64,000 bases of DNA, from the NCBI GenBank assembly GCA_015066445.1, contig SVOK01000001.1, positions 123,315-187,314 on the forward strand, read 5' to 3'. Source of the stretch: Oscillospiraceae bacterium. GTDB lineage: Bacteria > Bacillota > Clostridia > Oscillospirales > Acutalibacteraceae. Shown one piece after another: positions 1-64,000 of the stretch. A program made the position numbers and the translations under genes. The notes under the pieces were generated by a model, which saw only the letters and a program-made list of their open reading frames with translations, ran no database searches and had not been told where the DNA came from. How positions within the stretch are numbered: position 1 is the stretch's first letter; every line of letters begins with the position of its first letter.

Positions 1-570
1 CATATTATCCTTTTGGTCAGCCAAATCGTGCAAATGCTTTATTCCGTTTTGGCTATAAACCTCAAACACATCACTTGATAGAGTGGTGTTCATATCTCCA
101 AAAGCAAAAACAGGGCAGTTATAAAGCTCTTTTAAATACTTCATAAGCCTTACAAGCTGATGCGCATTTTTCACCCTTATTTCATCGTGCTCGGGTCCTG
201 TTCTCCACCAAAAATGGGTGTTGCAAACCGCAAACAGCTTTTCGTCCTCTGCTTTAAGCACCGCCCAGGTAATACCCTTGGTAACATCGGGAGTCTCTGC
301 CAAATATTCGTAGCCTTTAGCTATCAGTTTATAACTCTTTTTATAACAAAACGGAACGAAGTTATTGCTATCTGCAATTTCTGTGCCAACCCAAGCATAC
401 TCCTCTGCAAGACGTTCGAAAAGTCCGCTTTCATACCAACGCTTGGTAATTTCCTGCAGTCCTAATATATCAGGGTTGTATTTCTTATAGATACCGTAAA
501 TATCGTCAATTCTTACATCAACAGGATTTCCGAAATAATCGCCCCAGATATTACTCGTCATTATACGCAT
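1..570 (-). CDS. Endonuclease/exonuclease/phosphatase family protein (C-terminus beyond window edge)
   Basis: Minus-strand translation from ATG at 570: MRIMTSNIWGDYFGNPVDVRIDDIYGIYKKYNPDILGLQEITKRWYESGLF...; 'NIWG' and 'DILGLQE' are EEP motifs. Open at window start, so absent from the ORF track. Confidence 0.8.
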   Translation of the reverse strand, partial: MRIMTSNIWGDYFGNPVDVRIDDIYGIYKKYNPDILGLQEITKRWYESGLFERLAEEYAWVGTEIADSNNFVPFCYKKSYKLIAKGYEYLAETPDVTKGITWAVLKAEDEKLFAVCNTHFWWRTGPEHDEIRVKNAHQLVRLMKYLKELYNCPVFAFGDMNTTLSSDVFEVYSQNGIKHLHDLADQKDNM

Positions 571-634
571 ATAAAGCACTCCCTATGTATTAATTTATCA
601 AGCTTAAAACCGAACTTCCAATACGGTTTTAAGT

Positions 635-2401
635 TTAAATGTTTTGACTTGCCATTTCATAGAATTTATAATAAATTCCCTTTTGTTCTAATAGCTCCTC
701 GTGATTACCTTCTTCCATAATTCCCTCATCTGTCAGCACCATAATACGGTCAGATTTGCGAATTGTGGAAAGTCGGTGAGCTATCGTTATTGTCGTTCTG
801 CCCTCGGATAGTCTTGCAAGTGATTTTGCCACCGCAAACTCGCTTTCATTATCAAGGGCACTTGTAGCCTCATCAAGAATAATAATAGGCGGATTTTTAA
901 GAAAAACACGTGCTATGCTTATTCTCTGTTTTTGTCCGCCCGAAAGCTTTACTCCTCTTTCGCCGACATAGGTATTATATCCGTCCTTAAGCTCAGAGAT
1001 AAACTCGTGTGCGCCTGCCTTTTTTGCCGCCTCTATAATCTCCTCCATAGTGGCATCTGGCTTACCGTAGGAAATGTTATCATAAACCGTACCCGAAAAA
1101 AGATAAACATCCTGCTGAACCATACCGATATTATCACGAAGCGATTTTAAGGTATATTCTTTGATATTTTTACCGTCAAGCAGTATTTCACCCTCGGTCA
1201 CATCATAAAAGCGAGGAACTAAGTTGCAAAGGGTGGTTTTTCCCCCGCCGGAAGGGCCTACAAAAGCTATCTTCTCACCGCTTTTTATCTTAATATTAAG
1301 TCCCGTAAACACTTTGTTGTGGTCATCGGGATATTCAAAGGAAACATTTTTAAATTCGATATTTCCTTTGGGGTCCTTAAGCTCTGTAGCATCAGGCTCG
1401 TCAAATATTTCAATATCAGCATCCATTATCTGCAAAAAGCGTTCAATACCCGTAAGGCCTCTTTGGAACTGCTCGGAAAACTCAATAATTCGGCGAATAG
1501 TTGCAATAAAGGTAGTAACATACAGCAGATACGCCACAAGGTCGCCCGGTGTTATTTGCTCGTTTATCATAAACAGACTGCCCGCTATCACTACTGTAGC
1601 ATACATTATACCGTCAAACATACGGGTAGTGGTGGAGAAAGCGCCCATAAACTTATATCCCAATTTTTTAACAGAGAAAAATTCCACGTTATCCTTTTCA
1701 AACTTTTCCTGTTCAATATCCTCATTGGCAAAAGCTTTCACAACCTTTTGCCCTAAAAGAGAATCTTCAATTCGGGCATTAAGCTCACCTATCATAACAC
1801 GCTGTTTTCGGAAGGTCTCCTTCATTCGTTTGTTAAGCCAACCGCAAATAACAAGCATAACAGGGATCACCACAAATATAATAAGGGTAAGCGGAACGTT
1901 AATTTTCATAAGAATCACAAAGGAAACAACGCCCTTGATTCCTGCAATGAAAAATTCCTCGGGACAGTGATGCGAAAACTCCGTAACATCAAAAAGGTCA
2001 TTGGTAATCCTACCCATTATCTGACCAACCTTGGTATTATTGAAATAGCTGTCTGAAAGCTTATGTAAATGAGAATAAGCCTCTCTGCGCATATCAGTCT
2101 CAATCTTAGTGCCCATCACATGGCCCACATAAGCCATATAATAATAAGCTGCAGAATCAATAATGCGAAGTATAATATAAACTGCGCCAACTGCTAAAAT
2201 ATACTCCACTTTAATTGATTTTAAATCCTCTATACCGGCATTTGTAATCTCACGCATAATGAGCGGTAATATAATTTCGCAAACCGTGGTTAAAGCGGCG
2301 CAAAATAAATCCATTACTACTGTGGGTATATATTTTTTATAATATGGCATAAAGCGGCGTAAAAGCACACCTGAGCTATATTTCCGTTCTTCCTTTTTCA
2401 T
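635..2401 (-). CDS. ABC transporter ATP-binding/permease (exporter type)
   Basis: N-terminal TM domain; Walker A GPSGGGKTT, signature LSGGQKQR, Walker B IIILDEATSALD. Internal ATG (MKKEERK) preferred over the track start at 2413. Confidence 0.93.
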   Translation of the reverse strand: MKKEERKYSSGVLLRRFMPYYKKYIPTVVMDLFCAALTTVCEIILPLIMREITNAGIEDLKSIKVEYILAVGAVYIILRIIDSAAYYYMAYVGHVMGTKIETDMRREAYSHLHKLSDSYFNNTKVGQIMGRITNDLFDVTEFSHHCPEEFFIAGIKGVVSFVILMKINVPLTLIIFVVIPVMLVICGWLNKRMKETFRKQRVMIGELNARIEDSLLGQKVVKAFANEDIEQEKFEKDNVEFFSVKKLGYKFMGAFSTTTRMFDGIMYATVVIAGSLFMINEQITPGDLVAYLLYVTTFIATIRRIIEFSEQFQRGLTGIERFLQIMDADIEIFDEPDATELKDPKGNIEFKNVSFEYPDDHNKVFTGLNIKIKSGEKIAFVGPSGGGKTTLCNLVPRFYDVTEGEILLDGKNIKEYTLKSLRDNIGMVQQDVYLFSGTVYDNISYGKPDATMEEIIEAAKKAGAHEFISELKDGYNTYVGERGVKLSGGQKQRISIARVFLKNPPIIILDEATSALDNESEFAVAKSLARLSEGRTTITIAHRLSTIRKSDRIMVLTDEGIMEEGNHEELLEQKGIYYKFYEMASQNI

Positions 2402-2420
2402 CAAAATCACCATTTGAATT

Positions 2421-2809
2421 ATAATGATTGTAGTTAGTAGAAACGCTTAAAAAGCGTTTCGGCAAGCCACTTTTAGAGTGGCTTCGGCAAAATTAAATCA
2501 TAACATTTAATTTTGCTGGACACTCATTTCAATGGAAAAGGACAAATTTTATATAAAATTTGTCGCAAAATCAAAGATTTTGTAGCGAAACAGAATTGTT
2601 TCGCCTAACCTATTCCATTATATTAATGGTTGGTGAAACACAAAGTGTTTCAGTATGTGGGAACACATACAATTTGCATTTAATGCAAATTCCAACCTTA
2701 ATGCAATCATAAGTTGCTTGTCAATATCAATTGACAAGCGGTAAATAAATTTACCGAAAACAATTAAAATTGTTTTCAACTTCTTATGATTATATTACTA
2801 ATTATCATT
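2421..2809. repeat. Dense array of inverted repeats: four modules, each an outer stem enclosing three hairpins, flanked by a partial outer inverted repeat
   Basis: Read directly. Hairpins include 2440-2448/2452-2460, 2464-2471/2477-2484, 2487-2498/2505-2516, 2541-2552/2553-2564, 2566-2572/2576-2582, 2585-2592/2597-2604, 2634-2641/2645-2652, 2653-2659/2664-2670, 2671-2679/2683-2691, 2716-2725/2730-2739, 2739-2746/2749-2756, 2756-2765/2768-2777. Confidence 0.85.
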
Positions 2810-2828
2810 AAAATCAAGATATAAAAGT

Positions 2829-2861
2829 TAAAAACGGTCAGCTTCCGCCAACCGTTTTTTT
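2829..2861 (-). terminator. Rho-independent terminator for the etf/glcD operon
   Basis: aaaaacggtcagcttccgccaaccgttttttt. Confidence 0.7.
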
Positions 2862-2863
2862 AC

Positions 2864-4258
2864 TTAAAAGCAAACTTTACCTGGGTTAAGAATATTCTTC
2901 GGGTCGAAAACCTTTTTAATGCCCTGCATTAAAGCAATTTGCGTTTCACCGCATTGCTTTTTGAGATATTCCTTCTTAGCATAGCCAATGCCGTGCTCAC
3001 CCGATACAAGACCGCCAAGCTCCTCCGCTTTAGTATACATCCGCTCGAAGCAAAGCTCTAATATTTCTTCCCACTTGCCGTCTCCTAAATCGTCACGGCA
3101 GATATAAATATGTAAATTACCGTCGCCTGCGTGACCGAAGCTTGGGATTCTGACTCCCATTTCATCGGCTAAAGCGTGGGTAAATTTAATAAATTCATCC
3201 ACACGGTTTACAGGAACCACAACATCACATTCGTCCATTTCTGTAGTGGAAGCCTTGATAGCCTCAAGGAATGCTCCTCTTGCCGACCAAACTGATTTTT
3301 TGCGTTCCTCGGTATCAATTATATATGCGTCAATAGCTCCTATTTCAAGGCATAGGTCAGCTACAGTACTCATATCCCGCTCTACCTGCTCCTCGGTGTT
3401 CCCGTCAAAGGTGAGCAGAATATAAGCATCATTTTTAGTATCAGGGAATTTTTTACCCAAATAATCCTCAGAAAAGAGTATGGTATCTCTTGACATATAC
3501 TCAATTGCGGTAGGGGTTACCTTTGAGCAGATAATCTTGGGCACTGCTTCAATAGCACTTTTCATATCGCCAAAAGGCACTAAAAGACTAACCGACACTT
3601 TTGGAAGCGGAACTAATTTAAGCACAGCCTCTGTAATTATACAAAGTGTACCCTCAGAGCCCACAACCAAATCCTTAAGGCTATAGCCCGAGCTGTTTTT
3701 TGCCACCTTTCCGCCAAGCTTTTCGATTTTTCCGTCAGGCATTACCACCGTAAGTGCTCTTACATAGTCTCTTGTAACACCGTATTTAACCGCTCTCATA
3801 CCGCCTGCGTTGGTTGAAATATTACCGCCTATAGTGGCCGATTTTTCACCAGGGTCCGGCGGATACAAAAAGTCGTTTTCCTCAGCAAAAGCGGCAAGCT
3901 CCATTAAAAGCACACCCGGTTCAACAGTAACTGTGAGATTATTCTGGTCAAGCTCTTTGATTTTATTCATTTTTGCGGTTTCAAGCAGTATTCCGCCCTC
4001 TATCGGCACTGCCGCTCCAACAAGTCCTGTGCCGCTTCCTCTTACAGTTACAGGGATATTCCGTTCATACGCCAACTTCATTACAGCTGAAATTTGCTCG
4101 GTAGTATGAACTCTCACCAATGCCTCAGGCATTTTTTCTATTCCTCCGAGTTCATCATGAGCATAATCGAGGCTTATGGCGTTGCCGCACAAAACCTCAC
4201 TTTCCCCTACTATAGAGGATAAAACCGAAATATCTTCTTTTGTTAACTTGTTATACAT
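2864..4258 (-). CDS. FAD-binding oxidoreductase, GlcD/D-lactate dehydrogenase type (LctD-like)
   Basis: FAD-binding motifs [36 protein letters not shown]-terminal [13 protein letters not shown] and [10 protein letters not shown]; downstream of etfB-etfA. Confidence 0.9.
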
Positions 4259-5447
4259 CAGCCTTAGCCTCCTTAATTTTGTTTATAAGCTGCGGTAATA
4301 TCTCATTGACATCTCCAACAATGCAGTAATGCGCAACATCAAAAATCGGTGCCGATTTATCTGTATTAACAGCGACTATACAGTCCGATGACTTCATACC
4401 TGCCGCAAACTGCACCGCTCCCGAAATACCGAGACAGAATATAAGCTTAGGCTTAACTGTTCTTCCCGAAAGGCCTATCTGATGCTTTGAGTTAAAAATA
4501 TTACTTTCGGCAAGCGGCCTTGTGCAAGCAACCACGCCGCCCAACAAATCGGCTAACTCCTTGGCATTTTGGCGCATACTCTCACTCGCAGCGCCCCTGC
4601 CCACAGCAACTATTATATCGGCCTCTGCTATATCAACATCTTTCGGCTTTGAAACGCTTGAAATCACCTCAATATCCGATAAAAGCATATTGGAGGTGAC
4701 TTCCATATTAACTATCTCACCCGAAGCCGCTTCTGTAGGCTTAGGCTCAGAAAACACCTTATACCTTGCGGTACAGAATTGAGGTCTTGTATTGGGGCTT
4801 ATAATCTGCGCCATAATATTTCCGCCAAATGCGGGTCTTATCTGTACTAAATCGGTGTTTTCCTTCATTTCAAGCACAGTGCAGTCAGCAGTAAGACCTG
4901 AACGGCAGCGAGCCGCCACACGTGGAGCTAACTGACGACCCAAATTTGTAGCGCCAACCAAAATTGAAGACGGTTTATATTTCTCAATAAAATCACAAAA
5001 AGCGGCAGTATAAGGCTCAATTCTGAAATCCTCAAACTGCGGATTATCATATACGAACACCTTATCCACACCATAATGTAAAAGCTTTTCGGCATTTTTA
5101 TCACAGCCAAAGCCTATTAAAACCGCATAAATCGGGTGACCTGTTACCTTTGCTAACTCTTTGGCCTTTCCGCAAAGCTCAAAGGTAACTCTATGTAACT
5201 GCCCGCCGCTGCAATCAGCATAAACACAAATGCCTTTCCACTTGGATTTATCGAGCTCAGCTACTGTCTCCTCCTCATAGGAGATAAGACCGTTGCCTTT
5301 CTTAACACACAGCTTACACATTTTACAGCCCGATGAAATATCAAGCTTATTATCACTGTAAGAAATAGCCCCAAACGGACAAACCTTTATAAGCTCCTTT
5401 GCATTCTCAGAGGTAATAAGGCTTTGATTAATAACTAATTTACCCAT
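4251..5447 (-). CDS. etfA: Electron transfer flavoprotein alpha subunit with N-terminal ferredoxin-like cluster motif
   Basis: N-terminal CPFGAI...CKMCKLC; ETF alpha C-terminal '[50 protein letters not shown]'. Confidence 0.92.
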
Positions 5448-5459
5448 AAAAATTCCCCC

Positions 5460-6248
5460 TTAAATCATTTTCTTAGCAGCGAGTATCCCAAAAAGCTGCT
5501 CGGTTTGCTCTGCGGCATTACCTGTAATATTCTGTTTTTCGCTGTTCTTTTCAGGCGGAAAAATTCTTTCAACCTGTGTTGCAGAGCCTGAAAGCCCGTA
5601 ATTATCAGGATTCTGGTCATCAAAATCTTCAAAGGTAAGGAACTTTACTTTATCGTCACCTATTGTTTTCTTAACTTTATAAGAAGGCAACCTTGGTGTG
5701 TTAATATCACCGTCAACCGAAATAAGGCAAGGAAGCTTTACATTTAATTTAACTATCCTATCATCTAAAGAGGCTGTAAGATAAGCCTTACCGTCCTTTA
5801 CTTCATCAACCGATAAAACATTTGAAACATTAGGTATTCCTAAATATTCCGAAAGCTCAGCACCAACCTGCGCGGTATCACCATCAGTAGTTTGCTTGCC
5901 GCAAATTATAATATCATATTCACCGCATTTTTTAATTCCCTGCGATAAAGTGTAAGCAGTTGCCAGTACATCTGCGCCTGCAAATTTGCGGTCGGTAAGC
6001 ACAGTTCCACATTCTGCTCCCATACAAACCGCTTCTGTAATAATAGCCTTAGCCTGCGGCGGACCCATTGTTATACACTCTACCCTTCCGCCCTTATTTT
6101 CCGCTAAAGAAAGTGCCGTTTCTATAGCATAAAGGTCATAAGGATTAATTTTACTTTGAACTCCGCTTCTTTTAAGTACTCCTGTAACAGGGTCAACCTC
6201 AACATTATTAGACCCCGGTACCTGTTTAATACAAACTAAAATATTCAT
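5460..6248 (-). CDS. etfB: Electron transfer flavoprotein beta subunit
   Basis: MNILVCIKQVPGSNNVEVDP..., CGKQTTDGDTAQVG motif; start moved to the internal ATG. Confidence 0.92.
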   Translation of the reverse strand: MNILVCIKQVPGSNNVEVDPVTGVLKRSGVQSKINPYDLYAIETALSLAENKGGRVECITMGPPQAKAIITEAVCMGAECGTVLTDRKFAGADVLATAYTLSQGIKKCGEYDIIICGKQTTDGDTAQVGAELSEYLGIPNVSNVLSVDEVKDGKAYLTASLDDRIVKLNVKLPCLISVDGDINTPRLPSYKVKKTIGDDKVKFLTFEDFDDQNPDNYGLSGSATQVERIFPPEKNSEKQNITGNAAEQTEQLFGILAAKKMI

Positions 6249-6348
6249 TTTAAACACTCTGCCCTATATTAAAATATTTATTTTATTTTAACATACACAA
6301 AAACTACGGTCAATAATTGCTATTTTTTTAACATTCTTACCAATAAAC

Positions 6349-6376
6349 AAAAAAGTCGGTTAAAACCGACTTTTTT
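6349..6376 (-). terminator. Rho-independent terminator
   Basis: aaaaaagtcggttaaaaccgactttttt. Confidence 0.75.
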
Positions 6377-6382
6377 AAAATA

Positions 6383-7264
6383 TTATTTCATTCTTAAATC
6401 ATTAAGCAGCATACCGCTGAGCTTTGGCACACCGAAGCGGTCAGCAAACATCTGACATTTACACATAAAAATATAGTAAATATTCTTACCGCAGTATCTA
6501 AGCGTTTCAAAATTGGCTTGACCCTTTGATATTATAATATCCGCATTATCTATTTTTGTTTTTATATCCGCAGGCAACTTTGAAAGGCAGGTACCTGCAA
6601 TATTAGTTCCATTACCCGTAACAGTAACAAGCTTATCAAGAAATACCTGCTTCGCATCGGTGAGGGTTGCGTCGTTAAGAACATCCTCGCCTCTAACAAT
6701 CGCTTCAACAGAAATGTTTGGATACTCTTTAAGTATAGCTTTAATAAACAGCTTATCAAGCACCACCTCACCGCAATTATCGGTGATATAAATAAGCTTT
6801 TTGGATTTTTTTAAGTCATCTTTTAAAAGTCCGAATTCATTATCGTCTACCGTAAGCTCCTCAGCATTTTTGAGCAACTCCTTTAGCTTGTTCTCATCAA
6901 CACTGAGCATTGCGCCAAAATCAATATAATTGCCAAGCATTGCATAAAGAAAAGCCAGTTTCAAAGGCTCTGTGGAATTTAAAATATTATTTTCAAGCTG
7001 AGGCTCCAACCCGAGCATTAAAGAGTTAAAATATTTCTTGATTTCGGTGAAATCCTCACTAACGCCAAAAATTTCCTTTTGAGCCGCAGTAATCTTCGGC
7101 ACTATTTCAGGAGCACTTTGCCAGACCTTTGCCTCTGCTACAATATTTAAAACCCTTTGCATATATTTAAGCTTTTGACTTTCTTCAGTATTTTCGGGTA
7201 TTTTTTTAAGATATTTATTAACTAAGCAACTGACACATTCAGAATTAAGCCTTTTAATCTCCAT
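6383..7264 (-). CDS. DUF89 / ARMT1-like damage-control phosphatase family protein
   Basis: ECVSC N-terminus, ITDNCGEVVLDKL, IISKGQANFETL motifs typical of DUF89. Confidence 0.8.
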   Translation of the reverse strand: MEIKRLNSECVSCLVNKYLKKIPENTEESQKLKYMQRVLNIVAEAKVWQSAPEIVPKITAAQKEIFGVSEDFTEIKKYFNSLMLGLEPQLENNILNSTEPLKLAFLYAMLGNYIDFGAMLSVDENKLKELLKNAEELTVDDNEFGLLKDDLKKSKKLIYITDNCGEVVLDKLFIKAILKEYPNISVEAIVRGEDVLNDATLTDAKQVFLDKLVTVTGNGTNIAGTCLSKLPADIKTKIDNADIIISKGQANFETLRYCGKNIYYIFMCKCQMFADRFGVPKLSGMLLNDLRMK

Positions 7265-7433
7265 TTTTTATCCTCTTTTATGTTTTAGTTCTGTAAAATT
7301 GTACCATATTTGATATTAATTTACAACATTTTAAATTAACTGTTGATTTTATAAATATAATCAGTTAAAATATAATTAGACTTTTAAGTCTGTAAAAAAT
7401 GGCATAATGCCAAAATTTTTAGGGGGTTTTTTT

Positions 7434-7862
7434 ATGAACACAGTTCCAATTATGGCGGTATTAGGAATTTTAACCGCTATAGCAGCAACCGTACTTATTT
7501 ACATTTTCTTTTTACCAGAAAACAAAAGAGAAAGATTGCCTAAAATAGGCAAACTGCTTCACGACATTTTCAATTTCAAATCTTTGTTTATTGAAAAGGT
7601 TTTGCAGCTTTTATACATACTTTCTACCACTTCCTGCATTTTCATTGGTTTCTTTATGCTCTTTGGCTTTGAGGAGTCTTGGTACAGAGGTGTTAACTGG
7701 TACGGTGGATACGGTATCCTTGTTATGCTGTTAGGTCCTATCGCTATTCGTATAGCTTTTGAGGCTGCTATGTTATTTATCCTTTTAGTTAAAAACGTAA
7801 TTCAGATAAACAACAAGCTTAAAAGCAATATCGAACATAACGACCAGTTTAAAAACTTTTAA
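7434..7862 (+). CDS. Small integral membrane protein (DUF4282-like)
   Basis: Two hydrophobic segments with SLFIEKVLQLLYIL...GFFMLFG; SD 'agggggtttttttATG' supports an ATG at 7434 rather than 7407. Confidence 0.55.
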   Translation: MNTVPIMAVLGILTAIAATVLIYIFFLPENKRERLPKIGKLLHDIFNFKSLFIEKVLQLLYILSTTSCIFIGFFMLFGFEESWYRGVNWYGGYGILVMLLGPIAIRIAFEAAMLFILLVKNVIQINNKLKSNIEHNDQFKNF

Positions 7863-7987
7863 GATTTAAGTTTTATCCGCTTGGGCAACCTGCTTAAAGG
7901 CAGCCCAAGCGATTTTTTATTTATTTTTCAAAAATCTTGCAAATCCACACCGGTTAATATATAATATTATAAAAGGAGGTAAACATT

Positions 7988-8473
7988 ATGTATATTTGTC
8001 CAAACTGTAAAAAGGTATTCGATTCTCCACTGAAGTTTTGCTATGAATGCGGTACTCAGGTAGTTAATGTAGAACAACAGCCCCAGTACCAACCAAATAC
8101 ATATAATCAAAATTTCTATCAACAAAACCCATACGTTGCTACTCCCTATTATCAGCCTCAAAGGCCCTCTAAAGCAAAGGAAATTATCGGCATGATTTTA
8201 AGCATCAGCGGTTTTGCTTCCTCAATAATAGGAATTATATATACCATACTGTTTATGGCAATAGAACCTTCAGCCGGATTTTTTATGGGATTCATTTTTT
8301 CTCTTGAATGTTTCCCCTGTTCTCTTATTGGCTTTTTGTTTTCAAAAGGTTGCATTAACAATGGTAGTACCTCAAAATTAAGCTCAGTTGGAAAAGCATT
8401 AGGTCTTGCCGGTGTTATCATTTCCTCTGTTGTTCTGTTTTTGACTTTTGCGTGTATAGGTTTTATGGAATAA
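7988..8473 (+). CDS. Zinc-ribbon membrane protein (DUF4190-like)
   Basis: MYICPNCKKVFDSPLKFCYECG zinc ribbon, Q/N/Y/P-rich linker, two TM segments; aaaggagg SD. Confidence 0.75.
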   Translation: MYICPNCKKVFDSPLKFCYECGTQVVNVEQQPQYQPNTYNQNFYQQNPYVATPYYQPQRPSKAKEIIGMILSISGFASSIIGIIYTILFMAIEPSAGFFMGFIFSLECFPCSLIGFLFSKGCINNGSTSKLSSVGKALGLAGVIISSVVLFLTFACIGFME

Positions 8474-8635
8474 TTTTTTCATAGCTTGCCTGCAATTCTT
8501 TTTAAGGATTGCAGGTTTTTTTATTTTCCTATTTAAAACTGTAATTTTTTGGCTTTTCACCACCATATTTACTTAAAAACTCTTGCAAACTGCTTGCTAC
8601 TAAGGTATAATAATGGTAATAAGGAGGAGATTATT

Positions 8636-9274
8636 ATGTATATTTGTCCAAATTGTAAGAAAACATCTGAAACACCACTAAATTTCTGCTATGCATGCGG
8701 TTCTGCAATGGTAGAACAACAGCCTGTTGAGGCTCAACCTGTGGCTCCTCAACCAGTTGAAGTTCAGCCTGTGGCACCTCAGACTGTTGAAGCTCAGCCT
8801 CAATACCAGCAGCCCCAGTATCAGCAACCCCAGTATCAACAGCCTCAGTATCAACAGCCTCAGTATCAACAGCCTCAGTATCCGCAGACTCCTGCACCCT
8901 CTAAGGCTAAAATGATAGTTGGTATGATACTAAGCATTTCAGGTACTGCTTTTGCTTTGCTCGGTTTGCTTATGGTAATTATACTTTTGTTTACAGAAAC
9001 ATATGAAGGCTGTATTGCCGCATTTATCTATGGCTTGGTATTTTCTATCATCGGTCTGCCCTGCGCTCTTGTAGGCTTAATTCTGTCCAAAAAGTGTGTA
9101 AATGCAGGTGCTTCGAATGGTATGACATCTGCAGGTAAGGCACTGGGTATCGTTGGTATTATTCTCTCAGCCCTTCTTTTAGTATTAGCTATTGCAAGCC
9201 TTGGAATGGCAGGCGATTATGATTTTAGTTATTACGATTATGACTATGACTACGACTATGATGATTTCTTTTAA
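8636..9274 (+). CDS. Zinc-ribbon membrane protein with QPQYQ repeats and Asp/Tyr tail
   Basis: MYICPNCKKTSETPLNFCYACG; SD aaggagga before ATG 8636; (QPQYQ)n linker; C-terminal DYDFSYYDYDYDYDYDDFF. Confidence 0.75.
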   Translation: MYICPNCKKTSETPLNFCYACGSAMVEQQPVEAQPVAPQPVEVQPVAPQTVEAQPQYQQPQYQQPQYQQPQYQQPQYQQPQYPQTPAPSKAKMIVGMILSISGTAFALLGLLMVIILLFTETYEGCIAAFIYGLVFSIIGLPCALVGLILSKKCVNAGASNGMTSAGKALGIVGIILSALLLVLAIASLGMAGDYDFSYYDYDYDYDYDDFF

Positions 9275-9447
9275 AAGCTACATATAAATTAAAAATTTGT
9301 ACTTAGAATCATACGCACAGCGATTCTCCTTTGAGGGTTGTTGTGCGTAGAATTTATAATATATCAATTAATTTTTGCATATAAAAATGCCCGCTTAAAA
9401 AGCAGTTGTTTTTATATACAAAAAAATAATAATCGTTTGGGGTAACT

Positions 9448-11367
9448 ATGAATAAAGACTTGAAAAAATTATTTGAATTAAACCGCAATGCCTTAATTAA
9501 TTCTGATAAAGATTTAAAAGCTGTTTTTGAAATAATGTTTTCTAATAATGAAAATATTATGTGCGAGGGTAATGACGGTTTCAGGATTTATAAATACACC
9601 TACGGAGAAATGAAAGAAAAAATCCGCAAAACAGCAGCAGCTATTTATGAAAAAATAGGTGCCAAGCATTCTTACATAGCCCTTGAAATGGAAAACGGAC
9701 CCGAGTGGATAATTTCATTTTGGTCTATATTAATGAGTGGCAACAAGCCATATCTTGTTAACACCCGCTACCCGGAAACCCTTTCAAACGGCATACTCAA
9801 AACTCTCGGTATAAAAAATATAATCTGCCTTAAAAAAAGTAAACTTGATGCTGATTCGTTAATATTTTCTTCACTTGGCGGTGATTTTTCACCTGTACCT
9901 GAGGAAATTTTTGAAAACGAGATCGCTTTTTCCTCCTCAGCTACATCTATGAATGAAGTGATTTGCTTTTATACGGGTCTTCAGATTTCAGAACAGATAC
10001 TCAATTTTAAAGACATTGTAAAAGAAAACCCCAGAATGGCGAAGCATTATAAAGGAAGCTTAAAACAACTCGCCTTTTTGCCTTTTTATCACATTTTCGG
10101 ATTATTTGCGGTTTATTTCTGGTTCACTTTCTTTGGAAGAACCTTGGTTTTCCTGAGAGATTATTCCGCAGAGACCATTCTCAAAACCTGTAAAAGACAT
10201 AAGGTTACTCACATTTTTGCAGTACCCGTTTTGTGGCACACAGTTGAAAAACAGCTTTGGTCAACCGTTAAGGAGCAGGGCGAAGCTAAAGAGAAAAAAT
10301 TACGTAAAGCTCTTAAATTAATGACTGGTCTTCAAAACATATTCCCCTCGTTTGGCGCCGCATTTGCAAAATGGGCCTTACGTGAGGTTACCGACCGTCT
10401 GTTTGGAAATTCTGTTATGTTTTGCATAAACGGTGGCAGTTATGTTACCGACTCTGCCTTAGAGCTTTTTAACGGCTTGGGCTACTGCCTGCACAACGGC
10501 TACGGTATGAGTGAAATAGGTATCACCTCGGTAGAGCTGAGAAAAAAGGCTAAAGAGCGAAATCTGAATTCAATAGGCAAACCTTTTAGCTCTGTGGAAT
10601 ATAAGCTTAATGATAAAAATATTCTGCTCGTAAAAGGAAGCTCACTTTGTGTGAGAAAGCTTGTTAACGGCAAGGAAGTAATTCTTTCTGACTGGTTTGA
10701 AACGGGCGACAATATGGAAATAAAAGACGGATATTATTATATTTTAGGCCGTGTGGGTGATGTTGTTATAGGCGAAAACGGTGAAAACATTAACCCTGAT
10801 ACCGTAGAAAAGTTTTTCCGTCTGCCTAATACCAAAGCGCTTTCTGTGCTCGGAATTGAGGGAGAAAACGGCGAAGAGCTTTCACTTATAGCAGAAATTT
10901 CACCCTTTGCCACAGAAAAAACCGTATCTGCAATAAAAAATGAAGCCTACGCCATAAACGAAACCTTTTCTTCTGCTAATGCAGTTAAGAAATTCTACTT
11001 CACCTTTGACGAATTAATGCCGCCCAATGCCATAAAAATAAGCCGCACACAGCTAACACGCAAAATCAAAGAAAACGCTGTTAAGCTTATTCCTTTTGCA
11101 GATATAAAGCTAAACTCTGCTTCTTCAGGCGAGACCACTCCCCTTCAAAAAGAGGTTATAAGCATAATCGCCAAAGCTTTAGACGTTGAAACTGATAAAA
11201 TAGGCCCCGATACTCATATTTTCTATGACCTTGGTGCTACAAGTATACAGTATTTTTCAGTTATATCTGAGTTATCACAGCGTTTTTCAATTTCTCAATA
11301 TGATGACACAGAGAAATACTGCTATACACCTAAAGAAATTTGTGAATATTTAGAAAGATTTTTATAA
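9448..11367 (+). CDS. AMP-binding acyl-ACP synthetase-like protein with C-terminal acyl carrier domain
   Basis: Adenylation motifs NGYGMSEIG, FETGDNMEIKDGYYYILGRVGD, NAIKISR; C-terminal carrier motif DLGATSIQYFSV. Confidence 0.85.
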   Translation: MNKDLKKLFELNRNALINSDKDLKAVFEIMFSNNENIMCEGNDGFRIYKYTYGEMKEKIRKTAAAIYEKIGAKHSYIALEMENGPEWIISFWSILMSGNKPYLVNTRYPETLSNGILKTLGIKNIICLKKSKLDADSLIFSSLGGDFSPVPEEIFENEIAFSSSATSMNEVICFYTGLQISEQILNFKDIVKENPRMAKHYKGSLKQLAFLPFYHIFGLFAVYFWFTFFGRTLVFLRDYSAETILKTCKRHKVTHIFAVPVLWHTVEKQLWSTVKEQGEAKEKKLRKALKLMTGLQNIFPSFGAAFAKWALREVTDRLFGNSVMFCINGGSYVTDSALELFNGLGYCLHNGYGMSEIGITSVELRKKAKERNLNSIGKPFSSVEYKLNDKNILLVKGSSLCVRKLVNGKEVILSDWFETGDNMEIKDGYYYILGRVGDVVIGENGENINPDTVEKFFRLPNTKALSVLGIEGENGEELSLIAEISPFATEKTVSAIKNEAYAINETFSSANAVKKFYFTFDELMPPNAIKISRTQLTRKIKENAVKLIPFADIKLNSASSGETTPLQKEVISIIAKALDVETDKIGPDTHIFYDLGATSIQYFSVISELSQRFSISQYDDTEKYCYTPKEICEYLERFL

Positions 11368-11368
11368 T

Positions 11369-12010
11369 ATGATAAGAAATAAATTACTTGTAAATCTTTG
11401 CTTAGGATTTGTAAAGGTGACAGGCATTTTACCCGCGTTAATTCTATTAAAACCAAAAGTTCATCTTGCAAAAAATGCAAAAAGACATCTTCCCTCCCCC
11501 TGCATTTTGGTATCAAACCATACTTCATTAATGGATTTTGTGTTGTATTTAGTGATATTCCCTTTTCGCACTATCCGTTTTTTAATGGCAGAGGTGCTTT
11601 TCAACAAAGGAAAAGCATTTGCAAAATTCCTGCATTTAATAGGCGGTATCAGAGTGGACAGAGATGATAAAAATTTTGGTTTTATTTCAGACTCAATTGA
11701 GGTTTTGGATAATGGCGGCACCCTTGGAATATTCCCTCAGGGAAGACTCCCTGTTGCAGGCAAGCCATTTCCTTTTACTGTAAGCACCGCCTTTATTGCT
11801 ACCCATGCAGATGCTCCAATTGTTCCAGTTTTCACTGACGGTAATTACGGAATTAAAAAACGAGCTCATGTGGTGATAGGCGAAGCCTTTTATCTTAACG
11901 ATTATATTAAAGAGGGACTAAGTGAGGACGAGCAGCTCAAGCACCTGACAGAAGTGCTTGAGGAAAAAGTCTATGAGCTTAAGAATGAAATAGCCAAGAG
12001 GAAGAAATAA
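11369..12010 (+). CDS. 1-acyl-sn-glycerol-3-phosphate acyltransferase family (PlsC-like)
   Basis: NHTSLMDFV and FPQGRLP motifs. Confidence 0.88.
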   Translation: MIRNKLLVNLCLGFVKVTGILPALILLKPKVHLAKNAKRHLPSPCILVSNHTSLMDFVLYLVIFPFRTIRFLMAEVLFNKGKAFAKFLHLIGGIRVDRDDKNFGFISDSIEVLDNGGTLGIFPQGRLPVAGKPFPFTVSTAFIATHADAPIVPVFTDGNYGIKKRAHVVIGEAFYLNDYIKEGLSEDEQLKHLTEVLEEKVYELKNEIAKRKK

Positions 12011-12012
12011 TA

Positions 12013-12651
12013 ATGTCATCCAAAAAAGCAAAACTTTTTAATCTTAAACTATTCCCGATGGATATGGCGCGACTGATTTGTGCAGTGTTACTGCCGATAT
12101 ACCGTTTAAAACGCCTTACCCCCGAGGGCGAAAAGTACAAAAACAAGGTTAAAGGCGGGGCTATTGTGGTTGCAAACCACTCTTCTTTTGAAGACCCGTT
12201 TTTAGTAGGAGTGAGTTTTTGGTACAGGAGAATGTTTTTTCTTGCGGCAGATGTTGTTATGAAGGGAAAGCTTCGCTCCGCTTTACTTTACGGTGTAGGT
12301 GCAATTAAAATTACCCGAGAAATAACCGATATCAATGCTATTAAAAAATCGGTTGAGACCCTGCAAAACGGTCATTTGCTTTCGATTTTTCCGCAAGGCG
12401 GAATAGACCGAGAAAAGGATGTTGAAACCATAAAATCGGGTGCTGTTTTAATAGCTTTAAAGGCTGATGTGCCGATAATTCCTATGCATATATACCCTAA
12501 AAAGCATTGGTATAATCGAAGAAAAGTGGTAATCGGCAAAACATTATACCCAAAAGAATACATAACTAAAAAAATCCCCACCACAAGTGACATTAACAAT
12601 ATAACCGAAATTTTAATGAATGAAATGCAACGTTGTATGAATCAGGGTTAA
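12013..12651 (+). CDS. 1-acyl-sn-glycerol-3-phosphate acyltransferase family (PlsC-like), second copy
   Basis: NHSSFEDPF and FPQGGI motifs. Confidence 0.88.
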   Translation: MSSKKAKLFNLKLFPMDMARLICAVLLPIYRLKRLTPEGEKYKNKVKGGAIVVANHSSFEDPFLVGVSFWYRRMFFLAADVVMKGKLRSALLYGVGAIKITREITDINAIKKSVETLQNGHLLSIFPQGGIDREKDVETIKSGAVLIALKADVPIIPMHIYPKKHWYNRRKVVIGKTLYPKEYITKKIPTTSDINNITEILMNEMQRCMNQG

Positions 12652-12671
12652 AATCCATTGGAGGAATAATT

Positions 12672-12908
12672 ATGGATACATTTGAAAGACTTATCAAGGT
12701 TTTTAATGCGGTTTTTGAGGACGAAATCGACATAAGCAGTATTACTCCTGAAGCCACACTTTCCGAAGATATTGGAATTAATTCAATTGGAATGCTTTAT
12801 ATGGCGATGGCTTTAGAAGAAGAATTTGATATTAAGTTTAATAATGAAGATTTTGCAGGAATCAAAACTGTAAAAGATGTTATTGCCTGCATTGAAAGCA
12901 AGTGTTAA
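12672..12908 (+). CDS. Acyl carrier protein
   Basis: SEDIGINSIGMLYMAMALEEEFDI carrier motif; SD ggaggaataattATG supports 12672. Confidence 0.88.
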   Translation: MDTFERLIKVFNAVFEDEIDISSITPEATLSEDIGINSIGMLYMAMALEEEFDIKFNNEDFAGIKTVKDVIACIESKC

Positions 12909-12911
12909 GTA

Positions 12912-13316
12912 ATGGAATGGACTGTAGACTCACCGAAATCAGGTGACATTATCCGAACAAAGGTGACCTTTTACCATCATTACGGTATTTTCATAAACGA
13001 AAGCAGAATAATTCAGTTCGGCCTGCCCGATAATGTTTATACACCTGCAGAGGAAATAAAGGTACTTGCTACCGATATTTACACCTTTTTACAAGGCGGT
13101 GAATTAGAGGTTGGCAAGCCCACCCGACAAGAGCTTAAAAATATGCGTTCTCCAGAAGAAATTGTAAAATTAGCTGAGTCCCGTTTGGGACAGGGCGGTT
13201 ACGATATTCTTCACAATAACTGCGAGCATTTTGTAAACGAATGTGCTTTCGGCGAGCATAACTCAGAATTTCTTTCATCTGTCAGAAATAAGCTTCGTAA
13301 AAAGCTCGGAAAATAA
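12912..13316 (+). CDS. LRAT-domain (lecithin:retinol acyltransferase-like, NlpC/P60 superfamily) protein
   Basis: SGDIIRTKVTFYHHYGIFI (catalytic His block) and NNCEHFVNECAFG (catalytic Cys block). Confidence 0.82.
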   Translation: MEWTVDSPKSGDIIRTKVTFYHHYGIFINESRIIQFGLPDNVYTPAEEIKVLATDIYTFLQGGELEVGKPTRQELKNMRSPEEIVKLAESRLGQGGYDILHNNCEHFVNECAFGEHNSEFLSSVRNKLRKKLGK

Positions 13317-13352
13317 TAGTTTTTAAAAAAATAAAGGAAGCATTTGCTTCCT

Positions 13353-13943
13353 TCATTCTTTAGATACAATTTGCATCAGATAATCATTTATATAAAATTT
13401 TGTTCTTTTAAGATTCAGAACATTTACTGATTTCAAATCCTTTATACCTGTACCCAGCATTTTAAAATATGCTTCCTTAGCGGTCCAGATTTCATAAAAA
13501 CGGTCAAGTATTTCTTTATCATCACAATAAGGCAGGGTTTTAGAATAAGGGCTGTTTTTAAGTATATACTCTTTTTCCTCTGTGACGCAAAATCGTTTTA
13601 TAAGTGAAAGCTTAATAGGCTTAATGCGTTCTGTATCTATTCCTGTTTCCTTTTCACTCACTGCGCATACAACTATGTCATCGCAATGAGAAATTGAAAT
13701 AAAAAGGTTCGCGCCGTTTAAAATAGGTCTTCCGTTAGGTAGCCTTTCTATCGAAGCATCTGTTATCCCAAATTTATCGGATAATAGCTTTTTGATTATA
13801 TATTCTCCCGCAAGTGACCTTTTACGGTCGTCTTCACGCAAAAATCGGTCAATATGCTCTTTACGTGAAGGTGTAAGGCTTTGATATATACTGTCATACT
13901 CTTTTTGGCTTAAATCCCTGATATCACAGTATGACCATTCCAT
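13353..13943 (-). CDS. 4'-phosphopantetheinyl transferase (Sfp-type)
   Basis: NGRPILNGANLFISISHCDD, ETGIDTERIKP, WTAKEAYFKMLGTG. Confidence 0.88.
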   Translation of the reverse strand: MEWSYCDIRDLSQKEYDSIYQSLTPSRKEHIDRFLREDDRKRSLAGEYIIKKLLSDKFGITDASIERLPNGRPILNGANLFISISHCDDIVVCAVSEKETGIDTERIKPIKLSLIKRFCVTEEKEYILKNSPYSKTLPYCDDKEILDRFYEIWTAKEAYFKMLGTGIKDLKSVNVLNLKRTKFYINDYLMQIVSKE

Positions 13944-14010
13944 TTTTATCACCCCATAGCGATATTTTTAACTTTATTTTGAAATAATATATAACAAGGA
14001 GGCGGTAGCT

Positions 14011-14682
14011 GTGCTTATATTTTTAATAATTCTCTGTATACTTGCGGCAATAATCACCGCAATACTTTTATCGCCCGTGTATGTTATAATCAAAAATGAT
14101 AAATCCAATAATTTGATAATTCTTTATAAGCTTCTTTTTAAAACCTTTGGCGAGAATCCAGACCCTAATCACCCGATAGTTAAAGCACTCAAAAAAAGTA
14201 CGGGTATTGAGCGTCTGGAAAAAGAAAGCCTTGAAAAAAATATTGAGGACAGCGGTCTTTCCACTACTGTTTCAGAAACCTGCAGAATTTTAGCTGATCT
14301 TCTTAAAGAAATTGCAAAGCTTTTAAAATACTGCACCGCTAAAGAATATAAGCTTAAAATTATATGTTCTTCCGATGATGCCGCTGAAACCGCTATAAGC
14401 TACGGTAAATGCTGTGCTGCTGCCTTTCCGTTGCTCGGATTATTCGGTTCTTTAATGAAGATTAAGAAAAATGGCCGAAACATTGATATCCGTTGCGATT
14501 TCACAGGCAAAAAAGAGCTTTTCCGCTACAAATTTGTAATTTCAGTTAAACTTTGCCACGTTCTCGCCGCATTTTTAAGAGTAGCTATTACGGAGGCAAA
14601 ACGTCGGGTAGCGATTGAAAATGAAGCCGAAGCCAAAGAAAAGGAAAAGCTTAATCAGCAAAAAACGAAAAAACAAGATTAA
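14011..14682 (+). CDS. DUF2953-like membrane-anchored protein
   Basis: N-terminal TM segment and overall architecture; family assignment tentative. Confidence 0.4.
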   Translation: MLIFLIILCILAAIITAILLSPVYVIIKNDKSNNLIILYKLLFKTFGENPDPNHPIVKALKKSTGIERLEKESLEKNIEDSGLSTTVSETCRILADLLKEIAKLLKYCTAKEYKLKIICSSDDAAETAISYGKCCAAAFPLLGLFGSLMKIKKNGRNIDIRCDFTGKKELFRYKFVISVKLCHVLAAFLRVAITEAKRRVAIENEAEAKEKEKLNQQKTKKQD

Positions 14683-15628
14683 GATGCTCAGCAATAACTC
14701 TTTGGCTGCCTGTCAGCATTGCATGGTCGGTGTTTTTTATACTCACTAATCTACAAGTCTTGCATTTTTTAGCAAATTTATGATGCATATCCGTTCTTAC
14801 TACGGTATCATTTTCGGCGGAGATAAGCAATATGGGTGTTTTAATTCCTTTAACTGCACTGCTTTTTAATATAGAACGATGAACTACAAGCGAGTTGTAA
14901 ACCCAGCCCAAAGTCATTGGAGTTGACTGATAATTAGGCTCCTGCTTACGCATTGTAATATTATGCACAAATCTTGAACGGCTTTCATCTATAGCCTTTT
15001 CAAATTTATACTCAGGGTCAAACTCTTTTGAATATTTAAATTTGGTTTTACCACCTTGAAACAAACGGCAAAAGCCAACTCCAACCCTTGCAATCGGAGG
15101 CGAAACCATATTAACATAAGGCTCTATAAGCGGTGCTGATAAAATCGCCTTTTTTATCTTATCACTGTTTTTTGAAAGATACAAGGCTGTAACAGCCCCG
15201 CCCATTGAATGAGAATAAATATATAACGGCTTTTTATCCGCAGGTAAAACTATTTCATCAATAAAGACCGATAAATCCTTTGTATAATCCTTAAAGCTAT
15301 CCACGTGAATCAGGTCTATTCTGTCTGTAAGACGGGTCGAAAAACCGTGACAGCGCTGGTCAAAAAGAAAAACATTATAGCCCTGATTTAAAAAATAGTC
15401 GGTTACCTCATAATATTTTTTTGTAAATTCGCTTAAACCGTGAACAATTATAACCGAAGCTTTGCTATCTTGAGCCAAAAAATATTCATAGAAAATTTTT
15501 TTACCGTCATAGCTGTCGAAAAAGCCCGAAACTCGGCACTTTTCTATCTTTTCGGTTATTTTTTTGATACCCGACTCAAACTCCTCATCAGTTAAAATAT
15601 TCAATTGATAATCAGGAATATACTTCAT
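14651..15628 (-). CDS. Alpha/beta hydrolase (monoglyceride-lipase-like)
   Basis: VIIVHGLSEFTKKY, YSHSMGGAVTALYL, ISAENDTVV...TDHAML. Confidence 0.85.
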   Translation of the reverse strand: MKYIPDYQLNILTDEEFESGIKKITEKIEKCRVSGFFDSYDGKKIFYEYFLAQDSKASVIIVHGLSEFTKKYYEVTDYFLNQGYNVFLFDQRCHGFSTRLTDRIDLIHVDSFKDYTKDLSVFIDEIVLPADKKPLYIYSHSMGGAVTALYLSKNSDKIKKAILSAPLIEPYVNMVSPPIARVGVGFCRLFQGGKTKFKYSKEFDPEYKFEKAIDESRSRFVHNITMRKQEPNYQSTPMTLGWVYNSLVVHRSILKSSAVKGIKTPILLISAENDTVVRTDMHHKFAKKCKTCRLVSIKNTDHAMLTGSQRVIAEHLNLVFSFFAD

Positions 15629-15677
15629 AACAAGCTCCTTTAACGGCGATTATTTTTTTAGAAAAGAGGGAATAATA

Positions 15678-16625
15678 ATGACATCTGCAAAGAAATCTGT
15701 TTTAAAAAGGATTGTAGTCATTATTATTGCTGTATTAATTTTCTTCTCAGCCATTTCCATGGTTGCGACTAAAATAGTTTACGATAATATTTTTGAAAGA
15801 TACGATACCAAAATAGAAATTCCGGCAACGCTTAGTGATATGGTAAATGAGCGTGAAAGAAAGGAATATTACTCGGGACAAAATATGCTCACAGGTTATC
15901 TTTACCGAGCCGATATCAATAATTCGCAAAACGGTTTAATTATTATAGCTCCCGGCTTTCACGCAGGAACTGATAATTATTTATGGCAGATAAAAAGCCT
16001 GCTTGATTACGGTTGGTCAGTGTTTGTGTTTGATACCACAGGCAGCTGTGAATCCGAAGGTGAAAGCTCAGTAGGCTTTGCGCAAATACTGCCCGATATG
16101 GAAGCTACTATTAAATATATTGAAAAAAATAACCGTTTCGGTTATAATGATATTGTACTTTTAGGTCACAGCAGAGGCGGATATGCTGCTTGCTGCGCTT
16201 TAGAGTATGATTATGATATTGCGGCGGTTATTTCTGTCAGCGGTATAAACAGCGCTATGGAAGGTGTTATCGGGTCGGCTGTGGATTATGTTGGTCCTTT
16301 AGCTTACGGAAATTACGGTTTCTTGTGGATGTATCAGGCCATGCTTTTTGGTAGCAAAACACTTAATACTAATGCGGACGAAGCCATATCTAACAGCGAT
16401 GTGCCTGTACTTATTATTCACGGGGAGAATGATACCGAAGTACCATTAGATGAATTTTCAATAATTTCCCATAGCGACGAAATAACTTCAAAAAAGGTTG
16501 AATATCTTATCTGCTCAGAGCCTTATCAGAATGGTCACACAGACCTTTTGTTCAATAAGGACGGAACAGCTAACGACAAATTAATGGCAGAAATTAATGA
16601 TTTTTTAATTAAAAATATCAATTAG
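15678..16625 (+). CDS. Alpha/beta hydrolase with N-terminal TM segment
   Basis: LLGHSRGGYAACCAL nucleophile elbow; LIIHGENDTEVP. Confidence 0.85.
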   Translation: MTSAKKSVLKRIVVIIIAVLIFFSAISMVATKIVYDNIFERYDTKIEIPATLSDMVNERERKEYYSGQNMLTGYLYRADINNSQNGLIIIAPGFHAGTDNYLWQIKSLLDYGWSVFVFDTTGSCESEGESSVGFAQILPDMEATIKYIEKNNRFGYNDIVLLGHSRGGYAACCALEYDYDIAAVISVSGINSAMEGVIGSAVDYVGPLAYGNYGFLWMYQAMLFGSKTLNTNADEAISNSDVPVLIIHGENDTEVPLDEFSIISHSDEITSKKVEYLICSEPYQNGHTDLLFNKDGTANDKLMAEINDFLIKNIN

Positions 16626-16641
16626 TTTATAGGGGTTTACT

Positions 16642-17664
16642 ATGGATATTGTTTTAATACCTGCCTTTGAGCCTGACAGTCAGTTAATAGGTATCGCAAA
16701 CCAACTTTCTGAAGAAGGCTTCAAGGTTTTGGTGGTTGATGACGGAAGCGGCGAAAAATACGCTGATATATTTGAAGAAGTGCGTAAATATGCTACCGTA
16801 ATCACCAAAGAAAAAAATTGCGGCAAGGGTGCTGCCCTTAAAACGGGTATGCGTTATATAAAAGAAAATCTGCCCGAATGTGAAAATTTCATAACCTGCG
16901 ATGCAGACGGTCAGCATAAAATTGAAGATGTTTTAAGAGTTAGAGATAAGCTTCACAGCGGTCAGAAGTTTGTGCTCACAGTAAGAAATCCGAAAAGAGG
17001 AATTCCTCTTCGTTCAAAGGTTGGAAACAGCCTTTCCCGCTTTGTTTATGCACTGCTTGCAAACCGTTATTTATCAGATAATCAGTCAGGCCTGAGGGGC
17101 TTTTCTAAAATACATATTGACTGGCTGATAAAGGTTGAAAATGATAAGTACGACTATGAAATGAATGTGTTGTATTATGCATCAAAAAAAGGCATTTATA
17201 TTGCAACACTTCCCATTGAAGCTATTTATATTGATAATAACCAGTCGTCACACTTCAGCCCCATTGCGGATACTGTAAGAATATACCGCAGTCTTTTCAA
17301 ATTAGCGAGAGGAACTTTTATAGCATTTCTGCTGAGCGAGGCTATTATAATAACAGCGTCCCTTATTTTCGGATATAAATATATAACTATATCTGTACCT
17401 GGTGCAGCGGCTATTTCCTATTTAGTTAACATACTGCTGAATAAATTCTTTATTTTTAAAACCACACCATGCTATGATTACTGGACAACCCTTATATATA
17501 CTGTTATAGAATATTTCGCATATATGCTCGGCTGTATGCTGTTTATGTTCGCACTTCCCGAAATTCCGTTGTGGTTTGCCTTTAACATTACATATTTAGT
17601 GGGTATACCTTTGCGTTATTTTTTGCACAAATTTATTTTTGTAGCTTCAAGAACAAAGGAATAA
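16642..17664 (+). CDS. Glycosyltransferase family 2 fused to a GtrA-like membrane domain
   Basis: VVDDGSG, TCDADGQHKIEDV, DNQSGLRGF; C-terminal four-TM GtrA-like domain. Confidence 0.82.
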   Translation: MDIVLIPAFEPDSQLIGIANQLSEEGFKVLVVDDGSGEKYADIFEEVRKYATVITKEKNCGKGAALKTGMRYIKENLPECENFITCDADGQHKIEDVLRVRDKLHSGQKFVLTVRNPKRGIPLRSKVGNSLSRFVYALLANRYLSDNQSGLRGFSKIHIDWLIKVENDKYDYEMNVLYYASKKGIYIATLPIEAIYIDNNQSSHFSPIADTVRIYRSLFKLARGTFIAFLLSEAIIITASLIFGYKYITISVPGAAAISYLVNILLNKFFIFKTTPCYDYWTTLIYTVIEYFAYMLGCMLFMFALPEIPLWFAFNITYLVGIPLRYFLHKFIFVASRTKE

Positions 17665-17674
17665 ATATCTATTC

Positions 17675-17705
17675 AAAAAATGCGGCTTTAAGCCGCATTT
17701 TTTTG
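17675..17705. terminator. Bidirectional terminator hairpin
   Basis: aaaaaatgcggctttaagccgcattttttt between convergent genes. Confidence 0.75.
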
Positions 17706-17715
17706 TTTTTAAAAG

Positions 17716-18699
17716 TTAGTTTTCCATTACAGATGACATCACATTGGTAAAATCAGCATTTTCAAGGCACATTATCTGCTCAACGGAAGCAACGGTAGTA
17801 TCCTCGTTAGCACAGCCGTGCATTTTAACCACAATTTTTTTAGTTCCCAAAAAGGTTGCCGCTCCACGTGAATTAAAATCAAATTTTTCGTAAAGCGCCT
17901 GCCTTATTCGGATTAGTGCCTCTTTAGGGATACCCTCACTTAATTCTTCAACTGCCGCAAGCGCCGCTTTGCCAACAGCCTCAGTATTTTTAAGCAACAG
18001 GTTGCCTGAAAAGCCGTCAGTAACTATAACATCGGCATAGCCTGATACCATATCACTGCCCTCTAAATTACCGATAAAGTTTAGCGGCATTTCACTTATA
18101 AGCTTGTGTGCTTCAAGCACAAGAGCATTTCCCTTCTGCTTTTCTCTTCCTACCGACATAAGCCCTATGCGAGGCTTGTCAATACCGCAATAGCTTTTTG
18201 AAAACACATTACCCATTTTCGCAAATCTAGCCAAATCGGAAGCGGTGCATTCAACATTAGCTCCGCAGTCTACAAGACAGAGAAGTCTCTCCCCTGCGCA
18301 GGGAAGCATACTTGCAAGGGCCGGAAATTTAAGTCCCTTAAACAGACCAAGACGGCAAATTGTACCCACAAGCAAAGCCCCTGTATTACCGGGAGATATC
18401 ATTGCTGCACATTCGTCATCGCTTTTTAGTCTGCCATAAGCCATTGCTATGGAGCTATCATCGCAGCCGCCGAAAATACAGGAAGCGGGGTCTTCTGCTC
18501 GGATAAACTTATCTGTATCAATAATTTCATATTTATCGGCAGGAATATCTGCTTTCTCCATAAGCTCGGTTATAGCCTTTGCTTCTCCTACCAAAATCGG
18601 AAAGAACGAAATCCCTTTTTTAAGAGCTTTTGCTATTCCGTTTACAACAGGATATATACCAGCATCTGCGCCATATATATCAACAACAATTTTTTTCAT
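17716..18699 (-). CDS. plsX: Phosphate acyltransferase PlsX
   Basis: Motifs GADAGIYPVVNGIAKAL, SPGNTGALL, DCGANVECTASDLARFA, VTDGFSGNLLLKNTEA; neighbours fakA/fakB. Confidence 0.85.
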   Translation of the reverse strand: MKKIVVDIYGADAGIYPVVNGIAKALKKGISFFPILVGEAKAITELMEKADIPADKYEIIDTDKFIRAEDPASCIFGGCDDSSIAMAYGRLKSDDECAAMISPGNTGALLVGTICRLGLFKGLKFPALASMLPCAGERLLCLVDCGANVECTASDLARFAKMGNVFSKSYCGIDKPRIGLMSVGREKQKGNALVLEAHKLISEMPLNFIGNLEGSDMVSGYADVIVTDGFSGNLLLKNTEAVGKAALAAVEELSEGIPKEALIRIRQALYEKFDFNSRGAATFLGTKKIVVKMHGCANEDTTVASVEQIMCLENADFTNVMSSVMEN

Positions 18700-18708
18700 A
18701 TATTATCA

Positions 18709-20349
18709 CTATTCCAATGAAATAATAAAATCATAAACCTCTTGCTTACCCTCAATAAATCCGATATCAGCAAGGGGATATTTATTGGAGAGTATATCCT
18801 TTAAGGAATTAGCTTCTGCCTCTGTTATCTGAGAACCGTAAAATACTATGATTACCTCTTTATTAGAGGTCTCCATAATTTTTGCAATAAGCGAATCGGC
18901 AGTAGCAACCTTATCATTACCCTTAACCAGCAGAGTCTTTCGGTCAAGTCCTATTATATCGCCCTTTTTAACCTCAAGACCGTCCATATGGGTATCTCTT
19001 ATGGCGGTTGTGATATAAGCGGTGGTAATATCAGCAAGCCCTGAGCTCATATCATCTATCAGCTCTTCAACTGTATCACACCACAAGTTCATCATTGAAA
19101 GAGCAGAATAACCCTCAACAACAGATTTTGTGGGAATAACTCTGACATCTGCATCAGTATAAATTTCTGCCGCTTGATTAGCGGTTAAAACTATATTGGA
19201 ATTATTGGGTAAAACCACAATATGTTCAGCATCAAACTTTTTGAAAGCATCTAAAAATGCATCAACAGATGGGTTTTGAGTCTGCCCGCCATCAATAACA
19301 ACATTAGCACCAATGCTATAAAAATAATCAATTATACCCTGTCCCGATGCTACAGCAATTATAGCATATTTAACCTTTTCTCGCTTAGCCTCAGCAACAG
19401 TCTCGCTATGCTGGATAGACATATTCTCTATCTTTACAGATATAAATTCACCAAAGTCTCTGGCATATCCTAAAACCTTATCGGGAGTAAAAGTATGTAT
19501 ATGAATTTTTACAATACCGTCATTATGAACGGCAACAATCGAATCGCCCAAAGCCTCAAGCGGTTTCGTGAAGCTACCAAGATTAAAGGCAGGAATATCG
19601 GTTTTATAATTCATAAGTTGCAGAATAAATTCGGTGCAGTAACCGTATTCGAGCACGCTATCAGGTCCGAAATTCATATTCTGTACAGGAGTATTAGATA
19701 TAAGGTCAACTATATCGGGTGTATCCTCAATAGACTCCCCGCACAAACAAGCATAAATGCCTTCAATAAAGCAGACAAGACCTGCACCGCCGCTGTCAAC
19801 AACACCTGCCTCTTTAAGTACAGGCAAAAGCTCGGGCGTTTTTGCAAGGCTCAGCTTCATCTGCTCAACCAAGGCTTCAAAACCTGATTTAAAATCATTA
19901 TACTTATATCCGTTTGCTTTAAGAAAATCTGCCGCTTCACGTATAAGTGTTAAAATTGTACCCTCTGTGGGGGTGATTATTGATTTATACGCATCCGCAG
20001 TAGCACATTCAAAGGCATAAGTAAAATCCTCGAAGCAAATTTCACTTTTTGTTGCAAAGCCACGTGCCAAGCCATAAAAGAACTGCGAAAATATTACACC
20101 CGAATTTCCTCTTGCAGATAAAAGCACTGCGTGGGAAAGGGCTTTCATATATTCGCCTACGTTTTCCACATTATCCCCAACAGAATGGATACCGCCGCCA
20201 AAGGTTTTAACCATATTGGTACCTGTATCACCGTCTGGAACGGGAAATACATTTAAATCGTTAATAGAGTTCATATTTTTCTTTAAACTGCGGTAACCGT
20301 TAGTAAAAAGAATATGTAACTCTGAGCCGCTAAGAAACTGCTGTTCCAT
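18709..20349 (-). CDS. fakA: DAK2-domain fatty acid kinase (FakA-like)
   Basis: NVFPVPDGDTGTNMVKT, SARGNSGVIFSQFF, VDSGGAGLVCFIEG. Confidence 0.88.
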   Translation of the reverse strand: MEQQFLSGSELHILFTNGYRSLKKNMNSINDLNVFPVPDGDTGTNMVKTFGGGIHSVGDNVENVGEYMKALSHAVLLSARGNSGVIFSQFFYGLARGFATKSEICFEDFTYAFECATADAYKSIITPTEGTILTLIREAADFLKANGYKYNDFKSGFEALVEQMKLSLAKTPELLPVLKEAGVVDSGGAGLVCFIEGIYACLCGESIEDTPDIVDLISNTPVQNMNFGPDSVLEYGYCTEFILQLMNYKTDIPAFNLGSFTKPLEALGDSIVAVHNDGIVKIHIHTFTPDKVLGYARDFGEFISVKIENMSIQHSETVAEAKREKVKYAIIAVASGQGIIDYFYSIGANVVIDGGQTQNPSVDAFLDAFKKFDAEHIVVLPNNSNIVLTANQAAEIYTDADVRVIPTKSVVEGYSALSMMNLWCDTVEELIDDMSSGLADITTAYITTAIRDTHMDGLEVKKGDIIGLDRKTLLVKGNDKVATADSLIAKIMETSNKEVIIVFYGSQITEAEANSLKDILSNKYPLADIGFIEGKQEVYDFIISLE

Positions 20350-20351
20350 AA

Positions 20352-21239
20352 TTATTCATTACCCTCTATTGTTACTTCTGTTCCGAAACAGAAGCCTATA
20401 ACTGTACCGGGGCCTACTGATGCGCCAACGATAGGACCTATAACCCCGATATGTATATTTTTAAATTCGGCAAGCTTTAAAATTTCTTCTTTTAAAAGCT
20501 CTGCCTCTTCGGGACAGTCTGCATGGGATATATAAAGGTCTTCGTAAACACCGTTTGCAGCCTCAACCAGATGCTCAGCTATTGCAACACGTGCATTAGC
20601 TGTGCCCTTTGCCTTTTTATAGGCATAATTCTGACCCTTGCGGTCGGAAATTATTATTGGCTTTACACCGAAAAGATTTCCAAAGAAAGCCTTTGAAGCT
20701 TTAACTCTGCCTGCACGACGCAAATACTCCAGTGAAGCTACCGTGCCGCACTGATTAACGCAAAGTTTTATATCCTCAATATGCTTTGCAGTATCTGCAG
20801 CAGATATACCCTCTGCTCTCTTTTTTGAAGCCACTATCAACAAATAGCCCTGACCCAAAGAGCTGATAAGAGAGTCGATGCAGTAAATCCCTGCTTCCGG
20901 ATACTCACTCTTTAATTCTTCAGCTACAAGCTTTGCTACATTTATAGAGCCCGAAAGTGCAGAAGAGCAGGAAATATAAACTATATCCTTACCGTCTTCA
21001 ATTGCAGACTTGAACTTATCATAATAAACGTTTTTGGGAACCTGCGTTGTGAAAACACGCTTACCGTTACGCATTAAATCGTAAAAATCCTTAACAGAAT
21101 GAGATTCCCAGTCAAGAGACGCTACATATTCGGTATCATCAATAACATAGTTCATTGCTACGTAATCAATACCGTATTTTTCGCGCATTACTTTATCTAA
21201 ATCACAGGTGGAGTCAGCTAAAATAATAAAATCCTTCAT
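20352..21239 (-). CDS. DegV family protein (fatty-acid-binding FakB-like)
   Basis: DSTCDLDKVMREKYGID, ISCSSALSGSINVA, GPIVGASVGPGTVIGFCF. Confidence 0.88.
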   Translation of the reverse strand: MKDFIILADSTCDLDKVMREKYGIDYVAMNYVIDDTEYVASLDWESHSVKDFYDLMRNGKRVFTTQVPKNVYYDKFKSAIEDGKDIVYISCSSALSGSINVAKLVAEELKSEYPEAGIYCIDSLISSLGQGYLLIVASKKRAEGISAADTAKHIEDIKLCVNQCGTVASLEYLRRAGRVKASKAFFGNLFGVKPIIISDRKGQNYAYKKAKGTANARVAIAEHLVEAANGVYEDLYISHADCPEEAELLKEEILKLAEFKNIHIGVIGPIVGASVGPGTVIGFCFGTEVTIEGNE

Positions 21240-21245
21240 TTTTTA

Positions 21246-22217
21246 TTACTCCTTATTTGGCTTTTTCTGCTCTTCAATTATTGAATTCATTAATTCTTTT
21301 TCACGGGCAAGTCCTTCGCTTATTTCAGTACCGTAGTAAAAAGCTGCGCAAAGTCCGGGACCGATAGACGCTCCGCAGGACATACCAATATCATTTATAA
21401 TAACTTCCTTGGGAGAAAATTCGTCCTTAATTTTCTGAGCTAACATTTCAGCCGCCTGCAAACGGTTGGAATGAGCTACGAATATTATCTGATCCTGAGG
21501 ATTCTCTATTGTGCCCTTCATATATTTTATAATAGCATCAAAGGCCGCATTTTTGCCCTTGAATTTAGCCAAAACCTCAGAAAGACCCTCACGGTTAAAA
21601 TCCGCCATAGGATTAACGCCCATAAGAGTACCGAAAAAGGCTTTAAAGTTTGAAATTCTGCCTGTTTTAACAAGGAAGAACAAATCGTCCATCGGACCCA
21701 TCTGATGAATTCTATGCTTGTTCTGCTCAACAAACTGGGCGGTTTCCTCCAAAGTGGCACCGCTTTTTCTCTTTTCAGCTGCCAATATTACAAGGAGGGA
21801 AAGCGCTGTAGAATATCTTTTTGAGTCAACACAAATTATTTTTCTCTCGGGATATTTTTCAAGTAACTGCTTTCTTACTATTTCGCAGGTCTGGTATGTT
21901 CCTGAAAGCGCCGAAGAAAGGGTAATTGCAAGTATATCCTTTCCCTCGGAAAGCTGCTTTTCATATACCTCCATTATATTCTCTATAGGAGCTGCCGCTG
22001 TTTTATAAATCGTTTTCTTGTCCGACATTGATTCATAAAAATCCTTCGGATTATACTTAGTCCAGTCTAAATCAGCAAGCTCGGAATGACCGTCAGGAAA
22101 ATAAATAAGTCCTTTTATATAATCAGGTATATCAAACCTTTCTCTTAACTCCTTTGTGAGGTCTGATGATGTATCTGGTATAATAACGAAATCTGCCACA
22201 AATACATCTCCTTTCAT
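21246..22217 (-). CDS. DegV family protein (fatty-acid-binding FakB-like), second copy
   Basis: IPDTSSDLTKELRERFDI, ITLSSALSGTYQTCE, SCGASIGPGLCAAFYYG; real start may be the GTG near 22199 after aaaggag. Confidence 0.87.
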   Translation of the reverse strand: MKGDVFVADFVIIPDTSSDLTKELRERFDIPDYIKGLIYFPDGHSELADLDWTKYNPKDFYESMSDKKTIYKTAAAPIENIMEVYEKQLSEGKDILAITLSSALSGTYQTCEIVRKQLLEKYPERKIICVDSKRYSTALSLLVILAAEKRKSGATLEETAQFVEQNKHRIHQMGPMDDLFFLVKTGRISNFKAFFGTLMGVNPMADFNREGLSEVLAKFKGKNAAFDAIIKYMKGTIENPQDQIIFVAHSNRLQAAEMLAQKIKDEFSPKEVIINDIGMSCGASIGPGLCAAFYYGTEISEGLAREKELMNSIIEEQKKPNKE

Positions 22218-22377
22218 TAATTTTTAAAAATCATCTGTCATTAAATATGAACAGTATGTTAATTATACCATAGTGCACTGACTACTTTCAACAAATTTTT
22301 ATTTTTTTCGATAAAAATAATGAATTTTTTATTAATATATGATATAATACTTTTTACTTTGCGATATATTTTCTTAC

Positions 22378-23346
22378 GTGGAGGTAATTATGGGCTTACT
22401 CGGTATTATACTAATTATTTTTGCCGTACTTATTTTGGGCGGCATTGTTCCAATGTTAATTTACACTTATCCCATTTCAAAGCGTGTATATCACGAACAG
22501 CTTGTTCGCACATCAGACGAAAAGTGGGGTCGTGTGTGTTCCGCTCCTGATAATGAAGAACAATTCAGTATGTGGGAAAGCGGTATTGCCTGGGCAGACC
22601 AACACCGTGACAGAATAACCGAGGTTAAAATCGAAAACGACGGTTTTAATTTATACGGCGAATATTTTAACTTTGGCTCTGACCGCTGTGTTATTATACT
22701 CCCCGGCAGATGCGAGAGCCTTGTGTATTCCTACTATTTTGCGCCGCCCTATGAAAAGGCGGGATTCAATATTCTTGTAATTGATACCCGTTGCCACGGA
22801 AAGAGTGACGGTAAATATAATACAATTGGTGTAAAAGAAAGCCGAGATGTTCTCGCTTGGGCAAAATATGTTAACGAAAGCTTTGGAGATAAAGAGATTT
22901 ATATTCACGGTATCTGTATCGGCACTTCATCAGGTCTTTTTGCCTTAGCTTCGCCAAACTGTCCCGATTATATGAAGGGACTCGTTACCGAAGGCTGTTT
23001 CATATCATTCCGTGAGACATTCAAGCGCCATATGATGGCAGATAAGCGGCCGCTTTTCCCGGTGCTTGATACCGTTATGCTACTTATCAACAAGCACACC
23101 GGCACTAATGTTTACAAAGATAAGCCTATCAGAGCAATAAAGCGCATAAAACCTGACTGCCGTGTACTGTTTCTTTACGGTGAAAAGGATATTTTCTCTA
23201 TTCCATCAAAAAGCCGAAAGCTGTTTGCCGCCTGCGCCGCAGAGGACAAAAAGCTTGTTTGGTTTGAAAAGGGCGGTCATTCCCACCTACGTATTAATAA
23301 TACAGAAAAGTACGATAAAACTATTATAGAATTTTTTGAGAGATAA
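22378..23346 (+). CDS. Alpha/beta hydrolase
   Basis: DTRCHGKSDGKYNTIG, HGICIGTSSGLFALA, LYGEKDIFSIP. Confidence 0.8.
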   Translation: MEVIMGLLGIILIIFAVLILGGIVPMLIYTYPISKRVYHEQLVRTSDEKWGRVCSAPDNEEQFSMWESGIAWADQHRDRITEVKIENDGFNLYGEYFNFGSDRCVIILPGRCESLVYSYYFAPPYEKAGFNILVIDTRCHGKSDGKYNTIGVKESRDVLAWAKYVNESFGDKEIYIHGICIGTSSGLFALASPNCPDYMKGLVTEGCFISFRETFKRHMMADKRPLFPVLDTVMLLINKHTGTNVYKDKPIRAIKRIKPDCRVLFLYGEKDIFSIPSKSRKLFAACAAEDKKLVWFEKGGHSHLRINNTEKYDKTIIEFFER

Positions 23347-23349
23347 GAG

Positions 23350-24210
23350 ATGAATACTACCAAATACGCAGTTTTCACCATGGATGTTGAAGCCTTTTCC
23401 GATACAGGATGTGTTAGCTCATCGAGTGTTAAGGTTGATGTAGACTTACTTGACGGCTTTGATGAATACATTAAAATTCTTGATAAATACGGAATTAAAA
23501 GCACACTTTTCACGGTTGGCAAATTAGCTCCAAAAATATCGGACAAGCTCAAAACCCATCTTAAAAACGGTCACCGTTTAGCCTTGCACAGCTACGAGCA
23601 TATCGCTCCGATGGACGTTAGCCCTTCGGAATTCCGTGAACGCATTTTAAAGGCTAAAGAAGAAATGAGCCAAATGTTTGCCACAGAAATCGAAGGCTTC
23701 CGCGCTCCCCACTTCAGCCTTGATAAAGAGCGTTTGGATATTTTGCGTGAGTTGGGTTTTAAATACGACTCAAGCCATCTGGATTTTTTAAAGGCTGACC
23801 ACACAGTCAAGTTAGACCTTACAAGCTTCAAAAAGCTCAGAGAAGGTATTTTCCATAAAAACGGTTTTTATGAATTCGGTCTTTCAAAACAAAAGGTTTT
23901 TGGAAAACCTTTCCCTATCTCAGGCGGCGGATACGTAAGACTCAGTAATTGGGATTTTGTTAAAACCCTTATATGGCAGTATATTCAGTGCAATAATTAT
24001 TATGTATTCTATCTTCATCCTTTTGAACTGACCCACCAAAAAATCCCTTTTTTAAAGGACTTAAAGCCTCACGATAAATATTATCTTAAATACGGTATAG
24101 CTTCTTACGGCAAGCATATTGAACATATTATAAAAATGCTTAAAAAAGGCGGTTATACCTTCGTGACCTTTGAAGAATTGGTTGAAATTATGAATAAAGA
24201 AAATGCTTAA
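23350..24210 (+). CDS. Polysaccharide deacetylase family protein
   Basis: FTMDVEAFSDTG, HRLALHSYEH, GFRAPHFSLDKERLDILRELGFKYDSS, YLHPFEL. Confidence 0.88.
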   Translation: MNTTKYAVFTMDVEAFSDTGCVSSSSVKVDVDLLDGFDEYIKILDKYGIKSTLFTVGKLAPKISDKLKTHLKNGHRLALHSYEHIAPMDVSPSEFRERILKAKEEMSQMFATEIEGFRAPHFSLDKERLDILRELGFKYDSSHLDFLKADHTVKLDLTSFKKLREGIFHKNGFYEFGLSKQKVFGKPFPISGGGYVRLSNWDFVKTLIWQYIQCNNYYVFYLHPFELTHQKIPFLKDLKPHDKYYLKYGIASYGKHIEHIIKMLKKGGYTFVTFEELVEIMNKENA

Positions 24211-24242
24211 AAAAACAGCAAGGTTAAAACCTTGCTGTTTTG
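24209..24242. terminator. Bidirectional terminator
   Basis: aaaaaaacagcaaggttaaaaccttgctgtttt. Confidence 0.7.
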
Positions 24243-24247
24243 ATTTT

Positions 24248-25429
24248 TCAGATGTAGTTACTTAACTTGAATTCTGCCAATCTTATATGCTTTCTTGCTA
24301 CTGTGTAAGACATTGCAAGCTCACCGTTTTTATAATACTGAATAAAGGGGTAAAAACAGCTCGACTGCATATTAGCCTGCAATAAAACCTCACTTTTTGA
24401 TATATCATCTGTATTAATTTTAATAATACCGATATGCTCTCGGTCTATAGGTGCGTGGAAAAGATACATTTCGTTATTGTAGATTATAAAATCCGAACGA
24501 GACTGACAGTCATAAATCTCTACCGGCTTATCCCAGCTGTTATCGTTAAGATTATAAGCCGTTAAAAAGCCTGATTTATTACCGTCCTGCTGTCTTACAA
24601 AATAAAAGACCTTATCGCCTAAAACGTAGGTAGCGTTTTCCCATTTAGAATCATTTATAAAGTCGGGCTGTGAAACATATTCCCAGGTAACTAAATCACG
24701 GCTCTTGATAATTGCAGTAAAGTCACCGCTGTAAGTACCTGAATAGTAATATGTCTCGCCATTTTCCTCTCTGCTTGAAAGCTTTTGCATAATGCCTATA
24801 TCGGAATACATTTTCTTGCAGGGCACACCCTCACGGGCAAGCGCTTTTCTAATACCGCTGAAAGAAAAATCGTTTACTGTCTCCCCCACCTTAAATCTGT
24901 TTACACCGATTTCGCCTAAAGTCTTGCTTTCAAGGTCAAAGGGACAGTAAAAACGGTAGTAATTACCTTCGGTTATGCGTGCAGTCCACATAATATATAT
25001 TGTCTTACTATCCTTTTGCATTAAAATAGTATCGTATACCATATCAATGGTTTTATCACCAACAGTATCACCTGTGGTCTGCAAATCCATAAAGGTTTTA
25101 TTGTCAATATCGTCTATCGGAGCATATACCAAGCGGGCGGTCTGATTTTTGGGGTCCTCGGAAGGCTCCTTTGTATTGGCGTAATATGTCATATATACAT
25201 ATCCGTCAATAACGATAAATGTAGAAACGTGAGCCATCTTGTCGCCGTTTTTTTCAAAATCAGAAACAAATCGCCCTACTATTTCCTTTGCAAAAGCGTC
25301 ACCCTTTTTAACCGCTTCCTCGCTCACATCTGAGGTAATTGTTCTTGCAACCTCTGCAATAGGAGCACCTTCGGAAATTATTAATTCCTTATCTGTTGCC
25401 ATATCCTCGGAAAAAACCTTATTTGCCAT
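24248..25429 (-). CDS. Beta-propeller-like (glycosidase-type) hypothetical protein
   Basis: Repeated short beta-rich segments 'GYVYMTYYA', 'KTIYIMWTARI', 'SRDLVTWEYVSQPDF' typical of five-bladed propeller folds. Confidence 0.4.
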   Translation of the reverse strand: MANKVFSEDMATDKELIISEGAPIAEVARTITSDVSEEAVKKGDAFAKEIVGRFVSDFEKNGDKMAHVSTFIVIDGYVYMTYYANTKEPSEDPKNQTARLVYAPIDDIDNKTFMDLQTTGDTVGDKTIDMVYDTILMQKDSKTIYIMWTARITEGNYYRFYCPFDLESKTLGEIGVNRFKVGETVNDFSFSGIRKALAREGVPCKKMYSDIGIMQKLSSREENGETYYYSGTYSGDFTAIIKSRDLVTWEYVSQPDFINDSKWENATYVLGDKVFYFVRQQDGNKSGFLTAYNLNDNSWDKPVEIYDCQSRSDFIIYNNEMYLFHAPIDREHIGIIKINTDDISKSEVLLQANMQSSCFYPFIQYYKNGELAMSYTVARKHIRLAEFKLSNYI

Positions 25430-25943
25430 CTTTCTTTACTCCTTTTGTGAATTTTTCTTTTATAAAATAAATAATTATTGAACATATTGAAATCGACTCA
25501 TTGATTATTCCTATATAAGAGCCTACGAAAATATCGTAAATCAGAAATGAGGCTGAAATTGGAATTGATATAAGCTTTGTAAGACGGGGATTATCTATCC
25601 AGAGTGATATTGTAACAAAGGTAGACGCAGTAATCGGTAAAAGATTATACCAGGAGCTGAAAGTTCCAAATCCTAAGCACCAATTAATTATTATAAAAAT
25701 CACAGGCCATATAAAAAGGCTTGCCCATTTTTTACTCTTTCGGTTTATAAAAATAAGCTCCCTGAATATACCCACAAAATTTGGTATCATTCCCGCTGTA
25801 GCGCCAAGACAGCCGTAATGTGCCACCCAGAAAACATCTGCAGAAAGCTTTGCCGCTATCAGCTTTTTTCGGTCCTTTTGCTGATACACCAAAAAAAGTG
25901 ATATCATTGCTCCTATTCCCAAAATCTGTGCTATTATTTCCAT
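25419..25943 (-). CDS. YgjV-like inner membrane protein
   Basis: QILGIGAMISLFLVYQQKDRKKLIAAKLSADVFWVAHYG...GMIPNFVGIFRELIF. Confidence 0.65.
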   Translation of the reverse strand: MEIIAQILGIGAMISLFLVYQQKDRKKLIAAKLSADVFWVAHYGCLGATAGMIPNFVGIFRELIFINRKSKKWASLFIWPVIFIIINWCLGFGTFSSWYNLLPITASTFVTISLWIDNPRLTKLISIPISASFLIYDIFVGSYIGIINESISICSIIIYFIKEKFTKGVKKDGK

Positions 25944-26073
25944 AAGGCATCTTCCCTTTTCGGTCTATTGCAATTAATTAAAACTTATAGTATAATAATA
26001 TTGCACCAAGACTTATATTTCAATAAGTTTATTGGTTTAAATTAGCATTATATTGGTATTTGAGGTGATTTTT

Positions 26074-26877
26074 ATGTTGGGCACCAGATATGAGGAATAC
26101 GGCAGCTACAGTAAACTCCCGTTTATACTTCACATTGATATTGACAGAACACCCTATAATTGCAGTAAAGAAAAGAACTGGCACGAGGATATTGAAATAG
26201 AGCTTTGCACAGGCGGCAGCGGTACAGTTTTACTGAACGGCGAAAAATATGAGTTCAAAGAAAATGATATTATAGCTATTGGCTCTGATGTTATACATTA
26301 CACTACCACCAAAAGCCGCCTTACCTACACCTGCCTTATAATAAGTGCCCAGTTCTGTAGACAAATGGACATTGATTGCAGTAAAATGCAATTTACTCCG
26401 CTTATAAAAAGTGAAAAACTAATTTCACTTTTAAAGTCACTCACAGAAGCTTATACAGATAATTCTCTGCCCTGCCGTACAGCCAAATTAAACGAGCTTG
26501 TATTAAAAATACTAATAGAACTGGTTTCTTCTCACTCAGCTTCAGTTTCCTTGCCCACCGCCGAAAGCAGAGCGCTTAAGAATGTGAAAGCCACAATCAG
26601 GTTTATCAGAGAAAATTACAACCGCAAAATAACCTTGGATGAAATTGCGAAAACCCTTTACACTGATAAATACGCCCTTTGCAGAGAGTTTAAAAAATCA
26701 GCGGGACAAACTATAATAGAATATGCAAACAGCTACCGCTGTCAAAAAGCGGCAGACTACATAACCGAGGGCTATACAGTAACCCAAGCCGCCTCTCTTT
26801 GCGGCTTTGAAAATCTTTCTTTTTTTACTAAAACCTTTAAAAAGTATATGGGCAAGCTTCCAAAGTACTACAAATAA
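26074..26877 (+). CDS. AraC family transcriptional regulator
   Basis: N-terminal cupin, C-terminal tandem HTH ITLDEIAKTLYTDKYALCREFKKSAGQTI...; SD gaggtgatttttATG. Confidence 0.88.
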   Translation: MLGTRYEEYGSYSKLPFILHIDIDRTPYNCSKEKNWHEDIEIELCTGGSGTVLLNGEKYEFKENDIIAIGSDVIHYTTTKSRLTYTCLIISAQFCRQMDIDCSKMQFTPLIKSEKLISLLKSLTEAYTDNSLPCRTAKLNELVLKILIELVSSHSASVSLPTAESRALKNVKATIRFIRENYNRKITLDEIAKTLYTDKYALCREFKKSAGQTIIEYANSYRCQKAADYITEGYTVTQAASLCGFENLSFFTKTFKKYMGKLPKYYK

Positions 26878-26914
26878 CAAAAGCCTTTGCGATAGTTTAG
26901 TCGCAAAGGCTTTA
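26877..26914. terminator. Bidirectional terminator
   Basis: caaaagcctttgcgatagtttagtcgcaaaggcttta. Confidence 0.65.
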
Positions 26915-26916
26915 AT

Positions 26917-28080
26917 TTAATAGCATTCTTTTAATATATCATAAATTTCAGCGTGGGTTAATTTCTTATAGCCGCCGCCTTCTTCAACAGAATAAGCAAT
27001 TTTTTCGAGCATATCCTCGGTTGCACCAAGTTCTCGGAGTGTAGAAGGAATTCCAAGCTCCTTAGAAAAGCTTTCAAGCTCTGCAATACCGCTAAGCGCT
27101 ATCTCTTCATCGGATTTGCCCTCATCACTAATATCCCAGACATTTTTAGCAAAGCGGACAAATTTATTTATACCGTATTTATAAATATATCTGTAATAAG
27201 GCATTGAAATAACCGAAAGACCGAGTCCGTGCGGACAATCGGTATAAGCGCCGAGCTGATGCTCAATACCGTGGACCTCCCAGTCCTGCGTTTTTGAAAG
27301 CCCTGTAATTGTATTAAGGGCCACTGTAGCGCACCACATAATATTGCTTCTTGCTTCGTAATCAGTAGGATTATTTATTGCTATTCTCGAGCTTTTTATA
27401 AGCGATTTCATTACTGCTTCTATCAAATAATCGGTGGTGTTATCGTCCTCGCCTGAAAAATACTGTTCACAAAGGTGAGACATAATATCGAAAATGCCGC
27501 TCACCATTTGAATTTTTGGTACTGAATATGTGTATTCGGGATTTAAAATTGAAAACTTTGGATAAACCTCGGGTGGGAATACCCTGCCCTCTTTTACAGT
27601 AACCTCCTCATTGGTGATAACCGAGCCGCCGTTCATCTCAGAACCTGTTCCCACCATAGTAAGAATGGAAGCCACAGGCACTACCCTGCCGTCAAGCGGC
27701 TTGAAATCCACCCAATATTTCTGCCAAGGGTCTTCATCTGCAAAAGCAGAAACCGAAATAGCCTTAGCGCAATCTATAACCGAGCCACCGCCCACAGCCA
27801 GAATCAAATCTACATTATTTTCACGAACAAGCCTTGCGCCCTCAAGCACCTGTGAATAAGTAGGATTAGGCTTAATTCCGCCAAGCTCAGTGATTTTTTT
27901 ACCGCACTCACCGAGCACCTTTATAACCTCATCATAAAGGCCTATTCTTTTAATAGCGCCCTTACCGTAGAGCAATAAAACGCTGTCACCAAAAAGCGAT
28001 AGCTCCTTTGGTAAATGCTCCATTGCATTTTTGCCGAAATGAATTCTTGTTGGATTATAAAAGGTAAAATCGTATTTCAT
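26917..28080 (-). CDS. Iron-containing alcohol dehydrogenase
   Basis: AVGGGSVIDCAKAI, GTGSEMNGGSVIT, HGIEHQLGAYTDCPHGLGLSV. Confidence 0.92.
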   Translation of the reverse strand: MKYDFTFYNPTRIHFGKNAMEHLPKELSLFGDSVLLLYGKGAIKRIGLYDEVIKVLGECGKKITELGGIKPNPTYSQVLEGARLVRENNVDLILAVGGGSVIDCAKAISVSAFADEDPWQKYWVDFKPLDGRVVPVASILTMVGTGSEMNGGSVITNEEVTVKEGRVFPPEVYPKFSILNPEYTYSVPKIQMVSGIFDIMSHLCEQYFSGEDDNTTDYLIEAVMKSLIKSSRIAINNPTDYEARSNIMWCATVALNTITGLSKTQDWEVHGIEHQLGAYTDCPHGLGLSVISMPYYRYIYKYGINKFVRFAKNVWDISDEGKSDEEIALSGIAELESFSKELGIPSTLRELGATEDMLEKIAYSVEEGGGYKKLTHAEIYDILKECY

Positions 28081-28985
28081 AGCTGTTCTCCTTTGCTATT
28101 TATTGTTTTTTTACACTGCATATAAACATTATTAGCGGTGTGAAAAATTTTATTGCGTTCGTCTTCGTTACAGGTTTTAAGTTTTTTTGATTTTGGCATA
28201 CCCCAGATATCAAAAATCGAGGGACCTATCCATCTGCAATATTCAGTTGCCTCAAAAACTCCCTTTAAAACCGAAAGCGACGCCTTTTTTGGTTTCATAA
28301 AAATAATCTTCATGGGATGCTTTATAACAGCAAATATCAGTTTGGGATAATGCGCCGTAATATTAGTAAATGTGATACCGGGGTGAGTTATAGCAAGACT
28401 TACCTCTTTCTCATTTTTGAAAAGCTCATAAAGCGAAAACATTAAATAACGCTTGGCATTTCCGTATACCTTAGAGGAGGCTTTGCGGGAACTGAAATCT
28501 ATATCACAAGGGTCTGTTTTGGAATAATTATGCGCTATACTTCCAACCGCCACCACCCTACCTTTACGCTTGCGGAGTATCGGTAACAGCTCGTTTATCA
28601 TATAGTACGGTGTAGCAAAATTAATCTGAAACACATTATCGTATCCGCTCTCACATTTTCGTCTGGGAATACTGTAAGCCCCTGCGTTATGAATAAAAAT
28701 ATCAATTTCTAAATCTTTCAGCCTTTTAACCGCTTTTTCTGCGGAATAAAGCTCCTCTAAATTAAGCTCAATGCAGGTGACTTCAATATCCCCAAACCGC
28801 TCACAAAGGCTCTGCTTGTGCGCCTGCGAGCGTTCAAAATTGCGGTCAAGCAGTACTAACGAAGCCCCCAATAATCCTAAATACAAGCAAAGCTCACGAC
28901 CTATGCCACCTGTAGAGCCTGTGACCGCAACACGCTTACCCTTAAGACTTTCAGTATTAATCTGTAACCATTTTTTAATATTCAT
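28077..28985 (-). CDS. SDR family oxidoreductase
   Basis: VAVTGSTGGIGRELCLYLG Rossmann motif, NAGAY, YGNAKRYLM. Confidence 0.87.
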   Translation of the reverse strand: MNIKKWLQINTESLKGKRVAVTGSTGGIGRELCLYLGLLGASLVLLDRNFERSQAHKQSLCERFGDIEVTCIELNLEELYSAEKAVKRLKDLEIDIFIHNAGAYSIPRRKCESGYDNVFQINFATPYYMINELLPILRKRKGRVVAVGSIAHNYSKTDPCDIDFSSRKASSKVYGNAKRYLMFSLYELFKNEKEVSLAITHPGITFTNITAHYPKLIFAVIKHPMKIIFMKPKKASLSVLKGVFEATEYCRWIGPSIFDIWGMPKSKKLKTCNEDERNKIFHTANNVYMQCKKTINSKGEQL

Positions 28986-29466
28986 AATCCCAACACTTTT
29001 ATATATTTATTAAAATCAGTATTATAAACAAAGTATAAACCAATATTTTCTTATAGTCAACTGGATTTGCTTTCTCTTAATCTCCAAAACGCTATATGAT
29101 TTTTCACGAGTTTCCGCGAATTTGAGCTCCGTTGGGGTCGAAGTAGGGTAAAACTGGCTATTTTAAGCTTTTTTTATATACTTGTTAAAAAAGAAGAAAC
29201 CGCTTAAATAGCGGTTTCTTTGGAAGGGCGAATCAAACCGAACCCCTGACCAAATATTACTGTATGGGACTGAACTCCTACATATTTTTTTGTTTCGTCG
29301 GCAGAGCCGACACCGAATTATTCATTATTCATTACGAAAATCCGTTTAATGAATGATGAATAGTGAATAATGAATAGTGAAAAATACAAAACGAAAATCC
29401 CGCCGACAAAAGTCGATGGGATTTTCGTTTTGGAAAGGGAGCACAAATTCGAACTCCTACATATTT

Positions 29467-29889
29467 TTACTTGTAATTTAAAGTACATACATATCTACTA
29501 TAAGAAATATTAGATTTTGAAACAATCTTTTCTTCTATATCAAAACCGTATTTTTTATAAAACATAACAGCGTCACTGTCGGTTTCGGCAATAATGGGTT
29601 TTGAGCTTTTATCTTTTACATAATCTATAAGTTTCGTTCCAATTCCTGAACGTCTTTTTTTAGTATCAACCGCTATTCCTATGATTTCTACAGTTTTATC
29701 AGTTTCCTGTGTGGATATTACACCAATGATTTTTTCGTTTGAAAAATATCCATACACAGAAACAGAAGAATCTTTTTGCATTTGTTCTGTTTTAAGCTTA
29801 AATTTATCGAAAGTAGGCTCGAACATACAAGCTGAATATATATTATAGATTTCTTCACTACACAAAATATCTTTAATGTTTTTTATCAT
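29467..29889 (-). CDS. GNAT family N-acetyltransferase
   Basis: VEIIGIAVDTKKRRSGIGTKLIDYVKD acetyl-CoA motif. Confidence 0.85.
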   Translation of the reverse strand: MIKNIKDILCSEEIYNIYSACMFEPTFDKFKLKTEQMQKDSSVSVYGYFSNEKIIGVISTQETDKTVEIIGIAVDTKKRRSGIGTKLIDYVKDKSSKPIIAETDSDAVMFYKKYGFDIEEKIVSKSNISYSRYVCTLNYK

Positions 29890-30233
29890 TTTGTATTTTC
29901 CTTTGCGGTATTTATTGAGGCGATAAGAATTCGTTTCACCTCAATACATTTATTAAGCAATTCTTTATCATTATAGTAGCCACTTTCAATTAGCAATTCA
30001 ATCCAGTATTCACTTTCGGAACACTCTTTAAGAGCAATTTGTAGCTTGGCGACGAAATCTGCCTTTCCGTGCGCGTAAAAAGCCTCTCTAATATTTGCAC
30101 CAATACTTGTTCCCGAACGCAAAAACTGATTTATTAAAGCACTTTCACACTTTGCATTTCTTAATTCTTTACATACTTTTATAACAGTAAGTGCAAACTC
30201 TTTGGATTTTATCATTAAAGGACTTTCGGTCAT
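29886..30233 (-). CDS. Four helix bundle protein (23S rRNA IVS-type)
   Basis: SKEFALTVIKVCKEL...NQFLRSGTSIGANIREA. Confidence 0.85.
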   Translation of the reverse strand: MTESPLMIKSKEFALTVIKVCKELRNAKCESALINQFLRSGTSIGANIREAFYAHGKADFVAKLQIALKECSESEYWIELLIESGYYNDKELLNKCIEVKRILIASINTAKENTK

Positions 30234-30389
30234 AGCCAATCCACCTTTCATATTTATTATACTTTCTATAAATTAAAAAAGCAAGGCAAAGCCTTGCAAA
30301 ATACTTCTTCACTATTCACTATTACTTATTACTTGCCAAAATCGACAAAAAGAGAATAGTGAAAAGTGAAGAGTTAATAGTGAAAAAGT

Positions 30390-30425
30390 AAAATCGACAA
30401 GCTTCTGTCGAAACTTGTCGATTTT
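30390..30425 (-). terminator. Terminator of the tRNA-Leu gene
   Basis: aaaatcgacaag-cttctgtcgaaa-cttgtcgatttt, immediately downstream of the tRNA on the minus strand. Confidence 0.65.
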
Positions 30426-30508
30426 GGTGCGAGTGACGGGACTTGAACCCGTACGTCGTCGACACACGCCCCTCAAACGTGCCTGTCTGCCTATTCCAGC
30501 ACACTCGC
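30425..30508 (-). tRNA. tRNA-Leu (anticodon GAG)
   Basis: Minus strand gcgagtg...cacgt-ttGAGgg-gcgtg...gggttcaagtccc...cactcgcacca; long variable arm; CCA encoded. Confidence 0.92.
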
Positions 30509-30681
30509 ATTTATATTCACTTTTTTATTGCGCCTAAGTATTATACCAAAACACACTCCTGTTGTCAACTATAATTTTCAAAAAATAAAATTTTATTTTA
30601 GATTGTCGGTTTTTCACTTGTTTCTAACGAAGTTAAGAGGCCGAGTATAGAGCAAACTACAGCCTCTTAATTGAAATAATA

Positions 30682-31704
30682 CTAATTTGGTTTTATTTCG
30701 CAGTCGTTATTTTCATAAATACTGCAAACAATTTTTTGAATTTTAAGTGCTTCCTCACCGCTGATTCCTAATTCTTCGGCACCGAGCAAAGCCTTATAAA
30801 AATTATCAATTTGCACTGCGTGCTGAAGTCCCCAATATTCCTTACCGCCCTGATAAGAAACAATTTTTTGCGGCTTATTAGTTTCAGTTTCTTTAGAGCC
30901 GTCATTATAAGCGATTTCAGCCTCAGTGTAAGACAGCTTAGCAGTACCGTTTTCACAGTAAAGCCTAATTTCTATTGGCTCATTAATAAAATAATTATTC
31001 ATTGCAAAAAAGGAAAGCAATGCCCCGTTTTCATACTTTATAAGACCCTCGGCACTATCCTCAACCACCATAATCTTATGGTTTCGGTTATGAAGCGAGG
31101 ACTGAATTTCCGTGGGGGTACTACCGATAAACCAGTTAGCAAGGTCAAGCGAATGTATGGCTTGGTCAATAATCACTCCGCCGCCCTCTTTATCCCAGGT
31201 GCCCTTCCAATCCGACTCGCTATAGTAATCGTCTGAACGAGACCAAGTCAGCGTGGTTCTTGCACATAAAACCTTACCGAGTCTGCCATCAATAATGCGA
31301 CTCTTTACAAGCTGGGAGGGGGTATTATATCGGCACTGAAAAATAACTCCGTATTGAAGTTCTTTCGCCTTTGCCGCCTCTACAGTTTTAACTGCGTCCT
31401 CATATTTAATACTCATAGGCTTTTCGCAAAGCACGTTTATACCGTAACAGAAAGCCTTTTGCGCCACCACAGTATGCAAATAATGAGGCAAGCAAATATG
31501 TACCGCATCAAGCTGCTCGCTTTCAAAAAGCTCGATATAATCGCTATATGCCTTTACAGAGTATTTTTCTGCTGTTTTTTGCGCTCTATCCGCTTTAACA
31601 TCGCAAACCGCAACTAAATCCACAGTATCCAAAGCTACGATGGCATCTAAATGTCTTTCAGAAATTTTGCCGCAGCCAATGACTGCGGCTTTAAATTTTT
31701 TCAT
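30682..31704 (-). CDS. Gfo/Idh/MocA family oxidoreductase
   Basis: KAAVIGCGKISERHLDAI, CEKPMSI, GGGVIIDQAIHSLDLANW. Confidence 0.9.
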   Translation of the reverse strand: MKKFKAAVIGCGKISERHLDAIVALDTVDLVAVCDVKADRAQKTAEKYSVKAYSDYIELFESEQLDAVHICLPHYLHTVVAQKAFCYGINVLCEKPMSIKYEDAVKTVEAAKAKELQYGVIFQCRYNTPSQLVKSRIIDGRLGKVLCARTTLTWSRSDDYYSESDWKGTWDKEGGGVIIDQAIHSLDLANWFIGSTPTEIQSSLHNRNHKIMVVEDSAEGLIKYENGALLSFFAMNNYFINEPIEIRLYCENGTAKLSYTEAEIAYNDGSKETETNKPQKIVSYQGGKEYWGLQHAVQIDNFYKALLGAEELGISGEEALKIQKIVCSIYENNDCEIKPN

Positions 31705-31710
31705 AAATAA

Positions 31711-32553
31711 TTATCCCACACTAACCCATTCTAAGGGAGTTTTTTTCGCATTAATACAAGCCTCACGAATAGCCATAATAGCTATTGTTTCGGAATGAGA
31801 AATAGGCTCCTTGCCTGTGCGGAACATTTCGAGCATTGCCATAATCTCAAACTTGAAGAAATCATCATTGATTTTAATCATTTCATTCTTTGCAGCGTGG
31901 TTAATTCTGAATGTATAACCCCACTCATTGTTAAGAAAAGCAATGCTTGCAGTTCTGCCGTCAGCAAAAACCAACTGCCAAGAGGGACAGTTCTGATTTC
32001 CAAGATACATAACCTTTTTAACATCTGAGCCCATTAAAGTAACAATAGGCTCTAACTGATGAATAATATAAATATCTGTATCCGGACCACAGCCCATACT
32101 TATAACCGAATTAACGGCAGTCTTATCTACCGCTCCCAAAATTTCGGAAAATCTGAGTGCTGAGGATGAGAAGCAAGGAGAGCCGCTCTTTTCGGCAATA
32201 GCAAAGATTTTCTCTGCCTCTGCCTTACTATCAGCAAAGGTTTTATCAATAAATACAGGCTTGCCCGATTCCAAAGCCAATTTTGAAAGCTCGTAATGCA
32301 TTTCGCTGTTATCGGGAGAGAGTACAATAATACAGTCACTCTTTTGGACAAGCTCCTCCATAGAAGCTACCAGCTCTATCCCCTGCTTTTTGGCCCATTC
32401 CTCATTAGAAATTAGTCCTGCAATAGGAGGCTCGATATGACCGTAAGCATATTTAACCTCAAATTCGCCGTCGCTGTATTCCTTAATCCAATTAGGATAG
32501 TTGTCAGCATGCCATTCGTTAAGATAATAATCTATAAAACCAACTGTTTTCAT
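31711..32553 (-). CDS. Gfo/Idh/MocA-like oxidoreductase (divergent)
   Basis: SGKPVFIDKTFADS, CIIVLSPDNSEMHYELSKLALESG; adjacent to canonical members. Confidence 0.7.
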   Translation of the reverse strand: MKTVGFIDYYLNEWHADNYPNWIKEYSDGEFEVKYAYGHIEPPIAGLISNEEWAKKQGIELVASMEELVQKSDCIIVLSPDNSEMHYELSKLALESGKPVFIDKTFADSKAEAEKIFAIAEKSGSPCFSSSALRFSEILGAVDKTAVNSVISMGCGPDTDIYIIHQLEPIVTLMGSDVKKVMYLGNQNCPSWQLVFADGRTASIAFLNNEWGYTFRINHAAKNEMIKINDDFFKFEIMAMLEMFRTGKEPISHSETIAIMAIREACINAKKTPLEWVSVG

Positions 32554-32620
32554 AATTTTCTTCCTTTCTTAGCGGAAATCAAAATTGTTTAAAGTCATTT
32601 TGGCAAAAATCAATTACAAT

Positions 32621-33673
32621 TTATTCAAAAGCGATTTCACGGTGACTTTCAGCAGAATCATATATAGCCTGCATAATTTTTGAAGTGATAATATTAGTAT
32701 CAATATGAGAAGGAAGCTTTTCTCCACTGTGAATACATTCAACAAAAGCATTAAGCTCATTTTCAAAATGATTTTTAGAGGGATACTCAGGCTCGGTGGT
32801 GTTAAGGTCGCTGTCATAAAGCTTGAAGTTTCCGCCGTACTGCAAACGGATACCGCCCTTTGTACCGATAAAGTCAATAAACATTTCCTTTTGGTTAATG
32901 TTCTGTGCCCAGGCTCCGTTAAGTGTGATTGTGGGGCCTTCGGTACGGATCATACCTGTAACAAATTCTTCAACATCGCAAATACCATCCAGCTTTGGAG
33001 GGCCTGCCCACATACTGTGATACTTGTATTCCGATATATTCTTAGCAAGCTTGCAATGGGTTTCAGCAGTAACGGTTAAGGGCTTGGGGTCGTTACAGCA
33101 ATACATAACTATATCAAAGAAATGAACACCCCAGTCAATAAGCACACCGCCGCCTGCGATAGACTTATCTGTAAATGCACCGCCAAGACCGGGTATACAG
33201 CGATAATCACGGAAGCTTACATAAACCTGATAAATCTCACCAAGCTCACCTGCATCAATGCGTTTTTTGATTTGGTTTACGCCATCATTAAAGCGGTTAA
33301 CCACACCAATATTAAGCACCTTGCCTGTTTTGTGCTGAGCATCTAACATAGTGAGAGCCTCATTATATGTACGAGCAGCAGGCTTTTCGCAAAGAACGTT
33401 TTTACCTGCGTTCAAAAAATCAATAGTAATAGGAGCGTGAACATTGTTAGGAGTGCAAACAGAAACAGCATCTAACTCAGGGTCATCAAGTATCTCATGA
33501 TAATCATAAACTGCTTTACCGCAGCCGTATTTTTCCACAGCGCCATCAGCACGCTCGGGGATTATATCGCAAAACCATTTGATTTCCACATCAGGGTTTT
33601 TGAGATATGAGGGTATATGCGCATTATTAGCGATAGTACCGCAACCGATAACTGCAACTTTTGTTTTTTTCAT
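32621..33673 (-). CDS. Gfo/Idh/MocA family oxidoreductase
   Basis: KVAVIGCGTIANNAHIPSY, CEKPAARTYNEAL, GGGVLIDWGVHFFDIVMY. Confidence 0.9.
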   Translation of the reverse strand: MKKTKVAVIGCGTIANNAHIPSYLKNPDVEIKWFCDIIPERADGAVEKYGCGKAVYDYHEILDDPELDAVSVCTPNNVHAPITIDFLNAGKNVLCEKPAARTYNEALTMLDAQHKTGKVLNIGVVNRFNDGVNQIKKRIDAGELGEIYQVYVSFRDYRCIPGLGGAFTDKSIAGGGVLIDWGVHFFDIVMYCCNDPKPLTVTAETHCKLAKNISEYKYHSMWAGPPKLDGICDVEEFVTGMIRTEGPTITLNGAWAQNINQKEMFIDFIGTKGGIRLQYGGNFKLYDSDLNTTEPEYPSKNHFENELNAFVECIHSGEKLPSHIDTNIITSKIMQAIYDSAESHREIAFE

Positions 33674-33866
33674 AAATATTACTCCTTTTAAAAAGAAATT
33701 TATACATTATTATCTTAATACAATTAATATCTAATAGCAATAACCTTTTGTGTGGAATGATTTAACATAATTTGCTTTGACTTTTAAAAACAGATAAGTT
33801 ATAATACTTATATTGAATTTATCACAAACGATTTTTTTGTTTATTTTCACTAAATGAGGTGTTCAT

Positions 33867-34742
33867 ATTAAAGGCGGTTTATTAGGCACACGTTTCCACT
33901 ATGATAATTCTTTTATTTCCAAGCCCATAAAACTTACTCAATTAGAGCTTATGCAGATAGGTGAAATTTGCCTTGAAGCAGGCTTTGATATACCTGCGCA
34001 CAAGCAGCATTGCTGTGAAATAAGCTATGTTTTTTCGGGCAAAGGAATTTTTGAGCATAACGGTATTAAGACCGATGTTTCAGCGGGTGATATAATAATT
34101 TCTCCGGCTGACGGTCTTCACACTATATATGCTTCTCAATACGATGCTTTTTTCTACGCCTATGTAGGCTTTAAATTTAACGGCAAAAGTGGTATTTTGC
34201 CCGAAAACACACCTGAGACTTTTAATACAGACGGTCATTTAGTCTGCAGAGATACTGTTGGAATATACGATTATTACAAAAAATGTATGGACGAATTTTA
34301 CCGTTCAGGTGAAATAGATACTCCACTCATTGAAAGCTATCTTTTGCAGATAATATTGCTCACCCTTCGTTCAAGCAAGAATTCGAGTCAGCAATACGAC
34401 TACCAGAGTCACTCAGAAACACCCGGAAAGCTTGTATACCTTATTATGAAATATGTGGACCTTAATATTGAAAAGCCGCTCACTGTTCACGGTATTGCAG
34501 AAAGCCTTGGATACAGTATATATCATATATCCCATACCTTTAAAGAGAAAACCGATATAACCCTGCAGGATTATATTGCAAACAAAAAAAACGAAAAAGC
34601 CAAGGAAATGATGTTAAGAGGCAGACTCACGCTCACCGAAATAGCTGACAAATTAGGCTATATGAGTATACAGTCCTTCAGCCGCTCATTTAAGAAAAAA
34701 GAGGGTGTATCACCCTCGGAATATATTAATAATTCAAAATAA
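33867..34742 (+). CDS. AraC family transcriptional regulator (possible ATT start; track start ATG is 33951)
   Basis: Upstream in-frame translation (ATT)KGGLLGTRFHYDNSFISKPIKLTQLELM continues the AraC cupin N-terminus; SD gaggtg precedes ATT; C-terminal tandem HTH clear. Confidence 0.7.
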   Translation: MKGGLLGTRFHYDNSFISKPIKLTQLELMQIGEICLEAGFDIPAHKQHCCEISYVFSGKGIFEHNGIKTDVSAGDIIISPADGLHTIYASQYDAFFYAYVGFKFNGKSGILPENTPETFNTDGHLVCRDTVGIYDYYKKCMDEFYRSGEIDTPLIESYLLQIILLTLRSSKNSSQQYDYQSHSETPGKLVYLIMKYVDLNIEKPLTVHGIAESLGYSIYHISHTFKEKTDITLQDYIANKKNEKAKEMMLRGRLTLTEIADKLGYMSIQSFSRSFKKKEGVSPSEYINNSK

Positions 34743-34755
34743 TGGAGGCAATTTT

Positions 34756-35583
34756 ATGAAAATCAAATTTTTAGGAACCGCAGCAGCCGAAGGCGTACCT
34801 GCTTTTTTCTGTGCCTGTGATACCTGCAAAAAAGCACGTGAGATAGGTGGCAAAGAAATCCGCACACGCTCGCAATCCCTTTTAGACGGAGATTTAATGC
34901 TTGACTTCCCTGCTGATACATATTTCCATTCAATGACCCAGAGCATTAACCTTACTGGTATTCACAATTATATTATAACACACGCTCATATGGACCATTT
35001 TCACCCCGAGGATATTAAAATGTTAGGCTACGGTTTTGCCAATCTGCCTGAGGATATGCCGCTTTACCATTTTTACGGTGGAGAAGAAATGGCAAGAACG
35101 CTTGCCTCTATTGCCCAAAAGTTTCCTAAGAGACTTGCTGTTCATACGCTTTATCCTTTTAAGGAGACAGACATAGGAATTGCAAAGGTGATTCCGCTTA
35201 AAGCCACACACGGAACAGAAACTCCCTTAATATATATAATAGAAAAAAAAGGCAAACGAATACTTTACGCTCACGATACAGGACTTTTACACAAAGAAAC
35301 CGAAGAATATCTCTTTAATAATAGGCCCTATTTCGACCTTATCTCATTTGACTGCTGTTTTGGAAGCAAGGAAGATATCGGCAAAGGCAATACCCACCTC
35401 TGCTTTGGCGATATAAAGAGGATAGTTGAAAGAATGAGAGAAAACGGTATGGTTGACGATAACACAAAGCTTTGTGTAAACCATTTCTCTCACAATGCAC
35501 CTGATATTCTCTATGAAAACCGCTCAGTTTACGAAAATCAGGGTTATATTATGACCTATGACGGACTCGAGGTTGAATTTTAA
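34756..35583 (+). CDS. MBL-fold metallohydrolase (PhnP-like)
   Basis: KIKFLGTAAAEGVPAFFCACDTC, ITHAHMDHFHPED, YAHDTGL; SD ggaggcaattttATG. Confidence 0.85.
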   Translation: MKIKFLGTAAAEGVPAFFCACDTCKKAREIGGKEIRTRSQSLLDGDLMLDFPADTYFHSMTQSINLTGIHNYIITHAHMDHFHPEDIKMLGYGFANLPEDMPLYHFYGGEEMARTLASIAQKFPKRLAVHTLYPFKETDIGIAKVIPLKATHGTETPLIYIIEKKGKRILYAHDTGLLHKETEEYLFNNRPYFDLISFDCCFGSKEDIGKGNTHLCFGDIKRIVERMRENGMVDDNTKLCVNHFSHNAPDILYENRSVYENQGYIMTYDGLEVEF

Positions 35584-35597
35584 AATATAAAATTTTA

Positions 35598-35632
35598 AAG
35601 GAGCTGTACTTAAATGTACAGCTCCTTTTGTT
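35598..35632. terminator. Bidirectional terminator
   Basis: aaaggagctgtacttaaatgtacagctcctttt. Confidence 0.7.
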
Positions 35633-36512
35633 ATTTGATATTAGAAGTAAAAACATCTGCTACATCTGAAATAGTTATATAAGCCAAGGGGTCCTCCATG
35701 TGAACAATATCCTTCATCTGACCTATCTGGAAACGGTTAAGAACATAGTAAACAACCGTTTTTTCGGTATTACTGTAGCTGCCAACTGCTGAAATTTTAG
35801 TTGCAGATGTTCCGAAAGCGTTGGAAATTGCAACGCATATTTTATCTGGTTCAGAGGTTATTATCATAGCCGCCTTTGAACGGTCAAAGCCTTCAACAAT
35901 AAAGTCAACCGTTTTAATACCGGCAGCATATGTAACAATGGAATAAAGAGGCAAAATCCAGCTATGAATAACTATACCGCAAATAACATACAGTATTACG
36001 TTATATATCATAACAAAGGTGCCAACCGTAATCCCCAAGCGCTTTGCAAAAATCACAGCCATAACCTCAATGCCGTCCATTGCTCCGCCAAATCGAATTG
36101 CAAGACCGCTTCCCACACCCGAAATAAGACCTCCAAAGAGAGCGCAAAGCAAAAGGTCTGTTCCGGCCAAGGGTGAAGCAAAGCTTACATCAACAGGCAA
36201 AACATCGGTTATAAGCCACGCAGCTATAGAATAAATAATTACTGTATATATAGCATACGCTGTAAACACAATACCTTGCTTTTTAGTTCCGTAAAGGAAA
36301 AGAGGAACGTTAAGTATCACAAGAAAAAACGAAAGAGTGAAAAACTCGGGAGTTATTTGCGAAAGCAAAATAGAAGTTCCCGAAATTCCGCTGTCATAAA
36401 GCTTAACGGGAGATAAAAACATAGTAACACCTATGGCGTTTATAATTCCTGCCACAGTTAGCATTAAAATATTCTTAAGCTTAATTTTTTTCAGTTCGTT
36501 TAAAATTTTCAT
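35631..36512 (-). CDS. YitT family membrane protein (DUF161/DUF2179)
   Basis: AGIINAIGVTMFLSPVKLYDSGISGTSILL; C-terminal VHMEDPLAYITISDVADVF. Confidence 0.85.
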   Translation of the reverse strand: MKILNELKKIKLKNILMLTVAGIINAIGVTMFLSPVKLYDSGISGTSILLSQITPEFFTLSFFLVILNVPLFLYGTKKQGIVFTAYAIYTVIIYSIAAWLITDVLPVDVSFASPLAGTDLLLCALFGGLISGVGSGLAIRFGGAMDGIEVMAVIFAKRLGITVGTFVMIYNVILYVICGIVIHSWILPLYSIVTYAAGIKTVDFIVEGFDRSKAAMIITSEPDKICVAISNAFGTSATKISAVGSYSNTEKTVVYYVLNRFQIGQMKDIVHMEDPLAYITISDVADVFTSNIK

Positions 36513-37882
36513 CTTTCCCCCATAGGAATATATTTTCTCTGCGGCTGAACATTCATATAAGCAGGTCTTATAATTTTGCCTGCATTTATAAGCTCCTCAA
36601 TACGGTGAGCGCTCCAACCTGCAATTCGTGCAATAGCAAAAATAGGGGTGAACAGCTCGTGAGGCAGTCCCAACATATCATAAACAAAGCCGCTATAAAA
36701 GTCTACGTTAGCGCTGACTCCTTTATACATTTTTCTTTCCTTGGCGATAACCTCGGGGGCAAGCTCCTCTACAAGGCTGTAAAGCGCATACTCCTTATCA
36801 AGTCCCTTTTCTTCCGAAAGGCTCTTAACAAATCCTTTAAAAACCTTAGCTCTGGGGTCGGAAACAGAATAAATAGCGTGACCGATACCGTAGATAAGAC
36901 CTGCTTTATCAAAAGCCTCTTTATGAAGGATTTTAGCAAGATATGCTGAAACCTCTTCTCTATCAGACCAATCGGAAACATTTACCTTAATATCATTAAA
37001 CATTCCAGAAACCTTGATATTTGCGCCGCCGTGTTTGGGTCCTTTAAGCGATCCCAATGCTGCCGCAATAGCAGAATAGGTATCTGTTCCTGAGGACGAA
37101 ACAACGTGTGTTGTAAAGGTTGAGTTATTACCTCCGCCATGCTCTGCATGAAGAATGAGCGCCATATCAAGAACCTGTACTTCAAGCTGGGTGAATTTAC
37201 CGTCAATCCTTAGCATATAAAGAATATTTTCTGCAATAGAAAGCTTGGGGTCAGGCTCGTGAATAAAAAAGCTGTTGCTTTTCTTAGTGCCGTAATTATA
37301 AGCGTGATAACCGTAAACCGCAAGCTGAGGGAAACGCGCAATAAGCTGCAAGCACTGTCTTAAAACATTGGGTATACTTGTATCATCAGGATTACTGTCA
37401 TAAGAATATAGCGTGAGCACGCTTCGGGCCAAGGAATTCATCATATCAGTAGATGAAGCCTTCATAATAATATCCCGCACAAAATTATTTGGTAATGGGC
37501 GGTAAGAATAAAGCACCGTTTTAAAATCGTTAAGCTCTGCCTTATTAGGTAGCTGACCGAAAATCAAAAGATATATGATTTCCTCAAAGCCAAATCGGTT
37601 ATCAGAAATCATACCGTTTACAAGGTCCTCTACCCTGTAGCCTCGGTAATAAAGCTCACCGTCACAGGGAGTTTCCACACCGTTTATATTCTTTTTGGAA
37701 ATTATCTCTGAAATTTCAGTAAGACCTGTAAGCACACCCTTACCGTTAAGGTCACGAAGACCTCGGTTCACCTTATGCTCTATATACAATTGAGAATCGA
37801 TTTTACTGTTATTAATACACTTTTGAGAAAGAGTAGCTATCTCAGGTGTAATTAAATTCACAATATCTTTCATTGGTTTCAC
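36509..37882 (-). CDS. Citrate synthase
   Basis: CDGELYYRGYRVEDLV, LHAEHGGGNNSTFTTHVVSSSGTDTYSAIAAALGSLKGPKHGGAN, YGIGHAIYSVSDPRAKV. Confidence 0.92.
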   Translation of the reverse strand: MKPMKDIVNLITPEIATLSQKCINNSKIDSQLYIEHKVNRGLRDLNGKGVLTGLTEISEIISKKNINGVETPCDGELYYRGYRVEDLVNGMISDNRFGFEEIIYLLIFGQLPNKAELNDFKTVLYSYRPLPNNFVRDIIMKASSTDMMNSLARSVLTLYSYDSNPDDTSIPNVLRQCLQLIARFPQLAVYGYHAYNYGTKKSNSFFIHEPDPKLSIAENILYMLRIDGKFTQLEVQVLDMALILHAEHGGGNNSTFTTHVVSSSGTDTYSAIAAALGSLKGPKHGGANIKVSGMFNDIKVNVSDWSDREEVSAYLAKILHKEAFDKAGLIYGIGHAIYSVSDPRAKVFKGFVKSLSEEKGLDKEYALYSLVEELAPEVIAKERKMYKGVSANVDFYSGFVYDMLGLPHELFTPIFAIARIAGWSAHRIEELINAGKIIRPAYMNVQPQRKYIPMGER

Positions 37883-38299
37883 TCTCTTCCGTGGGGATTT
37901 TTGGTAAAATAATTCTAACAGAAAAATATTAATATTATATTAAATTTATTATAACAGTCATAGAAAATTGTCTATGTCCATTACAATGAATATAGGCGAA
38001 CTTAAATTTAATTTCGCTAAAGCAGATTATATCGGATTGTCGAAACACTTTTTAGCGTTTCGATATTTTATAATTATTATAACATTTTTTGGTAAGGGTT
38101 GCAAGAACTATAATACATTTAAATAAATACCCGAATTTCTGGCATAATAATTATGGTGATTAGCGTGAAAAATCACGCTAAAAATATAGGGCGCATGCCA
38201 CTCGCCAACAAGTGGCAACCGTGGCACATGCGTTATAATAATCAACCTATCCGTGATTATTTATCGCATTTTGTGTCCTGAAAGGATATGGTGATTATT

Positions 38300-39787
38300 A
38301 TGTCAGGACAAGTATCGGATTACAAAAGCTTTTCGATATGCGGCGATATTGAAAAAGACATTTCTCTTTTCAAAGAAATCTTTAAAAAAGACGCCGTTTT
38401 AAGAGTTAAAAGATTAAACTCAAATAAAATTCCGCTTAAATGCGCACTTATTTATATGGACGGTATGGTAGACTCAGAACAGCTCAACGATGCTGTTATC
38501 CGCCCTGTTCTTTTGTGCGGAGCACCAAACGAGGATACAACCTTAGCAGAATATTTAGGAACACAGGTGCTTTTTGCAAGAGATGTAAAACAAAACGGAA
38601 ATGTGGCTAAAATCATTGAAGGAATAATTTACGGCGAAGCGCTTTTACTTATAGACGGAAGCACTATAGCACTTACAATTGACGTTAAAGGCTGGCGCAC
38701 AAGAGGAATAAAAGAGCCTGAGGACGAGCGTGTTTTGCAGGGCCCACGTGAGGGCTTTGAGGAAGCGGCACTTTTGAATTTGGCAATGCTCAGGCGCCGA
38801 CTTCAAACACCTGATTTTTGTGTAGAAATGCTGCGTCTTGGCAGAAGAACAAATACGCTTGTTTTTATATGTTATCTTGGAACGCTTGCAAATGAAAAAA
38901 CAGTGGCAGAGCTTCAGAAAAGAATAAGCAAAATTGATATTGACGGTGTTTTAGACTCTAACTATATAGCCGAGCAAATAAGAGACAGCAAATACTCAGT
39001 TTTCAAAACCACAGGCAGTACCGAAAGGCCTGATACCGTTGCCGCCCGACTTTTAGAGGGCAGAATAGCAATTGTGGTAGACGGCACACCGGTAGTAGTA
39101 ACAGTTCCGTATCTTTTTTCGGAAAATTTTCAGTCTGATGAAGACTATTATCTCAATTTCCTTGTAAGCTCAGTTGGCAGAATTCTGAGAATGCTGTGCT
39201 TTTTTATTGCCATAAGCCTGCCTGCAATTTTTATTGCAATATCTGTTTTTCACAGAGAGCTGTTACCAACCTCATTGGCAATTGCCATATCAGAGCTTCG
39301 TGGAGGAGTTCCGTTCTCTCCACTTACAGAATGTATCGTCCTGATTTTTGTATTTGAAATCTTAAAGGAAACAGGTGTGAGAATGCCTCAAAGTCTTGGA
39401 CACGCTCTTAGCATTGTCGGTGGTCTTGTTGTGGGGCAAGCGGCGGTAGATGCCAGAATAATCAGCACACCTATGCTTATAATCATCGCTTTAAGCGGTA
39501 TTTCAGGGCTTATGATACCAAGACTTAAGGGAGCGGTCTTTTATTTGCGAATTTTATTGGTGTTGTTAAGCGCCCTTTTCGGTCTTTACGGATTTATAGC
39601 AGGTATATCGGTAATATTAATGCATATTATTTCACTCACCTCTTTCGGCACTGATTACACCGTTTCACTAAGGCGGATTGAGTTTCAAAGCCTTAAAGAT
39701 GTTTTCCTGAGAGCACCCTGGAGCACAATGAAGCTAAGACCGTTTTTTAACCGTAACAAAACCCGTTTGGAGGTAAAACAAAAATGA
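38300..39787 (+). CDS. Spore germination protein, GerA family
   Basis: GPREGFEEAALLNLAMLRRRLQTPDFCVEMLRLGRRT; ELRGGVPFSPLTECIVLIFVFEILKETGVRMPQSLG. Confidence 0.92.
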   Translation: MSGQVSDYKSFSICGDIEKDISLFKEIFKKDAVLRVKRLNSNKIPLKCALIYMDGMVDSEQLNDAVIRPVLLCGAPNEDTTLAEYLGTQVLFARDVKQNGNVAKIIEGIIYGEALLLIDGSTIALTIDVKGWRTRGIKEPEDERVLQGPREGFEEAALLNLAMLRRRLQTPDFCVEMLRLGRRTNTLVFICYLGTLANEKTVAELQKRISKIDIDGVLDSNYIAEQIRDSKYSVFKTTGSTERPDTVAARLLEGRIAIVVDGTPVVVTVPYLFSENFQSDEDYYLNFLVSSVGRILRMLCFFIAISLPAIFIAISVFHRELLPTSLAIAISELRGGVPFSPLTECIVLIFVFEILKETGVRMPQSLGHALSIVGGLVVGQAAVDARIISTPMLIIIALSGISGLMIPRLKGAVFYLRILLVLLSALFGLYGFIAGISVILMHIISLTSFGTDYTVSLRRIEFQSLKDVFLRAPWSTMKLRPFFNRNKTRLEVKQK

Positions 39788-40788
39788 GAAAAGTGGTAGC
39801 TGTTCTTCTTAGCTTAATTTTAATTTTGCCACTTTGCGGTTGTACTTTCAAGGTTAACAGCTTAGAAAAAGGGCTTGAAGCATTAGTATCTGCCATAGGC
39901 TTTAATCAGCAAGGAGATATTTTTTCTATATATATAGAAACTGTTACCGTTAATTCCGAAAGCTCAGAAGCGGATAAAAAACTGACTCTTACAGAGGGAA
40001 ACGGAAAAAACCTTGCCGATGCTTATAACGATGCCTGCCGGAAAACTGTCCGACCTTTTATGTTCAGCCATTGCGCTGTTGCCATTTTAGGCGACGGCAT
40101 CACCGCCAAACGCACACGTGAAATTTGCAGATTTCTTTATAATAAAGATGAAATTAATCTCGCACTCCGTTTTTTATACACAGACTCTCCAAAAGAACTG
40201 CTTTCATGCGAAACAGTGGCCTCAGTTGCGGTGGGATATGACCTTGTTGATGCTCTTGACCGACAAAGTGACTACAGCGGAACCATTTTTAAAAACCGAT
40301 TTTATGAGGTTGAAGCCGCACGAAAAAAGGCTATAAATATTTTCACTCTTCCCGAATTCACAGTAAAAAATAAGGCTTATGAAAAAACGGGCTCAGTGAT
40401 ATTCAGAAATGATGAGCCTGTTATGTGGCTTGATGAACAGGAAACTTTTATATATTCCATAGCCGCAGGCACTCAAAGAAACGGTACAGTTTTATTAAAT
40501 GGAAAAGAATATAGCATTAAAAAGCTTGAAACTGAGCACGAGTTCAGTATGGATAAGAGACTACAAACCAAGCTTGATATAAATATAGAGCTTAAGGGTG
40601 ACGGCAGACCTAAATCAGATATCGCCGCTTCTGTAAGCGAGCTTTTTATAAATTCAAAGCTTAAAGGCGCTGATATTTTTCTGTTTGGTGAGATTATAGA
40701 GAAAAAGGAAGCTAAAATCTGGAAACAGATAGAGCACGATTATTATACCATTTATAAAAATTCGCAGTTGGCGGTAACGGTAAAATGA
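39784..40788 (+). CDS. Ger(x)C family spore germination lipoprotein
   Basis: Lipobox LPLCGC near the N-terminus; position between GerA and GerB; overlaps gerA by 4 nt. Confidence 0.82.
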   Translation: MRKVVAVLLSLILILPLCGCTFKVNSLEKGLEALVSAIGFNQQGDIFSIYIETVTVNSESSEADKKLTLTEGNGKNLADAYNDACRKTVRPFMFSHCAVAILGDGITAKRTREICRFLYNKDEINLALRFLYTDSPKELLSCETVASVAVGYDLVDALDRQSDYSGTIFKNRFYEVEAARKKAINIFTLPEFTVKNKAYEKTGSVIFRNDEPVMWLDEQETFIYSIAAGTQRNGTVLLNGKEYSIKKLETEHEFSMDKRLQTKLDINIELKGDGRPKSDIAASVSELFINSKLKGADIFLFGEIIEKKEAKIWKQIEHDYYTIYKNSQLAVTVK

Positions 40789-41684
40789 AAAAAGAAACAG
40801 TTTTTTCTTCACACTTTTCAGCTTTAACAGCACTTTTTATTTTAGGCAACGGCGTAATGGTGTTGCCTGTAAAAGGTGCTGATGAATACAGCTTTTTAGG
40901 ATATCTCATATCCATAGCAATAGCTTTTTTGCTTTATTTTGCTGTAATTCCTGTCGCAAACAGGCTTTTTGCAGATAATAAAAGCGGCAATTTAAGGGCT
41001 TATAAAAAAATATTGCTAACAATAATTTATCTTTTCACAGCAGTTTTAGCCGTCTTGTATGCAGCAGAAACCTTTTTAAGCTTTATAAGCTTTGCCTCCA
41101 CCGTCCTTTTAAAAAGCTATCCTAAATGGGTTGCAGTTTTGATTTTCCTTGCAGTAATTGCATTTTTTCTCTTAAGGCGTCAGGAAGATTTCCTCAAATT
41201 CACACTTTTAGCCTTTTGCTTTACAGCGGCGGTGATAGTTTTCTTTTTTATTGCCTCAGTAAAAAACCTTGATTTTAACAATATAGTTATTCTCAATATC
41301 CCGAATTTCAAGGAATTATTACCCCAAATCAAGACATACGCTTTAAATCCTGTGCTTCCCACACTTTTGATGGCGGTTTACGGTAATATTGTATTCAAAA
41401 AATCCCGCCCAAAGGAGACCTTTTGGGGGCTTGGTCTCGGTTTTACTTTATTGGCAATGTGTATTTTAAACTCTGTGCTTCTTTTCGGTGCGCATTTTGC
41501 CGCCGCTCTCGATTATCCTTATGCCTCGGCGGTAAGCACGGTTACCATAGGTAGGCTTTTTACACGCCTTGACGGCTTCTCGTATTTTGTTTATTTTGCC
41601 TCTGCTCTCGCTAAAATAATAGTTTGCCTGTTTATCACACGCTCAATGCTTAAAAAAGCCAACAAATTAAAATGTAAAGATTAA
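40785..41684 (+). CDS. GerAB/spore germination permease (APC superfamily)
   Basis: Multi-TM; gerA-gerC-gerB gene order; 4-nt overlap with the previous gene. Confidence 0.8.
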   Translation: MKKETVFSSHFSALTALFILGNGVMVLPVKGADEYSFLGYLISIAIAFLLYFAVIPVANRLFADNKSGNLRAYKKILLTIIYLFTAVLAVLYAAETFLSFISFASTVLLKSYPKWVAVLIFLAVIAFFLLRRQEDFLKFTLLAFCFTAAVIVFFFIASVKNLDFNNIVILNIPNFKELLPQIKTYALNPVLPTLLMAVYGNIVFKKSRPKETFWGLGLGFTLLAMCILNSVLLFGAHFAAALDYPYASAVSTVTIGRLFTRLDGFSYFVYFASALAKIIVCLFITRSMLKKANKLKCKD

Positions 41685-41694
41685 AGGTGATTTT

Positions 41695-42549
41695 ATGAGC
41701 AAGGCTATCAAAAGAATGGTATTTGATTTGTTATGGTACACTATGGGAGGCTTTATCTATTCCTCGGCTGTAACAATGTTTATCTCGCCAAACAAGTTCT
41801 CCCCTGGTGGATTTACAGGTATTGCAACGGTGCTTAATCACCTTTTAAATCTGCCATCGGGATTTTTCCTGCTGTTGCTTAATGTTCCGGTCCTTATTTT
41901 GGGTTTTATAAAATTTGGCGGTTATTTTATTGCCAAAACCACAGTAGCTACCGTTATTTTATCCTTTTCGCTAACCGTAACCGACCTTGTTTTGCCCGCA
42001 TTTGAAATTGATAGAATTTTAGCGGCAGTATTCGGCGGAATATTAATGGGACTAGGGCTTAGTATCATAATGCTCAGAGGTGCAACAACGGGCGGTGTGG
42101 ATATTATAGCCAAACTCATAAATAAAAAATCCCGTCATTTAACTATGGGCAGGATAATACTTATATTTGACGCTTTTGTTATCCTGCTTGCAACCGTTAT
42201 TTACCGCAATATTGAAAGTGCGCTTTATTCGGTTATATCAATTTATGCCACATCTATAATAATGGATATGATGCTTTACGGCGGAGACAAGGGTAAAATA
42301 ATTTATATTGTAAGCGATTTTTCAAAAGAAATATGTAACGATATAAATAATTTATTAGGCAGAGGCGTAACAATGCTTTCTGCCACGGGCGGTTATACCG
42401 GTAAGGAAAAAACAATGCTGTTTTGCACCGTCCGCCGACATCAGGTATCCGCTGTTTATGAGATTTCTGATAAATACGATAAAAACGCCTTTATCGTAAT
42501 AAGCGATGCGGGTGAAATAATCGGTGAAGGCTTCAAGGCGTTACGCTGA
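41695..42549 (+). CDS. YitT family membrane protein (second copy)
   Basis: SAVTMFISPNKFSPGGFTGIATVLNHLL; GATTGGVDIIAKLINKK. Confidence 0.86.
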   Translation: MSKAIKRMVFDLLWYTMGGFIYSSAVTMFISPNKFSPGGFTGIATVLNHLLNLPSGFFLLLLNVPVLILGFIKFGGYFIAKTTVATVILSFSLTVTDLVLPAFEIDRILAAVFGGILMGLGLSIIMLRGATTGGVDIIAKLINKKSRHLTMGRIILIFDAFVILLATVIYRNIESALYSVISIYATSIIMDMMLYGGDKGKIIYIVSDFSKEICNDINNLLGRGVTMLSATGGYTGKEKTMLFCTVRRHQVSAVYEISDKYDKNAFIVISDAGEIIGEGFKALR

Positions 42550-42555
42550 AAGCTA

Positions 42556-42592
42556 AAATGCCAAGCAGAAGCTATCTGCCTGGCATTTTTTT
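42556..42592. terminator. Bidirectional terminator
   Basis: aaaatgccaagcagaagctatctgcctggcattttttt. Confidence 0.7.
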
Positions 42593-43511
42593 ATCCGCAA
42601 AATCTTGTGAAAATCTGTTTCTGGCATTCCTCGGGTGAATAATTCCAGTTTTCAATATGCTCACCGTTATAAAAATACTTTATTTCAGGTGAATAGCCAT
42701 TATCAAAGCTATCTATAATAATAAGCTTTATCTTCATTTTTTCTCTTATAATGCTCTTGATATAAACACTTGCCTGACTTCCAACCTTCACCCCGTCACG
42801 AGGCTCGGCAAGACCTGCAAGGTTGGGTGTTATTTCAACGAAAATACCATAGTTTTCAATGCTCCTTACAACGCCTGTCACCGTTTGCCCTGCCGAAAAC
42901 TGCACCGCATTTTCTTCCCACGTGCCAAGTAATTCCTTGTGGGAGAGTGTGATTTTTCCGTCAGGAGCGATACTTTTTATAACCACCCTTATATTTTCGT
43001 CCACATAAAATCTGTCCCTTGGGTGGGATATCCTTGAAACCGAAATAGTATCAATAGGAAGTAATGCTATATTACCGCAACCGATATCACAAAAAGCTCC
43101 AAACGACTCAAGATGGGTTATTTTTGCATCTATAATATCACCGCTTGTTTTATTGGTTGTTATATAATCAAGACAAATCTCCTGCGCTCTTCTTCGGGAT
43201 AGCAACGCATAAAGATTACCGTTTGAGTCGGTTTCCAAGGCTTCTGCCACAAAGCAGACCGATTTGCCCACACGTGAAATAAGCGCAATGTCCCTTGTTT
43301 TGCCGTCTGCTATACCCAATGCGCCCTCTGTTCGGGGGATTACCCCCTTCATACACCCTAAATCAACCACAAGATTATGTGACGCATCACACATAATTAC
43401 GGGAGCTTCAAGCACTCTGCCGTCAGCTATTGCTTCTGCAATAAAAGCGGATGTAAATTCTTTTGTTTTCTGTTTAGTCCCAAACCATCCTTCAGGATAA
43501 AAACCGTTCAT
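42591..43511 (-). CDS. S1 RNA-binding domain protein
   Basis: IIDAKITHLESFGAFCDIGCGNIALLPID; GQTVTGVVRSIENYGIFVEITPNLAGLAE. Confidence 0.8.
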   Translation of the reverse strand: MNGFYPEGWFGTKQKTKEFTSAFIAEAIADGRVLEAPVIMCDASHNLVVDLGCMKGVIPRTEGALGIADGKTRDIALISRVGKSVCFVAEALETDSNGNLYALLSRRRAQEICLDYITTNKTSGDIIDAKITHLESFGAFCDIGCGNIALLPIDTISVSRISHPRDRFYVDENIRVVIKSIAPDGKITLSHKELLGTWEENAVQFSAGQTVTGVVRSIENYGIFVEITPNLAGLAEPRDGVKVGSQASVYIKSIIREKMKIKLIIIDSFDNGYSPEIKYFYNGEHIENWNYSPEECQKQIFTRFCG

Positions 43512-43621
43512 ATTTTATCACCTTTCTTTTTAACAGATGAAACACCTGTTTCCTCTTCATTAGATTATATGATATAAGGAATGAAAAAATGATAGAAATA
43601 TGTAACCTTAAAAAAATTATT

Positions 43622-43831
43622 TTACCATTCTCCTGTTTTGCCCGGATACCACTTCAAAGTATGCAAGCCTCGCCTTAGCTCAAATCTTTCGCAAATCTGC
43701 CTCTCCTTTTTTACACATCTATTTTTCAAATAACACTTTCCAAAACCTGCATCTACATAATTAATAAAATCCATTTGATATAATACCTCATAATGTTCGC
43801 AATACCAACAAGTCACTTTTTTCATTTTCAA
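43622..43831 (-). CDS. Small Cys-rich protein
   Basis: CWYCEHYEV...GKCYLKNRCVKKERQICERF; SD aaaggagag; good promoter upstream. Confidence 0.6.
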   Translation of the reverse strand: MKMKKVTCWYCEHYEVLYQMDFINYVDAGFGKCYLKNRCVKKERQICERFELRRGLHTLKWYPGKTGEW

Positions 43832-43843
43832 CTCTCCTTTACA

Positions 43844-43899
43844 TATATTGTAGAGTTTATAACACTAAAAGTCAATAGTGAAATAAACTCTACAATATA
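43844..43899. promoter_or_regulatory. Divergent promoter/operator with perfect 16-bp inverted repeat
   Basis: tatattgtagagttta (43844-43859) and taaactctacaatata (43884-43899); minus-strand TTGACT-17 nt-TACAAT promoter; the other arm also contains TACAAT on the plus strand. Confidence 0.75.
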
Positions 43900-43909
43900 C
43901 TTTTCTTAG

Positions 43910-44143
43910 GTGATAATTATGAAATATACTGAACGGATAAGAGCTTTGAGAGAAGACCGTGATATAAATCAAACCCAAATAGCAAAGCTTCTTAATATTT
44001 GCCAAAAAACTTATTCGGATTATGAATTAGGTAAAACAAGAATACCAATTGACAGTATTATTATTTTAGCCAAATTTTATGATGTGGATTTAAATTATAT
44101 TTGCGGTATAACCGAAATAAAATCTAAATTTCCCAAGAAATAA
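43910..44143 (+). CDS. XRE-family helix-turn-helix regulator
   Basis: RIRALREDRDINQTQIAKLLNICQKTYSDYELGKTRIPIDSIIILAKFYDVDLNYI; start at internal ATG 43919 also possible. Confidence 0.88.
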   Translation: MIIMKYTERIRALREDRDINQTQIAKLLNICQKTYSDYELGKTRIPIDSIIILAKFYDVDLNYICGITEIKSKFPKK

Positions 44144-44145
44144 AC

Positions 44146-44190
44146 AAAAGCTCCGTAAGACTTAAAATCAGTCATACGGAGCTTTAAAAA
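44146..44190. terminator. Bidirectional terminator
   Basis: aaagctccgtaagacttaaaatcagtcatacggagcttt. Confidence 0.7.
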
Positions 44191-44191
44191 T

Positions 44192-45496
44192 TTATTTTTT
44201 AATTGCATTAAGCTTTTGCTGACGGCGGTTTTTAACCTCGTGAGGAATGGGTTTGATTTCGCCTGCAGCGGTAAGAGCCTGTCTTGTCATAAGAGGTCCT
44301 ACCAATTCATAAATAAGCACTGCAAAAAGGGTTATATTTCTGATTAAGGTGCCTTGGTCCCCGAATTCAGTTGAGGCGGCAACTATTCCGCACATACCGA
44401 GCGCCACACCTGCCTGCGGGAACAGAGTAATACCTAAGTATTTGCAAATCGGCGGCTCGCATTTAGTAGCAATAGCACTTATAAGAGCGCCGAAATATTT
44501 ACCGAAGCAACGGAAAAGAATATACACAATACCAATGCCTACAATTGCAATATCCTTGAAAACGCTAAGCTCTAATTCAGCACCGCTGATTACAAAGAAA
44601 AGCGCAAGCAAGGGGGACGACCATTTATCCGAACGACCCATAAGGTCATCTGACAAAGGACAGATATTGCAGAATACCGTTCCCAGCATCATACAAACAA
44701 GAAGTGAAGAAAAGCTTATATGTATAGGTCCGATTTTAAAATCGAGCATAGAAAATGCAACTGTTAAAAACACAAATGCAATGGTCATATTAAGGCGGTT
44801 GGTATTTGAATGGAACATTTTTTCAAGCTGGGTCAGCACAAAGCCCATAACAGCTCCGAGGATTAAAGAGCAAACTATTTCCACAAGAGGGTTAACTATT
44901 ATAGAAACCAAATCTGGATTACCGCTTAAGAGTGTTTTTGCCACACCGAAGGATACAGCGAAAACAATAAGACCCACAGCATCGTCAAGAGCAACTATCG
45001 GAAGCAAAAGCTTTGTTAATGGACCGTGTGCTTTATACTGACGCACTACCATCAAAGTAGCCGCAGGGGCGGTTGCCGTTGCAATTGCGCCAAGCACCAG
45101 AATTTGCGGCACAGTGATTTTTCCGGGTAATATGAAATATACACCAAGTAATGCAAGATCAACAAAAATGGTTGCTATAAGTGCCTGCACAACACCTATC
45201 ACGAACGCCTGCTTACCTGTTTTTTTAAGCTCCTCCAAACGGAACTCGCTGCCTATTGAAAAAGCAATAAAGCCTAAGGCAACGCTGGAAACCAGCTCTA
45301 AAGCGTGCACAGCATCCATTGATGAAAAGCCCAAGCCGCCAATATTTAACGCACCCATACAGTAAGGTCCGATTAAAACACCGGCAATCAAATATGCTGT
45401 TACATCAGGCAACTTAAATGGCTTAAAAAGTCTTGTCATAATAAGACCTGCCAAAAGTGCCACCGATACCGAAAGTAATGTACTCAAAATAAGCAT
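44192..45496 (-). CDS. Cation:proton antiporter (CPA2/Na+/H+ exchanger family)
   Basis: LPDVTAYLIAGVLIGPYCMG; GAIATATAPAATLMV; LDDAVGLIVFAVSFG. Confidence 0.87.
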   Translation of the reverse strand: MLILSTLLSVSVALLAGLIMTRLFKPFKLPDVTAYLIAGVLIGPYCMGALNIGGLGFSSMDAVHALELVSSVALGFIAFSIGSEFRLEELKKTGKQAFVIGVVQALIATIFVDLALLGVYFILPGKITVPQILVLGAIATATAPAATLMVVRQYKAHGPLTKLLLPIVALDDAVGLIVFAVSFGVAKTLLSGNPDLVSIIVNPLVEIVCSLILGAVMGFVLTQLEKMFHSNTNRLNMTIAFVFLTVAFSMLDFKIGPIHISFSSLLVCMMLGTVFCNICPLSDDLMGRSDKWSSPLLALFFVISGAELELSVFKDIAIVGIGIVYILFRCFGKYFGALISAIATKCEPPICKYLGITLFPQAGVALGMCGIVAASTEFGDQGTLIRNITLFAVLIYELVGPLMTRQALTAAGEIKPIPHEVKNRRQQKLNAIKK

Positions 45497-45624
45497 CCCC
45501 CATAAAAGATTAATCTCTCAAACGTTCGATATTATATCACCGCAAAACAGCAATGTCAATGCCACCAAAAAATATTTTTCAAAAATACTTGACATTTTTT
45601 AAACTTTAGTGTATAATCCCATTG

Positions 45625-45752
45625 TTGCGATCCAAAGACAGCAGGTGGCGTTTCGCCGTAAGTTTATCGCCTGCCGAGGTACGTGCTTAAACTTAACACT
45701 GAAATTATGTTATTTTTATGCCTGTTCCTTATGTCTTGGAACAGGCATTTTA
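45625..45752 (+). ncRNA. Ribosomal protein L10 leader (autoregulatory) with terminal hairpin
   Basis: agacagcaggtggcgtttcgccgtaag...cgcctgccgaggtacgtgctta... then atgcctgttcc-ttatgtctt-ggaacaggcatttta directly upstream of rplJ. Confidence 0.85.
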
Positions 45753-45776
45753 TCGTTTTGTCGGAGGTGAATTACA

Positions 45777-46283
45777 TTGCCAAACGCATCAGTTTTAGAG
45801 AAAAAGCAACAGCAGGTTGCTGAATTATCCGAGAAGCTTTCTGCAGCAATTACAGGTGTTGTAGTTGATTACAAGGGTATCAACGTTGCTGACGATACTG
45901 CTCTCCGTAAAGAGCTTCGTGAAGCAGGTGTTGACTATTTCGTAGTTAAGAACACACTTTTGAGCCGCGCTATTGACGGCACAGACCTTGCAGATATGAA
46001 AACCGTACTTGAAGGTACTACTGCTATCGCCCTTTCTAATGAGGACTATACCGCAGCAGCAAGAATTCTCTGCAAATTCGCAGAGTCTCACGATAACTTC
46101 AAGGTTAAGTCCGGTTTCCTTGACGGTAAGGTTGTAGATGTTGCAACTATCGACTCTCTTGCAAAACTGCCTTCCAAGGAAGTTCTCCTTGCTACAGTTT
46201 GCAACGCCTTCCAGGCACCTATTGCGGCATTAGCTCGCGCAGTTCAGGCTATCGTTGATAAAAACGGTTCCACTGAAGAATAA
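45777..46283 (+). CDS. rplJ: 50S ribosomal protein L10
   Basis: TTG start after ggaggtg; KLSAAITGVVVDYKGINVADDTALRKELREAGVDYFVVKNTLLSRA. Confidence 0.95.
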   Translation: MPNASVLEKKQQQVAELSEKLSAAITGVVVDYKGINVADDTALRKELREAGVDYFVVKNTLLSRAIDGTDLADMKTVLEGTTAIALSNEDYTAAARILCKFAESHDNFKVKSGFLDGKVVDVATIDSLAKLPSKEVLLATVCNAFQAPIAALARAVQAIVDKNGSTEE

Positions 46284-46335
46284 TTAAACTTTTAAAAACT
46301 AAACTTTTAAAAAACACAAATGGAGGAAATTTAAA

Positions 46336-46713
46336 ATGGCATCAGAGAAAATTACAGCTATGATTGAAGAGATTAAAACTCTTACCGTTCTTGAGCTTTC
46401 TGAGCTCGTAAAAGCAATTGAAGAGGAGTTCGGCGTATCTGCAGCAGCTGCAGTAGCAGTAGCAGCACCTGCAGCAGGCGGTGCAGCAGCAGCTGAGGAG
46501 AAGACCGAGTTTGACGTTATTCTTAAGGAAGCTGGCGCTGAGAAGATTAAGGTTATTAAGGTTGTTCGTGAGATCACCGGTCTTGGTCTTGCTGAGGCTA
46601 AGGCTCTTGTTGATGGCGCTCCTAAGACTCTTAAGGAAGCTGCAAGCAAGGAAGAAGCTGAAGAAATCAAGACCAAGCTTTCTGAGGTTGGCGCAACTGT
46701 TGAGCTTCAGTAA
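46336..46713 (+). CDS. rplL: 50S ribosomal protein L7/L12
   Basis: Ala-rich hinge; [47 protein letters not shown]. Confidence 0.97.
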
Positions 46714-46757
46714 TTATCTGAATTTTGAGATCGGCAATAGCTGTTCTTGAATACTAC

Positions 46758-46794
46758 AAAAACACCCAAGAGAGAAATCTCTTGGGTGTTTTTT
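46758..46794 (+). terminator. Terminator downstream of rplL
   Basis: aaaacacccaagagagaaatctcttgggtgtttttt. Confidence 0.8.
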
Positions 46795-46936
46795 CATGTA
46801 ATAGGTAATAGTGAAGAGGTAAGAAGTAAGGTGTTAGCTTCGCTAACTTATATACCGTGCCGCTTTGCGGCACACATTACTTATTCACTCTTACTTTTTA
46901 ACTCTTATTTCAATTAAAGTTTATCTGGGATAAACT

Positions 46937-47653
46937 TTAATTTGCTGTTTCCAATGCCAATTTTATCATATCCTCAAACGAGGTCTCCCTCTCTTGCGGT
47001 GGGAGAGCATCACCTGTTACCAATGAATCCGAAACAGTACAAATAGCCAAAGCCGATTTTCCGCTCAAAGCAGCATTAGTATAAAGAGCGGCGGCTTCCA
47101 TTTCAACGGCCAAAACGCCCACCTTTCCCCAGCTTTCAAGCTGAGACTTGGTATCACTATAAAAAACATCGGTCGAGAGTACATTGCCAACATGGTAATT
47201 AAGCTTTAGCTCCTCTGCCTTTTGCACACTCTTACTTATCAAGGAAAAATTTGCTATAGGCGCAAAATTGCCCGATAGCTTTAAGTGCCTGATATAATCA
47301 GAATCTGTACAAGCACCTGCCGCTATTATAATATCTCTTAAATTCACCTTTTCACTGTAAGCGCCTGCAGAGCCAACTCTTATTATTCTTTCAACATCGA
47401 AAAAATTGAAAAGCTCATAGGAATAAATTCCCATTGATGGCATACCCATTCCGCTTGCCATAACCGAAACAGGAGTGCCTTTATAAATTCCGGTATAGCC
47501 CTTAACTCCCCTTACATCATTCACAAGATTAGCTTCACTTAAAAAATTTTTAGCTATAAATTCCGAACGCTTTGGGTCCCCTGGCATAAGCACAGTTTCA
47601 GCAAAAGCATCACAAGGGGCGTCAATATGAGGAGTAAAACCTGTTTTTTTCAT
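46937..47653 (-). CDS. deoD: Purine nucleoside phosphorylase DeoD-type
   Basis: TPHIDAPCDAFAETVLMPGDPKRSEFIAKNFL; GMGMPSMGIYSYELF; VEMEAAALYTNA. Confidence 0.9.
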   Translation of the reverse strand: MKKTGFTPHIDAPCDAFAETVLMPGDPKRSEFIAKNFLSEANLVNDVRGVKGYTGIYKGTPVSVMASGMGMPSMGIYSYELFNFFDVERIIRVGSAGAYSEKVNLRDIIIAAGACTDSDYIRHLKLSGNFAPIANFSLISKSVQKAEELKLNYHVGNVLSTDVFYSDTKSQLESWGKVGVLAVEMEAAALYTNAALSGKSALAICTVSDSLVTGDALPPQERETSFEDMIKLALETAN

Positions 47654-47729
47654 AATTACTTTCCTTTCTGTACCCAAATAAGGGCAAGTACATATAATAT
47701 AATGAATGAAAATATTAGGAGTGTTACAA

Positions 47730-48149
47730 ATGCAAAATCCTTATCACAAACATATCGCCAGTGAAAAAGATTTAATGCTTTATGAAAACTTTTTAGAAAA
47801 CGACAGCCGCTCTTTTCCAATAAAAACCGAAGAGCTTTCCTGCACTATAGAGCCGAAATCAAAACAAATGGTTAAAAAATCAGAAGTCTTGACAAAAGCT
47901 CCAAGCTGTATTGAAAATTCAATGTTTTTTCAAGGCTATCTCAAAAACCATATCGGCAAGCTTGTAAAGGTTGAATCACTTTTAGGAAACTGTCTTGAAA
48001 GTCGAATGGGAGTTTTATTTGAGGTCGGAGCGAATTATATAGTAATAAAGCTTCATCGTAGCCCCTGCAGTATGATGATAGAAGCATCGGCAATAAAGTA
48101 TATTACTATTATTCACGACAACGATATAAATAAAGCGTATGCTTATTAG
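47730..48149 (+). CDS. Hypothetical protein, possibly a spore-coat/GerQ-like fold
   Basis: IGKLVKVESLLGNCLESRMGVLFEVGANYIVIKLH...IKYITIIHDN resembles small SH3/Sm-like coat-associated domains; SD aggagtg before ATG 47730. Confidence 0.4.
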   Translation: MQNPYHKHIASEKDLMLYENFLENDSRSFPIKTEELSCTIEPKSKQMVKKSEVLTKAPSCIENSMFFQGYLKNHIGKLVKVESLLGNCLESRMGVLFEVGANYIVIKLHRSPCSMMIEASAIKYITIIHDNDINKAYAY

Positions 48150-48189
48150 TGTGACAGAACTTGAACCTGTCGACTAGTCAAGAAGAAAT

Positions 48190-48222
48190 AATGTGCCGCA
48201 TAATGCGGCACATTATTTTTAT
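48190..48222. terminator. Hairpin terminator
   Basis: aatgtgccgcataatgcggcacattattttt. Confidence 0.6.
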
Positions 48223-48242
48223 AAAGATCTGAACAGAATATC

Positions 48243-51200
48243 CTATCTTGCCAAATAGTTTTTAAGACGGATTAAATCTCTGATATCAACTTCGCTGTCA
48301 CCGTTATAATCATAACAAGAATTATTTTGCCCGTCTGCTAATAATTCTTTTCTTAATAAAACAAGCTCGGCTGATGATGGAAGTGTAAAATCTTCAGTAT
48401 TATCGTGACCGATAGCAGGGATTATCTCAGTCACTTTTTCACCGCAAATAGAACAGTTGCCGCATTTTAAACCGTTAGTTTTACTGGTGGCTGAGATTAC
48501 AAGCTGCCAATCACTAATACGGTGATAATATCTTGTGGCAGAGGTCAACTCAGAATTAATACGTTCAATTGATATTTTATCCCATTGCTCGCTTGTGCCG
48601 CAATAATACACAGCACAAAGGTTTTCGCACCAACAAAACGCCATATCACCAATATTTGTAACACTGTCGGACAAGGTTATGCTTTTAAGCTTATAGCAAT
48701 TACCAAACGCCTCCTTGCCTATGCTTTTAACGCTATCGGGTATGGTTATTTCTGTAATTTCACATCCCGAAAACGCATTGTCGCCAATAGTTATAACGCT
48801 ATCGGGTAGGTTTATGCTTGTAAGGGTTGCCCACACAAACGCTTGGTTGCCTATACTTTTAACTCCATCAGGTATAGTATAAACCGTATTGGTTTTTCCA
48901 ATGGGATAGCTTATCAATGTTGTCATACTTTTATCGAATAATACGCCATCAACAGAGCAATAATATTGATTGTTTTCATCAACATTTATGCTTGTAAGGT
49001 AGATACAGTTGGAAAACGCACCGTCGCCAATATTTGTAACGCTGTCAGGTAAGGTTATACTTGTAAGGTCGTAGCAAGAATCAAATGCCCTCTTGCCAAT
49101 ACTTGTAATACCCTCGGGCAAGGTTATGCTTTCAAGCCTTACGCAACTATAAAACGCAGCATCAGCAATGGTTTTCGTACCGGCTTTAATTTCATATTTG
49201 CCTGAAATTGAGGAGTGTTCTGCTTCAATTAAATGATTGTCTATATATAAAACATCGTTTTCCCAATTACTGCTGTTGTTATAATATGCCGTCTCATAAA
49301 ACGCATATTCACCTATACTTATAACACTATCGGCTATCTTTATGCTTGTAAGGCTTTCACAATCAGAAAACGCCTCATAGCCAATACTTATAACACCGTC
49401 GGGTATGATTACGCCTGTAAGCTCACTGCAATAACCAAACGCCTCATCAGCAATGGTTTTTGTACCGGCTTTAATTTCATATTCGCCTGAAATATCTTCG
49501 GCGCAAATTAGATGGTTGCCTATATATAAAACATTGTTTTCCCAATTACTGCTATTATTATAATATGCAGTATCAACAAAAGCAGCTCTGCCAATACTTG
49601 TAACGCTATCGGGCAAGGTTATGCTTTTAAGGCTTACACAACTACTAAACGCATTCTCGTCTATGCTTGTAACGCTATCGGGTATCGTTATGCTTGTAAG
49701 GCTTTCACAATTAGAAAACGTATCATAGGCAATACTTGTAATACCGTCGGGTATAGTTACGCTTGTAAGGCTTCTGCAATAATTAAATGCCATCGCACCA
49801 ATACTAATAATGCTGTTGGGCAAGGTTATGCTTGTAAGGCTTCTGCAATAATTAAATGCCATCGCACCAATACTAATAATGCTGTTGGGCAAGGTTATGC
49901 TTGTAAGGCTTTCGCAACGATAAAACGCATAAGAACAAATACTGGTAACGCCATCGGGTACGGTATAAACCGTATTAGTTTTTCTGCTGGGATAGCATAT
50001 CAGAGTTGCCATACTCTTATCAAATAATACGCCGTCAACAGAGCAATAATATTGATTTTTTTCGTCAACAGTTATGCTTGTAAGGCTATAACACGCAGAA
50101 AACGCCTCATAGCCAATACTTACAACACTATCAGGTATGGTTATGCTTGCAAGGCTTTCGCAATAACCAAATGCCCGATCGCCTATAAATTTAACACTAT
50201 CAGGTATGTTTATTTTTGTAAGGCTATAACAGCCTTCAAACGCATAATCGCCAATACTTGTAACCCCGTCAGGTAAGGTTATGCTTGTAAGAGCCCCGCA
50301 ACCATAAAATGCCTGTTTGCCTATAAATTCAACGCTGTCAGGCAATGCTACGCTTGTAAGGCTTTCGCACTCAGAAAACGCCTCATAGCCTATAACCGTA
50401 ATATTGCCTAATATAGTTGCTCTTGTAAGGCTACAACAACTATGAAACACCTCATTGCCAATACTTTTAACGCTATCAGGTATGGTTATTTCTTTAAGGC
50501 TATCACATGAATTAAACGCACCGTCGCCAATAGTTATAACGCTATCGGGTATGTTTATGCTTGTAAGGTCCCAGCAAACAGCAAATGCCTCATAGCCGAT
50601 ACTTGTAACGCCGTTAGGCAAGGTTACGCTTGTAAGGTTATTATAGCAACCAGAAAACGCCTCATCTGCAATGGTTTTTGTACCTGCTTTAACTGCATAT
50701 TCACCCGAAATATCTTCGGCTCTGATTAAATGATTGCCTATATATAGAACATCATTTTCCCAATTACTGCTGTCGTTATAATATGCGGTATTATAAAAAG
50801 CCTCCATACCTATACTTGTAATGCTATCGGGCAGATTTATACTTGTAAGGTTTTCGCAATCATAAAACGCATCATAGCCTATGCTTGTAACGCTATCGGG
50901 TATCTCTATGCTTGTAAGGCTTTCACAAGAATAAAACGCATCATCAGCAATGGTTTTTGTACCGGCTTTAATTTCATATTCACCTGAAATATCTTCGGCT
51001 TCAATTAAATGATTGCCTATATATAAAACATTGTTTTCCCAATTGCTGTCGTTATAATAATATTCCGTACTAAAAAACGGATTATGACCAATACTTGTAA
51101 CGCTGTCAGGTATGGTTATGCTTGCAAGGCTTTCGCAATATTCAAACGCATACTCGCCTATACTTATAACGCTGTTTGGTATAATCACGCCTGTAAGCTC

Positions 51201-51458
51201 TCTGCAATAATCAAACGCATGCTCGCCTATACCTGTAACAGAATAGCCGCCTAAGGTTGAAGGAACGGTTACATCACCGCTTATAGAATTATCACAATCG
51301 GTAATAGTTGCCGTTCCGTTTGTGATAGTGTAGGTGTAATATCCATCAACTATATATTTTTTTACCGCATTTGTAGTAAATGACCCAAACGGCATAACCC
51401 CTAACAAAATCGCAACCGAAACGATAACAGTTAAAAATTTTTTGATTTTCATTTTCAT
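48243..51458 (-). CDS. BspA-type leucine-rich repeat surface protein with C-terminal dockerin-like repeat
   Basis: Signal peptide (FLTVIVSVAILLGVMPFGSFTTNA), many ~23-aa repeats 'CxSLTSITIPDSVTSIGxxAF', C-terminal DYNGDSEVDIRDLIRLKNYLA; SD aaaggag before ATG. Confidence 0.9.
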   Translation of the reverse strand: MKMKIKKFLTVIVSVAILLGVMPFGSFTTNAVKKYIVDGYYTYTITNGTATITDCDNSISGDVTVPSTLGGYSVTGIGEHAFDYCRELTGVIIPNSVISIGEYAFEYCESLASITIPDSVTSIGHNPFFSTEYYYNDSNWENNVLYIGNHLIEAEDISGEYEIKAGTKTIADDAFYSCESLTSIEIPDSVTSIGYDAFYDCENLTSINLPDSITSIGMEAFYNTAYYNDSSNWENDVLYIGNHLIRAEDISGEYAVKAGTKTIADEAFSGCYNNLTSVTLPNGVTSIGYEAFAVCWDLTSINIPDSVITIGDGAFNSCDSLKEITIPDSVKSIGNEVFHSCCSLTRATILGNITVIGYEAFSECESLTSVALPDSVEFIGKQAFYGCGALTSITLPDGVTSIGDYAFEGCYSLTKINIPDSVKFIGDRAFGYCESLASITIPDSVVSIGYEAFSACYSLTSITVDEKNQYYCSVDGVLFDKSMATLICYPSRKTNTVYTVPDGVTSICSYAFYRCESLTSITLPNSIISIGAMAFNYCRSLTSITLPNSIISIGAMAFNYCRSLTSVTIPDGITSIAYDTFSNCESLTSITIPDSVTSIDENAFSSCVSLKSITLPDSVTSIGRAAFVDTAYYNNSSNWENNVLYIGNHLICAEDISGEYEIKAGTKTIADEAFGYCSELTGVIIPDGVISIGYEAFSDCESLTSIKIADSVISIGEYAFYETAYYNNSSNWENDVLYIDNHLIEAEHSSISGKYEIKAGTKTIADAAFYSCVRLESITLPEGITSIGKRAFDSCYDLTSITLPDSVTNIGDGAFSNCIYLTSINVDENNQYYCSVDGVLFDKSMTTLISYPIGKTNTVYTIPDGVKSIGNQAFVWATLTSINLPDSVITIGDNAFSGCEITEITIPDSVKSIGKEAFGNCYKLKSITLSDSVTNIGDMAFCWCENLCAVYYCGTSEQWDKISIERINSELTSATRYYHRISDWQLVISATSKTNGLKCGNCSICGEKVTEIIPAIGHDNTEDFTLPSSAELVLLRKELLADGQNNSCYDYNGDSEVDIRDLIRLKNYLAR
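49761..49898 (-). repeat. Near-perfect 69-bp tandem duplication inside the LRR gene
   Basis: gcttgtaaggcttctgcaataattaaatgccatcgcaccaatactaataatgctgttgggcaaggttat repeated twice head-to-tail. Confidence 0.9.
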
Positions 51459-51710
51459 CAAACTCCTTTTTAATATACAATTATTGCGCTTGCGTAGAGA
51501 AATTTAATTATACTATTAATAATATTTTACCACTTTGAAGCCTCAAATGCAAGATTTATTCTTTATATAAGGTGTCGAACAAATATAGAGGGTGAAAAAC
51601 TGTCGCCCAACACTCAAAATTAAACCCATTAGTGCCAAAACAATTAAGAACACTAATGGGTTGTGTATTTTTATGTTATTTTTGTATCAGGTTGAGTAAT
51701 TGGTTATTTT

Positions 51711-53126
51711 TTACTCACCAAATGGGAAGTCGAATGTGCCGCCCGAATTTTCCTCTTTTTCAGTTATAGCTTCCTCGGTATAGCTTGATTCGCCGATATT
51801 AGCCTTTAAAACAGCCTCAACAGTCTTTTCAACACCGAGACTATCAATTATTGTAACACTTATAGTATCCCCTGCGGAGCACTTTTCAATTATATCAAGA
51901 ACGATATCATCACGTGTTACTTTTGTACCATTTATATGGGTTATAAAATCGCCCTCTTCGGCCTTGCCATAAAGACCGCTATCCTCTGCAACAGAGGCAA
52001 TTAGCAAACCGGTGTGTTTATAACCGTTAATATCAGCCAAAGCAGAATTAACAGCGGAATAGGTAATTCCAAGCTTTGCTCTGCTTACAACCTTACCCTC
52101 AGTTATCAGCTCATCAACGATTCTTTTCATAACTGTAGTAGGAATAGCATAGCCTACGTTATCATAAACCGTTCCCGCAAGCTTAGAAGCGGTAACACCT
52201 ACTACCTGACCGTACATATTAATAAGCGCTCCGCCCGAATTACCGGGGTTTATTGCACAGTCTGTCTGAATAAGTCTTGCAGAATAATTTGTAGCATTCT
52301 GCACGCGCTCATTAATTGATGATACTATACCGCTTGTAATTGTGGATTCATTTTCAGCGCCGTTTGGTCTGCCGATAGCAACAACATTCTGACCTGCATA
52401 AATTTCATCTGAATTTCCAAAAACCGCTGGCTCAAATTCACCGCTTTTAATCTTGAGTACCGCAAGGTCGCTTATCTTGTCTCCCGCAACATACTCTGCA
52501 TCGTATTCCTTACCGTCGCTGGTATAAATCTTAAACTTAGGCGAAGCTATTTCAGCGTATATATGGTCGTTAGTAACAATATAACCGTCCTTCGAATAAA
52601 CAATACCGCTGGCGTTTCCGCCGTCACCCTCAGCATTATAAGTCAATATTCCAACCACAGACTTATTAACCTCAGCATAAACCTGACCTACTGTCATTTC
52701 GTCAGTATCAGTTGGACGTGCGGCAAGGTCAACCTCGGGAGCAGAGGAGCTTCCGATAGAAGAAAGATTGCTTCTGCCCCAAAAGTATCCAAACGTGCAG
52801 CTACCTGTAACCAATATCACAACCGCTATAATAAGGGCAAAAACCTTTAGCCCCTTGTTCATGGGCTTGTAATCATTAATAGGGCTTATAGGAGTATAAT
52901 TAACAGGATTATAAACAGGGGGAGGCGTAAACACAGGCTCAAAAACAGGCGGCTTTTGCTCTGCTTTGTAATCTTCATTCTGTGGCACTTGTGCATTAAA
53001 GCTATCAGAAGATGTCACAGTCTCCGTGTTTTTTGTAAAATCAGGCTCTGTTGCATGCTGCTCATTTACAACCTCTTTTTCTCCCCCGATATTATTTACA
53101 TCATTTTCGTTGAAAAAATCATTCAT
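51711..53126 (-). CDS. HtrA/DegP-like serine protease with PDZ domain
   Basis: Catalytic segments VTNDH, SDLAVLKI, CAINPGNSGGALIN; N-terminal cytoplasmic region and one TM segment. Confidence 0.92.
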   Translation of the reverse strand: MNDFFNENDVNNIGGEKEVVNEQHATEPDFTKNTETVTSSDSFNAQVPQNEDYKAEQKPPVFEPVFTPPPVYNPVNYTPISPINDYKPMNKGLKVFALIIAVVILVTGSCTFGYFWGRSNLSSIGSSSAPEVDLAARPTDTDEMTVGQVYAEVNKSVVGILTYNAEGDGGNASGIVYSKDGYIVTNDHIYAEIASPKFKIYTSDGKEYDAEYVAGDKISDLAVLKIKSGEFEPAVFGNSDEIYAGQNVVAIGRPNGAENESTITSGIVSSINERVQNATNYSARLIQTDCAINPGNSGGALINMYGQVVGVTASKLAGTVYDNVGYAIPTTVMKRIVDELITEGKVVSRAKLGITYSAVNSALADINGYKHTGLLIASVAEDSGLYGKAEEGDFITHINGTKVTRDDIVLDIIEKCSAGDTISVTIIDSLGVEKTVEAVLKANIGESSYTEEAITEKEENSGGTFDFPFGE

Positions 53127-53150
53127 TTATATTTGCTCCGTTCTTAAAAT

Positions 53151-54572
53151 CTATGGAAGAGTTACTTTAAATGCCGTAAACTCATTTTCTTTACTTGAAA
53201 CTGCTACAGTTCCGCCATGGGCAGTTATTATGGTTTTAACTATATAAAGACCTAATCCCGTACTGTTTTTGCTGGCTGAACGGGATTTATCAACCTTATA
53301 AAACCTCTCAAAAACAAATGGCAATTCTTTTTCAGGAATGCCCTTGCCTGTATTAATAACCGTGAGAGCCGTTTTCTTATTTTCGGTTTTAAGCTCAAAG
53401 CTTATATTTCCGCCCTCTTCCGAAAATTTAATTGCATTATCCACAAGATTATATATTGCTTGATGCAAGAGGTCACGGTCGGCATTAACTGATATGTTTT
53501 CAAGTCCGTCAAGACCTATTATATTTAGCTTTTTCTGTTCTATTCTCTGCTCCTGACTTATAACTATTGAGCAAAGCAATGCGCTCAAATCAAAAAGCTC
53601 AGGCTTTAAGGAAAATTCACCCGATTCAAGCCTTGCCATACTAAGCATTGACTGAACAAGCCTTGAAAGACGTTTAACCTCGTCGGACACTATACCTAAA
53701 TAATAGCTCTGTTTTTCGGGCTCGATAGTACCGTCAAGTATACCGTCAATAAATCCCCCTATAGTAGTCATAGGAGTTTTAAGCTCGTGAGAAACATTAG
53801 CCACAAAGCTCTTGCGCATACCCTCAAGCTGAGCCAGAGAATTGGTCATCATATTAAAGGATACCGCAAGCTCACCGATTTCATCATCGCTCATAACGGG
53901 TATTCTTTTGGAAAAATCGCCCTTTGCCATAGCTCTGGAAGCCTGCGACATAAGCTTTAATGGCTTTGTGAGTCTATATGTCATAATATAAATTGCTATG
54001 AACATAATTATAAGCGGGACTACTGCGGCAGCTAAAAAGATTTTTATAACCGTTGACAAAAGCTCATTTACCACCAGAACAGGGGTTACTGCAAAAACTG
54101 TTCCATACCGTTCACCCGACTTATTAAGCAGTGGCTCTGCGGTTACAAAACGGGTTTCTTCATAAATATCAAGCGTATCTAACTTGAACGGTCTTGCATT
54201 ATACCATTCTCCAATATGCTCAGATTTAAGCTTCACGCCCGAATGAATACAGCTTTCCGCTTCACCTTCACTGTCACAGCTACAAAGTATAATATTGCCG
54301 TCCATATCAGCCGCAAATACATCTGCATCGGATATTTCTCCCACAGAATCAAAAAACTGCAGCAGCTCAGTTTTACCGATTTTACCGCCATCATCAGCGG
54401 CAACCGCAATATAATCGCAAACCTCATTGCAGGCCTTTTTCAGTACATTCTGCTTAGACTTCACAAGATAGCTGTTAAGAACTACAGAAAGTATCATAAT
54501 CATAGCAGCCATACATAACGCTATAATAATAAAAGTAGTGAAAAAATACTTTTTAAAAAGCTTTAACCTCAT
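53151..54572 (-). CDS. Sensor histidine kinase (HAMP, HisKA, HATPase)
   Basis: VANVSHELKTPMTTIGGFIDGILDG; DNAIKFSEEGG; STGLGLYIVKTIITAHGG. Confidence 0.94.
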   Translation of the reverse strand: MRLKLFKKYFFTTFIIIALCMAAMIMILSVVLNSYLVKSKQNVLKKACNEVCDYIAVAADDGGKIGKTELLQFFDSVGEISDADVFAADMDGNIILCSCDSEGEAESCIHSGVKLKSEHIGEWYNARPFKLDTLDIYEETRFVTAEPLLNKSGERYGTVFAVTPVLVVNELLSTVIKIFLAAAVVPLIIMFIAIYIMTYRLTKPLKLMSQASRAMAKGDFSKRIPVMSDDEIGELAVSFNMMTNSLAQLEGMRKSFVANVSHELKTPMTTIGGFIDGILDGTIEPEKQSYYLGIVSDEVKRLSRLVQSMLSMARLESGEFSLKPELFDLSALLCSIVISQEQRIEQKKLNIIGLDGLENISVNADRDLLHQAIYNLVDNAIKFSEEGGNISFELKTENKKTALTVINTGKGIPEKELPFVFERFYKVDKSRSASKNSTGLGLYIVKTIITAHGGTVAVSSKENEFTAFKVTLP

Positions 54573-54580
54573 ATCCTACC

Positions 54581-55276
54581 TCAGATTTTGGTTATTTCAA
54601 ATTTGTATCCAACACCCCAAACGGTTTTTAGCGACCATTCGTCTGATACATTTTCAAGCTTTTCTCTGAGTCTTTTAACGTGAACATCAACCGTTCTTGA
54701 GTCACCGTAATAATCAAAGCCCCAAACCTCATCAAGAAGCTGGTCGCGGGTATAAACTCTGTTAGGATTGCTTGCAAGATGATATATAAGCTCCAACTCC
54801 TTAGGCGGGGTATCAACCCTTACTCCGTTAACTACAAGCTCATAATTGGTAAGATTAATTTTGAGCTTATCATATCTTACCTCGCTCACCTGATTCTGCT
54901 TATCGTTATCATTACTTCTGCGAAGCACCGCCTTTATTCTTGCGATTACCTCTTTAGTATCAAAAGGCTTGCTAACATAATCATCAGCACCAAGCTCAAG
55001 GCCTAAAATCTTATCAAAAGTCTCGCCCTTAGCTGTGAGCATAATAATAGGAGTATCACTTGTTTTGCGGATTTCTCGGCACACCTGCCAGCCGTCAAGT
55101 AAGGGAAGCATAATATCAAGAAGTATTAAATCAGGGTTATGCTGTTTTGCGTATTCAACCGCCAGCTGACCGTCATTTGCAACAACGGTCTGAAAACCGT
55201 CCTTTTCAAGATATAATCTTAAAAGCTCGCATATATTTTCATCGTCATCAACAATAAGAATTTTATATTGCATCAT
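54581..55276 (-). CDS. OmpR/PhoB-family response regulator
   Basis: KILIVDDDENICELLRLYL; DLILLDIMLPLLDG; C-terminal winged helix RTVDVHVKRLREKL. Confidence 0.94.
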   Translation of the reverse strand: MMQYKILIVDDDENICELLRLYLEKDGFQTVVANDGQLAVEYAKQHNPDLILLDIMLPLLDGWQVCREIRKTSDTPIIMLTAKGETFDKILGLELGADDYVSKPFDTKEVIARIKAVLRRSNDNDKQNQVSEVRYDKLKINLTNYELVVNGVRVDTPPKELELIYHLASNPNRVYTRDQLLDEVWGFDYYGDSRTVDVHVKRLREKLENVSDEWSLKTVWGVGYKFEITKI

Positions 55277-55416
55277 AAATCTCACACGCCTTTTATTTAT
55301 ATATATCTTAATAATATAATAATTTTATTACAAGAGTATGAATAATTGTAACATTATTTATTTAAAAAATCTATATGAAAAAACCGCCTTTGTAAAAAAG
55401 GCGGTTAAATTCAGAC

Positions 55417-55713
55417 TTATTCAGCAGCCTCAGCAGTTTCCTGCTCCTTCATTTTTGCAAAACACTCACTGCAGTATACCGGACGGTCATCACGAGGTAC
55501 GAAGGGAACTGTTGCTACACCTCCGCATGCAGCGCATACAGCTTCGTGCATCTCTCTGGGTGCTCTGCCTGCGTTTTTACGCTTGTCACGGCAGGGCTTA
55601 CAGCGCTGCGGTTCGTTTACAAAGCCTTTGGACTCGTAAAACTCCTGTTCTCTTGCAGAGAATACGAATTCCTCGCCGCAATCTTTGCAAACTAATGTCT
55701 TGTCTTCAAACAT
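55417..55713 (-). CDS. Zinc-ribbon domain protein
   Basis: CKDCGEEFVFSAREQEFYESKGF, RCKPCRDKRKN, CAACG, YCSECF. Confidence 0.8.
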   Translation of the reverse strand: MFEDKTLVCKDCGEEFVFSAREQEFYESKGFVNEPQRCKPCRDKRKNAGRAPREMHEAVCAACGGVATVPFVPRDDRPVYCSECFAKMKEQETAEAAE

Positions 55714-55828
55714 GATTTTTTACCTCACTTGGTTTCTTTTTTAGCCCCGGACGGAATCGCACCGACATCTTTGTTTTCAACGCTCTGCTTTAAGCTACAT
55801 GGGCATATTTAAACGGCATAGCCGTTAT

Positions 55829-56392
55829 TTACTTTTTAAGCTTTTTTCTGATTCTCATAAGCGCATTATTTACAGACTTTTCCGATATAGAAAGCTTTTC
55901 GGCAATAACCGAGTATTTATCTCCGGAAAGATAAAACTGCAATACTTCATACTCCAAAGGAGAAAGCTCTAATTTTATAATGTCTGTAAGATTTTTGTAA
56001 TCCTCACGGTCAAAAAATATTTTTTCAGGACTGTTACTGTCAATAATCTCACACTCTTCTATTGGGGATAACAGCTCGTCCGGTATGTTTTTCTTGCGCT
56101 TACTGTTTTTCAGTACACCGATTACAGCCCGTTTAATACAAAGTGCCGCAAATGCAGAAAAGGAAGACTTCTCTGAATCAAAGCTTTTAACCGCCGAATA
56201 AAGCGCAAGCGTTGCCTCTTGAAAAGCATCCTCGCTATAAGCTTCGGGACAATACTTTCGAACACAACTGCATATTAAAGGATAATATCTTTCAATTATA
56301 ACCTGCAACAGCTCGTAATCTCCGCTGTTGATACGGTCGATTATATCGTTTTCTGATACATTTTCGTAATTTTCGACAAAATTATTCCTCAT
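55829..56392 (-). CDS. Sigma-70 family RNA polymerase sigma factor (SigH-like)
   Basis: EDAFQEATLALYSAVKSFDSEKSSFSAFAALCIKRAVIGVLK; C-terminal HTH SVIAEKLSISEKSVNNALMRIRKKLK. Confidence 0.85.
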   Translation of the reverse strand: MRNNFVENYENVSENDIIDRINSGDYELLQVIIERYYPLICSCVRKYCPEAYSEDAFQEATLALYSAVKSFDSEKSSFSAFAALCIKRAVIGVLKNSKRKKNIPDELLSPIEECEIIDSNSPEKIFFDREDYKNLTDIIKLELSPLEYEVLQFYLSGDKYSVIAEKLSISEKSVNNALMRIRKKLKK

Positions 56393-56539
56393 TTGTGCTC
56401 CAAAACAGTATTACTTGACGATTATACAGCTATAATACTCCATTTTTCTGAAAAAGTCAAGCAAATGGACAATTTTTGGATAATCTCACAATTTAAGGTT
56501 TAATGTTTCGTCTTTTTGACAAGATGTTGCGACAAAAAG

Positions 56540-57724
56540 TCAGTTTTCACTTGATATAAGCATAGTTTCCGCTCTCGCAATTTCCATTTCTCGCTTCACT
56601 AGAACGTTTATTTTAAGTCCTTTTTCGGTATCTGTAACCGTTCGGGAAAGAATTTCATACTCAGTTTCTGCCATATCTTCAAGTCTTTTGTTAATTTTAT
56701 TATCAAGTTCTTCTATAAGCTCTTCACGGCTAAGCATTATCTTTTCTTCATTTACAAATCTGAATTGCTTTTTATATAGCCTTATCGGAATATTCTGCCC
56801 AAAAAGCTTGGCGCTACTCACCCTTAAATCGGAATTGTACTTTTGAGTTTCACTTCCTAAAAACAATGGTATTTTAAGAGTAAAAATTTGAAGCACCGCT
56901 TTTTCCTTACATTTTCCCGTTTCATATCTGTATATTTTTTCATATTCCGCTTCCTCCTCAAAGCTTTCGGTCACAGTAGCTATTATACTTCCTGCCGATT
57001 TAACAAACCTTGTACCGTCCGATGCTTCTATTACACCGGAAACCAGAATATCCCCTTTTTTAACCGTATCTCCCACTTTAACAAGGCAATTTCCTGCTGT
57101 GACATTAATTTTTTCAATTATTCCGTCTGCATTTGCTTTGATATTTGTAGGTGCATCCTCATTTTTTCCCTTTTCTTTTATCTCACTTATATTGACAGTA
57201 AGTCTGGAGCCCTCCACATTAAGCGAAGCCCATGCAAGCGAATCAAGCTCTAATAACAGCTGTTCTCTTTGGATTTTAGGATTAATACTGTCAGCTCTTA
57301 TCCCCTCTTTTATACCAATTTTTTGACAGGCCTTTATTACCTCTTCTGCCTCAACTTTCTCATTGCCACTAACATCTATTACCCATATATAGCCTGACAT
57401 CACCTTTAAAAAAACAAAAAGAAGAATTATCCCGCCAAATAGCCCTATTCTTTTGCGGTTTTTTGATGTTCTTATTGGTACTCCCGCTTTTTCGCATATA
57501 TGTACCCTCAATTTACTGCCACGTATTAAATATCTGAGTGCAAAAAAATCTTTTATAAAAATACAGGTTTCTATGCCGCCCTTTATTATTCTCGAATTCC
57601 AAAGCGTAATCCTGTTGGCGGCGCATAAATTAAGTAGCTTTTCCGAGAATTCTCCTTTTACGCTTATTCTTAAATAACCCCTCAAATATCTGTAAAGCCA
57701 AAGCACCCTATCACCTACATACAA
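56540..57724 (-). CDS. yqfD: Sporulation protein YqfD
   Basis: RYLRGYLRISVKGEFSEKLLNLCAANRI; DSLAWASLNVEGSRLTVNISEIKEK; next to yqfC. Confidence 0.87.
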   Translation of the reverse strand: MYVGDRVLWLYRYLRGYLRISVKGEFSEKLLNLCAANRITLWNSRIIKGGIETCIFIKDFFALRYLIRGSKLRVHICEKAGVPIRTSKNRKRIGLFGGIILLFVFLKVMSGYIWVIDVSGNEKVEAEEVIKACQKIGIKEGIRADSINPKIQREQLLLELDSLAWASLNVEGSRLTVNISEIKEKGKNEDAPTNIKANADGIIEKINVTAGNCLVKVGDTVKKGDILVSGVIEASDGTRFVKSAGSIIATVTESFEEEAEYEKIYRYETGKCKEKAVLQIFTLKIPLFLGSETQKYNSDLRVSSAKLFGQNIPIRLYKKQFRFVNEEKIMLSREELIEELDNKINKRLEDMAETEYEILSRTVTDTEKGLKINVLVKREMEIARAETMLISSEN

Positions 57725-58014
57725 AATTCCACCGATGAAATTTTCCCTTTCACCGTAATCAGTCTGTTCTCAAAAAACACAATATCAAATTCACAGCCGC
57801 AAAGTATAAGCGTACCCTTATTAATTCTCAGCTTAATATAATCGTCTCTGTATTCTGCCACACCAAGGCAGCCGTCAACACTTATGCGGCTGTTACCAAA
57901 TATTTCGGTATGAGGACCTTTAAACATTGCACCGTCAGTAAAGGAATCGTTTTTGGCAAGAATATCCCATTTTTCCCTTTTCTTCCGACTTTCTATTTTA
58001 AGCTTTTTAGCCAC
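57715..58014 (-). CDS. yqfC: YabP/YqfC family sporulation protein
   Basis: Short beta-rich protein 'EIFGNSRISVDGCLGVAEYRDDYIKLRINKGTLILCGCEFDI'; overlaps yqfD. Confidence 0.82.
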   Translation of the reverse strand: MAKKLKIESRKKREKWDILAKNDSFTDGAMFKGPHTEIFGNSRISVDGCLGVAEYRDDYIKLRINKGTLILCGCEFDIVFFENRLITVKGKISSVEFCM

Positions 58015-58117
58015 ATAAACACTCCTATTGTAAAAAAATTCCTTTTTGCTATATTATTTTATGTGTGGATATTTATATTAATGAGTGCAAGTTTCATATA
58101 ATTTAAAAGGTGATAAT

Positions 58118-59182
58118 ATGAAGCTTTTTAAAAAAATCATTAATGTTTTTTCTGTTATTTTAATTACTGCTTTTATAACTCTCATAATAGCTTCTCCTCA
58201 ACCTTGCAAAGAGGGAGCTATAAACGGTATTTTAATATGCGGCAGAGTAATAATACCTTCACTTTATCCGTTCACCGTTTGCGTACTATTTATAATCAGA
58301 TCTGGTGTACTGCAAAGGCTAAATTTCTTTTCTCCTGTAACAAATAAGCTTTTCTGTATTACAGCCGAACAGTTTTCAATAATGTTGCTTTCTTTTGTAG
58401 GCGGTTTCCCTGTCGGTGCAAAGCTTATAAACGAATATATCAGAGCTAAGAAACTAACTCCGCAGCAAGGAGCTGCAATGCTTAATTACTGTATAAATGC
58501 AGGACCTGCTTTTATAATCGGCGCTGTAGGAGTAGGGATTATCGGAAGCGAAAAAATAGGCTATATCCTGCTTGTAAGCCATATAGCAGCCTCCGTTTTG
58601 CTATGTTTTCTAAGCCGCTTTTCAAAAGTGGAAAAAACAGCCGTGGCACCAATACTAACACCCAAAATCTCCCCTGCAGATAACTTTGTGCTTTCTGCTA
58701 CTGAGGGCGCCGTATCAATATTTAATATATGTGCTTTTGTCATTTTATTTTCCGCTATTAATGCCTATTTAAAGGTACTATCCGTGCATTGGGGGGGATT
58801 TAAATATCTTTTATATGTAACCGAAGTCACTAACGCAATTACCTATACCGATAATATTTTAATGATTTCATTTTTATTAGGTCTGAGTGGTATTTGCATC
58901 TGGTGTCAGGTGCTATCTGCCACAAAAGCTTTAAAACCCAATTTGATTTTATTTGTAGCTTTCAGATTATTACATGGCATTTTCAGCATGATTTTAACAT
59001 ATCTGCTTCTCAAATTATTTCCTGTCACCTTACCTACATTTTCGAGTAATCACAGCTTTTCATTAAGCACGCTTTATTCAACACCGGCACTTACGGTTTC
59101 TATGCTGTCAATGATTATAATTTTTTTAATTTCTCTGAGTGCAAAAAAATATAAAGGCAAAATACTTGAAGATATTATATAA
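58118..59182 (+). CDS. YlbJ-like sporulation integral membrane protein (nucleoside-recognition domain)
   Basis: Multi-TM 'GRVIIPSLYPFTVCVLFIIRSG...SFVGGFPVGAKLINEYI...MLNYCINAGPAFIIGAVG'; SD aaaggtgataatATG. Confidence 0.72.
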   Translation: MKLFKKIINVFSVILITAFITLIIASPQPCKEGAINGILICGRVIIPSLYPFTVCVLFIIRSGVLQRLNFFSPVTNKLFCITAEQFSIMLLSFVGGFPVGAKLINEYIRAKKLTPQQGAAMLNYCINAGPAFIIGAVGVGIIGSEKIGYILLVSHIAASVLLCFLSRFSKVEKTAVAPILTPKISPADNFVLSATEGAVSIFNICAFVILFSAINAYLKVLSVHWGGFKYLLYVTEVTNAITYTDNILMISFLLGLSGICIWCQVLSATKALKPNLILFVAFRLLHGIFSMILTYLLLKLFPVTLPTFSSNHSFSLSTLYSTPALTVSMLSMIIIFLISLSAKKYKGKILEDII

Positions 59183-59212
59183 GATGTGGTATACTGTGTC
59201 TGGTGATGAATA

Positions 59213-59428
59213 ATGTCGAATAAACATTTTAATAAAAAGCTGGAGCATCATTGCGAATACTGTGTTTACGGCACAAATTCCGAATTTTCGAACGAGGTTC
59301 TTTGTCTTAAAAGAGGCGTTACAGACGCTAAAGACAGCTGCAGAAAATATAAATATGACCCACTCAAGCGCCTACCGCCAAAAGCAAAGATAAGCAATAA
59401 CTATAATCCTGAAGATTTTTTGCTTTGA
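59213..59428 (+). CDS. Small Cys-containing protein
   Basis: CEYCVYGTNSEFSNEVLCLKRGVTDAKDSCRKYKYDPLKRLPP. Confidence 0.5.
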   Translation: MSNKHFNKKLEHHCEYCVYGTNSEFSNEVLCLKRGVTDAKDSCRKYKYDPLKRLPPKAKISNNYNPEDFLL

Positions 59429-59508
59429 TTTAAATTTTTTTGTTGACAAAATGATTTATTATGGTATAATATCTTTTAGTGTGTTGCGATAGTAACTCAT
59501 CTCTTTAT

Positions 59509-59586
59509 GGTGGATGTAGCTTAGTTGGTTAAAGCGCCAGTTTGTGGCACTGGAGACCGTGGGTTCGAGTCCCATCTTCCACCCCA
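59509..59586 (+). tRNA. tRNA-His (anticodon GTG)
   Basis: ggtggatgtagcttagttggttaaagcgccagtttGTGgcactggagaccgtgggttcgagtcccatcttccacccca. Confidence 0.93.
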
Positions 59587-59648
59587 CAAAAAAGGCTTTG
59601 GCGAAAACTCGTCCAAAGCCTTTATCTAAATTAAATACCAATTCACAT

Positions 59649-59723
59649 TGGGGTGTCGTCAAGCGGTAAGACACAGCACTTTGACTGCTGCATTCGTAGG
59701 TTCGAATCCTGCCACCCCAGCCA
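59649..59723 (+). tRNA. tRNA-Gln (anticodon TTG)
   Basis: tggggtgtcgtcaagcggtaagacacagcactTTGactgctgcattcgtaggttcgaatcctgccaccccagcca. Confidence 0.94.
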
Positions 59724-59728
59724 TCAAT

Positions 59729-59760
59729 CCCGTAAACACTAGTGTTTACGGGATTTTTAC
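59729..59760 (+). terminator. Terminator downstream of the tRNA pair
   Basis: tcccgtaaacactagtgtttacgggattttt. Confidence 0.85.
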
Positions 59761-60000
59761 TTTTTACCTATTGCCTCTTCACTCTTACTTAAAAACAAAT
59801 CTTCTTTTTTGATTTTGGGCTGATAGTACTCAGAAATACTTCATTAAAACTAAGCATTTTTTCGTTAAAACCCCATTAGAAACCAAGTACAAAAAATCTA
59901 TCAAAAACACCCTACGACCACATGTCATCCCATTTATACATTAAAACCATATATTACAAAAAAATTTTCATTCTTTCATTAAATAATATGGTAATTTAAA

Positions 60001-63000
60001 TTAGTTAAGTAAATTTTTTTGCTGTGATAAAAATGTCTGTTGTTCTGAAAAACCACATAAGTTACATAATTTTGCTCTTAGACCTTTATCACACTTATTG
60101 TAATTAAGATATTGTGCTATAATTGAATCCAGTATTCGCGAAGCAAAAGTTTCATTTGTACTATTAAATGCCTTTTTTAAACCTTGAATTTCACCATAAC
60201 TGAATTTGTTAAGACAGTTCATTTTCAAATCCACAAGAATTAGTTTTGATGAAATAGATTGATCAGATTCAAGTGTTTGTCTTGCAACAGGCAAAATATG
60301 CTCGCTATTTAAAGAAACCGCAACCTGGTGCACCATTCCTTGAGACATACCTGAAATTAGAATATTTATAAATCTATGAGTTTCACGTTCCACATCTTCA
60401 CGCAGAATATTTTTCTTCTCATTTTTCGCCCTTTCTATTATATATTCTATCAATTCTTTTTCTAGATACCCCATTGTTTTGATTATAGCTTCTATAGAAC
60501 GCATACCCAATTTATGCATTTCATTGATTATCTCAATCTTTTCCGTTCCTTCTATGGCAACAGGATAGTTTTGAAGAATTTGACCCAAAACTTCTATTGT
60601 TTTTAAAGCGGAAATAACCGATGCCATTTCTCTTTCTTTTTCTGTAATTTCATCTTCGATAATATCCTCGCCATCGTTTACGATTCCATCATTAATACCA
60701 ATTTCATCTAAGTGTATAAGCGCTTTTTCTTTGTTCACCGTAACATTTTCATTATTAGCAATCGTTGATGGTATTAAAGCCTCAATTGCATCTTTTATCT
60801 CATTAAAAATAGGATTTTTTTTACCAAAATCAAATGGTTGATAACTATCTAATGTTGCATACGCATTAAGAAGAACATTGTCAATAACTTCGCTACTGCC
60901 TGAAAAATGACAAACAAAAATAATTATATTGCCATATGTTTCATTGTATAACTTTGCACTCATACATTCTACCATTTCTTGAACATCTTTTTCTTTTAGA
61001 TTGTATGCGATATATCTTCCTGCAAAATAATAAAAAATATAAGGATATTTAAACCTATACACTTCACCTCCACTTATATCGCGGCGAATAATTTTAGCAT
61101 TTATCATTTTGTCTAAAAATTCTTTATTAGAAAGTTGCAAAATATATTTATCTTCAATTTCAGAGGTCACTTCTAATATTTGTTCCTCAGTAAAACTTGT
61201 TCTCCCAAGTTTCAAAGAATTAAAAGCCAATTTTGATAATATACTTTCATCAATATTATACATTCCCGGTTTTGAATAATTAGAAGCAACTTTAGCCAAG
61301 CAACTATCTACTAATGATTTATATAAGAAACCATATTTACTTCCATCCATAGTCTTTTTTATTGCGTCACCATTTTGAAGTGTGCCTATAATAAATACTG
61401 GTATTGCTGGAATAAAAGCAGCTCCATTCCCTAAGAATATATCTATTTGTTTTCTTGCGTTTTCTATACGTTCCTCAATTTCATCATCAGTTAAAGTACT
61501 CTCATTAAGATGATACCATTTAGAAATCAATTCTTTCATTTTCTTATTCCCTAAAGGTAGTATTTGATAATAAATAAATTTATCTAAAGATTTAATATAA
61601 TCAGATGTAAGTATAGTTGATAATTCTATACTAGAAGATAAAAAAACAGTAATATTACCAAAAAAACCACATAAATAATCTAAAACGCATTTTCTCCTAT
61701 CTTTATTGAGCTTTATAAAGTCAAAATCATCAACTATAACGGTTCTTTTAAATTTTGGAAGTTGATTGAATTTTTCCAAACAATCTTTAGAATATTGCGT
61801 TACAAAACAACTTTCGATTACAGAACGAATTTGCGACTCATCGGATGCTGTAAATTCCTTACCATTTAACAACAGACAACAAGAATCTTTTGGTTCTTCT
61901 AATAAAAACATTTTCTTGGCAATAGCAGTTTTTCCGCCAGAACTAGCTCCAACCAAAATATTCAAATTACTATCAGCCAACTCTTCAATTACATTTTTTC
62001 TTATTATTGTTGATTTATTTTTATCATTATAATAATCATTTTTACTGATATCTGGCCAAACAAAAAGATCGGATAGTGTTACATTTTCTTTGGCAAAGTG
62101 ATTTATATATATTCCAATATCTTCTGCCATATCAATAGTTTCCTTATTTGGATGAAAAACACTTTGATTAGATGCTATATTTTTATGATATTGATTTTTA
62201 TAAACCTCTTGCCTATCATAAATAGTACCATTCCATTTGAAATCTATTATCTCAAATGTTTGAAATGCATTATCAAAATTAATAACAGAAAAAGCGCTAT
62301 CGTCGCTATAACTATCTTGTAACTCTTTGCCATGATTACAGAAAACAGAGAAAGAATCTCCTGTTTTTTCATAATTATCTCTTAAATGCTCGTGTCCCAA
62401 CAAAAGCATATCAGCATTTTCACGAATGTTGTCGATAAAATCCCTTTTATATTCTGGATTCAACCAATTTTCCGGATGATGAAACATATAAAATACAATT
62501 TTATATGTTTTTGAATCAATTGGCTCAAACAGTTGTTGTGGTATCACTATTTTGCCTATCTGTTCCTTAAGATTAGACATCCATGCAGTATTTGGAAGTG
62601 CAAAGATCACTTTAAATCCGCCTACTTCCACTTCTTTTCTTGGTAAAATACAATTCGTATCTATATCATACAAACCGGCAAAACTATTATATTCATTTTG
62701 TACAACATTTACTGTATTATAATATTCGTCATCAATTTCAGACGGTTTAGCAGAATCAATAAGTTTTGTGCGTATATATGTATCTTTATCAAAATCACAA
62801 TCATGATTTCCTGGTACACAAACTATATCAACTATAGAATCTTTCTCATTTTTTATATATTCTACTATATGGTCAAGTAAAGATCGAGCCAATTCATATT
62901 GCTCTGGTTTTCCCGAGAAAGCAATATCACCCGAGATAGCAATTACAACATTACCATTATTAGGAAGTGCGCTGACACAAGCCGCTTTTAGAAAATCAAT

Positions 63001-63069
63001 TCGCTTTAATATTTTATCTGTTTTTGCCTTAATATGTATATCCGAAAAATGAATAATTGATAAACCCAT
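60001..63069 (-). CDS. Calcineurin-like metallophosphoesterase fused to a STAND-like P-loop NTPase; candidate defence protein
   Basis: MPE motifs HFSDIHIK, ISGDIAFSG, VPGNHDCD, FHHPENW, LLGHEHLRD; Walker A GASSGGKTAIAKKM; Walker B RTVIVDDFDFI; long helical C-terminus. Start at MGLSII after 'gggggataagtta' SD. Confidence 0.85.
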   Translation of the reverse strand: MGLSIIHFSDIHIKAKTDKILKRIDFLKAACVSALPNNGNVVIAISGDIAFSGKPEQYELARSLLDHIVEYIKNEKDSIVDIVCVPGNHDCDFDKDTYIRTKLIDSAKPSEIDDEYYNTVNVVQNEYNSFAGLYDIDTNCILPRKEVEVGGFKVIFALPNTAWMSNLKEQIGKIVIPQQLFEPIDSKTYKIVFYMFHHPENWLNPEYKRDFIDNIRENADMLLLGHEHLRDNYEKTGDSFSVFCNHGKELQDSYSDDSAFSVINFDNAFQTFEIIDFKWNGTIYDRQEVYKNQYHKNIASNQSVFHPNKETIDMAEDIGIYINHFAKENVTLSDLFVWPDISKNDYYNDKNKSTIIRKNVIEELADSNLNILVGASSGGKTAIAKKMFLLEEPKDSCCLLLNGKEFTASDESQIRSVIESCFVTQYSKDCLEKFNQLPKFKRTVIVDDFDFIKLNKDRRKCVLDYLCGFFGNITVFLSSSIELSTILTSDYIKSLDKFIYYQILPLGNKKMKELISKWYHLNESTLTDDEIEERIENARKQIDIFLGNGAAFIPAIPVFIIGTLQNGDAIKKTMDGSKYGFLYKSLVDSCLAKVASNYSKPGMYNIDESILSKLAFNSLKLGRTSFTEEQILEVTSEIEDKYILQLSNKEFLDKMINAKIIRRDISGGEVYRFKYPYIFYYFAGRYIAYNLKEKDVQEMVECMSAKLYNETYGNIIIFVCHFSGSSEVIDNVLLNAYATLDSYQPFDFGKKNPIFNEIKDAIEALIPSTIANNENVTVNKEKALIHLDEIGINDGIVNDGEDIIEDEITEKEREMASVISALKTIEVLGQILQNYPVAIEGTEKIEIINEMHKLGMRSIEAIIKTMGYLEKELIEYIIERAKNEKKNILREDVERETHRFINILISGMSQGMVHQVAVSLNSEHILPVARQTLESDQSISSKLILVDLKMNCLNKFSYGEIQGLKKAFNSTNETFASRILDSIIAQYLNYNKCDKGLRAKLCNLCGFSEQQTFLSQQKNLLN

Positions 63070-63144
63070 TAACTTATCCCCCTTTTTCGACATTATACAA
63101 TAAAAAAGCTTCTTTTTCAAGGTAATATCCCAGGTTTGCAATTT

Positions 63145-63357
63145 TTATATTTTAAAATAAAGCCACTTATTTTCTTTAAAAACTAGTATAAATTCCTTTT
63201 CATCCGCAACACATTTAAATTTATATTCATTAGGACTAATATACTTTTTTTCTATTATTTTTCGTATAAAAAAGGTTTTTCCTTTTTTATTTGTTATTCC
63301 AAGTGGCAATATATTTCCATCAGGATAAAAATCCGCTCTAACAATATAATCTCCCAT
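63145..63357 (-). CDS. Small hypothetical protein
   Basis: MGDYIVRADFYPDGNILPLGITNKKGKTFFIRKIIEKK...; lies just upstream of the MPE-NTPase on the same strand. Confidence 0.5.
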   Translation of the reverse strand: MGDYIVRADFYPDGNILPLGITNKKGKTFFIRKIIEKKYISPNEYKFKCVADEKEFILVFKENKWLYFKI

Positions 63358-63497
63358 AAACCCTCACACAATAGTTTTATTTATTATACTTTTCATACTT
63401 TTATTATTGTAAAAAAATTTAATTTATAACCAAAATATAATTAATATATTTTTATAAAGAAAAAATTCCGCATTTTGTAAACATTGTCTTTAAATAA

Positions 63498-63890
63498 TTA
63501 ATATTCTTTTATCCCCTCTCCTCTCACATCAGCAAACTCAGTTTTCATTATTTTAATCAACTCTGCAAGTTTAATCTCACACTCTTCTTCAGTCTTAGCA
63601 TACACATTTTTAGATATTCTTTTTCCGTTAGACAATCTCGGTGAATATCTGCCTTCATAGAGGTTATCATTTATTTTACTAATGCAACCTGTCCCGCTTT
63701 TTCTTCTTGAGGGTTTTACAGGCTCAAATTTCGCCTCACAAGGTGTTTTTGAAGTTCTTTCGGGTACTTTCTCATTTTTATCAGAAAGGCTCACATTTCG
63801 CATTATACACCGCTCTATTTTTTCTGCTGCAGTTCTTTGCATTTCATCGGTTATATGGGTGTAAACATTAAGAGTAGTGAATATCAACAA
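63498..63890 (-). CDS. Integrase arm-type DNA-binding domain-like protein
   Basis: GTGCISKINDNLYEGRYSPRLSNGKRISKNVYAKTEEECEIKLAELIKIMKTE resembles the N-terminal arm-binding domain of tyrosine integrases; no catalytic domain. Confidence 0.5.
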   Translation of the reverse strand: MLIFTTLNVYTHITDEMQRTAAEKIERCIMRNVSLSDKNEKVPERTSKTPCEAKFEPVKPSRRKSGTGCISKINDNLYEGRYSPRLSNGKRISKNVYAKTEEECEIKLAELIKIMKTEFADVRGEGIKEY

Positions 63891-64000
63891 TCCTCACACG
63901 ATTGTTTATTAATGTATTTTTTCTCGGGTGGGGGTTGTTTATCGATCAGTTTGTAGTAGATGTGGATTTCTCTCGGCTCTTTGCTGTATTTCCCCGGGCA
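63884..64000 (-). CDS. C-terminal fragment of an unidentified protein running off the window
   Basis: Minus-strand open frame PGKYSKEPREIHIYYKLIDKQPPPEKKYINKQSCEDC*, abutting the integrase-arm-like ORF; coordinates within a base or two. Confidence 0.4.
   Translation of the reverse strand, partial: CPGKYSKEPREIHIYYKLIDKQPPPEKKYINKQSCEDC

Follow-up and report, generated by a model that had tools for sequence, protein, structure and literature searches.

The window, the whole 64,000-nucleotide stretch of Oscillospiraceae DNA analysed here, carries a hairpin array at 2420-2794, upstream of an ABC exporter gene on the minus strand, in which nearly the entire sequence is inverted repeat. Folded as RNA, the interval reaches -147.5 kcal/mol, where shuffled sequences average -68.1 (z -15.6); folded as DNA, it reaches -101.3, where they average -35.5 (z -16.0). 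None of 100 shuffles was as good in either case. A sequence-only reading had described this space as a near-total inverted repeat built of four modules, each with three hairpins inside an outer stem. All the stems it named lie where it placed them, the modules and their outer stems are correct, and the folding energy falls outside the range of the shuffled controls that it had proposed. Its grouping of the four modules into a single array does not hold, since modules 1 and 2 form one separately mobile unit (U1) and modules 3 and 4 form another (U2). The array is thus two abutting copies of a dispersed element and not a unique four-module locus. The two units overlap only in the dinucleotide TA at 2621-2622, and BLAST against 40 related genomes returns U1-only and U2-only matches that occur singly elsewhere, spanning either the initial ~205 bp or the final ~175 bp. 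Relatives of U1 in related genomes share ~74-98% identity, in matches confined to the U1 interval. The features of the locus are as follows.

635..2413, minus strand: ABC exporter gene, downstream of the array (from the list of open reading frames).
2420..2622, unstranded: element U1, an intact double cloverleaf TATAATG...CATTATA made of modules 1 and 2; exact full-length match to the end/centre pattern.
2423..2528, unstranded: left cloverleaf of U1, outer stem AATGATTGT/ACACTCATT, hairpins 2440-2460, 2464-2484 and 2487-2516; folds, and provides helices 1-4 of alignment A1.
2525..2534, unstranded: centre of U1, CATTTCAATG (family consensus CATTGCAATG), where both outer stems meet; conserved in alignments A1 and A2 and part of the search pattern.
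2531..2619, unstranded: right cloverleaf of U1, outer stem AATGGAAAAGG/CCTATTCCATT, hairpins 2541-2564, 2565-2582 and 2584-2604; folds, and provides helices 5-8 of A1.
2621..2794, unstranded: element U2, a double cloverleaf that follows the same plan in diverged form, TATTAATG...TGATTATA, made of modules 3 and 4; separate matches in G011, G015, G270 and G271, among others, and two three-hairpin cloverleaves when folded alone.
2789..2817, minus strand: predicted promoter TTGATT-17-TATAAT, in which the end of U2 supplies the -10 hexamer; 10 of 12 consensus positions, a consensus match only.
2796..2809, unstranded: candidate decayed end of a third copy, TACTAATTATCATT, resembling the right end CTAATTATAACCATTA of locus L050; a weak case, with a chance probability of ~1%.

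The segments 2423-2439 and 2796-2809, previously suggested to close the whole array, pair moderately better than shuffled sequence (22 of 2000 shuffles as good). The design probably does not include this stem, as 2796-2809 falls outside U1 and U2 and may be the decayed end of a third copy. The observation that GAAAC stems come first in modules 1 and 3 and last in modules 2 and 4 was right, and it follows from the mirror-image (inverted-repeat) ends of each unit. Transcription from the predicted promoter at 2789..2817 would give the ABC exporter gene a 5' leader comprising U1 and U2; among orthologues of this gene in other genomes, no element match adjoins the gene. Elsewhere in the window, Rfam identifies an ordinary cis-regulatory RNA, the ribosomal protein L10 leader at 45614-45762 on the plus strand (RF00557, 67 bits), and two tRNA genes at 59510-59583 and 59649-59720, also on the plus strand. 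Over 2420-2794, no Rfam family matched at gathering score and relaxed thresholds gave only sub-threshold matches, none credible.

A dispersed family of double cloverleaves

The element follows a constant plan of 188-219 bp: TATAATG, three hairpins within an outer stem, the centre CATTGCAATG, three hairpins within a second outer stem, and CATTATA. Its terminal inverted repeats, TATAATGATTGTAGTTTGTCGAAAC on the left and TATAATGGTTATGGTTAGTCGAAAC on the right, were recovered as a single motif at both ends. BLAST matches occur in 15 of the 40 related genomes, with 16 in the genome of the window and 19 in G001. The pattern TATAATGN{85,112}CATTNNAATGN{72,102}CATTATA, which specifies ends and centre and holds no hairpin information, was found in at least 116 stretches of GTDB genomes; among the GTDB matches listed, 83 structured stretches remained after removal of duplicate loci and a structure filter. 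Nearly all the structured matches listed come from records of Oscillospiraceae, Ruminococcaceae, Clostridiales or Clostridia, and most derive from ruminant, rabbit and termite guts. In the family of the window, the strict pattern occurs in 11 of 200 sampled genomes. Pattern matches in Bacteroidota, archaea, Paenibacillus, Clostridium ihumii and others are unstructured and are taken as chance. All 22 matches in viral contigs are likewise unstructured and serve as a useful negative control. No DNA match was present among 50,697 phage and 72,556 plasmid records, and no structured element carried by a virus, phage or plasmid was found in these records or in the viral contigs. One structured copy (L083, 50-258) lies on a 2-kb contig binned as Alphaproteobacteria, where either mis-binning or horizontal spread is possible.

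Copies of the element are non-coding and mostly adjoin gene ends. The 126 intact copies group into two large clusters and several small ones, and loci L065, L075, L122 and L168 retain the plan with little stem sequence in common. An apparent chimera at L046 (2523-2800), which joins a U2-type left cloverleaf to an unrelated right cloverleaf, suggests exchange at the centre. Alignments A1 and A2 represent the two large, divergent subfamilies, and in both, each of the eight helices has 93-98% of its cells paired. Two-sided changes affect 28 of 79 pairs in A1 (shuffle mean 11) and 35 of 84 in A2 (shuffle mean 15), values reached by none of 500 shuffles in either alignment; such double changes affect every helix of A2 and seven of the eight in A1, where only helix 1 (the left outer stem) lacks them. 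These alignments show that the double-cloverleaf shape is maintained through compensatory change across subfamilies with little common sequence. Selection on structure, as previously proposed, is supported by this covariation.

Mobility and insertion at promoters

The element is dispersed, and in one relative or more its movement is recent. Three left halves in G049 are 100% identical over 139 nt within unrelated flanks, right halves in the same genome reach 100% identity, and many matches to the end motif lie less than 200 bp from contig ends, the assembly having been broken by the copies. Orthologous empty sites were identified by comparing L018 with the window near 55.3 kb, L045 with L010 and L132, and L064 with L147. 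The first of these comparisons places an intergenic empty site at 55270-55330 of the window, orthologous to a site in G001 that holds the element. Dispersed copies, identical copies in unrelated flanks and empty orthologous sites strongly support the earlier suggestion of a mobile element. The proposed comparison of orthologous loci succeeded in finding sites without the element; as the orthologues are only ~70-75% identical, the exact junctions are uncertain. TA lies just outside most ends and is not separable from the conserved end sequence, and the diverged empty sites fit either a TA target duplication or none.

Stacked copies joined at TATAAT occur in the window and at L013 and L035. Derivatives with internal deletions and both ends retained occur at L192 (651-706, ~56 bp), L203 (767-832, ~66 bp) and L202 (890-1026, ~137 bp). 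In L010, L132 and L045, the orthologous promoter has apparent remnants that are shorter still.

The position of the ends relative to promoter signals is strongly biased. Of 229 ends with an intact TATAAT, 15 are preceded at exactly 17 bp by a hexamer that agrees with TTGACA in at least 5/6 positions; other spacings give 1.7 (sd 1.3). When agreement in at least 4/6 positions is required, the corresponding figures are 36 and 11.1 (sd 4.0). Statistically, TATAAT ends thus often lie 17 bp past a -35 hexamer, so that an insertion often either lands on a promoter -10 box or re-creates one. Such a bias would arise either from targeting of -10 boxes or from survival of the insertions that fall there.

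Structure at the level of DNA or RNA

In a strand-symmetric count, the stem cells comprise 6088 Watson-Crick pairs, 27 G-T, 30 A-C and 20 others, so that stems are ~99% Watson-Crick and G-T makes up 0.4% of stem cells; in gene orientation, the counts are 9 G-T and 10 A-C. Relative to co-directional genes, 29 elements lie in the opposite and 21 in the same orientation, without bias. Selection on an RNA from one strand would favour G-U over A-C, and as no such excess is seen, the earlier suggestion of a new one-strand non-coding RNA is unsupported. A G-T excess in a first count on RNAalifold pairs disappeared in two symmetric re-counts and was rejected because RNAalifold itself favours G-U.

Variants found in a single copy leave the pair intact in 34 cases and break it in 117 (n = 151), whereas among variants shared by at least three copies, 29 are Watson-Crick and 22 broken (n = 51; p = 1e-5). 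Stems hold singleton variants almost as often as unpaired columns do, and within G001 alone one-sided differences outnumber compensated ones. We infer from these patterns that inserted copies drift and that the shape is upheld in the lineage that keeps moving. The near-exclusive Watson-Crick pairing, the equality of G-T and A-C, and the opposition of broken singletons to compensated shared variants together make the structure look like one maintained as DNA, in the propagating lineage, and not as one-strand RNA at each site. The equal counts may leave room for a role of RNA hairpins in transcripts.

Search for a mobilising enzyme

No autonomous copy with the ends of the element was found in eight genomes searched with the end motif at up to 3 mismatches, and inverted end pairs 300-4500 bp apart in the fetched loci were incidental, none marking an autonomous copy. 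The interval between two neighbouring G001 copies in L022 contains a long ORF that is not transposase-like by eye. Seven transposase families were searched (PF13358, PF01797, PF01609, PF12762, PF00665, PF00872 and PF01548), and none tracks the element. In element-rich genomes, the families are absent or rare: DDE_3 (IS630-type) is missing from 16 of 16 genomes and IS1595 from 20 of 20, and DDE_Tnp_1 occurs in 2 of 20; rve, Transposase_mut (IS256-type) and IS110 are sporadic and also present in genomes where the element was not detected. More than half of the genomes searched contain Y1 genes, with no evident correlation with the element, and no Y1 gene is detectable in the element-bearing genomes G001, G024, G043, G178, G237 and G256. 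These negative results for transposases and autonomous copies come from draft, incomplete genomes, and partners can be lost. RAYT-like Y1 genes, where present, adjoin GTAG-tagged hairpins unrelated in sequence to the element. Such hairpins near RAYT-like Y1 genes at L212, L214 and L216 represent ordinary REP-like systems of the same genus.

Interpretation

The array is likely to represent a MITE-like mobile DNA element, non-autonomous and with a body of two three-hairpin cloverleaves, that is present here in two copies side by side. In keeping with MITEs, the element is shorter than ~600 bp, non-coding, present in many copies and mostly intergenic, has inverted ends and has moved. It is called MITE-like and not a MITE because no cognate autonomous element or transposase was found, the genomes being drafts from which partners can be lost. 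The element would be mobilised in trans by some enzyme, and propagating copies would require its shape as DNA, whether extruded or single-stranded, with inserted copies drifting afterwards. An inserted copy could serve the gene downstream as its 5' leader, and would offer a fresh TATAAT target at each end, which would explain stacks such as U1 and U2. As for the earlier idea of a DNA structure used by a recombinase, no recombinase was found, and a DNA structure used by an enzyme is the favoured but unproven reading. More speculatively, and rather unlikely in our estimate, the element may exemplify a mobile class that moves as a folded DNA strand of two three-hairpin cloverleaves, served by an enzyme that belongs to none of the usual transposase families, and that targets TATAAT -10 boxes, so that the promoter is kept and a structured 5' leader is installed.

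Competing explanations differ in what the hairpins are for. If the element were a structured RNA, either a regulatory 5' leader or a small RNA that has spread through the genome, its hairpins would be selected within the transcripts of neighbouring genes; the strong fold and the covariation fit this idea, and the many copies lying between a promoter-like signal and a gene start are probably transcribed. It is nevertheless improbable, given that G-T pairs are no commoner than A-C on either count, orientation relative to co-directional genes is close to even, single-copy variants mostly break pairs, and no Rfam family reaches its gathering score. Quite improbable, too, is the proposal that these are ordinary MITEs whose hairpins have been passively perfected as replication switches template from one arm to the other, without any selection on shape. 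Template switching acts on DNA and predicts perfect arms, compensated changes and an absence of strand bias, all of which are seen, but it leaves unexplained why six hairpins are arranged as two sets of three, each trio enclosed by a long-range outer stem with arms 90-100 nt apart, across dissimilar subfamilies, and why single-copy variants stay uncorrected. That the copies are REP- or BIME-like repeats moved by a Y1 (RAYT) transposase seems scarcely probable at all: the element is indeed a hairpin DNA repeat and Y1 genes are widespread in the genomes searched, but the RAYT-like genes adjoin other, GTAG-tagged hairpins, the architecture of the element differs, and six genomes that bear it have no detectable Y1 gene.

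Under the MITE-like reading, the element stands apart from most bacterial MITEs, which are simple foldbacks, in that an elaborate six-hairpin shape is conserved across dissimilar subfamilies and is apparently needed for the spread of the element rather than for a function of each copy. The contribution of DNA secondary structure to mobility can thereby be put to the test. Through the bias towards -10 boxes, such repeats have a concrete means of rewiring gene expression throughout a large group of gut bacteria not yet in culture, and with common transposases scarce in the genomes that carry the element, one must ask what moves it.

Comparison with known systems

Bacterial MITEs that end in TA and yield transcripts able to fold are well established (PMC2229807, PMC10969869). 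The structures described in these two reviews are long stem-loops or, in the case of CIR, a pair of arms; a cloverleaf is mentioned in neither. A literature search for cloverleaf MITEs and for MITEs in Oscillospirales yielded no relevant paper. The Correia or NEMIS repeats of Neisseria are intergenic elements of 100-200 bp with inverted ends, TA termini, many copies, putative promoters and folding transcripts (PMC2229807). The present element is similarly short, intergenic and multicopy, with inverted ends and TA termini, but it differs in its two three-hairpin cloverleaves, its covarying stems and its hosts among gut Clostridia. The ends and sequences of Correia repeats are presumably unrelated to those of the element. 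CIR, from Caulobacter and Brucella, consists of two stem-loop arms and a linker with conserved structure (PMC2229807). In place of two single arms, the element has two cloverleaves of three hairpins each.

RUP, BOX and SPRITE are small interspersed repeats of pneumococcus, a Gram-positive host (PMC3049150), and SPRITE and BOX contain motifs resembling structured RNA (PMC10969869). The element is likewise a small interspersed repeat of a Gram-positive host. To our knowledge, none of these three repeats has the double-cloverleaf plan. RUP is linked with a transposase of the IS630 type, but no DDE_3 gene turned up in the 16 genomes examined here. The bcr1 element of the Bacillus cereus group, a dispersed element of ~155 bp with mobile and folding features, differs in size, ends and host, and we know of no double cloverleaf in it. 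Finally, REPs measure 20-40 bp and carry a tag at one end (PMC3733652). With REPs and BIMEs, the element shares its character as a palindromic, intergenic, non-coding DNA repeat; unlike them, it is not a tagged palindrome of 20-40 bp beside a Y1 gene, and the REP-like hairpins coexist with it as a separate system.

Follow-up and report, generated by a model that had tools for sequence, protein, structure and literature searches.

A divergent, intact-looking DS-8 family gene on a probable mobile island downstream of tRNA-Gln in an Oscillospiraceae genome

Locus layout and the tRNA-Gln-associated island

Towards the right end of the window (the whole 64,000-nt stretch of an Oscillospiraceae genome that was analysed), a YlbJ-like gene (58085-59182) precedes tRNA-His (59510-59586) and tRNA-Gln(TTG) (59649-59723), both called on the plus strand by ARAGORN, and a terminator-like stem-loop with a 13-pair stem lies 3′ of tRNA-Gln (59726-59755, plus strand). 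Past the tRNAs GC falls from 38% to 29%; the first-pass annotation had reported both tRNAs, a strong terminator and a turn to AT-rich sequence, and all of these are present. The largest gene beyond (60001-63069, minus strand) is a frame without interruption that encodes 1022 amino acids, the 1023 given earlier having included the stop codon. Ahead of its ATG, and ending 23 nt from it, stands a promoter-like TTGAAA-17-TATAAT (63092-63120, minus strand) with 11 of 12 consensus matches, in a promoter scan that overall did not exceed shuffled expectation. Further upstream on the same strand lie a 70-aa open reading frame (63145-63357), the small ORF of the first-pass annotation, for which no relative turned up among plasmids, phages or family libraries; a tyrosine integrase C-terminal stump of 130 codons (63498-63890); and the last 38 codons plus stop of a large serine recombinase (63884-64000), cut by the contig end. 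Measured against the rest of the 64-kb window, the 1022-codon gene has a GC content of 29.5% (38.2%, sd 1.5%, in 228 size-matched segments, all of them higher) and a GC3 of 18.8% (35.7%, sd 3.0%, in 39 long ORFs, again all higher), an AT-richness far beyond local variation.

Both recombinase remnants have fuller counterparts in other genomes. The 63498-63890 frame, which carries the catalytic-tyrosine motif TTLNVYTH, shares 72.6% identity across 113 aa with a tyrosine integrase of congener G036 that is intact and 473 aa long. It had been described as integrase-arm-like, and its last ~55 residues do resemble an integrase N-terminal arm (32-37% identity), but as a whole it is a C-terminal stump. 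The serine recombinase is multicopy; its end is 84% identical to recombinase C-termini in G064 and G023, and the full-length G064 copy matches Pfam Resolvase, Recombinase and DUF4368.

The junction between the two remnants merits separate description. The stop codon of the recombinase and the beginning of the integrase stump (63890) overlap, and a recombinase/integrase junction of ~25 nt, TGTGAGGATTGTTGATATYCACTAC, occurs in five places (window 63884-64000, L092 1-148, L095 ~1780, L094 5976-5982 and L140 ~891). It recurs on contig C41 of the same genome and exactly in G791, which belongs to another genus, and slightly altered versions stand in G023 and G064; viral contigs gave no match to the pattern. 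Beyond the junction stand differing integrase-type C-termini, all entered just ahead of the catalytic tyrosine, which suggests that a serine recombinase element may insert within tyrosine integrase genes, at the catalytic codons; its left ends lie outside the assemblies.

Comparison among congeners was used to locate the island edge. In the congeners that were read, the YlbJ-like gene, tRNA-His and tRNA-Gln stay together and the sequence 3′ of tRNA-Gln differs each time; in G029, the closest congener by YlbJ-like protein, the contig ends beside that gene. The intact G036 integrase lies ~0.4 kb past the same tRNA-His/tRNA-Gln pair, and the alignment of the window with G036 runs from the tRNAs as far as CGACCACATGTNATCCCA (59915-59932) and breaks off beyond it. 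This 18-nt motif is present with at most one mismatch in 9 of the 70 congeners; its chance expectation in the window is 0.03 even at three mismatches. Its copies in G003, G065 and G055 sit beside tRNA-Pro, the G065 copy adjoining a related integrase (62-64% identity), and close to a copy on contig C24 of G036 is a 52% integrase match; for about half of the copies, neither kind of neighbour, tRNA or integrase, is present within the stretch examined. On the strength of the alignment break and this recurrence, we infer that the motif (CGACCACATGTCATCCCA, 59915-59932, plus strand) is a putative attachment site and the left edge of an island. The island's right edge lies beyond the assembly, the right end of the window being the end of contig C17, and no second copy of the motif was found; the contig stops short of that other edge. 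A repeat of the tRNA-Gln 3′ end was also considered as the attachment site and dropped, this end being single-copy in the genome itself and in all congeners that have it.

The 1022-codon gene, positioned between the motif and the integrase stump, occurs in 1 of 70 same-genus genomes (the window's own), while its upstream YlbJ-like neighbour occurs in 59 of 70. On these sequence comparisons it is best described as an accessory gene on a probable mobile, foreign island, much as first proposed from the tRNA-adjacent position: the distribution, a candidate site near tRNA-Gln and the remnants of two recombinases all agree with that proposal. With an integrase stump at hand and an intact counterpart after the same tRNA-Gln in G036, the locus resembles a tRNA-associated integrative element. 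Sporulation-type genes (YqfD, YabP and the YlbJ-like gene) lie near, and could be taken to point to a STAND protein of the chromosome, either housekeeping or tied to sporulation, with no link to phages; such a role is barely credible in view of the composition break at the gene and of genes 3′ of tRNA-Gln that differ in each relative read, and was rejected on presence/absence among congeners. Neither conserved synteny nor membership of a housekeeping family, two of the findings named in advance as fatal to the proposal, was seen in these comparisons: the gene has the restricted distribution just given and belongs to the DS-8 family described below. The stump state of the adjoining integrase and the absence of a second motif copy would fit a gene in decay, carried along on a dead island and no longer functional, which we regard as quite improbable given an uninterrupted frame of 1022 codons, the retention of every active-site residue and a plausible promoter ahead of the ATG.

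Assignment to the DS-8 family

DS-8 was described in the 2026 DefensePredictor study as one protein, combining metallophosphatase and NACHT domains, that protects E. coli (PMC13092281). It defends alone from a plasmid in E. coli MG1655, loses defence when two predicted catalytic residues or a NACHT residue are mutated, so that both domains are required, and was likened to human SMPDL3A (PMC13092281). The window protein passes the cut-off of the NCBIfam equivalog NF053861 ('DS8_antiphage') with 797.7 bits against 790, a narrow margin of only 1%, and is aligned over residues 7-1006 to profile positions 1-993 of 994. Pfam Metallophos (PF00149) is matched at 48.2 bits (cut-off 21.5) and nSTAND_NTPase4 (PF24406) at 45.3 bits (gathering cut-off 27). 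E. coli WP_187194230, which RefSeq names 'anti-phage protein' and which itself scores 954 bits to NF053861, aligns with the window protein at full length (24% identity, E 7e-69); it serves here as a RefSeq-named member of the family and may not be the DS-8 sequence of PMC13092281. Identity to every relative found is at most 28%.

The order of domains is likewise that of DS-8. A metallophosphoesterase domain (residues 1-294; 62188-63069, minus strand) is delimited by the Pfam match, structure-model matches and metal-site residues, and is followed by a P-loop NTPase core (residues ~357-530; 61480-62001, minus strand) recognised from its Walker motifs and from Foldseek matches to NLRC4 and NLRP3, by a STAND helical region (residues ~531-690; 61000-61479, minus strand) that contains the nSTAND_NTPase4 match at 625-683, and by a C-terminal helical region (residues ~691-1022; 60004-60999, minus strand), the proposed sensor, which is helical in the model and has the lowest mean identity. 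The motifs SDIH, GD, GNHD, HH, GHEH, GASSGGKT and VIVDDFD had been listed in the first-pass annotation and are all there; with its complete metal-binding motifs and Walker A/B the protein has the domain features of DS-8, and it resembles DS-8 also in length and in being encoded by a single gene, the neighbouring genes differing in each relative read. It differs from the known system in its ~24% identity to the RefSeq-named E. coli member and in its host, which is distant from E. coli and has sporulation genes in its genome. We therefore assign the gene at 60001-63069 to DS-8, a system already known, as a distant and intact-looking member; an anti-phage role is supported, given that the protein scores above the curated threshold of a family with an experimental foundation, and the earlier call of a candidate defence gene thereby gains a family name.

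Neighbouring classes were compared in the same way. In PADLOC, the protein matches the candidate family PDC-S60 (PDLC05050, 188.6 bits, residues 308-1012) through its NTPase and C-terminus, and no other PADLOC model matched at E ≤ 1. PDC-S60 (PDLC05050/PDLC05051) is a predicted class only, whose members vary at the N-terminus, with TIR among the variants. DS-9 (NF053862) has a related metallophosphoesterase domain but is a two-gene system, and the window protein reaches 36.8 bits against its cut-off of 420. The earlier likening to Avs holds for the probable way of working, since Avs and bacterial NACHT (bNACHT) proteins also combine an N-terminal effector, a STAND/NACHT core and a C-terminal putative sensor; as a family assignment it gives way to DS-8.

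Relatives are rare and scattered. Two of 398 sampled genomes of the phylum pass the DS-8 cut-off, the window's own included, and relatives of the E. coli gene occur in 7 of 5,426 complete E. coli genomes. Phage records contained no relative of the window protein, and viral-contig scans with the P0001, L004 and L074 proteins as single queries found none; with an alignment as the query, the scan retrieved L120, from an IMG/VR contig that appears phage-like on reading its sequences, with tail-type genes and a UmuC-like gene adjoining. Elsewhere, L004 is flanked by an integrase and a type I restriction-modification system, the plasmid-borne L099 has type IIG restriction-modification and Pycsar-like genes nearby, L073 lies behind an integrase and a second phosphoesterase-NTPase gene, and L074 adjoins genes that, again on reading, resemble conjugation machinery.

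Several of these loci show further arrangements. In genome G297 (L073 4967-11420), an HD-domain gene behind the integrase is flanked by two different phosphoesterase-NTPase genes, possibly a multi-gene variant. In G195 (L097 8254-12289), a DS-8-like phosphoesterase is a separate 439-aa protein followed by three genes, two of them with P-loop-like motifs, beside integrases, possibly a split version of DS-8. Naming in the databases is uneven: one gene of E. coli, which shares 82% identity with the copy in strain MEW, carries three RefSeq names (metallophosphoesterase, STAND family AAA ATPase and anti-phage protein) in NZ_CP182408, NZ_CP034738, NZ_CM169500 and other records.

Phosphoesterase domain and its exchange for TIR

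The metal site is fully conserved: D10, H12, D48, N88, H89, H198, H226 and H228 are unchanged across the nine proteins with a phosphoesterase that were compared. Walker A is G374ASSGGKT381 and Walker B lies around V446-D448. The Walker A lysine, kept in the window protein, is replaced in the relatives L004 (by C) and L005 (by R), whose phosphoesterase site is intact despite this change, though E. coli DS-8 needs a NACHT residue.

Structure was modelled with AlphaFold2 from five sequences, giving a moderate mean pLDDT of 64; a single-sequence prediction was dropped (pLDDT 34). Whole-model TM-scores are low, so that structure matches are used here as support for domain identity only. For residues 1-294 the best match is 9a6c_B, within an integrative YYDD-YYDB model (Z 22.2), and Rv0805 (17.7), SMPDL3A (17.3) and GpdQ (16.3) also match, enzymes that share the predicted fold and the complete metal site and differ in being free-standing, without an NTPase. 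The remaining significant Foldseek matches were NLR proteins, among them the animal NLRC4 and NLRP3. Helices fill residues ~690-1005, and this C-terminal region has a mean identity of 20%, against 30% for the phosphoesterase, when the window protein is compared with six relatives. When every pair is counted, the contrast shrinks to 26% against 30%, for which reason we take it as a hint, not a result, that the C-terminal sensor may evolve fast.

The class III cyclic-nucleotide phosphodiesterase fold and metal site are common to other calcineurin-like enzymes too, and the same defence protein might instead use its phosphoesterase as an Mre11/SbcD-like nuclease that cuts DNA or RNA, not a small nucleotide. 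Mre11/SbcD structures do match residues 1-294, at the lower Z of 14-15.5; TIGR00619 (sbcd) gives a weak match of 17 bits, and the PADLOC CBASS effector model 'Endonuclease' matches the L004 phosphoesterase domain at 54.8 bits. We consider a nuclease somewhat unlikely, as Rv0805, GpdQ and SMPDL3A fit somewhat better (Z 16-18), by small differences and within a fold that does not fix the substrate, and as the only PDB sequence matches to the phosphoesterase domain are to GpdQ.

A different kind of evidence comes from the N-terminus of a relative. In WP_159404407, encoded on the Vibrio parahaemolyticus plasmid pVPHB2014-1 (L100 5620-8241), a TIR domain takes the place of the phosphoesterase, which is absent, while the NTPase and C-terminus resemble those of the window protein: the two align over window-protein residues 254-994 (23% identity, 750 aa, E 9e-30), and the DS-8 model matches the Vibrio chassis with 559.5 bits at positions 299-994. 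In a tree of DS-8 chassis (unrooted, with long branches and local support of 0.74-0.98), it falls inside and not beside the family. Such an exchange of N-termini on one NTPase/C-terminal chassis is the pattern expected of effectors and, as far as sequence can tell, supports the phosphoesterase as the effector. The exchange is new here, and is the main argument we add to the published DS-8 mutants (PMC13092281); with both in agreement, the first-pass suggestion that the phosphoesterase is the effector is supported. As a separate observation, the L100 TIR protein also matches the PADLOC ThsB-like TIR and PDC-S60.

The exchange bears equally on whether the phosphoesterase might degrade a nucleotide signal and so regulate another immune or stress pathway instead of acting directly. 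The cGAMP-degrading SMPDL3A is among the best structural matches and is also the published comparison for DS-8 (PMC13092281), which would suit such a function; we nevertheless judge it improbable, in that DS-8, carried by itself on a plasmid, protects E. coli MG1655 (PMC13092281), no nucleotide cyclase stands beside the gene in the stretch read, and the TIR replacement suggests an effector slot.

Proposed mode of action and significance

Taken as a whole, the locus very probably holds a divergent DS-8 single-protein anti-phage member, on a mobile island entered downstream of tRNA-Gln, that would work from sensor through STAND core to phosphoesterase. In this model, the C-terminal helical region would hold the protein inactive and recognise a phage product; a nucleotide-dependent rearrangement of the STAND/NACHT core would lead to assembly of the protein; assembly would switch on the N-terminal two-metal phosphoesterase; and the activated enzyme would hydrolyse a phosphodiester in a nucleotide substrate, so that phage growth stops. 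What we infer in this scheme is that the C-terminus senses a ligand, that the protein oligomerises, which substrate it acts on and what phenotype the window protein confers. More tentatively, and with some doubt, we propose that DS-8 may be one version within a wider family of receptors, built on a shared STAND/C-terminal chassis with an exchangeable effector (two-metal phosphoesterase, TIR or others), the phosphoesterase destroying a nucleotide that phage or cell needs; if true, this would add a new effector chemistry to bacterial NLR-like receptors.

For the family, DS-8, validated in E. coli, appears to reach, as a rare and highly diverged form, a bacterium that has a small genome and carries sporulation genes, where it probably sits on a mobile island whose edge can be located. 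The TIR exchange offers independent evolutionary support for the phosphoesterase as effector, and very divergent members with an invariant active site should be useful for finding the DS-8 substrate.
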